This document shows, piece after piece, positions 1 to 35,412 of a stretch of DNA of 35,412 nucleotides. Below the pieces are notes generated by a model that worked only from the letters and a program-made list of their open reading frames with translations, did not search any database and was not told the DNA's origin. Numbering within the stretch: the first letter of the stretch is position 1; each line of letters starts with the position of its first letter. The position numbers and the translations under genes are program-made. Source of the stretch: Patescibacteria group bacterium (lineage in GTDB: Bacteria; Patescibacteriota; Minisyncoccia; Phycocordibacterales; UBA5272). The stretch is taken from the NCBI GenBank assembly GCA_030916895.1, contig JAUPVR010000006.1, forward strand, positions 1 through 35,412. The letters are read 5' to 3'.

Positions 1-30
1 GCACGCTCGGCTGGAATCAAGGGTGTCTAA
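1..30 (+). CDS. possible C-terminal tail of an upstream gene (partial)
   Basis: Frame 1 reads ARSAGIKGV and then TAA at 28-30, directly before a strong terminator at 37-77. This fits the last codons of a plus-strand gene that begins outside the window. Nine residues are too few to identify a family, and the reading frame could be chance. Confidence 0.3.
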   Translation, partial: ARSAGIKGV

Positions 31-36
31 GCAATA

Positions 37-77
37 CAAATCAAAAAAACTCGCTCATGGCGAGTTTTTTTGATTTG
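37..77. terminator. bidirectional intrinsic terminator
   Basis: A perfect 18-bp inverted repeat (arms 37-54 and 60-77) with a 5-nt loop. The GC core ACTCGC/GCGAGT is flanked by A7 on one side and T7 on the other, so it can stop transcription in both directions. It separates the upstream tail from dcd. Confidence 0.85.
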
Positions 78-138
78 TGGTAGGTTTAAACGTGAAAGCT
101 CTATTAATATTCCCGCAAGGGAGAAAGGTATAAACAAG

Positions 139-1284
139 ATGAACAAGTTCCCTGGTGTGGGGGTCTTTAGTCGGTTTGATCTCGAGACACTTATTGACCT
201 TGGACGAATCAAACCACTTCCCGGCTTTAATAAGGAACATATTCAGCCGGCATCAATTGACCTCACGGTTTCAAATGGTGAGGCTTATCAGATCGACCGC
301 CTGATGAGGCCTTGTGTCCGCCGAGAAAAGGTTCGCGACATGCTTCATGGGTTGGGGGCAAGAAAAATCGGAATCGGTTCTCGCCTTGAGCCGGGCTGTA
401 ATTACCTGGTGAAAGCAACCGTTGATGTGGATTTTCCTCCTGGCCTTTATGGTTACACTAACGCCAAGTCAACCTCAGGAAGGACATTTCTCTTTTCGCG
501 CATTCTCGTGGACACCATCGGCGCGTATGATACGGTCGATGATCGGACAAATGCGCTCACTGGGGAGGTGTGGCTTTCTCTTCAACCGCTTGTGTTTCCG
601 ATTGTCCTTTCCGACAAGGAATGCTACGCGCAACTCCGTGTTTTTGATGGAGACACGCGTATCAAGTCCGCGGAGGAAATCGACAGGTTTTTCCACTTGA
701 ATCCAGACATTGTTCTCCGTTCGGATGGGTCAAGGTTTACGCAGGAAGAGCTTGCTTTTTCGAGGGGCCGCGATGGGTCCATGCTTTGTACCTTGTTTGC
801 TAAAGCGGGGAACCTCATTGGGTTTCGGGCGCGTAATCCCGGAAGAGCTCTCGATCTTTCCTTAAGAGGGATGGATCCGCGGCCGTACTTTGAGCCGGTG
901 TATGCAGAGCCTGATCCATGTAACGGAGGTGGTGGCTCGGTGACCGTTGAGCCGGGGTGGTTTTATCTGTTTTCCACAAACGAAATGGTTCATGTTCCGG
1001 AACACATCTGTTTTGAATTGAAGATGCTTGATCCGAGGCTGGACATTTTTTTTAGCCACTTCGCTGGATTTTTCGATCCTGGATTTCTCGGGGTTCCGAC
1101 GCTTGAAGTTGCGACGATTATCCCGACGACACTCAGGCACGGACAAGAGGTTGCCTGTTTCGTTCCCGAGTATATGCGCTCAAAGACAGTGCCATATTTG
1201 GGGAATTACCAGAAGCAGGCAGGAACCAAGTTGCCAAAGCAGTTCAAGATGCCCGACGAATGGGAAAAGGCGATGCTTGGTTAA
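139..1284 (+). CDS. dcd: dCTP deaminase, double-domain DCD family
   Basis: The 381-residue protein matches the long DCD family, in which two dUTPase/Dcd-like folds are fused. Such enzymes deaminate dCTP to dUTP. The first domain carries AKSTSGR and DTIGAYDTVDD, resembling the Ser-Ser/Thr-x-Gly-Arg nucleotide-binding motif. The second carries the trimer-core signature FFDPGFLGVPTLEV. The start is set at ATG 139 because GGGAGAAAGG lies about 10 nt upstream. An in-frame TTG at 70 overlaps the terminator and is unlikely. The product feeds the dUTPase immediately downstream. By eye the gene is GC-richer than most of the window and uses a Shine-Dalgarno site, unlike the leaderless dut gene. The family is known mainly from Proteobacteria, so transfer is possible. 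Confidence 0.85.
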   Translation: MNKFPGVGVFSRFDLETLIDLGRIKPLPGFNKEHIQPASIDLTVSNGEAYQIDRLMRPCVRREKVRDMLHGLGARKIGIGSRLEPGCNYLVKATVDVDFPPGLYGYTNAKSTSGRTFLFSRILVDTIGAYDTVDDRTNALTGEVWLSLQPLVFPIVLSDKECYAQLRVFDGDTRIKSAEEIDRFFHLNPDIVLRSDGSRFTQEELAFSRGRDGSMLCTLFAKAGNLIGFRARNPGRALDLSLRGMDPRPYFEPVYAEPDPCNGGGGSVTVEPGWFYLFSTNEMVHVPEHICFELKMLDPRLDIFFSHFAGFFDPGFLGVPTLEVATIIPTTLRHGQEVACFVPEYMRSKTVPYLGNYQKQAGTKLPKQFKMPDEWEKAMLG

Positions 1285-1307
1285 GTTTCCTCCTGTTGTT
1301 TTTTTCG

Positions 1308-1340
1308 AGCCGTACCCTCGTGGGCGGCTTTTTGTTTTTG
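1308..1340 (+). terminator. intrinsic terminator after dcd
   Basis: A hairpin AGCCG-CCC / GGG-CGGCT (1308-1329) is followed by a T-rich run TTTTGTTTTT. It ends dcd transcription just before the dut promoter. Confidence 0.75.
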
Positions 1341-1347
1341 GTATACT
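1339..1347 (+). promoter_or_regulatory. extended -10 promoter of dut
   Basis: TGG-TATACT ends 8 nt before the dut ATG at 1356, so the transcript should begin at or next to the start codon. No Shine-Dalgarno site is present. Confidence 0.6.
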
Positions 1348-1355
1348 TTTGGTAT

Positions 1356-1775
1356 ATGAAACTTTTTGTAAAAAAGATGCGCGAGGATGCAAAGCTTCCA
1401 ACGCGCGCACATCACGATGATGCGGGAATTGATTTGTATGCGTGTGGAACACACACGGTAGCACCACATAAACAAGCAATGATTCCTGTTGGTGTTGCTT
1501 TTGAAATAGAGGAAGGGTATGTTGGTCTCATTTGGGATAAGTCGAGCATCGGTTTAAAGAGTATTAAGACATTAGGAGGAGTGATTGATGCGGGGTATCG
1601 TGGAGAAATTCATATTATGGTACACAACTTGGCAAATGAGTCATACACGTTTGAACATGGACACAAGGTTGCACAGATACTCATACAAAAAGTTGAATTT
1701 CCAGATATTATTGAGACAGAAGAGTTGTCAGATTCAAAGCGTGGCACAGGGGGATTTGGTAGTACGGGAAAATAA
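1356..1775 (+). CDS. dut: dUTP diphosphatase (dUTPase)
   Basis: This 139-residue trimeric-type dUTPase hydrolyses dUTP to dUMP and pyrophosphate, keeping uracil out of DNA and supplying dUMP to thymidylate synthase. All signature motifs are visible in order: DAGIDLYA, DKSSIG (a variant of RSS), GVIDAGYRGE with the catalytic Asp, HKVAQILI, and the C-terminal flap RGTGGFGSTG. The start is ATG 1356. Upstream in-frame codons overlap the dcd terminator and promoter, and the protein begins with the usual MKLFVKKM strand. It sits between dcd and the convergent folA-thyA pair, forming a dCTP-to-dTMP route. It appears to be transcribed from its own leaderless promoter. Confidence 0.95.
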   Translation: MKLFVKKMREDAKLPTRAHHDDAGIDLYACGTHTVAPHKQAMIPVGVAFEIEEGYVGLIWDKSSIGLKSIKTLGGVIDAGYRGEIHIMVHNLANESYTFEHGHKVAQILIQKVEFPDIIETEELSDSKRGTGGFGSTGK

Positions 1776-1776
1776 G

Positions 1777-1806
1777 AAAAGCCAGCCTTGGAGGCCGGCT
1801 TTTTCG
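1777..1806. terminator. terminator between dut and folA
   Basis: The hairpin AGCCAGCC-TTGGA-GGCCGGCT has one mismatch. It is flanked by AAAA on the left and TTTTTC on the right, between convergent genes. The right arm and tail resemble those of the terminator at 5370. Confidence 0.7.
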
Positions 1807-1822
1807 TTGCCCGCACGATGCT

Positions 1823-2353
1823 TCACGTGCGGACGTATTTTACGAAGTCGTAGTAGGTATCCGCTTTCTTATCGAAAAATCCTTCTCGACTGGTTTCTTT
1901 GAAACGCGAGTGGCGCTCAGGATCAAGAAATACAGGGAATGATCTAACACCGTCTGCGTCTGGCCGTGCGTACTCCTTGTTGACTTCCGTGATATAAAGT
2001 TCATCTGCAATGGGGAATGCCTCTCTCCAAACGCTTATTCCTCCAATCGCAAAGATGGTTCTACCTTCTGCGAGATATTTTGCAAGAGAGAGTGCCGAGG
2101 CGAAGTTACTTTCGATGAGTACTCCGTCCTTTGTCCTGGCTCTTCTGCTTACGACAATATTGATGCGGTGAGGGAGCGGTTTCTTGCCGAGTGATTCAAA
2201 CGTACCTCGTCCCATGATCACAATATTGCCGGTTGTCATTTGCTTGAAGCGCCGCATGTCTTCACGCAATATTACTCCGTGATGTTCCCAGGGGAGTTTG
2301 TTGCCAATACTGTAGACACCGTAGTTTCCAACTGCCGCGATGATTGCAAGCAT
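1823..2353 (-). CDS. folA: dihydrofolate reductase
   Basis: The 176-residue DHFR reduces dihydrofolate to tetrahydrofolate with NADPH, regenerating the cofactor oxidised by thymidylate synthase. Visible features are the N-terminal strand MLAIIAAVG, the substrate-loop LPW, Asp32 before MRRFK (aligning with the catalytic Asp27 of the E. coli enzyme), VIMGRGTFES and the NADPH-binding FAIGGISVW. About five extra residues separate LPW from the catalytic Asp. The start is ATG 2353, because AAAGGA lies 10 nt upstream and the fold begins there. An in-frame GTG at 2383 is less likely. It ends in TGA, which none of the AT-richer genes here does. It lies downstream of thyA in the same direction, but a terminator separates them. 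Confidence 0.92.
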   Translation of the reverse strand: MLAIIAAVGNYGVYSIGNKLPWEHHGVILREDMRRFKQMTTGNIVIMGRGTFESLGKKPLPHRINIVVSRRARTKDGVLIESNFASALSLAKYLAEGRTIFAIGGISVWREAFPIADELYITEVNKEYARPDADGVRSFPVFLDPERHSRFKETSREGFFDKKADTYYDFVKYVRT

Positions 2354-2410
2354 GTACAGGTTTCCTTTGGTTATAGGATTCACAAAGTACTCTAGCGTGT
2401 TTATGGAGAA

Positions 2411-2444
2411 AAATCAAAAGGGGGCGCACAGCGTGCGCCCCCTT
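2411..2444 (-). terminator. intrinsic terminator after thyA
   Basis: Perfect 12-bp stem AAGGGGGCGCAC / GTGCGCCCCCTT (2418-2444) with a 3-nt loop. On the minus strand it is followed by TTTTGATTTTTC. It lies just past the thyA stop and should uncouple or reduce folA transcription. Confidence 0.85.
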
Positions 2445-2452
2445 GGAAGGGG

Positions 2453-3268
2453 TTACACCGCAATCGGCGCCTTGATTGGCGGATGCGGATTGTAGTTGAG
2501 AAAATCGAAGTCCTCGAACTTGTAGCTGAAAATGTTCTCAGGTTTTCTCTTGATGACGAGTCTCGGGTAAGGGAGAGGTTCACGGGAGAGCTGTTCTTTC
2601 ACTTGGTCGAAGTGATTGTTGTAGATGTGACAGTCTCCGCCTGTCCAGATGAACTCACCGACCCCAAGTCCACACTGCTGTGCGACCATACTCGTAAGGA
2701 GCGCATAGCTTGCGAGGTTAAACGGAAGGCCGAGGAAACTGTCGACCGACCGCTGGTACAATTGACATGAAAGCTTTCCGTCTGCCACATAGAACTGAAA
2801 CATGGTGTGGCATGGAGCGAGAGCCATGCTTGGAATGTCTGCAACATTCCAAGCACTCACGATAAGTCTCCGTGAGTCGGGGTTTGTCCTAATTTGCTCG
2901 ATGACATCGGTAATTTGGTCGATATGGCCACCATCAGGCTTGGGCCACGAGCGCCACTGATGCCCGTAGACGGGCCCAAGGTTGCCGTTTGCGTCTGCCC
3001 ACTCATCCCAAATAGTGACCCCGTTTTCCTTGAGGTATCTGATATTTGTGTCACCCGAAAGGAACCACAAGAGTTCGTGGATGATTGATTTCGTGTGTAC
3101 TTTCTTTGTGGTGACAAGCGGGAACCATTTTCCGAGGTCAAACCGCATCTGGTAACCGAAGACTGAAATAGTTCCGGTTCCTGTGCGGTCAGTTTTCTTT
3201 ACTCCGTTTTCGAAAACATGACGGAGGTATGTTTCGTACTGATTAACTGGGTACAGGTCCTGCTTCAT
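2453..3268 (-). CDS. thyA: thymidylate synthase (ThyA type)
   Basis: This enzyme methylates dUMP to dTMP using methylene-tetrahydrofolate. The 271-residue protein is close to the family's usual length of about 264. It has the folate/dUMP region DRTGTGT, the phosphate-binding [10 protein letters not shown], the catalytic nucleophile Cys153 in [23 protein letters not shown] and HIYNNH near the C-terminus. The start is ATG 3268 with GGAG 7 nt upstream. An in-frame ATG at 3301 lacks such a site and would add 11 residues. Together with dcd, dut and folA it completes dCTP to dTMP within 3.3 kb. Like dcd and folA it appears GC-richer than argS next to it. Confidence 0.97.
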
Positions 3269-3308
3269 AGTGTTTCTCCGAAAGTTAAAGGGCTTGTTCA
3301 TTAGAGAC

Positions 3309-3314
3309 TGTATA
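3309..3314 (-). promoter_or_regulatory. candidate -10 box of thyA
   Basis: TATACA on the minus strand lies about 40 nt upstream of the thyA start. No convincing -35 box was found at the right distance. Confidence 0.3.
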
Positions 3315-3379
3315 GTATTTATCAGTACTTAGCAAATTCTTTTTGTTAGGGCGTAAATAAGGTATTATTAAGGGACTAT

Positions 3380-5104
3380 ATGGCTTTTGGTAAACAAGAA
3401 ATTATTGGAGTTATTAACGAAGCATTACACGAACTTGGTGTGAGCGAGGTTTCTTTTTCTGTAGAGCAACCACAAGAACTAACGCACGGGGACTATGCAA
3501 CAAATGTTGCTCTTATTGCAGGCAAGCGATTAAATATTTCTCCAAAAGAATGCGCAGAAAAAATCGTTTCTGTTCTGAAGAAGGGTGAGGCGATTAAAGA
3601 CGTACACATCGCAGGTCCCGGGTTTATTAATTTCTTTTTGAATGATGACATAGTACAAGACATTAACAAACAGAAAATTGAAAAACTAGAAACAAAATAT
3701 ACAGGAAAAAATATTTTGGTTGAACATTCTTCACCGAACTTGTTCAAGCCATTTCATATTGGGCATTTGATGAACAACATTGTTGGTGAGTTTGTGTCAC
3801 GAGCAGTAGAGGTGGGGGGTGGGGATGTAAAAGAAATATCCTTTCCATCAGATGTGTCACTTGGTATTGCTAAGGCCGCATATATTATTTTTGAAGACAA
3901 AAAACAAGGCTTTGATTTTGACTCAGAACCGCTTAACAAACAAATTATTTATTTTGGAGATGTATATAAAAAGGGGGTGGCTTATTTTGACGAGCATCCT
4001 GATGAGATACAGAAAGCAAAAGATATTGCACATATTATTTTTGATGAAACATCAAAAAGCGAAGAGTACCGTGTGTATGACACAATTAAAGAAAAAAACA
4101 TTGATTACTTTATCAACATCTTAAATAGTCTTGGTTCAAACATTCATCCAGTAAGCGGAATTATTTTTGAAAGTCAGGCAGGAAACAGAGGGAGAAAAAT
4201 AATAGAAGAAAATACAGGAGAAGGAAAAGTTTTTCAAAAAGGAGAGGGTGGTGCAATTATATATACTCCAGATGAGACAAGAAAAGATATAAACACAACA
4301 GTTTTTGTTAACAGTGATGGATATCCAACATACGAAGGTAAAGATTTAGGACTTATTGATATTAAGTTTACAAAATTTAATCCTGACATTTCTTTTTTTA
4401 TTACTGATGCAGAACAAGCACATCATTTTAAAATTGTTTTAGATGCAGCGTCTAAATTGAGTGGCAAGTGGCCAGAATGGGTAGAAAAAAGTAAACACAT
4501 TCCACACGGGAGAATGTTATTTAAGGGTCAGAAAATGTCGTCACGATTAGGGGGTGTACCCTTAGCTTTTGATGTTATTGATTTGGTTACAGAAGAAGCA
4601 GAAAGTCTTGCCGGGGAAAAGATAATTGACTTACCAGAAAAAGATAAGGCAGATCTTTGGAAAGAAATTGCACTTTCTGCACTTCGCATTGCAGTACTTC
4701 GTTCAAAGCCAGGACTTAATATCAACTTTGACCCGGAGAGCTCACTTTCATTTGAAGGAGATTCTGGCCCATACCTTCTCTACACGCACGCACGATGTGC
4801 TTCACTTCTTGAAAAAGGAAAGGGGGATCCAGAGTTTGGTTCATATGGTGTAACACCACTTGAGCGAGGGATGGTACACGCAGAAGAAATGTTTGTGAAA
4901 GCAATTGAAGATTTGGCACCGCAACAACTCGTCACATACCTTTTCTCCATTGCTCAGTTATTCAATAGTTGGTATGCGCAGGAACAAATTATCACTGATG
5001 ACAAAGAAAAAACAGCACACAATTTAGCAGTTGTCGCACGAGTTAAAAATATTTTAGAGAGAGGTCTATATATTCTAGGTATTGAGGCACCAAATAAAAT
5101 GTAA
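3380..5104 (+). CDS. argS: arginyl-tRNA synthetase
   Basis: The 574-residue class I synthetase charges tRNA-Arg. The N-terminal Add-1 domain (about 1-85) is followed by the catalytic core with SPNLFKP and the HIGH motif HIGH at residues 126-129. KMSSR, the KMSKS counterpart, is at 385-389. The C-terminal anticodon-binding DALR domain includes SGPYLLYTHARC and ends near LGIEAP. ATG 3380 gives the normal N-terminus. There is no Shine-Dalgarno site, and a possible -10 (TATTAT, 3363-3368) lies only 11 nt upstream. It is transcribed divergently from thyA and has AT-rich codon use. Confidence 0.96.
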   Translation: MAFGKQEIIGVINEALHELGVSEVSFSVEQPQELTHGDYATNVALIAGKRLNISPKECAEKIVSVLKKGEAIKDVHIAGPGFINFFLNDDIVQDINKQKIEKLETKYTGKNILVEHSSPNLFKPFHIGHLMNNIVGEFVSRAVEVGGGDVKEISFPSDVSLGIAKAAYIIFEDKKQGFDFDSEPLNKQIIYFGDVYKKGVAYFDEHPDEIQKAKDIAHIIFDETSKSEEYRVYDTIKEKNIDYFINILNSLGSNIHPVSGIIFESQAGNRGRKIIEENTGEGKVFQKGEGGAIIYTPDETRKDINTTVFVNSDGYPTYEGKDLGLIDIKFTKFNPDISFFITDAEQAHHFKIVLDAASKLSGKWPEWVEKSKHIPHGRMLFKGQKMSSRLGGVPLAFDVIDLVTEEAESLAGEKIIDLPEKDKADLWKEIALSALRIAVLRSKPGLNINFDPESSLSFEGDSGPYLLYTHARCASLLEKGKGDPEFGSYGVTPLERGMVHAEEMFVKAIEDLAPQQLVTYLFSIAQLFNSWYAQEQIITDDKEKTAHNLAVVARVKNILERGLYILGIEAPNKM

Positions 5105-5120
5105 TTTCTCGGCGTAGGTG

Positions 5121-5149
5121 TTTACAAAGAGAGGTTTTCATGATTTAAT
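5121..5149 (+). promoter_or_regulatory. sigma70-like promoter of the 5184 gene
   Basis: TTTACA (5121-5126), a 17-nt spacer and TTTAAT (5144-5149) lie about 35 nt before the start codon. This gene therefore has a real leader, unlike many neighbours. Confidence 0.55.
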
Positions 5150-5183
5150 GTATGTCTTGCTGTTTTTCTATGAGGAGAAATCC

Positions 5184-5351
5184 ATGATGGGCAACACCGT
5201 TTCCACCGGCCAAATGGCCGGCAGTCTCCCTGCCGGAGTTCCTCCGAGGGGGTTTCCGAAGGACAAGTTCGTGCCCAGGCACCCTCCGCAGGCGCAACAG
5301 CCACCGCGGGTCTTCCCGGCCAGGAACCAGCACCAGCAGCAACAACAATGA
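5184..5351 (+). CDS. small Pro/Gln-rich protein of unknown function
   Basis: A 55-residue ORF starting MMGNTVSTG with GAGGAG 7 nt upstream, ending in TGA and followed at once by a terminator. The protein is rich in Pro, Gly, Arg and Gln, ends in a poly-Gln tail, and has no signal peptide, membrane segment or recognised domain. It is probably disordered. By eye the DNA is strikingly GC-rich beside argS and the next gene. Its first third is a chain of overlapping hairpins (CCGGCC-AAAT-GGCCGG at 5206-5221, CCGGCAG/CTGCCGG at 5218-5236), so the transcript could act as a structured RNA rather than an mRNA. The promoter, ribosome site and terminator argue for a self-contained unit. Confidence 0.55.
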   Translation: MMGNTVSTGQMAGSLPAGVPPRGFPKDKFVPRHPPQAQQPPRVFPARNQHQQQQQ

Positions 5352-5369
5352 ACCGCTTCGGCGTTCACC

Positions 5370-5397
5370 GCCGGCCCCCGAGGCCGGCTTTTTCTTT
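5370..5397 (+). terminator. intrinsic terminator
   Basis: Stem GCCGGCC / GGCCGGC (5370-5376 and 5382-5388) with a 5-nt loop, followed by TTTTTC. It closes the 5121-5351 unit. Confidence 0.85.
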
Positions 5398-5412
5398 CTA
5401 AAATAGATGAAG

Positions 5413-5418
5413 TATACT
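5413..5418 (+). promoter_or_regulatory. -10 box of the 5428 gene
   Basis: TATACT ends 9 nt before ATG 5428, which implies a leaderless or nearly leaderless transcript. Confidence 0.5.
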
Positions 5419-5427
5419 TACCAGTAT

Positions 5428-5931
5428 ATGAATGAACATGCACCACAAGGAAGGAAAGATGAAAAACCAAATGAAGGGAGAAGAAACTTTTTAAAAATTT
5501 TTGGAGGGGCGGTTGCCGGGTCTATTGTCGCACTTAAGGGTAATAAATATTTTGAACAAGAGAAAGAATTAAATAAATATCATGAACTTTTTAACGGCAA
5601 TGAAGAAAGTTTTTACTATGGCAATAAGGCCATCGGGTATTTACTTTACGAAATGGAGGTAGATAATATTGCTCGGGTAAAGATTTCTGGCACCGGTTCT
5701 GGAAATGTTAACGAAAGAATTGTGCTTCTTAGAGATTTTTTAACAAAGCACCTTAATTCAAGGGTTGGAAAAAAGTATCTTGGAGTCCGAGATTTAATTC
5801 TAAAGGATGGTGTTTACACAACTGACAATCTCCGCGTTCTTTTGGAGGTGTCTCAGCAGCTTTCTCTTAAGTATGATGGGGGAAATGTTGATAAAACAGA
5901 AGAAACACAGTCAAAAAATAAGCCAATCTAA
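5428..5931 (+). CDS. unknown protein with a Tat-like N-terminal motif
   Basis: The 167-residue protein is not recognised. Its N-terminus has a polar region, then GRRNFLKIFGG (twin Arg at residues 18-19), then a short hydrophobic stretch GAVAGSIVAL. This resembles a twin-arginine signal (RRxFLK), although the hydrophobic part is short and no clear cleavage site follows. The remainder is mixed alpha/beta, rich in Lys, Asn and Glu, without cysteines. ATG 5428 is preferred to ATG 5407 because the -10 box lies between them. It is followed by the T-box leader of ileS, which has its own promoter, so the two are probably separate units. Confidence 0.7.
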   Translation: MNEHAPQGRKDEKPNEGRRNFLKIFGGAVAGSIVALKGNKYFEQEKELNKYHELFNGNEESFYYGNKAIGYLLYEMEVDNIARVKISGTGSGNVNERIVLLRDFLTKHLNSRVGKKYLGVRDLILKDGVYTTDNLRVLLEVSQQLSLKYDGGNVDKTEETQSKNKPI

Positions 5932-5940
5932 AATTTACCG

Positions 5941-5969
5941 ATGACAAGGTACTCGTTTTCTGGTAGTAT
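5941..5969 (+). promoter_or_regulatory. promoter of the ileS T-box leader
   Basis: ATGACA (5941-5946), a 17-nt spacer and TAGTAT (5964-5969). The predicted start near 5976 coincides with the first paired base of T-box stem I. Confidence 0.6.
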
Positions 5970-5975
5970 TTAATG

Positions 5976-6160
5976 TAATGCACTGAAGGGACTAATCACC
6001 CCTAAGCATGGGAAGAACACCGCTTTTTGTGGTTAGTAGAACCCAAACAAACGAGCCCGCACACTACACGCATGTGTAGACGGGGAAACAAGGTGGTACC
6101 ACGGCAAATGTCGTCCTTGGAAAAAATTCTCTTGGAGAATTTTTTCCAAGGACTTTTTAT
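5976..6160 (+). ncRNA. T-box riboswitch (Ile) with ultrashort stem I and terminator
   Basis: The leader contains the T-box core AAGGTGGTACCACGG (6090-6104) and its partner TCGTCCTT (6111-6118). Together they form the antiterminator with the TGGT bulge that binds the tRNA 3' end and predicts discriminator base A. An intrinsic terminator of 19 perfect bp (6113-6131 and 6135-6153, then TTTTTATTTATT) uses the same GTCCTT strand, so the two folds exclude each other. Stem I is only ATGC/GCAT plus AGGG/CCCT (5978-6009), separated by a kink-like ACTGA/AA internal loop. Its terminal loop ACTAATCAC holds ATC (5995-5997), an Ile codon and the likely specifier. A stem III hairpin CTACAC/GTGTAG precedes the core. 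It should permit ileS transcription when uncharged tRNA-Ile accumulates. Confidence 0.88.
6113..6160 (+). terminator. T-box attenuator terminator
   Basis: A 19-bp perfect stem with a TTG loop and a T-rich tail, sharing 6113-6118 with the antiterminator of the riboswitch. Confidence 0.88.
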
Positions 6161-6182
6161 TTATTACATTACAAAATTGTAA

Positions 6183-9100
6183 ATGGCAGATACACATAAC
6201 AAACCGAAAACAATACACGACAAGGAAACTGAAGTACTTGCGTTTTGGGAGCACAACAAGATTTTTGAAAAATCTCTCGAAACACCGGGCGGGAATGAAC
6301 CCTCTGGTAATTTCAGTTTCTATGATGGCCCGCCGTTTGCGACTGGTCTTCCGCACATGGGGCATATTTTGGCAGGCACCATTAAAGATGCGATCCCTCG
6401 TTATCAAACAATGAAAGGAAACCATGTTAGGCGTATGTGGGGTTGGGATTGCCATGGACTTCCAGTTGAAAACTTGATTGAAAAGAAGCTTGGTCTCAAG
6501 TCGAAAAAAGATATTGAGGAGTATGGTATTGATAAATTTAATGATGCCGCATACAAGAGCGTGCTTACCTACGATGAGGAATGGAAAAAAGTAATTCCAC
6601 GTCTTGGTCGTTTTGTTGATATGGAGCATCCGTATAAGACGATGGATGCAACGTATACAGAAAGCATTTGGTGGTCGTGGAAGACACTGTATGAAAAAGG
6701 GCTGGCATATGAAGGAAGCAAGATGATGCATATTTGTCCCCGCTGTGAGACGACACTTGCACAGAGTGAGGTGGGAATGAACTACGAAGACGTGACGGAT
6801 ATTTCAGTAACAGCAAAATTTGAACTTGCAGGTGAACCTGGGACATTTGTACTTGCGTGGACAACAACACCGTGGACGCTTCCAGGGAATGTTGCGCTTG
6901 CGGTAAAGGAGGATGCACACTATGTAAAAGTCTCAATTGAAGGAATGGATGGTTTATATATTCTTGCTGAAGAAAGAATTGCGGAAATATTAAAAGATAT
7001 GAGGCATGAAGTAAAAGAAACGTTTATGGGTAAGAAACTTCTAGGCCTTACCTACAAGCCACTTTTTCCATATTTTGTTAATGCAGAACTTGAACACAAA
7101 GAAAATATTTGGAAAATTTGGCACGCAGATTTTATAACACTTGATACGGGTACTGGTATTGCTCATGAAGCGCCAGCGTTTGGGCAGGAAGATATGGATT
7201 TGGCAAAAGCAAATAATATTCCTGTTATCAAGCACATTAAGATGGATGGAACCTTCACTAAGGAGGTGACAGATTTTGCAGGGATGAAAGTAAAGACTGT
7301 TGGGGACACACAGTCAGCTGACGTTGCAATCATCAAATGGCTCGCGCATGCAGGACTCTTGTTTGAAAAGCATAAAATTATTCACTCCTATCCACTTTGT
7401 TGGCGATGTAAAACACCACTCTTAAATTATGCAACGTCGAGCTGGTTTGTTGATGTGCCAAAAATAAAAGAAAAACTTCTTTCTGAAAACAGGGAAATTG
7501 GATGGACACCAGAACACATCCGTGATGGGCGTTTCGGTAAGTGGTTAGAGGGGGCGCGTGAATGGGCGGTTTCTCGTGCGAGGTATTGGGGGGCACCTCT
7601 TCCTGTTTGGAAGTGTGACGAATGCGAAGAGGTGAGGATGATTGGTGGCTTGAAAGAATTATCCGTTGGAAAAAGGGCAAAGAATACCTACTATGTGATG
7701 CGCCACGGTCAGTCAGAAAGTAATGTTGCGGGAATTATTGATTGTGATGGTGATCATACAAATGGACTCACTGCACTTGGTAAAGAACAGGCACAAAAAG
7801 CAGGGGAAACGCTTAAGGATAAGAAGATTGATTTCATTGTCTGTTCGCCATTTTTGCGAACCAAGATGACTGCAGAAGTTGTTGCAAAAGAATTGGGCGG
7901 AATTGAGATTATTGAAGACGAGAGACTTAAGGAATTTAATTTAGGAGTTTACGATAAGCGAAAAATTGAAGACTACCTAAAAGAAGTTGGTGAACTCCGT
8001 TATCTAAAATTAGACACTCGCGTAGAGGGTGGGGAGACACATCGTGAAATGATGAATCGAGCAATTAGTGCGTGGATGGATTTAGAGAAGAAGTATGAAG
8101 GAAAAAATATTTTGATTGTGACCCATGGTGGACCCGCACGCATGCTTTTGGTTGGCACACACTTAATTACTGAAGAAGAATTAATTGATGATGAGAGTAA
8201 AGATGATACTGTTTTTTATCCAAAAAATGCCGAAGTGAGAGAACTTTCTCCACGCATTGTTCCGCGCGATGAAACGGGGGCAGTTAATCTTCATCGACCA
8301 TACATTGATGAAGCTACAATTACATGTGTGTGTGGAAAAGAAATGAAGAGAATTCCTGATGTGTTTGATTGTTGGTATGAATCAGGTGCCATGCCATTTG
8401 CTTCTATTCACTACCCATTTGAAAACAAGGAACTTTTTGATAAGAGTTATCCAGCAGATTTTATCGCTGAAGGACTTGATCAGACGAGGGGATGGTTTTA
8501 TTCGCTTATTAACTTAGGGGTCGGGTTGTTCGGTAAGGCACCATACAAGCATGTGATTGTAAACGGTCTTGTACTCGCTGAATCTGGAAAGAAGCTCTCT
8601 AAGAGTGAGTCAAATTATACGGATCCAGTTGAATTGGTTGATAGGTATGGCGCGGACGCCGTTCGTTACCTCTTGCTATCATCACCGGTTGTCAAAAGTG
8701 AAAGTATCCTTTTTTCCGATAAAGGAGTTGAGGAGATTTACAAGAAACTTATTTCTCGTCTTGAAAATGTCATAAGTTTGTATGAGATGAACAAAGAAGA
8801 AGGTATTAGTGCAAATGAGACGTCAAAAGATTTGCTTGATAGATGGATTGTTTCGCGTATACACGATGTTATTGAGCAAACAACCCGCGGGTATGATACA
8901 TATGAACTCGATAGCGCGACGCGACCACTCGAGAAATTCATTGATGATTTGTCTGTGTGGTACGTACGTAGGTCACGCTCTCGCTTAAAAGGAGAAACAG
9001 GGGAAGAAGATAAGAGGCGCGCGCTTGAAACTCTCTCATATGTACTTATTAATCTTTCTCAGGTAATGGCACCGAGTATGCCCTTTCTTGCTGAACGTGT

Positions 9101-9656
9101 ATATCAAGCGGTAAAAGAAACCAGTAAGGATTCTCGCGAAAGTGTGCACCTGTGTACATGGCCAAAAGGAGGACGTGTCGACACTCACATAAGCCAGGAG
9201 ATGGAAGCCGTGCGTGAAGTGGTCTCACTTGCCCTTATGGTACGCATGAAAGAAAATATTAATGTTCGTCAACCTCTTTCTCTCCTTAAGACAAATATTG
9301 TGATTACCAAGGAATACTATGACCTCATTTTAGATGAAGTAAATGTAAAGAAGGTAGAGGTAGATAAGGATCTGAACGAGAAAATTTATCTTGATACAAC
9401 GCTGACCGATGAACTTGTACGCGAAGGAGATGTACGTAACCTTATGCGTGCAATTCAAGATACACGCAAAGCCATGAACCTTTCTCCAAAAGAAGGTGTT
9501 ACGCTTACACTTCAAGCCACACAAGACTTAGGAATACTTGAAGCGCTTCAAAAAATCTGTAACGTTAGATCTGTTGACATCACCAAAGAAGAGCAAGAAC
9601 AAGAAGTGATGCTTTCGTTTGGGCGTGCAACATTCTCACTCCGTGTTATTTCATAG
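6183..9656 (+). CDS. ileS: isoleucyl-tRNA synthetase with inserted histidine-phosphatase domain
   Basis: The 1157-residue class Ia enzyme charges tRNA-Ile. HMGH is at 58-61 and KLSKS at 804-808. The editing domain has TTTPWTLPGN, and GTGIAHEAPAFG and YDGPPFATGLPH mark the eukaryote-like IleS2 type. Cys pairs occur in CPRC, CWRC and CDEC. Uniquely, about residues 499-699 form a histidine phosphatase (RHG/phosphoglycerate mutase superfamily). This contains VMRHGQSESN with R507, H508 and G509, then SPFLRTKMTA (R559), GGETHRE (E618) and VTHGG (H648), so all usual catalytic residues are kept. It interrupts the catalytic region between the CDEC zinc-like motif and DVFDCWYESG, and both flanks align normally. 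The gene follows a T-box, lacks a Shine-Dalgarno site, and is 15 nt upstream of recO. The phosphatase substrate is unknown. Confidence 0.95.
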   Translation: MADTHNKPKTIHDKETEVLAFWEHNKIFEKSLETPGGNEPSGNFSFYDGPPFATGLPHMGHILAGTIKDAIPRYQTMKGNHVRRMWGWDCHGLPVENLIEKKLGLKSKKDIEEYGIDKFNDAAYKSVLTYDEEWKKVIPRLGRFVDMEHPYKTMDATYTESIWWSWKTLYEKGLAYEGSKMMHICPRCETTLAQSEVGMNYEDVTDISVTAKFELAGEPGTFVLAWTTTPWTLPGNVALAVKEDAHYVKVSIEGMDGLYILAEERIAEILKDMRHEVKETFMGKKLLGLTYKPLFPYFVNAELEHKENIWKIWHADFITLDTGTGIAHEAPAFGQEDMDLAKANNIPVIKHIKMDGTFTKEVTDFAGMKVKTVGDTQSADVAIIKWLAHAGLLFEKHKIIHSYPLCWRCKTPLLNYATSSWFVDVPKIKEKLLSENREIGWTPEHIRDGRFGKWLEGAREWAVSRARYWGAPLPVWKCDECEEVRMIGGLKELSVGKRAKNTYYVMRHGQSESNVAGIIDCDGDHTNGLTALGKEQAQKAGETLKDKKIDFIVCSPFLRTKMTAEVVAKELGGIEIIEDERLKEFNLGVYDKRKIEDYLKEVGELRYLKLDTRVEGGETHREMMNRAISAWMDLEKKYEGKNILIVTHGGPARMLLVGTHLITEEELIDDESKDDTVFYPKNAEVRELSPRIVPRDETGAVNLHRPYIDEATITCVCGKEMKRIPDVFDCWYESGAMPFASIHYPFENKELFDKSYPADFIAEGLDQTRGWFYSLINLGVGLFGKAPYKHVIVNGLVLAESGKKLSKSESNYTDPVELVDRYGADAVRYLLLSSPVVKSESILFSDKGVEEIYKKLISRLENVISLYEMNKEEGISANETSKDLLDRWIVSRIHDVIEQTTRGYDTYELDSATRPLEKFIDDLSVWYVRRSRSRLKGETGEEDKRRALETLSYVLINLSQVMAPSMPFLAERVYQAVKETSKDSRESVHLCTWPKGGRVDTHISQEMEAVREVVSLALMVRMKENINVRQPLSLLKTNIVITKEYYDLILDEVNVKKVEVDKDLNEKIYLDTTLTDELVREGDVRNLMRAIQDTRKAMNLSPKEGVTLTLQATQDLGILEALQKICNVRSVDITKEEQEQEVMLSFGRATFSLRVIS

Positions 9657-9671
9657 CGTAGAGGAAAATTC

Positions 9672-10226
9672 ATGGCAATTGAAAAACATACAACAGATAG
9701 CTTCGTTCTTGAAGGATACGAGCGGGCTGAACACGATAAAGTTTTTGCACTCTTCACGCGCGAGTTTGGTCTTGTTCTTGCCCATGCAAAAAGTATTCGT
9801 AAACTAGAAAGTAAACTACGAGCACATGTTTTACCAGGAAGTATGGCAACAGTAACCCTTGTTAAAGGGAAGGATGTTTGGCGTCTTGTGGGAGCCCAAG
9901 AAAAACATGCCTCAAAAAGGTTTATGCCAGAGATAGTTTTCTACTTGAAGCGTTTTATGAAAGGTGAAGGTGCAAATAAAGCGCTCTATGACAGAATTGT
10001 TTCCCTCCTTGGGAGGGTAGACGCATATGATGACTCAAAATCAAGAACTTTGCTCCTTTATGTTATTTTAGTGTCTCTTGGATATGCTGACGCTAAGGTA
10101 ATTGGTGCAAAAGATATTAAAGAGTATGCTCGGTTTACTGTGGATGATCTTTATACACACCTCCTTCTTTCATATGTGCCAGTTCGTAACCATGTCATAT
10201 CTGTGATGAAAGAAATGCAACTCTAG
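9672..10226 (+). CDS. recO: DNA repair protein RecO (short form)
   Basis: RecO anneals SSB-coated single strands and helps load RecA with RecR. The N-terminal OB-fold is recognisable from the order LEGYERAEHDKVFALFT, FGLVLAHAKSIRK, LRAHVLPGSMATVTLV and WRLVGAQ. The remaining helical part is short. The protein has 184 residues against about 240 usually and lacks the Cys cluster often found in the C-terminal region. GAGGA lies 6-7 nt upstream of ATG 9672. It begins 15 nt after ileS and so probably shares the T-box-controlled transcript. SSB, whose C-terminal tail binds RecO, is encoded at 16542. Confidence 0.82.
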   Translation: MAIEKHTTDSFVLEGYERAEHDKVFALFTREFGLVLAHAKSIRKLESKLRAHVLPGSMATVTLVKGKDVWRLVGAQEKHASKRFMPEIVFYLKRFMKGEGANKALYDRIVSLLGRVDAYDDSKSRTLLLYVILVSLGYADAKVIGAKDIKEYARFTVDDLYTHLLLSYVPVRNHVISVMKEMQL

Positions 10227-10238
10227 CAAAAGACGCGG

Positions 10239-10244
10239 TATACT
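10239..10244 (+). promoter_or_regulatory. -10 box of the 10254 gene
   Basis: TATACT is followed by AGAGGAACT and ATG (9-nt gap). The gap contains a Shine-Dalgarno-like AGAGGA, but transcription from this box would start too late to include most of it. Confidence 0.5.
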
Positions 10245-10253
10245 AGAGGAACT

Positions 10254-12128
10254 ATGAATATTCCAGGTTTTAAAAAATCAAAACTTGATAAGCTTGAGGA
10301 AACTCTGTATGACTCAAAGGCTTCTGTTTCAGACACTATTGCAGTACACGATTCGAGGTCTCGGCGCATTGGTCAGCTACCAACAGCATGGGGAGATAAT
10401 TCCCCAATGCTTTCAAAAGAAACCGTTAAAGAAGCTGATCACTCTATGTCTTTTGGTGTTAAGCTTCTAATTTTTTCAATCATTTTTTTACTTGGTGTGA
10501 CAGCATACTCCGGGTGGAGAATTCTTTCTTCAAAAAATGTTGTTTCTTCGAGTAACATTAAGATAACCTCTGACATTAAACCATACGTTGAAGGTGGTGA
10601 GCAGGTCCCTGTTGTTGTAACGGTCGTTAACGAGAATGCTGTCCCACTCGAAAATACACAGCTCATTCTTATGTACGAAAAGGGTGTCGGTTCATCGGAT
10701 GAACAACAGAAAGTAACAGAAAAACGTGAACTAGGGACACTTGAACCAAACCAGATGCAAAAGCAAACATTCTCTGCTGTTTTTTACGGTGAAGAAGGTT
10801 CTGCTCGTGATGTTGTTGTCAGGTTTGAATATAAAGTTTCTGGTTCAAATGCTGTTTTTAATAAAACGGAAACAAAGACAGCGATACTTAAAACACCTCC
10901 AATTGGTGTTTACATTGACGGACCTGAACTGCTTTCACGTGGGCAGATTGGTACATATACAATTACTGCAAGAAATAATTCTTCCACATCATCCATTCCT
11001 TTTCGTCTTGCATTTATAGTGCCAGACGGCTTTACCAAAGAAAGCACGAATCCAAATGTGGCAGGAAGAGATATTAGTTGGAATATAGATTTTCTTGAGC
11101 CAGGAGAAACAAGGACGTTTATCGTGAAAGGGTCTTTTGGTGGAACGGCGGGTGAAGAAAATACTATTCGTGTTCTTGCGGGGAATGCAAAAAATGATTC
11201 AGATATTTCAACTATTTACTCCTCCGACTCTAAGGTGGTTGCAATTAGGACGTCACCTCTTTTTGTTTCATTTAATACGCAAACTATGCGAGGCGTAGGG
11301 GACTCTTTACGTTTTGGCGATCGCGCACTTGTTGATATTGTATATGAAAATAAAAGCCAAAGTACGCTTCGTAATATAGACCTCAGGCTTCACATTGAAG
11401 GCGACACTGTTGAATATGAGGGAATAATTCCAGAAAATGGTTACTATGATTCTGAAAATAAAACCATTGTTTGGAACAAGATTACCAACGCAAACTTAGG
11501 GACACTTTCTTCTGGTTTGTCTGGAACGCTTCGATTACAAATACCAATAGTGACTTCAGGCAGAGGAGCACCCACGTTTACCATTCGACTGGAAGGAACT
11601 GCTGACAGTCAGGAGACAGGGGATGTGAATGTTGATGTTTCAAAAACATACACTATTCAGGGTAGCGCTTCTCTTTCCGGGTGGTCACTTTATCGGGACT
11701 CACCGTTTCTTGGTACTGGACCTGTTCCTCCAGTGCCGAACCAGTCAACAACGTACACCCTTCATCTCGTTGCTTCAACACAAAATAAAGTAAGCGGAGC
11801 GAAGGTATCATTTATTTTGCCGGTATTCGTTTCTTGGACAAACGTTTTTACTGCGAATCAGAATGTTTCTTATGATGCAAGTTCAAGAACGGTGACATGG
11901 AACATTGGAGATATTGAAGCAGGAGGAACGATGACTAACGATATTCAAGTTTCTGTGAAGCCGTCACAAAGCCATGTTGGCACATCACCAGAAATAACCT
12001 CCGGTGTTGTCTTCGAGGCCCAGGAAATTGATACTCGTTCAAGGATTCGTGTAAATATTCCAGCTTTCACAACCTCGCTTTCTCGTGAGTCTTGGGGTGG
12101 CAACCCTTCGGTTGTTGTTGGTAGGTAG
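10254..12128 (+). CDS. membrane-anchored protein with Ig-like/DUF11-like repeats
   Basis: A 624-residue protein with a polar, probably cytoplasmic N-terminus of about 65 residues. One membrane segment (LLIFSIIFLLGVTAYSGW, about 70-88) is followed by a long extracellular part made of beta-sandwich-like modules. Repeated phrases such as GRDISWNIDFLEPGETRTF and SRTVTWNIGDIEAGGTMTN match the W-x-I/L-x-x-L/I-x-x-G pattern of DUF11/CARDB-like adhesion domains, and at least three such modules are visible. There are no enzymatic motifs and few cysteines. It is probably a cell-surface protein presented outward from a type II anchor. Its role (adhesion, envelope or host contact) is inference. It has its own promoter and is not tightly coupled to recO. 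Confidence 0.75.
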   Translation: MNIPGFKKSKLDKLEETLYDSKASVSDTIAVHDSRSRRIGQLPTAWGDNSPMLSKETVKEADHSMSFGVKLLIFSIIFLLGVTAYSGWRILSSKNVVSSSNIKITSDIKPYVEGGEQVPVVVTVVNENAVPLENTQLILMYEKGVGSSDEQQKVTEKRELGTLEPNQMQKQTFSAVFYGEEGSARDVVVRFEYKVSGSNAVFNKTETKTAILKTPPIGVYIDGPELLSRGQIGTYTITARNNSSTSSIPFRLAFIVPDGFTKESTNPNVAGRDISWNIDFLEPGETRTFIVKGSFGGTAGEENTIRVLAGNAKNDSDISTIYSSDSKVVAIRTSPLFVSFNTQTMRGVGDSLRFGDRALVDIVYENKSQSTLRNIDLRLHIEGDTVEYEGIIPENGYYDSENKTIVWNKITNANLGTLSSGLSGTLRLQIPIVTSGRGAPTFTIRLEGTADSQETGDVNVDVSKTYTIQGSASLSGWSLYRDSPFLGTGPVPPVPNQSTTYTLHLVASTQNKVSGAKVSFILPVFVSWTNVFTANQNVSYDASSRTVTWNIGDIEAGGTMTNDIQVSVKPSQSHVGTSPEITSGVVFEAQEIDTRSRIRVNIPAFTTSLSRESWGGNPSVVVGR

Positions 12129-12154
12129 TGTAGGTAGGCAAACACTCTAACGCG

Positions 12155-12163
12155 TGATAGGAT
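12155..12163 (+). promoter_or_regulatory. extended -10 promoter of the permease gene
   Basis: TGA-TAGGAT ends 6 nt before ATG 12170, again implying a leaderless mRNA. Confidence 0.45.
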
Positions 12164-12169
12164 ACGGGT

Positions 12170-13219
12170 ATGAATGCAACTAATTACATCTCAATAAAAT
12201 CAAGTACTGTCGTTAAGGTAATTGCTGTTTGCGCTCTTGCATGGGGGCTTTATTTTATTCGTGATTTTGTCCTCGTCCTCTTAGTTGCGATTGTACTTGC
12301 CTCTTCTGTAGAACCACCTGTTCGTTTTTTTAGTAAGTTTGGTATTCCTCGTGTTGTTTCAGTTGCAAGTATTTTTCTTTTCATCATTGCGCTTGTTGTT
12401 GCAATTGCCTTCATCTTTGTTCCGCCTCTCGCTGATGATTTGGCTCGCTTTGTAAAAACGCTTCCAAAGATTCTTGAGTCAATTCGTGTCTTTGGTTATG
12501 ACCTCGGTTTTAAGGATATGGCAGCAACACTCTCTGAGCTTTCTCGCGACATTTCTAAGGGCCAGATTCTTACGGTCTTGAAAGAGTCTGTGTTTGGTTC
12601 AAGCGGGTTCTTCGCGACAACATCAATTGTCGTTGGAAGAATTTTTAATCTTGTCATCATGTTTGTGCTCGCTTTTTACATAGCTCTTGAAGAAAATGGT
12701 GTACATAAAGTTCTTCGACTGTTTACCCCAAAGGACAAGCAAGCATACGTGGAGGATTTGTGGAACCGTGCTCAGCGTAAGATTTCTCTTTGGATGCAAG
12801 GGCAACTACTCCTTTCGCTTTTAGTTGCACTCTTGGTGTACGTTCCGCTCCTTGTACTTAATATGCCATACGCTGCCCTTCTTGCGGTTCTTGCGTTTGT
12901 CGGTGAGCTCATCCCAATGGTTGGTCTTACTCTTGCAACAATTCCTGCACTTTTTATCGCCTGGAGTCACGGAGGGGTTCCTCTCCTTGGTGTTGTTGCG
13001 CTTGTTTACTTTATTGTCTCTCAACTTGAAAATCATGTATTGTATCCAAAGGTAATGAACAAAATGGTTGGTGTCCCGTCTGTTATTGTTCTCATTGCAC
13101 TTATCATTGGTGCAAAGTTTGCCGGTATTTGGGGTATTATTTTGTCGGTGCCTCTCGCATCCATTGTCATGGAATTTGTAAGCGATATTGAAAAGCGAAA
13201 GGACCATGAACAAAGTTAA
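12170..13219 (+). CDS. AI-2E family transporter (PerM/UPF0118)
   Basis: A 349-residue polytopic membrane protein with the family layout. Two close N-terminal helices (about 15-60) are followed by a third (about 65-90), and then a soluble stretch with amphipathic helices (FVKTLPKILESIRVFG, about 95-150). Four or five further helices follow, including FVGELIPMVGLTLATIPAL, YFIVSQLENHVLYPKVMNK and the C-terminal GIWGIILSVPLASIVMEF. The family exports small molecules or ions, and the name from autoinducer-2 export does not establish the substrate here. The 3' end overlaps metG by 14 nt, so the two are co-transcribed. Confidence 0.88.
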   Translation: MNATNYISIKSSTVVKVIAVCALAWGLYFIRDFVLVLLVAIVLASSVEPPVRFFSKFGIPRVVSVASIFLFIIALVVAIAFIFVPPLADDLARFVKTLPKILESIRVFGYDLGFKDMAATLSELSRDISKGQILTVLKESVFGSSGFFATTSIVVGRIFNLVIMFVLAFYIALEENGVHKVLRLFTPKDKQAYVEDLWNRAQRKISLWMQGQLLLSLLVALLVYVPLLVLNMPYAALLAVLAFVGELIPMVGLTLATIPALFIAWSHGGVPLLGVVALVYFIVSQLENHVLYPKVMNKMVGVPSVIVLIALIIGAKFAGIWGIILSVPLASIVMEFVSDIEKRKDHEQS

Positions 13220-14672
13220 ACCATTTTATATTACAACGACATTACCGTATGTAAACGCAGAGCCACACATAGGTCATGCGCTTGAATTTGTTCGTGCTGA
13301 CGTTATTGCGCGTTATAAGGAGAGTGTTGGGTACGATGTATTTTTTAACACAGGCACTGATGAACACGGCACAAAGATTCTTGAGGGTGCTGAGAAAGAA
13401 GGGCTTCCAGTACAAGACTATGTAAACAAAAACGCTGCAAGGTTTAAAGAACTATACCCAAAACTTGGTATTAAAGAGGGTTTTCATTTTATTCGCACCA
13501 CAGAAGAACACCATATGCAAGCTGCCCAAGAAATGTGGCGAATTTGTGATAAAAACGGTTATATTTATAAAAAAGAATACGAAGCAAAATATTGTGTTGG
13601 TTGTGAGTTGTACAAAACGGACAGTGAGCTTGAGGACGGAAAGTGCCCCATTCATCCGAACCGCTCAATCGATATCATTAAAGAAGAAAATTATTTTTTT
13701 GCTTTCTCAAAATTAGAAGACAAACTTCGCTCGTTGTATGAACATAACCCAGAGCTGGTTGTCCCAGAATTTCGCTTTAATGAGATTAAAGCCTTTCTTG
13801 AGAGGGGGCTTGAAGATTTTTCTATCTCGCGCTTGAAATCAAAAATGCCGTGGGGTGTACCAGTACCTGGGGATGATGACCACGTTATGTACGTTTGGTT
13901 TGATGCACTAACTAATTATGTTTCTACACTCGGCTGGCCGGATGGAGATAACTATAAAAAATATTGGGAGCAGGGAGAACAGGAAGCAAGAGAGGTTGTA
14001 CAGTACTGCGGTAAAGATAACTTGCGACAGCAGTCAGCGATTTGGCAGGCAATGCTCCTAGCGTCTGGTCTCCCTCATACGACAAGTATTATTATAAACG
14101 GTTTCATTATCTCTGGTGGACAAAAAATGAGTAAGTCGACTGGAAACGGCATCAATCCTTTTGACATTCTCGATATGTTTAAGAGTGTTACCGATTATCC
14201 AGAAGACGTCCTTCGTTTTATTTTGCTTCACGAAGTTCCTTCATTTGAAGATGGTGATTTGACAATTGATTCAATTAAGACTGCTTATACCGCATACCTT
14301 GCTAATGGTATTGGAAATCTTACTAGTCGTATTATGAGGATGGCAATAACTAACAGTGTTTCATTGTCTGCTTTAACTCGAAACACAAAAGAGAAAGAAA
14401 ACAATTTGGAAAAATTTGATACTAATGTAGCAATTAAAAATCTCATGCAAACCATGCGAGCTCTAGATGAGTACATTGCCACACATGAACCATTTAAGGT
14501 TGTAAAAGTTGACCAAGAAAAGGGAAAAGAAATGATCTCCTTTTGTTTACGTGGTCTTCTTGATTTCTCAAATCAACTAGAAGTGTTTTTACCAAAAACA
14601 TCTGCAAAAATTTTGGAATGCATTCATGAAAATAAAATGCCAGAGAAGCCACTGTTTGGGCGACTCGCATAA
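13206..14672 (+). CDS. metG: methionyl-tRNA synthetase
   Basis: The 488-residue class Ia synthetase charges tRNA-Met for initiation and elongation. HIGH is at residues 21-24, preceded by ITTTLPYVNAEP, and KMSKS is at 307-311. The connective-peptide knuckle is YCVGCELYKT...CPIHPN, with three Cys and one His suited to one zinc ion. The C-terminal anticodon domain contains NLTSRIMRMA. It lacks the C-terminal tRNA-binding (Trbp111-like) extension of longer MetRS. ATG 13206 has AAAGGA 2 nt upstream, closer than usual. ATG 13188 lies further inside the permease gene. It overlaps the permease gene and is followed after 5 nt by tatD. Confidence 0.96.
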   Translation: MNKVKPFYITTTLPYVNAEPHIGHALEFVRADVIARYKESVGYDVFFNTGTDEHGTKILEGAEKEGLPVQDYVNKNAARFKELYPKLGIKEGFHFIRTTEEHHMQAAQEMWRICDKNGYIYKKEYEAKYCVGCELYKTDSELEDGKCPIHPNRSIDIIKEENYFFAFSKLEDKLRSLYEHNPELVVPEFRFNEIKAFLERGLEDFSISRLKSKMPWGVPVPGDDDHVMYVWFDALTNYVSTLGWPDGDNYKKYWEQGEQEAREVVQYCGKDNLRQQSAIWQAMLLASGLPHTTSIIINGFIISGGQKMSKSTGNGINPFDILDMFKSVTDYPEDVLRFILLHEVPSFEDGDLTIDSIKTAYTAYLANGIGNLTSRIMRMAITNSVSLSALTRNTKEKENNLEKFDTNVAIKNLMQTMRALDEYIATHEPFKVVKVDQEKGKEMISFCLRGLLDFSNQLEVFLPKTSAKILECIHENKMPEKPLFGRLA

Positions 14673-14677
14673 AATTC

Positions 14678-15490
14678 ATGAAATATATCGATGTCCACGC
14701 GCATCTGCACGATAAAGCATTTAATGAAGACAGGGAGATTGTTATTTCAGAAATGAAGAAGAAAGGAATTGGTGCAATTACTGTTGGTACTGATTATATT
14801 CAATCGCAAAAGGCGGTTGAGCTTGCAGAAAAACACAGCAACATTTGGGCGACCGTAGGGTTTCATCCTGTCGATAACAAGGAAGAAACTTTTGACGTTC
14901 TTAGGTACATGGAACTCGCCAACCATCCAAAAGTTGTTGCAATCGGTGAATGCGGGCTTGATTACTATTGGCCAACAGAGGAAGGAAAGATGACAGAAGA
15001 AGAAAAAGAAAGACAAAAAAAGATTTTTAAAGCACAAATTGATTTATCTATTCGTGTTAGTAAGCCTCTCATGCTCCACGGGCGACCAAGCAAGGGAAGC
15101 ATGGATGCGTACGAGGATATGCTTTCAATGCTCTATGAACATAAAGGGATTGTGTCAGGGAACGCTCATTTTTTTGTAGGAGATACGAGTATTGCGAAGA
15201 GATTTTTAGACTTGGGGTTTACGATGAGCTTCCCTGGTGTGGTCACATTTGCGAAAGAGATTGGTGAAACAGTTTGTTTTGTTCCACTGGCATCAATGCA
15301 CGCTGAAACAGATAGTCCTTATGCGACACCATTACCTCATCGTGGGAAGAGGAATTCACCGCTTTATGTACCAATTATTGTTGAGAAACTTGCTGAACTA
15401 AAAAAAGAGTCCACGGAAGCTATGCAGAAAAAACTCCTTGAAAACGCTCGAGAAATGTTTGCTGTTGACAAGATTGCTTCAAAAGAGTAG
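14678..15490 (+). CDS. tatD: TatD family metal-dependent DNase
   Basis: A 270-residue TIM-barrel amidohydrolase-type nuclease acting on DNA ends, possibly in repair or DNA turnover. Metal ligands are in place: DVHAHLHD (H7 and H9), Glu in GECGLDYY, His in LMLHGRPS, His in NAHFFVG and Asp in ETDSPY. The length is typical (about 260). It begins 5 nt after metG, an arrangement common in bacteria, and probably shares its transcript. The last codons carry a TTGACA that may be the -35 box for the next gene. Confidence 0.93.
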   Translation: MKYIDVHAHLHDKAFNEDREIVISEMKKKGIGAITVGTDYIQSQKAVELAEKHSNIWATVGFHPVDNKEETFDVLRYMELANHPKVVAIGECGLDYYWPTEEGKMTEEEKERQKKIFKAQIDLSIRVSKPLMLHGRPSKGSMDAYEDMLSMLYEHKGIVSGNAHFFVGDTSIAKRFLDLGFTMSFPGVVTFAKEIGETVCFVPLASMHAETDSPYATPLPHRGKRNSPLYVPIIVEKLAELKKESTEAMQKKLLENAREMFAVDKIASKE

Positions 15491-15493
15491 AAA
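15465..15493 (+). promoter_or_regulatory. promoter of the 15550 gene inside the 3' end of tatD
   Basis: TTGACA (15465-15470), a 17-nt spacer and TAGAAA (15488-15493). The -35 is perfect and the -10 overlaps the tatD stop. Confidence 0.5.
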
Positions 15494-15549
15494 TGGAACA
15501 GAAGTCTACGTAAAAAACCGCATTCTTCCCAAAATGAAAGGGGCGAGTC

Positions 15550-15930
15550 ATGAAAAACGACGCCAAAGAATCAAAGCCCCGTTCCTTTTCCTTTGTGGAA
15601 GGTAGAATTTCGGGGAGTATTCGTGTAGAAAAGCTCGTTGTCGGTGTTCCGTTCATCGGTCTTGCTGGTCTTTTTTTCAACGGCCAGTTGAAGGTTTTGC
15701 CGAAGGATGATCCCAGCATCGAGACGATCAAGGAAGCCGCCAAGAACAGACAGCGCATCGTCTGTTTGTTCCAGGAAGAAGAACATCTCTCTCATGTCGT
15801 TGCAGTGTACGTTGAGCCCAAAGGGTCTTTCCGTAAGGGGCTTTATGAAGCACTGTACGCCGTTTTGTGGGGAGACATAACCAGGGAAGAGCTTTTCGAA
15901 GAATTTCCTCCCCGGTATCCCAAGCGGTGA
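15550..15930 (+). CDS. conserved-looking small protein of unknown function
   Basis: A 126-residue protein with mixed alpha/beta character and no signal peptide. The hydrophobic stretch LVVGVPFIGLAGLFF is short and probably part of the fold. Neither a domain nor catalytic residues were recognised. AAAGGGGCGAG lies just upstream of the ATG, the gene ends in TGA, and a strong terminator follows. It is one of the set of GC-richer, ribosome-site-led single genes scattered among AT-richer housekeeping genes, here between tatD and rpsF, which suggests a different origin. Confidence 0.7.
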   Translation: MKNDAKESKPRSFSFVEGRISGSIRVEKLVVGVPFIGLAGLFFNGQLKVLPKDDPSIETIKEAAKNRQRIVCLFQEEEHLSHVVAVYVEPKGSFRKGLYEALYAVLWGDITREELFEEFPPRYPKR

Positions 15931-15947
15931 GCCGGCCTCTGTGTCGG

Positions 15948-15980
15948 AAGACCCCTCCAAGTGGGGGGTCTTTTGCTTTT
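15948..15980 (+). terminator. intrinsic terminator
   Basis: Hairpin AAGACCCCTC / GGGGGGTCTT with a short loop, followed by TTGCTTTTTG. It isolates the 15550 gene from rpsF. Confidence 0.8.
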
Positions 15981-15988
15981 TGTGTGAC

Positions 15989-16017
15989 TTGAAAATGTAT
16001 TGAAAACATGGTATAAT
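15989..16017 (+). promoter_or_regulatory. promoter of rpsF-ssb
   Basis: TTGAAA (15989-15994), 17 nt, then TATAAT (16012-16017) with an extended TGG in front. This is the best promoter of the leaderless class. ATG 16026 lies 8 nt after the -10. Confidence 0.75.
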
Positions 16018-16025
16018 GACGCCCT

Positions 16026-16523
16026 ATGACTGAAATTAATGAAACCAAAGTAGGCGGCCGTGTTTATGAAATTTCTTTCATCTTTGATAACCGCTTAGAT
16101 GAAAGCACGGCGCTTGAGAAGGGAAACGCACTCAAGCAGTCTATTGCTACTCTAGGAGGTAGCTTCATTTCAGAAGAAGCTCCGTATATGCGAGAGCTTG
16201 CTTACGAAATGGTACGCGTTGTTAACAATGTTAATGTGAAATTTTCACAAGGGTATTTCGGGTGGATTAAGTTTGATCTCGCTGAAGATAAAATTAAGGA
16301 ATTTGAAGCGGCACTTAAGCTTGACCAGGAGGTTATTCGCTTCCTTGTTGTAAAGACTGTTCGCGACAATACTGTATTTACCAAGCGTGCGCCAGTTATA
16401 AAGATTGATGACCTTGCAGGAAACGAGGACGATGTAAATATTGACACAACGAAAGAAGTGGCAGTTGAAGATGGTCTTGTTCCGGAGGTCCCAGAGGTTG
16501 TGGTTGCAGAGGAGGTTAAGTAG
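16026..16523 (+). CDS. rpsF: ribosomal protein bS6
   Basis: This small-subunit protein binds 16S rRNA with bS18. The 165-residue sequence has the ferredoxin-like S6 core with YEISFIF, LGGSFISEEAPYMRELAYEM, GYFGWIKFDL and LDQEVIRFLVVKT. An acidic tail of about 50 residues (Glu/Asp/Val-rich) follows, longer than in many S6 proteins. No Shine-Dalgarno site is present, and the start lies 8 nt after a near-consensus -10. The order rpsF-ssb-rpsR is the classical arrangement. Confidence 0.93.
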   Translation: MTEINETKVGGRVYEISFIFDNRLDESTALEKGNALKQSIATLGGSFISEEAPYMRELAYEMVRVVNNVNVKFSQGYFGWIKFDLAEDKIKEFEAALKLDQEVIRFLVVKTVRDNTVFTKRAPVIKIDDLAGNEDDVNIDTTKEVAVEDGLVPEVPEVVVAEEVK

Positions 16524-16541
16524 GGAGTACACTAGATTCAT

Positions 16542-16994
16542 ATGTATCTAAATAAAGTATTCCTCTACGGCAACCTTACTCGCGATCCAGAAGCACGTTC
16601 ACTTCCTAACGGAACACCAGTTACTAATTTTTCTTTAGCAACTAATCGTACCTATAAGGATGCATCAGGTGCTCGCCAAGAACAAGTTGAGTACCATAAT
16701 ATTGTTGTCTTCGGACGACAAGCAGAAACAAGTGCTCAGTATCTAAAAAAAGGGCAAGGCGTCATGATTGAAGGACGTATTCAAACAAGAAGTTGGGATG
16801 ATAAAACGACAGGTGAAAAGAAGTATCGAACTGAAATCATCGCAGACGCAGTACAGTTTGGTCCAAAGACAGGGACATCATCAAATGAAGGGTTCACTGG
16901 AGAAAAGACACCAACTGCATCGACAAAAGCTCCAGATCTCGACACTATTGATTATGGAGATGCCAATGTGAACATCGACGACATACCCTTTTAA
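16542..16994 (+). CDS. ssb: single-stranded DNA-binding protein
   Basis: The 150-residue SSB has an N-terminal OB-fold of about 105 residues (YLNKVFLYGNLTRDPE, PVTNFSLATNR, EYHNIVVFGRQAE, GVMIEGRIQTRSW). A flexible Ser/Thr/Gly linker follows, then the protein-interaction tip DDIPF. The tip is the docking site for RecO, RecG and other repair proteins, two of which are encoded in this window. It starts 18 nt after rpsF in the same operon. Confidence 0.95.
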   Translation: MYLNKVFLYGNLTRDPEARSLPNGTPVTNFSLATNRTYKDASGARQEQVEYHNIVVFGRQAETSAQYLKKGQGVMIEGRIQTRSWDDKTTGEKKYRTEIIADAVQFGPKTGTSSNEGFTGEKTPTASTKAPDLDTIDYGDANVNIDDIPF

Positions 16995-17013
16995 ACAGCC
17001 ACTAGCACAACAT

Positions 17014-17094
17014 CTACTTCGTTAAGAAATATTTTTTCTCCCGCGCCGTGCGTCCAGTACGTCTTAGTCGGAAAAATACTCCTTGCTTCGCATC
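17014..17094. repeat. imperfect intergenic palindrome between ssb and rpsR
   Basis: The 176-nt gap between ssb and rpsR holds two roughly inverted arms. AAGAAATATTTTTTCTCC (17024-17041) and the reverse complement of TCGGAAAAATACTCCTT agree at most positions, separated by a GC-rich centre. No gene, Shine-Dalgarno site or clear promoter was found. Confidence 0.35.
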
Positions 17095-17170
17095 TGTCGC
17101 ACTATTGTCCGTTTAAAACCAGAAATGAATTAACTAAGTACCAATAACAAATTACTAATAACTACCTGTT

Positions 17171-17374
17171 ATGAAAAAACAAGATTTTTTTAACCAAAAC
17201 AATATTAAGTTTATCGACTACAAGGATACAGAACTTCTCGCGAAGTTTTTGAATCCTCATGCTAGAATTTTGAACCGTCGCAAGACTGGTTTAACAGCAA
17301 AGAATCAGCGCGCTCTTGCAAACGCAATCAAGCGCTCACGATTCATGGGACTTCTCCCATATGTAGCTCACTAG
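17171..17374 (+). CDS. rpsR: ribosomal protein bS18
   Basis: The 67-residue protein partners bS6 on the platform of the 30S subunit. Signature segments are [40 protein letters not shown] and the C-terminal [10 protein letters not shown]. It is of normal or slightly short length. It is 176 nt from ssb, so it may have a separate promoter, but none is convincing. Confidence 0.95.
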
Positions 17375-17382
17375 ATATGACT

Positions 17383-17429
17383 AAAAACAAAAAGGGCGAC
17401 CGTATTGCGGTCGACCTTTTTGTTTTTTT
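17383..17429. terminator. intrinsic terminator after rpsR
   Basis: A long stem AAAAACAAAAAGGGCGACCG against CGGTCGACCTTTTTGTTTTT, with one G-A mismatch and a TATTG loop. It is symmetrical enough to work in both directions. Confidence 0.85.
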
Positions 17430-17471
17430 ATGTTAAAATCTCTGCTACTATCTAGTAAATATTAATCACAC

Positions 17472-18086
17472 ATGTCAAAACCATCACACCCAAAGAAAGA
17501 ACTTTCTTATGTCATGATAAAGCCTGACGGTATTCAGCGTTCACTTGTTGGAGAAATTATTAAACGCATTGAGCGTACCGGTCTTAAGATTATCGCGCTT
17601 AAGATGTTTGTCCCGACAGAAGAGCAGTGCTGGACGCATTACAATAAGGATGATGCATGGTTTACAAGTAAAGGAGAAAGAACGGTTGAATTCCGTAAAA
17701 AATCAGGTCTTCCTGTTGAGAAAGAGGCGATTGAGTATGGTAAGGACATTGTTCGTGCGCTCATCAAGTACATGACAAGTGGTCCAGTCGTTGGATTTGT
17801 TGTTGAAGGAAATTCTTCTGTTACGGTGGTGAAGAAACTTGTTGGCGGAACCGAACCAGCAACATCTGATGTTGGTACGATTCGTGGTGATTACACAATT
17901 GATACCTATTCAATTTGTGATGTCGACGGCCGAGCGGTGAGGAATCTTATTCACTGTACTGATGGTGACCAAACGGAAGCACAGCGAGAAATTGCTATTT
18001 GGTTTAAACCAGAAGAAATTACCAACTATCGACTCGTTCAGGAAGAAATTCTATACGACGTGGACCTAGATGGAATCTTGGAGTAG
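17472..18086 (+). CDS. ndk: nucleoside diphosphate kinase with an internal insertion
   Basis: Transfers the gamma-phosphate between nucleoside di- and triphosphates, and would convert dTDP to dTTP for the thymidylate genes at 1-3.3 kb. Conserved parts are SYVMIKPDGIQR, GEIIKRIERTGLKIIALKM, SGPVVGFVVEG, the loop GTIRGDY and the active-site His161 in NLIHCTDG. The protein has 204 residues against about 140 usually. Most of the excess is an insertion after HYNKDDAWF (about 60-100), in the Kpn-loop/helix region, and the C-terminal EITNYRLV part is normal. Enlarged Ndk proteins of this kind may be a lineage trait. Confidence 0.93.
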   Translation: MSKPSHPKKELSYVMIKPDGIQRSLVGEIIKRIERTGLKIIALKMFVPTEEQCWTHYNKDDAWFTSKGERTVEFRKKSGLPVEKEAIEYGKDIVRALIKYMTSGPVVGFVVEGNSSVTVVKKLVGGTEPATSDVGTIRGDYTIDTYSICDVDGRAVRNLIHCTDGDQTEAQREIAIWFKPEEITNYRLVQEEILYDVDLDGILE

Positions 18087-18115
18087 AAAAAAGCCCGCAA
18101 ATGCGGGCTTTTTTC
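18087..18115. terminator. intrinsic terminator after ndk
   Basis: Perfect AAAAAAGCCCGC / GCGGGCTTTTTT stem with an AAAT loop, functional in either direction. Confidence 0.9.
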
Positions 18116-18176
18116 ATGTTTTCTTTTTTCTGTAAATCTATATACTTATACATATTAGAAAGGTAAGGGGGATTTA

Positions 18177-18182
18177 TATACA
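18177..18182 (+). promoter_or_regulatory. -10 box of the DUF805 gene
   Basis: TATACA ends 8 nt before ATG 18191, so the transcript is likely leaderless. Confidence 0.4.
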
Positions 18183-18190
18183 AAACTACT

Positions 18191-19117
18191 ATGTTTTCAT
18201 TTCAAGGAAGGAGCACTCGTGGACAGTTTGCTGAAATCATTATTACTGACATTGTTTTTGTTGCTGTCGTTGTGGGGGCGTACATGTGGGTTGGAAAGAA
18301 TATGGGTGGAATAAGCGGTGTTCCGGTTGCTGTCATGGCCGTCACCTTGTTTGTTCTTTCTGCGCTCACTGTGCCACTTCTTGTTGCAACGTCTGCGGTC
18401 GCCGTGCGCCGTTTCCATGATAGGGGGAAGAGCGGATGGTGGGCACTTTCACTTCTTGTTGTTATCGGTATTTTTGAAGGAGCATTTGCAAAAGGAGTTT
18501 CTGGGAAAAATGAATACGGTGACGAAATTGTTCCAGTTGCAACACCAGTTCCAGGTAATGTTCCACAGGCACCAATATCTGCACCGGTCACCAAACCAAC
18601 ACAAACACCGACTCAAACGCCACCGGCTTCTCTAAAAACAGGAGTCGTGCCACCAACATCAACTTCGTCAACGCCAGTTCCACCAACACCAACACCAACC
18701 CAAGCAACATCAAGTGCTCCTGTTGCGCAGACCCCTCCTTCACAACCTTCTACACCTACCCCAGTTCAAGCAAAGCCAACTCCACCCGTTGAAGTAAAAC
18801 CAGCTACTATCCCTTCACAGCAAAGTGTTCCGCAAGCACGCTCCATGACAGAAATGCTTTCAGAGCTTCAGAAACTTGCACAACAGCAAGGTGAAATCAC
18901 AAATAAAGTTGTTTCTTCACAACCATCAACACCGGTCACCAAACCAACACAAACATCAAATCAAGTCTCAACACCTTCTTCACAAACAGCGTCTGTTCCA
19001 CCAAAGGTAGTCGTTCCACCAACCCCGACACCAGCTTCAACACCAGCAATGCCAAATCAACCGACATCGAGTACTCCTGTTGTGGAAACTCCTCAAAAAC
19101 CAGGACTAGGCAAGTAA
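18191..19117 (+). CDS. DUF805 membrane protein with Pro/Thr-rich tail
   Basis: A 308-residue protein. Residues 1-115 match DUF805: FQGRSTRGQFAE at the start, two or three membrane segments (about 17-37, 45-72 and 85-100), VRRFHDRGKSGWW, and the closing GKNEYGDEI. The rest (about 115-308) is a low-complexity tail of Pro, Thr, Ser, Gln and Val, typical of a wall-spanning or extracellular linker. A short helical island SMTEMLSELQKLAQQQGEI interrupts it at about 220. A 26-bp direct repeat encodes two copies of PVTKPTQT. The function is unknown. The tail is an addition not found in ordinary DUF805 proteins of 110-150 residues. Confidence 0.8.
   Translation: MFSFQGRSTRGQFAEIIITDIVFVAVVVGAYMWVGKNMGGISGVPVAVMAVTLFVLSALTVPLLVATSAVAVRRFHDRGKSGWWALSLLVVIGIFEGAFAKGVSGKNEYGDEIVPVATPVPGNVPQAPISAPVTKPTQTPTQTPPASLKTGVVPPTSTSSTPVPPTPTPTQATSSAPVAQTPPSQPSTPTPVQAKPTPPVEVKPATIPSQQSVPQARSMTEMLSELQKLAQQQGEITNKVVSSQPSTPVTKPTQTSNQVSTPSSQTASVPPKVVVPPTPTPASTPAMPNQPTSSTPVVETPQKPGLGK
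18582..18607 (+). repeat. direct repeat, copy 1, inside the Pro/Thr-rich tail
   Basis: CACCGGTCACCAAACCAACA followed by CAAACA. The same 26 bases occur at 18930-18955, evidence of a recent internal duplication in the low-complexity tail. Confidence 0.9.
18930..18955 (+). repeat. direct repeat, copy 2, inside the Pro/Thr-rich tail
   Basis: Identical over 26 bases to 18582-18607 and in the same reading frame. Confidence 0.9.
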
Positions 19118-19171
19118 TTTACTTCAAAATAAGCTCATTTTAATGATGGACTTATTCACAAAGGGAGGATA

Positions 19172-19199
19172 TTGCATTTAGAAAAAACAGGGATATAAT
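19172..19199 (+). promoter_or_regulatory. promoter of the structured RNA
   Basis: TTGCAT (19172-19177), a 16-nt spacer and a perfect TATAAT (19194-19199). Seven nt later is GGG at 19207, the first paired base of the RNA. Confidence 0.7.
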
Positions 19200-19206
19200 A
19201 AAAGTA

Positions 19207-19372
19207 GGGTGTTCGGCAAATTTTTCTGGATACCTCATCTTTGGGTTATGGAATATTGCACGGCTCGCTGAGGCGTCCGTCGTTTCCCACCCACCTGACT
19301 TCAATGATCAGGAAGATGATACCGAATACCCGCGTAAGGAACCGATCCTCTAGGGAATCGGTTTTTTGCTTC
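19207..19372 (+). ncRNA. structured non-coding RNA with a perfect three-way junction, unidentified
   Basis: The 292-nt gap between the DUF805 gene and the next gene encodes an RNA with its own promoter and terminator. P1 is GGGTGTTCGG / CCGAATACCC (19207-19216, 19322-19331). P2 is TCATCTT / AAGATGA (19235-19241, 19313-19319). P3 is TGGGT..GGAA / TTCC..ACCCA (19242-19253, 19284-19293), capped by ACGG..CGC-TGAG-GCG..CCGT. P4 is CCTGA / TCAGG (19294-19298, 19308-19312). P2, P3 and P4 abut without a single unpaired base at the junction. An 18-nt one-sided bulge (19217-19234) lies between P1 and P2. I do not recognise the family. A small hairpin on the 3' side recalls 6S RNA, but the size and junction do not fit well. 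Confidence 0.7.
19341..19368 (+). terminator. terminator of the structured RNA
   Basis: ACCGAT-CC / GG-ATCGGT hairpin followed by TTTTTTGC, 9 nt after the closing stem P1. Confidence 0.8.
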
Positions 19373-19393
19373 ATATGAAGTCTTTAAATGAAC

Positions 19394-19402
19394 TGGTATA
19401 CT
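19394..19402 (+). promoter_or_regulatory. extended -10 promoter of the 19410 gene
   Basis: TGG-TATACT ends 7 nt before ATG 19410. It is independent of the upstream RNA, whose terminator lies between. Confidence 0.6.
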
Positions 19403-19409
19403 AAAATGT

Positions 19410-19778
19410 ATGTCTAGGATTATATATTCACTTATCTTTTTAGCGACCCTCTTTCTTGTTTCTCGTTTTGTTTTTGAGCCAGCAAATCTCTACTACGAAT
19501 TGAAGTGGCTTGATATACCGATGCACGTTCTTGGTGGTTTAGGTATCGGCGCGCTTGGATATGCTGTGTTTACCTATCGTCAAAAAAGCATCTCTTTTTT
19601 TAGTTTGTTTTTAATGTTTGCTCTTGTGACTCTTGTGTGGGAGGGGTATGAGTTTTTGCGAGGCGTCATGGATTACAATGAACTTTCTGATTATGTAGAT
19701 ACGGTATTTGATACCATAAACGGCGCGCTTGGTGTTTACATTTCACACTTTTTAGCGACTAGTAGCAAGGAAAAATAA
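19410..19778 (+). CDS. small integral membrane protein
   Basis: A 122-residue protein with an N-terminal hydrophobic helix (about 4-22) and at least two more (about 42-58 and 64-82). The pattern DIPMHVLGGLGIGALG, WEGYEFLRG, DTVFDTINGALGVY places Asp, His, Glu and Asn in positions reminiscent of YjdF/DUF2238-like membrane proteins. That resemblance is weak and was not tested. No Shine-Dalgarno site is present. It may share a transcript with the RNase gene 24 nt downstream. Confidence 0.75.
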   Translation: MSRIIYSLIFLATLFLVSRFVFEPANLYYELKWLDIPMHVLGGLGIGALGYAVFTYRQKSISFFSLFLMFALVTLVWEGYEFLRGVMDYNELSDYVDTVFDTINGALGVYISHFLATSSKEK

Positions 19779-19802
19779 TAAAATCTTACAATACAACGTT
19801 TT

Positions 19803-21176
19803 ATGTCAACGTGGAAAATTACATTTGCAGGCGGAGCACAAATGCCAACAGGGTCTAATTTTTTAGTGGAACTTGCTGGAAAAAAAATTCTCATCGATTG
19901 TGGTCTAGTACAAGGTGAGAAGTATTCGATTCCCCTTAACCGAGAAGAGTTTGCATACGGTGCAGGAACGGTTGACTTTTTATTTATTACTCACGCACAC
20001 CTTGACCATGTCGGGAGAATCCCGAAACTTGTACGTGATGGATTCAAAGGGAAAATCATAAGTACCGCTCCCACACGAGAGATGGCAGAACTCATCATGC
20101 TCGATTCAATGGGTATCCTTGCTAAAGAAGCGAAACACGAAAACGCTTCACAGTTGTATGAAGAAAAAGATGTATTCGATGCAATGAAGCTCTGGGATAC
20201 CATTATTGAATATCAGAAATCATACACCATAGAAACTGAAAATGGGGCAATCAGTGTTACACCACATGATGCTGGGCATATCTTAGGGAGTACGATGTAC
20301 GTCATTGAGTATCAAGGAAAAAAGGTTGCTTTTACTGGCGATCTTGGTAATACGCCGTCACCGCTTATGAATGATACTGACGGTATTGCAAACATTGATT
20401 ACCTCATCATGGAAAGTGTGTACGGTGATCGTAACCATAAAGATAAAGACAAACGTATTGAAATTTTTAAAGAAGCAGTTACGTCAACCATTAAAAAAGG
20501 GGGCACGGTGCTCATTCCTGCATTTTCTATTGAACGTACCCAAGAAATGCTTTTGGCATTCAATGAGCTTGTGGAGAGTAAGCAAATTCCTGAGGTTCCG
20601 GTGTACCTTGATTCTCCGCTTGGGATTAACATTACTTCAATCTACAAGAAGTATGAGTCGTGGTTTAATGACGACATTAAGAAAATTATAAAATCAGGGG
20701 ATGATATTTTTAATTTTAAAGGACTCATAAAGACCCCTGCTCCGGATGATAGTAAAGCTATTAATCACGATAATCGCCCGAAAGTTATCATTGCTGGTTC
20801 TGGCATGTCAAATGGTGGGAGAATTCTTCACCATGAAGCACGATATCTACCAGACCCAAATTCAACAATTATTATCGCTGGCTATCAAAGCGTCGGCACG
20901 CTTGGTCGCCGTATTGTTGAGAAAGAAAAGGAGGTATATATTCATGGCGAGAAGGTTAAAGTAAATGCGCGCCTTGTAAATATTCACGGTTTTTCTGCAC
21001 ATAAAGACTCTGATCACCTTGTTGAATTTGTTGGGCAGATGGCACCACACCTAAAGAAAGTATTTGTTGTGCTTGGTGAACCAAAGAGTGCATATTTTTT
21101 GGGACAAAAGATTCACGAAGAGTATCAGGTGCCTGTTGTTATCCCAGAGAAGGGTGATATTGTGGAGATTGAGTAA
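19803..21176 (+). CDS. MBL-fold beta-CASP ribonuclease (CPSF73-like)
   Basis: A 457-residue two-zinc hydrolase of the metallo-beta-lactamase/beta-CASP group, probably an RNA-processing or RNA-decay nuclease in the cytoplasm. Motifs in order are the zinc site HAHLDH (64-69), HDAGHILGS, GDLGN, the beta-CASP entry MESVYGDRNH, PAFSIERTQE, GSGMSNGGR, GYQSVGTLGRR, and the final His in GFSAHKD. The length and order match bacterial relatives of archaeal and eukaryotic CPSF73. It lacks the KH domains of archaeal forms and the RNase J C-terminal domain. The exact substrate cannot be told from sequence. Confidence 0.92.
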   Translation: MSTWKITFAGGAQMPTGSNFLVELAGKKILIDCGLVQGEKYSIPLNREEFAYGAGTVDFLFITHAHLDHVGRIPKLVRDGFKGKIISTAPTREMAELIMLDSMGILAKEAKHENASQLYEEKDVFDAMKLWDTIIEYQKSYTIETENGAISVTPHDAGHILGSTMYVIEYQGKKVAFTGDLGNTPSPLMNDTDGIANIDYLIMESVYGDRNHKDKDKRIEIFKEAVTSTIKKGGTVLIPAFSIERTQEMLLAFNELVESKQIPEVPVYLDSPLGINITSIYKKYESWFNDDIKKIIKSGDDIFNFKGLIKTPAPDDSKAINHDNRPKVIIAGSGMSNGGRILHHEARYLPDPNSTIIIAGYQSVGTLGRRIVEKEKEVYIHGEKVKVNARLVNIHGFSAHKDSDHLVEFVGQMAPHLKKVFVVLGEPKSAYFLGQKIHEEYQVPVVIPEKGDIVEIE

Positions 21177-21185
21177 AACGTACGA

Positions 21186-21191
21186 TATACT
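21186..21191 (+). promoter_or_regulatory. -10 box of the LOG-family gene
   Basis: TATACT, 18 nt before ATG 21210. This leaves a leader of about 10 nt without a clear ribosome site. Confidence 0.4.
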
Positions 21192-21209
21192 ACAGTACAA
21201 TAAGAAATC

Positions 21210-21782
21210 ATGAAAGAAAAAATTACTATTAGCGTATCTGGTGCTGCGGAGATTGCACACTGCGGTCCGAGTATTATTCCGCTTGCAAAAGAACTTGGTC
21301 GTGAGATTGCGCGCCAGGGGTGCCAACTTGTGACAGGGGCAACGTCTGGTTTCCCGATGTACACCGCAGAAGGCACGAAAGAAGTTGGTGGGGTATCATT
21401 TGGTCTTTCTCCGGCGGCTAGTAAAAAAGAACACACAGAAGTTTATCGTTTACCCCTTAAGGCGCTTGATGCGGTTATCTACACAGGATTTGGATTTCCT
21501 GGACGAGATTTGATGCTTGTACGTTCATCTGATGCAATTGTCATTGGGTGTGGGCGCATTGGAACAATTCACGAGTTTACCATTGCTTGGGAGGCGGGGA
21601 TGCCAATGGGAATCCTTGAAGGGGAATGGCCAACTGATGAAGTGATTAAAAATATTATTGCTAACAGTAATCGTACCAATCCAAATGTTATTTTTGAAAA
21701 AGATCCAAAGAAGATGGTCGAGCGACTGATTGCGCTTGTGAGAAAACTTGAAGAAGAGAATGATCCGCCAATCAGACTTTAA
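21210..21782 (+). CDS. LOG-family (SLOG, Rossmann-like) protein
   Basis: A 190-residue nucleotide-binding protein of the LOG/DprA-related superfamily. It opens with the strand ITISVSGAA, then ELGREIARQGCQLVTGATSGFPMYTAEGT. The signature PGGxGTxxE is recognisable as GCGRIGTIHEF, with the Glu kept but the leading Pro-Gly replaced. Some relatives are cytokinin-activating phosphoribohydrolases, and others sense or bind nucleotides. The altered motif makes the activity uncertain. It ends at a bidirectional terminator facing rplT. Confidence 0.8.
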   Translation: MKEKITISVSGAAEIAHCGPSIIPLAKELGREIARQGCQLVTGATSGFPMYTAEGTKEVGGVSFGLSPAASKKEHTEVYRLPLKALDAVIYTGFGFPGRDLMLVRSSDAIVIGCGRIGTIHEFTIAWEAGMPMGILEGEWPTDEVIKNIIANSNRTNPNVIFEKDPKKMVERLIALVRKLEEENDPPIRL

Positions 21783-21820
21783 AAAAAGAAAATCGCGCAC
21801 AGGGCGCGATTTTCTTTTTT
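21781..21820. terminator. bidirectional terminator between the LOG gene and rplT
   Basis: Perfect 17-bp stem (21782-21798 and 21804-21820) with core ATCGCGC/GCGCGAT inside A-rich and T-rich ends. It serves both convergent genes and touches both stop codons. Confidence 0.92.
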
Positions 21821-22164
21821 TACTTCACTTGAGCGAGGATTCTCTTAAATGTTTCAGGGTTGTTTGCTGCGATGTCAGCAAGCATTTTACGATTGATTGA
21901 CATGCCATTTTTAGCAAGTTTTCCGATAAAGACGCTGTATGTGATTCCCTCTGCACGAAGACCTGCGTTTAAGCGAGCGGTCCAAAGGCGACGCATATCA
22001 GTCTTCTTGTCTTTTCTGTGTGCGAATGCATGAGCGCCAGCATGGCGTAGTGCTACTTTTGCTTCAATTTCTTTCTTGCTTCGTCCAAAACGGTATCCTT
22101 TTGCTCGTTTGAGGACATTTCGACGATGCTTCATCGCCATTGTGCTTCGTTTTACGCGTGCCAT
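21820..22164 (-). CDS. rplT: ribosomal protein bL20
   Basis: The 114-residue protein is needed early in 50S assembly. It shows the basic N-terminal helix MARVKRSTMAMKHRRNVLK, GYRFGRSKKEIEAKVALRHA, DMRRLWTARLNAGLRAEG, and the C-terminal LADIAANNPETFKRIL. It has normal length. It is third in the infC-rpmI-rplT cluster, 32 nt after rpmI. Confidence 0.97.
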   Translation of the reverse strand: MARVKRSTMAMKHRRNVLKRAKGYRFGRSKKEIEAKVALRHAGAHAFAHRKDKKTDMRRLWTARLNAGLRAEGITYSVFIGKLAKNGMSINRKMLADIAANNPETFKRILAQVK

Positions 22165-22196
22165 AGTGGTGTGTTTAGGGTATTAAAAGATTACTT

Positions 22197-22385
22197 TTAG
22201 AGGAGACCAGGGAGGAAACGAGACTTCTCTTTTCCTGTCATAGCAAACTCCTGACCACGCTTTGCGGACATTTGTTTGTTGCGACGTGCCTTTGCGTTGA
22301 AATGATTAAGACCCGGCTTTCGGCCGATAATCTTACCATTCTTCGTTATTTTGAGGCGCTTTAGGAATGAGTTATTTGTCTTCAT
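22197..22385 (-). CDS. rpmI: ribosomal protein bL35
   Basis: The 62-residue protein has the family pattern SFLKRLKITKNGKIIGRKPG, NHFNAKARRNKQ and KEKSRFLPGLL. It is of normal length and basic. It is preceded by 130 nt containing a separate promoter, so ribosomal-protein transcription can be set independently of infC. Confidence 0.95.
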   Translation of the reverse strand: MKTNNSFLKRLKITKNGKIIGRKPGLNHFNAKARRNKQMSAKRGQEFAMTGKEKSRFLPGLL

Positions 22386-22416
22386 ATAATTTCTACCTTC
22401 TCTGTATAGTTTGGCT

Positions 22417-22445
22417 ATTCTAGCACACTAAGTAGTAATAAGCAA
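22417..22445 (-). promoter_or_regulatory. internal promoter for rpmI-rplT
   Basis: On the minus strand, TTGCTT (22445-22440), 17 nt, TAGAAT (22422-22417). It lies in the 130-nt gap between infC and rpmI and leaves a leader of about 25 nt. Confidence 0.6.
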
Positions 22446-22515
22446 GTGGTAAAAAGCAAAAATAACCATTTTTATAAAGCCTATTTTCTGTTTATCCGCC
22501 ACTTTTCGTTTTTTA

Positions 22516-23028
22516 CTACTTAGCTTTTTCGATGACAATCATCATAGACTTCGGGATTTTTTTCAAGGGTTCTGCAACTTTATACTCAGCTGGGATAACA
22601 GCTAAAATTCTGTCCATGCGCTCACGAAGGAATTTTTCTTCCATATATTTTGTACGCCCCTTTAATTGAAGTTCAATTTTGACGCGATGCCCTTCTTTGA
22701 TCCACTCTGCTGCCTGTTTAGCCTTAATCATAATGTCATGCTCGCCTATAGAAACACTAATTTGAATATTTTTTGTTTCTGTTGTGTGGGCTTTTGCTTT
22801 TACCTCTTTTAACTTCTTTGAAACTTCATAGGTGTATTTTCCATAGTCGGCGATACGGGCGACAGGAGGTTCTGCGTGAGGGGATACTTCAATAAGGTCA
22901 AGATTAGAAGCTTTTGCTTGCGCAAGAGCTTCTTCTTTTGTAATGACGCCTAAGTTTTCGCCAGCCGGTCCGATGACTCGAAGCTTTGGTGAGCGAATAT
23001 TGTTGTTGATGTTTACTTTTTCTGCCAA
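22516..23028 (-). CDS. infC: translation initiation factor IF-3
   Basis: The 170-residue IF-3 checks start-codon pairing and keeps 30S subunits free. The N-terminal domain has NNNIRSPKLRVIGPAGENLGV and LDLIEVSPHAEPPVARIADYGKY. The linker is Lys-rich, and the C-terminal domain shows ETKNIQISVSIGEHDIMIKAKQA and GHRVKIELQLKGR. No ATG precedes the conserved start. The best initiation codon is TTG 23028, giving MAEKVNI. Rare start codons are a known feature of infC and allow self-regulation in Enterobacteria. No ribosome site is visible. Confidence 0.95.
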   Translation of the reverse strand: MAEKVNINNNIRSPKLRVIGPAGENLGVITKEEALAQAKASNLDLIEVSPHAEPPVARIADYGKYTYEVSKKLKEVKAKAHTTETKNIQISVSIGEHDIMIKAKQAAEWIKEGHRVKIELQLKGRTKYMEEKFLRERMDRILAVIPAEYKVAEPLKKIPKSMMIVIEKAK

Positions 23029-23042
23029 GGGTTTATGTACCT

Positions 23043-23070
23043 AGTATGCTACCAGTATTTTGCTTGTAAA
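23043..23070 (-). promoter_or_regulatory. promoter of infC
   Basis: On the minus strand, TTTACA (23070-23065), 16 nt, CATACT (23048-23043), 14 nt before the TTG start. Confidence 0.5.
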
Positions 23071-23089
23071 GCAAGGTTTTCTTAGATAT

Positions 23090-23881
23090 TTACTTTGGGG
23101 GAAGAGGAAGGAAAGGGCTTGTTTTTGCTTTGTACATTTCCCACTCAAGATCACCTGACCATTTTTGTTCAACCATAGGAATACCAGACACATAGAGGAG
23201 AAGGTAGGTGATAAGCATTGGCGATAAGAAGACAATCGCATTTCCTGATGCTGAGAATGCGACAAAAGCAATACCCCACCACATCATTGACTCACCAAAG
23301 TAGTTCGGGTGTCTCGTGTACCTCCAAAGACCGGTCTTCATGATTTTTTCTTTGAGGTAGCGTTTTCGCTTAATGAAGGTGTCTAGCTGTGCATCCCCAA
23401 TTGATTCAAATAAAAATCCAATGATCCAAATAGCCATACCAAAAAAAGATAGCGTAATAAATGGAGATGTGTTTTCAAGAGTAAGGGTGAACGGAAGAAG
23501 AACAACACTAACAACCAATCCTTGTAGGAGGAAAATTTGTAAATAGGAACGAACGTAGAAATAGGTTCTTCCTTCCGCAAGCCAAAGCGTGCGCCATATT
23601 TTGTAGCGAAAATCTTCCTCACCCCGCTCTCTGTTTTTTAGGTAGATACGAGTCGCTAAACGAATCCCCCAGATATAGATGAAAAGTAAGAGCACAACAA
23701 TGTGAGGACCAAGAGGGCCTTTAAGCGATACAAGCCAAGCAAGAAGGGTACTTGTAATAATAAAGAATATTCCGTAGGCGATGTCTATAATACTGTTGTC
23801 TTTTTTAATAATAGCAATTGCAAAGATGGTTGTGACACACACAAAAATCATTGCAAGGGAGATAAGGTAATAGGTAAGCAT
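23090..23881 (-). CDS. DUF1295/steroid-reductase-like membrane protein
   Basis: A 263-residue polytopic membrane protein with about six or seven helices. The diagnostic segment is GDAQLDTFIKRKRYLKEK then GLWRYTRHPNYFGE, followed by MVEQKW near the C-terminus. This matches the DUF1295 and isoprenylcysteine-methyltransferase/steroid 5-alpha-reductase-like group. Relatives act on lipids or isoprenoids with NADPH or SAM, and the substrate here is unknown. ATG 23881 is chosen because a -10 box lies 8 nt upstream. Upstream in-frame codons run through a hairpin repeat and give non-membrane sequence. Confidence 0.85.
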   Translation of the reverse strand: MLTYYLISLAMIFVCVTTIFAIAIIKKDNSIIDIAYGIFFIITSTLLAWLVSLKGPLGPHIVVLLLFIYIWGIRLATRIYLKNRERGEEDFRYKIWRTLWLAEGRTYFYVRSYLQIFLLQGLVVSVVLLPFTLTLENTSPFITLSFFGMAIWIIGFLFESIGDAQLDTFIKRKRYLKEKIMKTGLWRYTRHPNYFGESMMWWGIAFVAFSASGNAIVFLSPMLITYLLLYVSGIPMVEQKWSGDLEWEMYKAKTSPFLPLPPK

Positions 23882-23889
23882 ACAGGGTA

Positions 23890-23898
23890 AGTATAGCA
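23890..23898 (-). promoter_or_regulatory. extended -10 promoter of the DUF1295 gene
   Basis: On the minus strand, TGC-TATACT ends 8 nt before ATG 23881, the same layout as dut and rpsF on the other strand. Confidence 0.6.
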
Positions 23899-23927
23899 AA
23901 AAATAAACTCCTTGAAGTCGAAGGATG

Positions 23928-23961
23928 TGGCGCCACGGAGTACCGTGGCATCCTACAAAAA
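23928..23961. repeat. hairpin repeat element, copy 1
   Basis: TGGCGCC-ACGG-AGTA-CCGT-GGCATCCTACAAAAA. The stem GCCACGG/CCGTGGC encloses AGTA. Copy 2 at 24021 has the same flanks and a different but still paired stem. Confidence 0.75.
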
Positions 23962-23963
23962 TA

Positions 23964-24002
23964 TACAAAAATTCCGCAATCATGAAATTGCAGAATTTTT
24001 AT
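23964..24002. terminator. terminator-like hairpin between the two repeat copies
   Basis: An A/T-flanked stem AAAATTCCGCAAT / ATTGCAGAATTTT with one mismatch. It lies downstream of tmRNA on the minus strand and so is the likely 3' terminator of the smpB-ssrA transcript. On that strand a T run follows. Confidence 0.65.
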
Positions 24003-24020
24003 TATTCACGAAAGGTTTTG

Positions 24021-24054
24021 TGGCGCCGACGATTACGTCGGCATCCTACAAAAA
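24021..24054. repeat. hairpin repeat element, copy 2
   Basis: TGGCGCC-GACG-ATTA-CGTC-GGCATCCTACAAAAA. The stem is GCCGACG/CGTCGGC. The loop and inner stem differ from copy 1 while pairing is kept. Confidence 0.75.
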
Positions 24055-24080
24055 CATAGTCACTTCGTTTCTTATTTTTG

Positions 24081-24468
24081 TGGAGATGGGCGGAATCGAA
24101 CCGCCGTGTATTGTCAGGATAACCGCGTGTCTACTGTGCTTAGTTTGCTTCATTTGTAGACAGATACGATAGAAACAAACGAAAGCCGTATCTGCTTAGC
24201 ATCATTACTTCAATTCTCCTATGATGCGGGAAGAGAATCTACACTCATTAGTATATTGCCCAATTACTTCCAAAGAGTATAGAAGTAGTGGACACCAGAT
24301 TGGCTATTTAAGCGAATGCTGGAACAAGTCCGTTTGCCATATATGGTGAACGGATTGCTGTTGCGGATTTATTTGCAACGTGTTTGCAGATGTGTTTTAC
24401 AAGATCACCTACATGCTTGGCACAGCAACACGGTAATCGATGACAATATCGAAACCAATGTCACCCCC
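24081..24468 (-). ncRNA. ssrA: transfer-messenger RNA (tmRNA)
   Basis: The tRNA-like ends pair as 5'-GGGGGTG with CATCTCC-3' plus discriminator A. The T arm GGCGG-TTCGATT-CCGCC is intact, and the 5' region GACATTGGTTTCGAT is typical of tmRNA. CCA is not encoded (the DNA reads CAA). The most likely tag frame ends ...GLVPAFA then TAA and could begin at GCA as ANKSATAIRSPYMANG, a 23-residue tag with a hydrophobic Ala-rich end suited to protease recognition. An alternative GCA-AAC frame ends in LK and is less typical. The 5' end is only 4 nt after the smpB stop codon, so the RNA is probably cut from a shared transcript. Confidence 0.93.
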
Positions 24469-24472
24469 ATAT

Positions 24473-24901
24473 TTATGCACGCTCTTCACGACGAGCAATT
24501 TCTTTTTTAATTGATTCTCGCTTGTCGTGTTTCTGCAATTTTTTACAAAGTGCAACCTCACACTTGATGAGGTTCTTTTTAGTATAACACGAAACTGGGT
24601 GCATTGTCAAGTTAGACGACTCTTCTTTTTTCGAGAGGGCCATAATTTCTGACTTGGAAAGGAGGAGTCTGCGTGTTCGGTGAGAATCATAGTTTTTATC
24701 CGTGTTTTTTGGTTGATAGGCAGGGATGTATGAACCAACTAAAAAAACTTCCCCTCCACGAATAATAACCTTTGCACCATCAAGCGAACCAAGTTTTTCA
24801 CGAAGTGACTTCACTTCATGCCCAAAAAGCTCAATTCCCGCCTCAAAGGTTTCAAGGACGCTGTGGGTAAGGCCCAACTTTTTATTAAGTATTAACTTCA
24901 T
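24473..24901 (-). CDS. smpB: SsrA-binding protein SmpB
   Basis: The 142-residue partner of tmRNA in trans-translation places the tRNA-like domain in stalled ribosomes. The OB-like core includes NKKLGLTHSVLETFEAGIELFGHEVKSLR split by family-typical spacing, GGEVFLVGSYIPAY, and the tail KLQKHDKRESIKKEIARREE. The basic tail enters the mRNA channel. The middle segment SSNLTMHPVSCYTKKNLIKCEVALCKKL replaces the usual TLVPLKLYFKKGRVKVELGL and carries unusual cysteines. It is followed by ssrA after 4 nt, and its promoter faces that of ftsH. Confidence 0.95.
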   Translation of the reverse strand: MKLILNKKLGLTHSVLETFEAGIELFGHEVKSLREKLGSLDGAKVIIRGGEVFLVGSYIPAYQPKNTDKNYDSHRTRRLLLSKSEIMALSKKEESSNLTMHPVSCYTKKNLIKCEVALCKKLQKHDKRESIKKEIARREERA

Positions 24902-24907
24902 GGACTT

Positions 24908-24916
24908 ATTCTAGCA
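24908..24916 (-). promoter_or_regulatory. extended -10 promoter of smpB-ssrA
   Basis: On the minus strand, TGC-TAGAAT ends 6 nt before ATG 24901. It is separated by 8 nt from the facing -10 box of ftsH. Confidence 0.55.
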
Positions 24917-24918
24917 TG

Positions 24919-24927
24919 TGGTAGAAT
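24919..24927 (+). promoter_or_regulatory. extended -10 promoter of ftsH
   Basis: TGG-TAGAAT, 22 nt before ATG 24950, giving a leader of about 15 nt. It overlaps an in-frame ATG at 24926, which is a reason to reject that start. Confidence 0.5.
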
Positions 24928-24949
24928 GCCTACATATAGACGAAATACC

Positions 24950-26845
24950 ATGAAGAAAGAAAACGAAAATAAAAAAATAAAGAAGGAAACAACACTCCAA
25001 AGAGTGGGGGGATTTTCTCAGCAGTTTGTTGGTACAATCCTCATCTTCATCGCGCTTTCTTGGGGGTATTCAATCATGACTAGTAAAGAAAAAGTACCAA
25101 CGGTTTCCCTTTCTGAACTCGCACAACTTGTGAACGCTCGTGAGATTCTAAAGATTGATGTTGAGGGTGATAAGCTCGTTGCTACGAAGAAAGATGAAAC
25201 GAAGGTAGAAAGTAAGAAGGAGCCATCGGCAAGCATTATTGAAACCCTTAAGGACTACGGGGCATCTCCTGTTTCTCTTGCATCAACAACAATTACTATT
25301 AAAGAAGATAGTGGTGTTATGGTGTGGCTTAAGATTCTTCCAATAATTATTCCACTCCTTTTCTTAGCGCTTATGATTTGGTGGTTGGCTCGCGGTATTA
25401 AGGGTGCGAATATGCAGGCGTTTTCATTTGGCCAATCTCGCGCAAAAATTATTCACCCAGATGACGGCAAACAAAAGGTGCTCTTCAAAGATATTGCTGG
25501 TGCGAAAGAGGCAAAAGAAGAACTCTCTGAAATTGTAGAATTCTTGCGCAGTCCGAAAAAGTTTTTGGATATTGGTGCGGTGATTCCAAAAGGCGTACTT
25601 TTGATGGGAGCACCGGGAACTGGAAAGACCATGCTTGCTCGTGCGGTAGCAGGAGAAGCGGGGGTTCCATTCTTTCACCTCTCTGGTTCTGAGTTTGAGG
25701 AAATGTTTGTCGGTGTTGGTGCGTCACGTGTGAGAGATTTATTTGATATGGCGAAAAAATCAGCACCATCAATTATTTTTATTGATGAAATTGACGCTGT
25801 GGGGCGCGCCCGTTCGGCGTCTATGGGAGGACAAGGTGAAGCACGAGAACAAACACTTAATCAAATCTTGGTGGAGATGGATGGATTTGAGCAAACGGAA
25901 AACGTGATTGTTATGGCGGCGACAAACAGGCCAGATGTGCTTGACGTGGCACTTCTTCGTCCAGGACGCTTTGATCGTCGCGTGACACTTGATCTTCCTG
26001 ATAGGAATGATCGCGAGGCAATTTTAGGTATCCATGCTAAAGGAAAACCACTTGCTGAAGATGTAAACCTTAAAACAGTCGCAGAAAGAACCCCTGGATT
26101 TTCAGGAGCTGATTTGTATAGTCTCATGAATGAAAGTGCAATTTTGGCAGCTCGTGAAGAGCGAAAGAAAGTTGCGCAGTTTGATTTGATTCGCGCAATT
26201 GAAAAGGTGATGCTTGGTCCTGAGCGTAAAAGTCACGTGCTTTCACTTCATGAGAAGAAAATTACTGCATACCATGAAGCCGGACACGCGCTCGTTGCGT
26301 CATGTTTACCGGATGCTGACCCAGTACACAAGATTTCAATTATTGCGCGCGGAAGGGCGGGTGGGTACACACTTAAACTTCCACTTGATGAACGAAGGTT
26401 GATGAGTAAGTCAATGTTCTTAGATGACATCGCGATGTCACTTGGTGGCTACGTTGCCGAAAAAGAAACGTTTGGGGATATTACCACTGGTCCATCAAAC
26501 GATCTTCAGGTAGCAACTGCAATGGCACGCGCCATGGTGACCAAGTACGGCATGAGTACGCTTGGGCCAATTGCGCTTGAGTCTGATGGTATGCCGGTGT
26601 ATGGTCGTGGTGTGTATGGCAAGGAGTATAGCGAGTCGTTTGGGCAAAAGATTGATGATGAGGTGAAGCGTATTATGGATGAAGCGTGGAACCGCGCACG
26701 AAAAATAATTATCGATAAGCGTGATGCACTTATGGCGATTGCTGAAGAACTTATCCGCGTTGAAAATATTGAACGCGATGAGTTTGAGAAACTTCTCCTC
26801 CTTCACGGTATACAACCAAAGAAAAAGGAAGAGATTCTTGTCTAA
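24950..26845 (+). CDS. ftsH: ATP-dependent zinc metalloprotease FtsH
   Basis: The 631-residue membrane-bound AAA+ protease degrades misfolded membrane proteins and, in studied bacteria, some SsrA-tagged proteins. It has a basic N-terminus, then membrane segment 1 ([18 protein letters not shown]), an extracytoplasmic domain and membrane segment 2 (about 125-145). The AAA domain has Walker A GAPGTGKT at 220-227, Walker B IIFIDEID, the pore motif [11 protein letters not shown], and Arg fingers in RPGRFDRR. The protease domain has HEAGH at 442-446. ATG 24950 is preferred to ATG 24926 because the latter overlaps the -10 box. It is divergent from smpB-ssrA. Confidence 0.95.
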
Positions 26846-26872
26846 AACAAATCTGTAGGTTGCATAGTAGGA

Positions 26873-26878
26873 TATACT
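26873..26878 (+). promoter_or_regulatory. -10 box of the tRNA locus
   Basis: TATACT. The expected start near 26885 is 13 nt before the tRNA 5'-half copy. No good -35 was found. Confidence 0.4.
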
Positions 26879-26897
26879 TGATGTAATCTACAGCGAC

Positions 26898-26933
26898 GCA
26901 TCCGTAGCTCAGTTGGTAGAGCCGTCGTCTTAT
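26898..26933 (+). pseudogene. 5' half of tRNA-Ile(UAU), split copy
   Basis: 36 bases identical to positions 1-36 of the intact tRNA at 26964, ending exactly after the anticodon TAT. The 3' half resumes at 27081. It cannot fold alone. Confidence 0.85.
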
Positions 26934-27069
26934 TTTAGGCAACGAGGACATTGTCACTAAAGTGCATCCGTAGCTCAGTTGGTAGAGCCGTCGTCTTATA
27001 CACGACTGGTCCCTGGTTCGAGTCCAGGCGGATGCACTTTGGGGATAATGGACGAGTGAACCTAAAATA
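26931..27069. repeat. imperfect inverted repeat bracketing the intact tRNA
   Basis: Left arm 26931-26963 and right arm 27037-27069. Outer part TATTTTAGG pairs with CCTAAAATA. Inner part CATTGTCACTAAAGT pairs with ACTTTGGGGATAATG, with one A-G mismatch and G-T wobbles. It is continuous with the acceptor stem of the tRNA. The middle is poorly paired. Confidence 0.75.
26964..27036 (+). tRNA. tRNA-Ile, anticodon UAU
   Basis: A complete 73-base cloverleaf. The acceptor stem is GCATCCG/CGGATGC, the D arm GCTC-AGTTGGTA-GAGC, the anticodon arm GTCGT-CTTATAC-ACGAC, the variable loop TGGTC, and the T arm CCTGG-TTCGAGT-CCAGG, with discriminator A. The anticodon at 34-36 is TAT, which reads AUA (Ile). 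CCA is not encoded, because CTT follows. Most bacteria read AUA with a CAU anticodon modified by TilS, so UAU is a minority solution. AAAGT/ACTTT extends the acceptor stem by 5 bp into the flanks. Confidence 0.88.
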
Positions 27070-27080
27070 CGATTTAGTAT

Positions 27081-27118
27081 ACACGACTGGTCACAGGTTC
27101 CTGGTCCAGGCGGATGCA
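27081..27118 (+). pseudogene. 3' half of tRNA-Ile(UAU), split and decayed copy
   Basis: Begins ACACGACTGGTC and ends CGGATGCA like the intact tRNA. The T arm has changed (ACAGGTTCCTGGTCCAGG), losing the TTCGA loop. Joined to 26898-26933 it would make a 74-base tRNA-like molecule. Confidence 0.8.
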
Positions 27119-27160
27119 CACCAATAGACTGTGTTGTTAGGTTTCTCAACACTGAGTTTT

Positions 27161-27169
27161 TGTTATACT
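27161..27169 (+). promoter_or_regulatory. extended -10 promoter of the 27179 gene
   Basis: TGT-TATACT followed by ATAGGAACC and ATG 27179 (9-nt gap). Confidence 0.55.
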
Positions 27170-27178
27170 ATAGGAACC

Positions 27179-27544
27179 ATGATGTTTAATCTTTGGCCAT
27201 ACCTTATTCGCCTTGCGGTGGCGCTTTATTTTATCTATCCGCACGCACAACAACTCGCGTCGGGTGCACAAAAGTTACAGACATCTATTTTCGGGTGTAT
27301 CAATGAGTACATTCCTGCGACTATCGCGTTTACCATGTGGCACGCATTCTTTGTTGTTTTAGGTATTCTCATCCTCATTTGGCCAGCGCCAATACTTCCA
27401 CTTGTTCTTGCGCTTGTTATTCTCTCAACACAGCTTTATATAAACTTCTCTCTTAATAGTTACTCTCCAGAGAACATGTTGATTTTTATCTTAGTTCTTG
27501 TGTCGCTCTCGCTTATCATTTACCACTCCAGACCACAGAGGTAA
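27179..27544 (+). CDS. small membrane protein (possibly DoxX-like)
   Basis: A 121-residue protein with four predicted hydrophobic helices (about 6-22, 42-62, 64-82 and 96-113) and a short basic C-terminus. The first helix IRLAVALYFIYPHAQQLASG loosely recalls DoxX-type proteins, but no definite motif was seen. It may start at ATG 27179 or 27182. Its stop is 1 nt before recG, so the two are co-transcribed. Confidence 0.75.
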   Translation: MMFNLWPYLIRLAVALYFIYPHAQQLASGAQKLQTSIFGCINEYIPATIAFTMWHAFFVVLGILILIWPAPILPLVLALVILSTQLYINFSLNSYSPENMLIFILVLVSLSLIIYHSRPQR

Positions 27545-27545
27545 C

Positions 27546-29729
27546 ATGAAGCTTTCTTTTGACTCTCCGATTTCTGCGGTAAATAAAATATCCAAAGACC
27601 ACGCTGAAGGATTGAAACGTTTGGGTATTGTAACCTTGAAGGATTTGCTCTATCACTTTCCAACACGGTATGCCGATATGCGTGAACTTGGGAGTGTTGG
27701 CACTATTGCCCCCGGCAATCAGGTTACGATTTATGGCGTCATGGAAAAGGTTGCGGTGCGGCGAAGCTTTAAGGGTCACATTCCAATGACGGAGGCTCGT
27801 GTGGCGGACAATTCCGGTGCGATTAGGTGTATTTGGTTTAATCAGGCGTACATTGGGAAAATGTACCCTGACGGTACTAAGGTAAAAATTTCTGGTACGG
27901 TTCAGGAGGATAAACGGGGTTTGTTTCTGTCCAATCCTCACATTGAACGAACAGAAACAATTACACCAGAATCACAAGACAGTCTTTTTGCGAAGGGTGC
28001 CGATACGGAATTTCTAACCCCAGTGTATCGAGAAACAAAAGGGGTGTCGTCGCTTTACTTATACACACTTGTGAAGCGTGCTGTTTCTGGAGGAGTTCTC
28101 GAGACAGTCACTGATCCAATCCCGAAACATGTCCTTAGCAAACTACACTTACCAGAATTAAACGACGCTTTGTTGTACATTCATTTCCCAAAGCATGAGA
28201 ATTTAACAATTGCTGCACGAAAACGCTTTGCATTTGAAGAAATTTTTTACATGCAAATAAAACAGTATCGCGAAAAACTTGAAGCACAACACTTCCTCGC
28301 ACATCCAGTATCAGTAGAAAAAGAGATGCTTGGGAAGTTTATTGATAGGTTTTCATTTTCACCAACAAAAGCACAAATAAGCGCAATTGAATCAATTCTC
28401 CACGACATGGAAAGGTCGTTACCTATGGGGCGATTACTTGAGGGTGATGTTGGTAGCGGTAAGACATTTGTTGCAGCAACAGTTGCGTATGCGACACTCC
28501 TTAACCAAGCATCAGGCACTAAGCAACAATTGCAAGTTGCCTACATGGCACCAACAGAAATTTTAGCGCGCCAGCATTTTGAGAGTTTTATTACATTCTT
28601 CGGAGGAACATCGATTGAAATTGGGCTCTTGACGGGAAGTGGTTGTAGAAAATTTCCAAGTAAAACAAATGGTGAAGCATCAACAGATGTTTCTCGAACA
28701 CAACTCTTGAAATGGATTGCAGATGGTCGCATGTCGATTGTCATTGGTACTCACGCGCTCATTCAAAAGTCGATAACATTTGCTAACTTAGCACTCGTTA
28801 TTATCGACGAACAGCATCGTTTCGGGGTTAGCCAACGTAAAGCGTTAGTTCGTGGACGAAATTCTGGCGAAGAGACGCGACAGGTAGTGAAAATTCCACA
28901 TCTTCTATCGATGACCGCAACACCAATTCCGCGTACGCTTGCGCTCACCGTGTTTGGTGACCTTGATGTAACTATTATTGACGAGATGCCAAAGGAGAGG
29001 AAGAAAATTATCACGGAGATTGTTCCACAAAGAAAACGAAAAGAAACCTATGAAGCAATTCGCAAAGAATTGCAAAATGGAAGGCAGGTATACGTCATCT
29101 GTCCGCGTATCGACGAACAAGACGAGGAAGAGAGGCAAAAGAGAATACTAAAGAGTGTTAAGGAAGAAGCAAAACGATTGAGTGAAGAAGTATTCCCAGA
29201 GTTTGTTGTCGACACCATACACAGTAAAATAAAGAAAGGAGAAAAGGAAGAAGTGATGCAGGATTTTTTGGATAAGAAATCTGATATTTTGGTTGCAACA
29301 TCTGTTGTTGAGGTGGGGGTTAATGTTCCGAATGCAACGGTTATTATTATTGAGCATGCAGATAGGTTTGGCCTTGCTCAACTCCACCAGCTACGCGGTC
29401 GCGTTGGTCGTGCAGAGCACCAGTCGTACTGTTATTTGTTTACAGAGAGCACAGGAGAAGGAACCCTTGCGCGCTTGAAAGCACTTGTGACAGCAAAAAA
29501 TGGTTTTGAATTAGCGGAGCTCGATATGATGCAACGCGGTATCGGTATGCTTATGGATGGTAAGCAGTGGGGGATGAGTGACTTAGCAATGGAGTCAATC
29601 AAGAATCCAAAACTAGTTGAAGTTGCACGAAACGAAGCAAAAGATTTACTCGATAGTGATCCAACGCTTACAGAATTTCCTCTCCTTAATACGGTGGTGA
29701 AAGAAAGAGATAAGGTCCATATGGAATAG
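27546..29729 (+). CDS. recG: ATP-dependent DNA helicase RecG
   Basis: The 727-residue superfamily 2 helicase remodels stalled forks and branched DNA. The N-terminal wedge/OB domain (about 1-190) contains LGIVTLKDLLYHFPTRY and GNQVTIYGVM. The motor has Walker A GDVGSGKT at 300-307, MAPTEILARQHF, DEQH at 421-424 in the RecG-typical DEQHRFG, SMTATPIPRTLAL, ATSVVEVGVNVPNA, and QLRGRVGR. It is of normal length. ATG 27546 has AGAGG 6 nt upstream. RecG binds the SSB C-terminal tip, which is present in the SSB encoded here. Confidence 0.96.
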   Translation: MKLSFDSPISAVNKISKDHAEGLKRLGIVTLKDLLYHFPTRYADMRELGSVGTIAPGNQVTIYGVMEKVAVRRSFKGHIPMTEARVADNSGAIRCIWFNQAYIGKMYPDGTKVKISGTVQEDKRGLFLSNPHIERTETITPESQDSLFAKGADTEFLTPVYRETKGVSSLYLYTLVKRAVSGGVLETVTDPIPKHVLSKLHLPELNDALLYIHFPKHENLTIAARKRFAFEEIFYMQIKQYREKLEAQHFLAHPVSVEKEMLGKFIDRFSFSPTKAQISAIESILHDMERSLPMGRLLEGDVGSGKTFVAATVAYATLLNQASGTKQQLQVAYMAPTEILARQHFESFITFFGGTSIEIGLLTGSGCRKFPSKTNGEASTDVSRTQLLKWIADGRMSIVIGTHALIQKSITFANLALVIIDEQHRFGVSQRKALVRGRNSGEETRQVVKIPHLLSMTATPIPRTLALTVFGDLDVTIIDEMPKERKKIITEIVPQRKRKETYEAIRKELQNGRQVYVICPRIDEQDEEERQKRILKSVKEEAKRLSEEVFPEFVVDTIHSKIKKGEKEEVMQDFLDKKSDILVATSVVEVGVNVPNATVIIIEHADRFGLAQLHQLRGRVGRAEHQSYCYLFTESTGEGTLARLKALVTAKNGFELAELDMMQRGIGMLMDGKQWGMSDLAMESIKNPKLVEVARNEAKDLLDSDPTLTEFPLLNTVVKERDKVHME

Positions 29730-29735
29730 GTTTCA

Positions 29736-29773
29736 AAACAAAAAACTGCCCTTACGGCAGTTTTTTGTTTTCT
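29736..29773. terminator. bidirectional terminator between recG and the surface-protein gene
   Basis: Stem AAAACAAAAAACTGCC / GGCAGTTTTTTGTTTT with a short loop, between convergent genes. Confidence 0.9.
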
Positions 29774-29777
29774 TCTG

Positions 29778-32700
29778 TTATCCTTCGTTTTCTCGTACCA
29801 CACTGACGCGGTAGCGTGATGGAGTTCCAGCACTACATTCACCAATGAAGGTTGTTGTGTAGCGGACGCCGGTGATTGTTATTTTTCCGCGGGCGTTCGG
29901 TGTTAGATAGCCAGGTGCGGTGAGGGCCTCAGAGAGTGATCGTTGTCCACTTGGATCATTCACATCAGTTAGGATTGAAGCATTGGTTTCATCGAGGAAG
30001 TTGTTGTTTATTGTGTTTTGCGCAGAGGTTCTTTCATTAAGACACGTTGCTTGTGGGCCAGGGGCGAGGTTTGCACACGAGCTCGTTGAGACTTCTGCTC
30101 GTAGATTACACGAGTTATCTGGGTTAGAGATGTCCCATGAAAGTATCGTTGATACAGTTCCACCAACGGTTCGCTGTGTTCCAGAAAGTCTAAAGAATGG
30201 GTCAAACATCGTTGTGTCGATAAAGATGACAAGAGGAGGACCGTCATCACAGGTGATGGTGTAATTTCCAGAAACTGTTGGGCTCCATGAGATGGCGCCA
30301 ATAGTTCCAAGACCAGGGCCTGACTGTGTTGGTGCCGTTGTGTGTGTGATTGAATATGTTGTCGCTGCTGGTGAGCAGTGGAGTGTTACATCAGCAAGAG
30401 GAGGGTTCGCTCCTTCAGTTATGGTGTCAATGACTGGAATTGATGGTTGTTGTTTGACGAGTGTCCATGTTTTTGTGGTGATACTTCCGAAAGCATTTTG
30501 ACAGGTTATTCTCCAGTCGTGTTTTTGGACATAACTGTTAACAAAGGCCGTTCTGTCAGCTTGGAAGATGTCTGCCCAACGCATCGTGTACCCTACCGTA
30601 TTAGTATCGTACCCAGGTTCCGGATACCACGCACCATTGTCATTTCTTTGTTGCATGGTACACGATGTAGGAGTTCCAGCGGTCACCTCGTAGTGCCAAT
30701 CATAGAATGCGCCAGTGGTTGTCGTTGCGGTTGTGCTTGTTGTTGGGTCAGCAAGCTCTTCACGGATGTATGCATCAATAACGATAGGGGTCGGGTCCAT
30801 GTTTGTGTCTGTTGTCACCATAAGTTGTGCAGTGCCAAGAAGTCTGCCACTTACACCATTACCTGACCAACCATCATAGCAACGCAAGGTGTAGGTATAC
30901 GTCGTGTCCGGGTTAAGCCCAGTGTTGACGTACGACGGAGTACTGGTTGATTGGTAGGAGGTAGGATACATACCATACTCACGTTCAAGGGTCACACCAC
31001 GAGCAAGTGGCGTATTACAGTTCCATGCGATGTCAGCTGATGTCATGGTCATATCATTTGCGGTAATGGTTGGCGCTACTGACGAGTAGTATGCAGTTGC
31101 GGAATCATCAACTGTCTCACAAAGGAGGGTGTAACTGTAACCTGATTGCGGGGTAAAGGAACCATTACCAAGACCGAATTGATATGCTGGTGTATTTTTG
31201 AAAGGGAGAATGGTTCTATACGGGACCACAACATGATCTGGTTCAAGATTTTTTGTACCAACGAGACTTACATATTCTGCACCGAAACATCGCCAATCAA
31301 GAGAGCTTCCATTTGAAACAAATTCTGCACCAACACCAGCCACGTCAACTTTAAATTCACTTGTGTAACTGAGTCGTCCACCATCGGTGTAGTATCGGTT
31401 GTTTGGAGGGCTTACGATGTAGAGCAGGTTAGGGGTGTGTAGTGGGCTGTTTAACATGTCGTCACGCATGACGAAACGAACCCAATACGTTCCAATCGCT
31501 GTTGGTGTGAATGTTGCGGTGATAGTGTTGTTGTCTTTTTCAGTGAAGATGTCAGGGTTATTATATGAAACCGTACCGCGAGAAGGTGCTGTCCATGACC
31601 AAAGCCACGAACCGTCAGACTCTTGGTGACGCCATTCAAGTTGGTGAGCATTGAAGTCTGTTGTCGCGTCGCTTGCCGCTGAAGTGAAACTGACGGTTTG
31701 ACCTGTTGCCACTTTCACTTGGGTTGGCCCAAGGAGAAGTCCTCCACTTGTATGAGAAATACTTCCACCAGGAGCTGCGTTTGCACATGATGCAGGCGCT
31801 CCAGGCATTGCAGGTGTGCCGACGTAAGAGACTGGATCGCGAGGGCACCAGAGGTTAATAGTTACATTCGCGTCATAGAGTCCTCGGTTAACGTCGTAGG
31901 AATCATTACAACGCATGATGTAACCGAAGGAGCCGACGGTTTGAGGAAGGTCTGCGGTCGTGAGTGTTGCGGTATTTGTTGTTGTTGTGGAAACAGCACC
32001 TATCGACTTAATAAGTACAGTGCCATTGAAATTGTAGAGGTCACAGTAGACACCATCGGTTGTCCACTGAAGTATTGCACTACTTCCTAAGTACGTGCTT
32101 GTCGATGAGATGGTTGTTGTGATTGGATCTGGTCGATAGAGCGTTGCAGAAACAGAGTGGTCAGTGCTCATAGTAAAGTTGTTCGTTAAAGGAACAGGGG
32201 TTGAGCCGTTGACAGTTGTTATTGTGCCGTCAACATTTTTTGAAAGTAGGGCAGAGGATGCTCCTGTTGGTGGGATGACATAGCCATTTGGTGTGATGGT
32301 TACGGTAAGTGCTGTGTTGCTTGCATACAGGGTGCTTCCAGGTCCAGGAGTGATCGTTCCTGCGGATCCTCCAGTTTGTGTGATGGATGTTGTGAGCCAG
32401 TAACCAGTTTCTGAACACGAGGCATTTGTTCCGCCGTTTATGCTGTTACAATCCCACGTCCAGTCTCTCCCTGCACCAGGATTTGCTGGTGTTTGATTGT
32501 TTGCAGAAACACCGGTAGTACAGCTGAAGTGAAGTGGTGCACAGGTACCATTTGTTACTCTACGCACAGTCATGGTGTCGTTTGCTGTAAGGTTGTGATT
32601 GTCTGTTGCTACGAGACGAAAGGTGTAGGTTCCGTCAGTTGTCATTCCATTAAATGTTGGAGTGAGCGTGTTTCCGTTAACAATCGTTGGGGTAGGGCCT

Positions 32701-34220
32701 GGGCCTGAAACGAAATTCCATACTGTACTCACAAGTGTTCCGTCTGAGTCGCTTGCACTTGCTCCAGAGACAGTCGCTGTTGATATAGGGTTTACGATGT
32801 CCATGTTTGGTCCAGCGTCGACTGTTGGTGGAATACCGGTACAGGTGAAGGCGACTCCGCCTAGTGGCAGAAGGAGCGGAGTTGAAGTCTGTTGAACGGT
32901 TGAGTATGCGTATGCATAGAGTGTGTGGTTTCCTGGCATCATGTTAGGAAGTTGATATGAGTAGCCGTGATTACCTGATGCTCCATAGATTGTATTTACA
33001 TCGGAACGGAGTACATCGGTACTAATTTCACCTGAAGAGGGAACGCGTGTTCCGACACCTGCCGCACCATCTAGGTAGAAATGAACACCGATGGACGTTG
33101 AAAGAATGTCTTGATCAAGCGCCCAGCCAGAAGCGAGCCCACATGCTGCCATACCGCCCGATGAAACAGAATCAAGCCATCCGATAGGGACTTGATCAGG
33201 AGGTGCAACGGTGAGAGCGGCAGATGCCTGTGCGGAGTAGCCATTGCAAGAGTTTTTACATTGAATAGTCCATGTATCGCCATTACATGAAGAGTTTGAG
33301 CCATCGCACGGGTCAACTGTTCCATAAGACCAACCAGCGCCGTTGTTTGGGAACCATCCACCACTTGTTGTGTACCCAGTATCAGTTTGAAGTCCGACGA
33401 CAGGCTTGGTTCGTGTCCATCTACACGATGATGCACCGGAAGAGGTCCATGTGAGTGTTGATGATTGTCCGGTGGTAACAGATCCGGGTGACCAAGAAAT
33501 TGTTCGTATTGGGATTGCAGCACCACAAGCGAGGTTACAGTTTGCATTTGATCCGCCATTTGTTCCGTTACATGTCCACGAATATGCACCATTGACGCCG
33601 ATAGAACCATCAGAGAGGGAACCGTTTCCGGCGTAGTTTCCTGCACTACATGTGTATGCTGTTCCGCCACAGACCGCATTTACTGGGTCAGTGGTACACG
33701 TGGAACCATTCCAGTACGCAGGAGCGATACACGCTGCCAGACATGAAGATCCATTCCAGTTTGGATATGAAGGATTGCCACAGACATTACACGTATTGTA
33801 ATTGGTTGCATTATTGCCACAGGTGCCACACCGTTGAAGAGAAGAACTCCATTGCTCATTAGCATCACAATCGTTGACTGTTAGAGTGTCCGAATCATTG
33901 TTGACACCATCTGTACAGTAAAAAGTGTATACCTGTGGGAATCCAGCACTGGAGTTCCCGTTTACTTGGTTTAAGTACATGGTTCCGCTAGATGGATGGC
34001 TCGTAACCCATGCAGCAGTTATGCCATCACCAAAAGAACCTTCGTATCCAGGAACTGTTCCGTTACAGTTACCTGTTCCACCGGAAACAGTCCAGGTAAT
34101 ATATTTTGTATTGAGGGTTTGGGGCCCTCTTTTTACTGTTGTTGCTGCGTGTGCATGTTGTACAAAAAGAAAAACAAAAAATAAACTAATAAAAGAAAAG
34201 AAAAACTGGCGAATTGACAT
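29778..34220 (-). CDS. very large secreted protein with Cys-rich N-terminus and Ig/PKD-like modules
   Basis: A 1480-residue protein with a clear Sec signal peptide (basic MSIRQ, hydrophobic FFFSFISLFFVFLFV, cleavage after HAHA). The first 250 residues of the mature protein are rich in Cys, Asn and Gly, with paired CxxC groups (CGTCGN, CNVCGN). A phrase WxCNxxNGGxNAxC occurs twice (YSWTCNGTNGGSNANC and WTWDCNSINGGTNASC). A PKD-like module is visible at VDAGPNMDIVNPIS...TVWNF. Further beta-rich modules contain single disulphide-suited Cys pairs. There is no sortase motif or membrane anchor at the C-terminus. It is probably a surface or secreted adhesin-like protein, and its target is unknown. 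Confidence 0.85.
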   Translation of the reverse strand: MSIRQFFFSFISLFFVFLFVQHAHAATTVKRGPQTLNTKYITWTVSGGTGNCNGTVPGYEGSFGDGITAAWVTSHPSSGTMYLNQVNGNSSAGFPQVYTFYCTDGVNNDSDTLTVNDCDANEQWSSSLQRCGTCGNNATNYNTCNVCGNPSYPNWNGSSCLAACIAPAYWNGSTCTTDPVNAVCGGTAYTCSAGNYAGNGSLSDGSIGVNGAYSWTCNGTNGGSNANCNLACGAAIPIRTISWSPGSVTTGQSSTLTWTSSGASSCRWTRTKPVVGLQTDTGYTTSGGWFPNNGAGWSYGTVDPCDGSNSSCNGDTWTIQCKNSCNGYSAQASAALTVAPPDQVPIGWLDSVSSGGMAACGLASGWALDQDILSTSIGVHFYLDGAAGVGTRVPSSGEISTDVLRSDVNTIYGASGNHGYSYQLPNMMPGNHTLYAYAYSTVQQTSTPLLLPLGGVAFTCTGIPPTVDAGPNMDIVNPISTATVSGASASDSDGTLVSTVWNFVSGPGPTPTIVNGNTLTPTFNGMTTDGTYTFRLVATDNHNLTANDTMTVRRVTNGTCAPLHFSCTTGVSANNQTPANPGAGRDWTWDCNSINGGTNASCSETGYWLTTSITQTGGSAGTITPGPGSTLYASNTALTVTITPNGYVIPPTGASSALLSKNVDGTITTVNGSTPVPLTNNFTMSTDHSVSATLYRPDPITTTISSTSTYLGSSAILQWTTDGVYCDLYNFNGTVLIKSIGAVSTTTTNTATLTTADLPQTVGSFGYIMRCNDSYDVNRGLYDANVTINLWCPRDPVSYVGTPAMPGAPASCANAAPGGSISHTSGGLLLGPTQVKVATGQTVSFTSAASDATTDFNAHQLEWRHQESDGSWLWSWTAPSRGTVSYNNPDIFTEKDNNTITATFTPTAIGTYWVRFVMRDDMLNSPLHTPNLLYIVSPPNNRYYTDGGRLSYTSEFKVDVAGVGAEFVSNGSSLDWRCFGAEYVSLVGTKNLEPDHVVVPYRTILPFKNTPAYQFGLGNGSFTPQSGYSYTLLCETVDDSATAYYSSVAPTITANDMTMTSADIAWNCNTPLARGVTLEREYGMYPTSYQSTSTPSYVNTGLNPDTTYTYTLRCYDGWSGNGVSGRLLGTAQLMVTTDTNMDPTPIVIDAYIREELADPTTSTTATTTTGAFYDWHYEVTAGTPTSCTMQQRNDNGAWYPEPGYDTNTVGYTMRWADIFQADRTAFVNSYVQKHDWRITCQNAFGSITTKTWTLVKQQPSIPVIDTITEGANPPLADVTLHCSPAATTYSITHTTAPTQSGPGLGTIGAISWSPTVSGNYTITCDDGPPLVIFIDTTMFDPFFRLSGTQRTVGGTVSTILSWDISNPDNSCNLRAEVSTSSCANLAPGPQATCLNERTSAQNTINNNFLDETNASILTDVNDPSGQRSLSEALTAPGYLTPNARGKITITGVRYTTTFIGECSAGTPSRYRVSVVRENEG

Positions 34221-34226
34221 ACCCTT

Positions 34227-34232
34227 AGTATA
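34227..34232 (-). promoter_or_regulatory. -10 box of the surface-protein gene
   Basis: On the minus strand, TATACT ends 6 nt before ATG 34220 (AAGGGT between), a leaderless layout. Confidence 0.5.
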
Positions 34233-34246
34233 TTGTTGATGTGTCA

Positions 34247-34301
34247 AAAGAAAAAGGCGCTTACCCACATTTCTGTGTGTAAGCGCCTGTACCGCATGTG
34301 C
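34247..34301. repeat. 55-bp direct repeat, copy 1, containing a terminator hairpin
   Basis: The perfect stem GGCGCTTAC/GTAAGCGCC with inner CACA/TGTG (34256-34287) is followed on the minus strand by TTTTTCTTT. It acts as terminator for the lipoprotein gene. It is identical over 55 bases to 35358-35412. Confidence 0.92.
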
Positions 34302-34303
34302 AG

Positions 34304-35254
34304 TTAGTGGCTGTATTTCATGACCAGCTTGAAGACATCCGGGCCACTTGCTTGAGTGACGACGAGCACGTTATTGAAATCGTACCCGGTGCCGACCTTC
34401 GGCGAGAACTTGAGCGTCTGACCCGAACTCCACGGTCCCCAGTAGATACCATCAGCAACTTCGGCGTAGCCACCGGAGGGGCCGACGGAGTTTCCATAAG
34501 GCATGGCCGTGCCCCAAGCGAAACTGTGCCACTTCGTGTTGTCAAAGACGAAAGTGCCAGTGTACAACGACAATTCCTCGGTAATCGGATTGATTTGAAA
34601 CACCCGACGAACGAGGTCGACATTTGCGGCACAGCGTACCGGGACGATACCGTTCTCGACTGCTTCCTCGTAGAGGTCACAGTCGAAGAGGCCAAAGCCG
34701 GGAGAGGTGTACTGGGTCATATTTTTGACCTTCGTCACACCCGTCTTTGTCACTGCGTACGGATATCCACCGACATACAGCGTGTACACCTTGTCGGTGT
34801 AGGCAAACACTGAGCTTGTCGTGAAGGCAAAGCTCTGCGCTTCCGTCACACCACCGACGGTGACCCTCATTTGCCCCGAGCAGGGAAGTCCGAGGGGATA
34901 GGGGGCGGTCGGCACGGCGGATGCTTTCCACTGTTTGCCCACACTTCCTTGCGGGAGCGTGACAGCGGTCATGGTAGTGGAAAACGATATTTGCGTGCTA
35001 CCGCTACAGGTGAGCGACACCGTTGCCGACGGCGTCGACGTATCGGCGTTTACCACGTTGAACTCGGCCGAGAGTGTCGCTTGGGGCGACACGCCGACGG
35101 CGTTTACTGCGGGCGACACGCTTGCCGATACGAACGTGATGGAAACGACAGGAGCAGGCGGAGGCGAGGTTCCTCCGCCACCACCTCCACCTCCGCCACA
35201 CGCGGAAAGGAAAAGTACGACGCATCCTGAAAGCAAGCTTTTTAAGGGGTTCAT
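34304..35254 (-). CDS. lipoprotein of unknown function
   Basis: A 316-residue protein with a lipoprotein signal peptide, MNPLKSLLSGCVVLFLSAC, whose lipobox LSAC makes Cys19 the lipidated residue. A Gly-run and Pro-rich linker follow. Residues about 30-140 resemble a bacterial Ig-like fold (VSPAVNAVGVSPQATLSAEF, as in Big_5-type domains). The C-terminal part (about 145-316) has paired Cys and many aromatic residues, and I do not recognise it. GGAG lies 8 nt before ATG 35254. Codon use appears much GC-richer than in the adjacent surface-protein gene, and the gene lies between two 55-bp direct repeats, suggesting a cassette or a tandem array. Confidence 0.85.
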   Translation of the reverse strand: MNPLKSLLSGCVVLFLSACGGGGGGGGGTSPPPAPVVSITFVSASVSPAVNAVGVSPQATLSAEFNVVNADTSTPSATVSLTCSGSTQISFSTTMTAVTLPQGSVGKQWKASAVPTAPYPLGLPCSGQMRVTVGGVTEAQSFAFTTSSVFAYTDKVYTLYVGGYPYAVTKTGVTKVKNMTQYTSPGFGLFDCDLYEEAVENGIVPVRCAANVDLVRRVFQINPITEELSLYTGTFVFDNTKWHSFAWGTAMPYGNSVGPSGGYAEVADGIYWGPWSSGQTLKFSPKVGTGYDFNNVLVVTQASGPDVFKLVMKYSH

Positions 35255-35324
35255 GAGAATCTCCGTCTGGGTTGGAAAAGTGAAAGAATTTTGATACGGG
35301 GAATGGTACCGCACATCTTTGGTA

Positions 35325-35353
35325 ACTCTACGAAACATCGATACATATGTCAA
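35325..35353 (-). promoter_or_regulatory. sigma70-like promoter of the lipoprotein gene
   Basis: On the minus strand, a perfect TTGACA (35353-35348), 17 nt and TAGAGT (35330-35325). The leader is about 64 nt and includes a Shine-Dalgarno site. Confidence 0.65.
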
Positions 35354-35357
35354 TGGT

Positions 35358-35412
35358 AAAGAAAAAGGCGCTTACCCACATTTCTGTGTGTAAGCGCCTG
35401 TACCGCATGTGC
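35358..35412. repeat. 55-bp direct repeat, copy 2, cut by the window end
   Basis: Exact copy of 34247-34301, including the terminator hairpin (35367-35398) and the following CTGTACCGCATGTGC. It probably ends a further minus-strand gene outside the window. Confidence 0.92.

Follow-up and report, generated by a model that had tools for sequence, protein, structure and literature searches.

A very probable, highly divergent 6S RNA next to ndk in a Patescibacterium

Introduction

What is the structured RNA encoded downstream of the nucleoside diphosphate kinase gene (ndk) in the genome of a Patescibacterium? The locus lies in the window analyzed here, a stretch of 35,412 nucleotides, and an initial annotation, made from the sequence itself, had described it as a perfectly stacked three-way junction carrying an 18-nt one-sided bulge, either a divergent 6S RNA or a new class of RNA. 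6S RNA is a general RNA brake on bacterial polymerase. From comparative sequence analysis, we conclude that it is very probably the 6S RNA (SsrS) of this organism, in a highly divergent form. The kind of molecule is known; what is new, within the literature covered, is the lineage, the invisibility to the Rfam 6S model RF00013, the linkage to ndk and the existence of tandem paralogues. No report of 6S RNA in Patescibacteria was found in the open-access literature, subscription journals being mostly outside this coverage. The RNA would be a global transcription regulator for a huge uncultured group, which genome annotation would miss. A covariance model is supplied for finding more 6S RNAs, and the family offers a natural series in which both putative 6S conformations are visible in the sequence.

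Results and Discussion

A structured RNA with a putative promoter and terminator

The structured RNA at 19207-19331 is real. The fold energy of the region 19207-19372 is -63.7 kcal/mol, compared to a mean of -45.1 for shuffled sequences (z = -4.46), and none of 200 shuffles folded as well. The minimum free energy (MFE) fold of the window RNA consists of P1, a one-sided bulge, P2, P3 and P4, plus the terminator hairpin. The coordinates of all elements are given in Table 1.

Table 1. Features of the 6S-like RNA locus and its neighbours (window positions).
Feature	Positions	Strand	Basis and remarks
ndk (nucleoside diphosphate kinase)	17472-18086	+	Pfam NDK, 3.1e-36; conserved upstream neighbour of the RNA
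Promoter	19172-19199	+	putative -35-like TTGCAT 19172-19177; -10 TATAAT 19194-19199
Mature 6S-like RNA core (P1 to P1')	19207-19331	+	folding; R1 match 19205-19333, 119.1 bits; R3 86.7 bits (whole genome)
P1 5' strand, outer closing stem	19207-19216	+	pairs with 19322-19331; both-side changes in 7 of 10 pairs (alignment A6)
Inner closing stem 5' strand, fold B (bulge of the initial annotation)	19219-19229	+	pairs with 19308-19318; RNAalifold
Predicted pRNA template	19219-19229 with 19230-19231	+	5' strand of inner closing stem
Central bubble 5' strand	19230-19242	+	fold B; pRNA start predicted opposite U19231 (cf. U44 of E. coli)
Distal 5' central-bubble strand	19235-19241	+	pairs with 19313-19319 in fold A (P2, central bubble collapse helix)
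P3, terminal stem-loop	19243-19292	+	folds; double changes at 19246/19289 and in the GGAA/TTCC helix
Central bubble 3' strand, conserved CACCTGA	19293-19307	+	motif comparison with genus g44 and other families
P4 of fold A, 3' central-bubble hairpin (CCTGA/TCAGG)	19294-19312	+	fold
Intrinsic terminator hairpin and T tract	19334-19367	+	fold; relatives with other stems and T tracts
Small membrane protein gene	19410-19778		no Pfam match
beta-CASP metallo-beta-lactamase nuclease gene	19803-21176		3' of the RNA

As initially annotated, a TATAAT box precedes the RNA; it ends 8 nt upstream of the first paired base. This -10 box is kept across the genus: in alignment A2 it reads TATAAT in 11 of the 14 genus members (window counted) and TATACT in two, G012 being aligned at TTTACT. 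The terminator was likewise recovered; relatives carry a hairpin and T's 3' of P1, with different stem sequences (alignment examined by eye). The next gene would have a promoter of its own, as had also been proposed: a TATACT at 19397-19402 precedes its ATG at 19410. Simple consensus scans reported neither a promoter nor a terminator at the 19207-19372 RNA, so that both calls come from alignment and folding. A stand-alone transcript, as first suggested, is supported by the -10 box conserved across the genus, by the terminator and by the tandem copies described below, although the surrounding gene order is conserved.

Two mutually exclusive folds

Applied to the genus alignment, RNAalifold paired the bulge with CAGGAAGAUG, which is the 3' strand of P2 plus P4, and did not return the three-way junction (fold A). 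The resulting fold B has a central bubble between a closing stem of about 20 bp and a terminal stem. Folds A and B exclude each other, P1 and P3 being common to both. In 12 of the 14 genus members the MFE structure is of the fold B type; fold A is the MFE in the window RNA, by 0.5 kcal/mol, and in G015, by 1.7 kcal/mol. The energies of the enforced folds are meaningless for L013, which suffers a column shift in alignment A3. The perfectly stacked three-way junction is thus recovered in silico, but it is one of two folds and not the commonest. The bulge had been regarded as the obvious binding site of a ligand or protein; this reading is not supported. In fold B these nucleotides form the 5' side of the closing stem, and they would be better read as the predicted template strand of a pRNA. 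Within this inner closing stem the pair 19219/19318 is A-G in the window. The motif CCCACCTGA/TCAGG is common to the window RNA and genus g44, and a consensus ACCCACCTAG is found in the central-bubble 3' strand of other families.

Homologues and tandem copies

A DNA search of 20 family genomes located the RNA in 14 of 15 genus members, counting the genome that holds the window, and gave no credible match in the remaining genus genome (G008) or in the 5 family members of other genera. A genus-specific pattern retrieved 12 contigs of GTDB genomes, labelled Candidatus Nomurabacteria/Paceibacterota (6), "bacterium" (4), "uncultured bacterium" (1) and "Candidatus Gracilibacteria" (1). Using R1, a model holding P1 and P3 only, together with a pattern search, we reached genus g44, which belongs to another family of the order (G291, G131, G245). 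R1 matches in coding sequence (L044, L045, L046) and pattern matches in G025, G144 and G395 were judged by eye to be chance and were not used.

Among the 14 genus loci scanned, which extend just about 1.5 kb to each side, extra tandem copies are present in G013, G006 and G009. The first two hold two copies each; G009 has two extra ones, hence three 6S-like copies (L004:870-1002, 1171-1294 and 1519-1645) with differing closing-stem sequences. The inner closing stems of tandem copies differ yet still pair, for example UCCAUCUG/CAGAUGGA and CAUGUAUCUG/CAGGUACAUG. Folded singly, each of the divergent tandem paralogues and of the genus g44 RNAs adopts the arrangement of closing stem, bubble and terminal stem, with z values from -3.3 to -6.3.

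Some rows of alignments A4 and A7 are reverse-strand or terminator-palindrome matches. A4 enters no count. Both strands of L057:552-602, as well as L102:1084-1153, L010 minus and L057:1765-1888 minus, were dropped from A7 before the refolding analysis described below. One reverse-strand row (L006:1911-2042 plus) remained in A9 and hence in the model R3.

Covariation

Both folds were examined on an alignment of 17 sequences. In fold B, 91.8% of the cells are paired and 13 pairs show changes on both sides, a level attained by none of 500 shuffles, and controls in which the fold was slid along the alignment had 41-59% of cells paired. For fold A the paired share is 90.7%, again with 13 pairs in which both sides have changed; one of 500 shuffles reached its value on one measure, and all slid controls were exceeded. 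The compensatory changes looked for in the helices of the initial annotation are therefore present, mostly in the shared P1 and P3 (terminal stem), and each fold has some of its own. The inner helix specific to fold B, 19219-19229/19308-19318, has 92.5% of cells paired and double changes in three pairs (A6), and G015 contains a compensatory U-A to A-U change inside it. P2 has two such pairs, and its outer pair alternates between A-U and G-C on A6, being U-A in the window; P4 has one, with 94.1% of cells paired. The succession of closing stem, central bubble and terminal stem that is characteristic of 6S RNA was thus observed with covariation. The conformation associated with pRNA release, i.e. 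a 3' bubble hairpin and/or a collapse helix, is seen as conserved pairs and, with the caveats given below, in refolding.

Searches with 6S models

The two-fold likeness to 6S RNA was a resemblance only, and homology tests were therefore run. The Rfam models proposed with the initial annotation (6S, SRP, riboswitches) gave no match to the window RNA, RF00013 included, and no other Rfam family matched it either, the rows returned being at chance level. Relatives behave differently. On the 98 whole genomes of the order, RF00013 gave 3 matches at E<=1 (G066, 0.0038; G108, 0.054; G037, 0.456), all of them 247-424 nt downstream of ndk and on the ndk strand. On 20 ndk-downstream loci searched with Rfam, RF00013 was the sole family on the RNA strand, in 2 of the 20, at 23.6 bits; the best score of an order relative is 26.0 bits (L117). 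Two further overlaps were discarded: BSR0653 in L117, on the RNA strand, is at chance level (19.2 bits of 627), and ncr1175 in L102 lies on the opposite strand.

These searches were extended to 380 genomes of the phylum with R3, a model built from the RNAs of the order alone and holding no Rfam sequence. At E<=0.05, R3 matched 39 of the 380 genomes, other classes among them. Rfam was run on 20 of these 39 loci and returned RF00013 8 times, at 24.5-41.9 bits, each time coinciding with the R3 match in position and strand and with no hit elsewhere; the top score, from loci of other classes, is 41.9 bits for a cut-off of 46.4. Searched for itself on the 380 genomes, RF00013 gave 31 at E<=0.05 and reached its cut-off in just 4, counted irrespective of R3 loci, and in none of the 98 genomes of the order. 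Four genomes are in both the R3 and the RF00013 lists, and the place agrees in all four. Two models that have no sequence in common thus point to the same loci. Under these strict filters 314 of the 380 genomes are in neither list, some loci of 36-41 bits being missed by the genome-wide RF00013 search. Most genomes are in one list only, which argues that the family is very divergent. R3 did not find E. coli ssrS (L076:484-666), and the link to known 6S RNA therefore runs through intermediates; it is at this level that homology to the Rfam 6S family is proposed.

A new structured RNA class unrelated to 6S had been the other suggestion. In its favour, no Rfam family matches the window RNA, but among the 4227 families tested in 40 loci RF00013 is the only one to recur at the RNA, and the order-wide RF00013 hits fall on it in 3 cases out of 3, so that we regard a new class as exceedingly improbable. 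The guess of a divergent 6S RNA, by comparison, gains strong support from homology via intermediates, from covariation and from the ndk-linked RF00013 hits.

Linkage to ndk and gene neighbourhood

We located ndk in 91 of the 98 genomes of the order. Among 40 ndk-downstream stretches, the model R2 matched on the ndk strand at E<=0.05 in 21 and at 0.05<E<=1 in a further 8, every one again on the ndk strand; two (L089 and L091) gave inconsistent R2 matches only, and 9 had none. Divergent homologues with a 20-22 bp closing stem are thus seen 3' of ndk in many families of the order. All nine R3 hits in order genomes where the place of ndk is known are downstream of it, four of these genomes (G105, G073, G097, G062) being outside the R3 training set. 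In G131, of genus g44, the RNA lies 3' of the apparent end of ndk, as judged by eye. The ndk product of the window is 204 aa long and matches the 135 positions of Pfam NDK in two stretches, and so seems to carry an insert.

The order of genes in the window is ndk, a DUF805 gene, the RNA, the small membrane protein gene and the beta-CASP nuclease gene. Five other loci were compared with the window. As in the window, the small membrane protein gene is found 3' of the RNA in four of them (L112, L110, L007 and L080, not L100), and so is the nuclease gene, also in four (L100, L110, L007 and L080; recognized by eye outside the window). L007, L110 and L080 show a similar membrane protein - nuclease order.

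This neighbourhood bears on the possibility that the RNA is a cis-acting leader or riboswitch acting on the membrane protein gene or the nuclease gene that follows it, in which case the bulge would be the ligand pocket. Both genes recur as just described, and gene order is conserved enough that synteny alone cannot dismiss a cis role. A leader is nevertheless highly improbable: the terminator closes the RNA and a separate -10 box precedes the next ORF; P1 encloses both folds, so that no competition with the terminator is expected from either of them; the RNA occurs in tandem copies; and L100 carries the RNA without the membrane protein gene. A riboswitch in particular was rejected, as no Rfam aptamer matched and both folds lie inside P1, the terminator outside.

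Comparison with known 6S RNAs

The RNA shares with the 6S RNA/SsrS family (RF00013) a long closing stem, a central bubble, a terminal stem, a 3' bubble hairpin and, as predicted, a promoter of its own, and its relatives have sub-threshold RF00013 matches at the same loci. It differs by its size (a core of about 125 nt, compared to the 187 positions of the Rfam model), by the absence of a match for the window RNA, by its place beside ndk and by the divergent tandem copies of some relatives.

In B. subtilis 6S-1 RNA, according to the passages cited from PMC8876501, pRNA synthesis induces a 3' central-bubble hairpin and a central bubble collapse helix, the latter formed by the distal 5' central-bubble strand with the 3' strand of the bubble-adjacent stem; E. 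coli-type 6S RNAs have a longer 3' hairpin. Fold A of the window RNA holds both elements described in these passages. Its sequence is different, and a collapse helix of 6-7 bp together with a hairpin of 5 bp makes a three-way junction tight to the nucleotide. The CACCUUGA...UCAAGG 3' bubble hairpin of E. coli ssrS resembles the CACCUGA...UCAGG of the window, and the two RNAs also have in common a GAU context at the pRNA start, which we take to be U44 in E. coli; R3 has no match to ssrS.

Ms1 of Actinobacteria is structurally related to 6S RNA and binds core polymerase, according to PMC9130861. An RNA of this type, a 6S relative that binds sigma-free core RNA polymerase and is not released by pRNA synthesis, would have the same overall shape as the window RNA, and Ms1 was compared solely through the Rfam library. 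Binding to core polymerase is the point in which Ms1 would differ. RF00013 matches relatives at the same loci, and both the closed stem and the collapse partners are conserved, which an RNA that is not released would not need. An Ms1-like RNA thus appears very improbable.

Refolding and predicted pRNA

For the preferred reading as a 6S RNA, release from polymerase was imitated by keeping 12 template-strand bases unpaired, sequences with shuffled bubbles being used as controls. For the 65 RNAs scored out of 69 (4 were skipped, the motif used by the script being missing), mean z was -2.04; 34 were in the best 5% and 59 beat the median. The freed strand was 64% paired, compared to 44% in the controls. 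Genus members are non-independent, and leaving out the 20 rows of A5 gave 19 of 45 in the best 5%. The window row was weak (z = -1.23), because the script had mis-placed its template: the template was positioned by a best-duplex rule which overshoots into the bubble in several rows, the window's included.

Copied from U19231 backwards, the predicted pRNA of the window would be 5'-AUCCAGAAAAAUUU-3'. Its predicted 5' end is AUCCAGAA, and that of other families AUCUAGAU. The predicted start contexts are GGAU/ACC in the window, GGAU/AAA in relatives and AGAU/UAAA in other families, the E. coli counterpart being CCGAU44/AUUUC.

By analogy with 6S biology, the RNA in fold B would mimic an open promoter and occupy the sigma70-RNA polymerase; a sigma70 factor is encoded in the same genome. 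When nucleotides are plentiful, the polymerase would copy the 5' strand from U19231. The pRNA would sequester the bulge strand, the freed 3' strand would collapse into P2 and P4, i.e. the three-way junction, and the collapsed RNA would leave the polymerase. Holoenzyme binding, a pRNA start at U19231 and NTP-dependent release are what we infer from this analogy. It is conceivable, if rather unlikely, that the 6S RNA of the order is a direct NTP sensor, placed beside ndk because NTPs set both the task of ndk and polymerase escape, with tandem copies whose different templates would each suit a different NTP or sigma condition. For host-dependent Patescibacteria, NTPs may be something to be taken up from outside.

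Other RNA genes in the window and genome

Other stable RNAs were also considered. SRP RNA was rejected as a candidate: RF00169, the small bacterial SRP RNA, matches neither the window RNA nor any place in the whole genome (G000), even at E<=10, and the SRP RNA of this genome may have diverged as far as its 6S RNA. RNase P RNA was rejected because the genome has its own copy elsewhere (G000:C29); this class A RNA scores 95.8 bits, just below the 100-bit cut-off. In two genomes of other classes, the RNA found by R3 and the gene for RNase P RNA are about 1 kb apart (L121:2578-2920 and L127:206-548). The window also contains a tRNA at 26964-27037 with the anticodon TAT, which is uncommon in bacteria and is labelled Ile by ARAGORN. 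A tmRNA at 24078-24468 on the minus strand, absent from the ARAGORN output, was identified by Rfam with 106.8 bits, about 5 kb from the 6S-like RNA.
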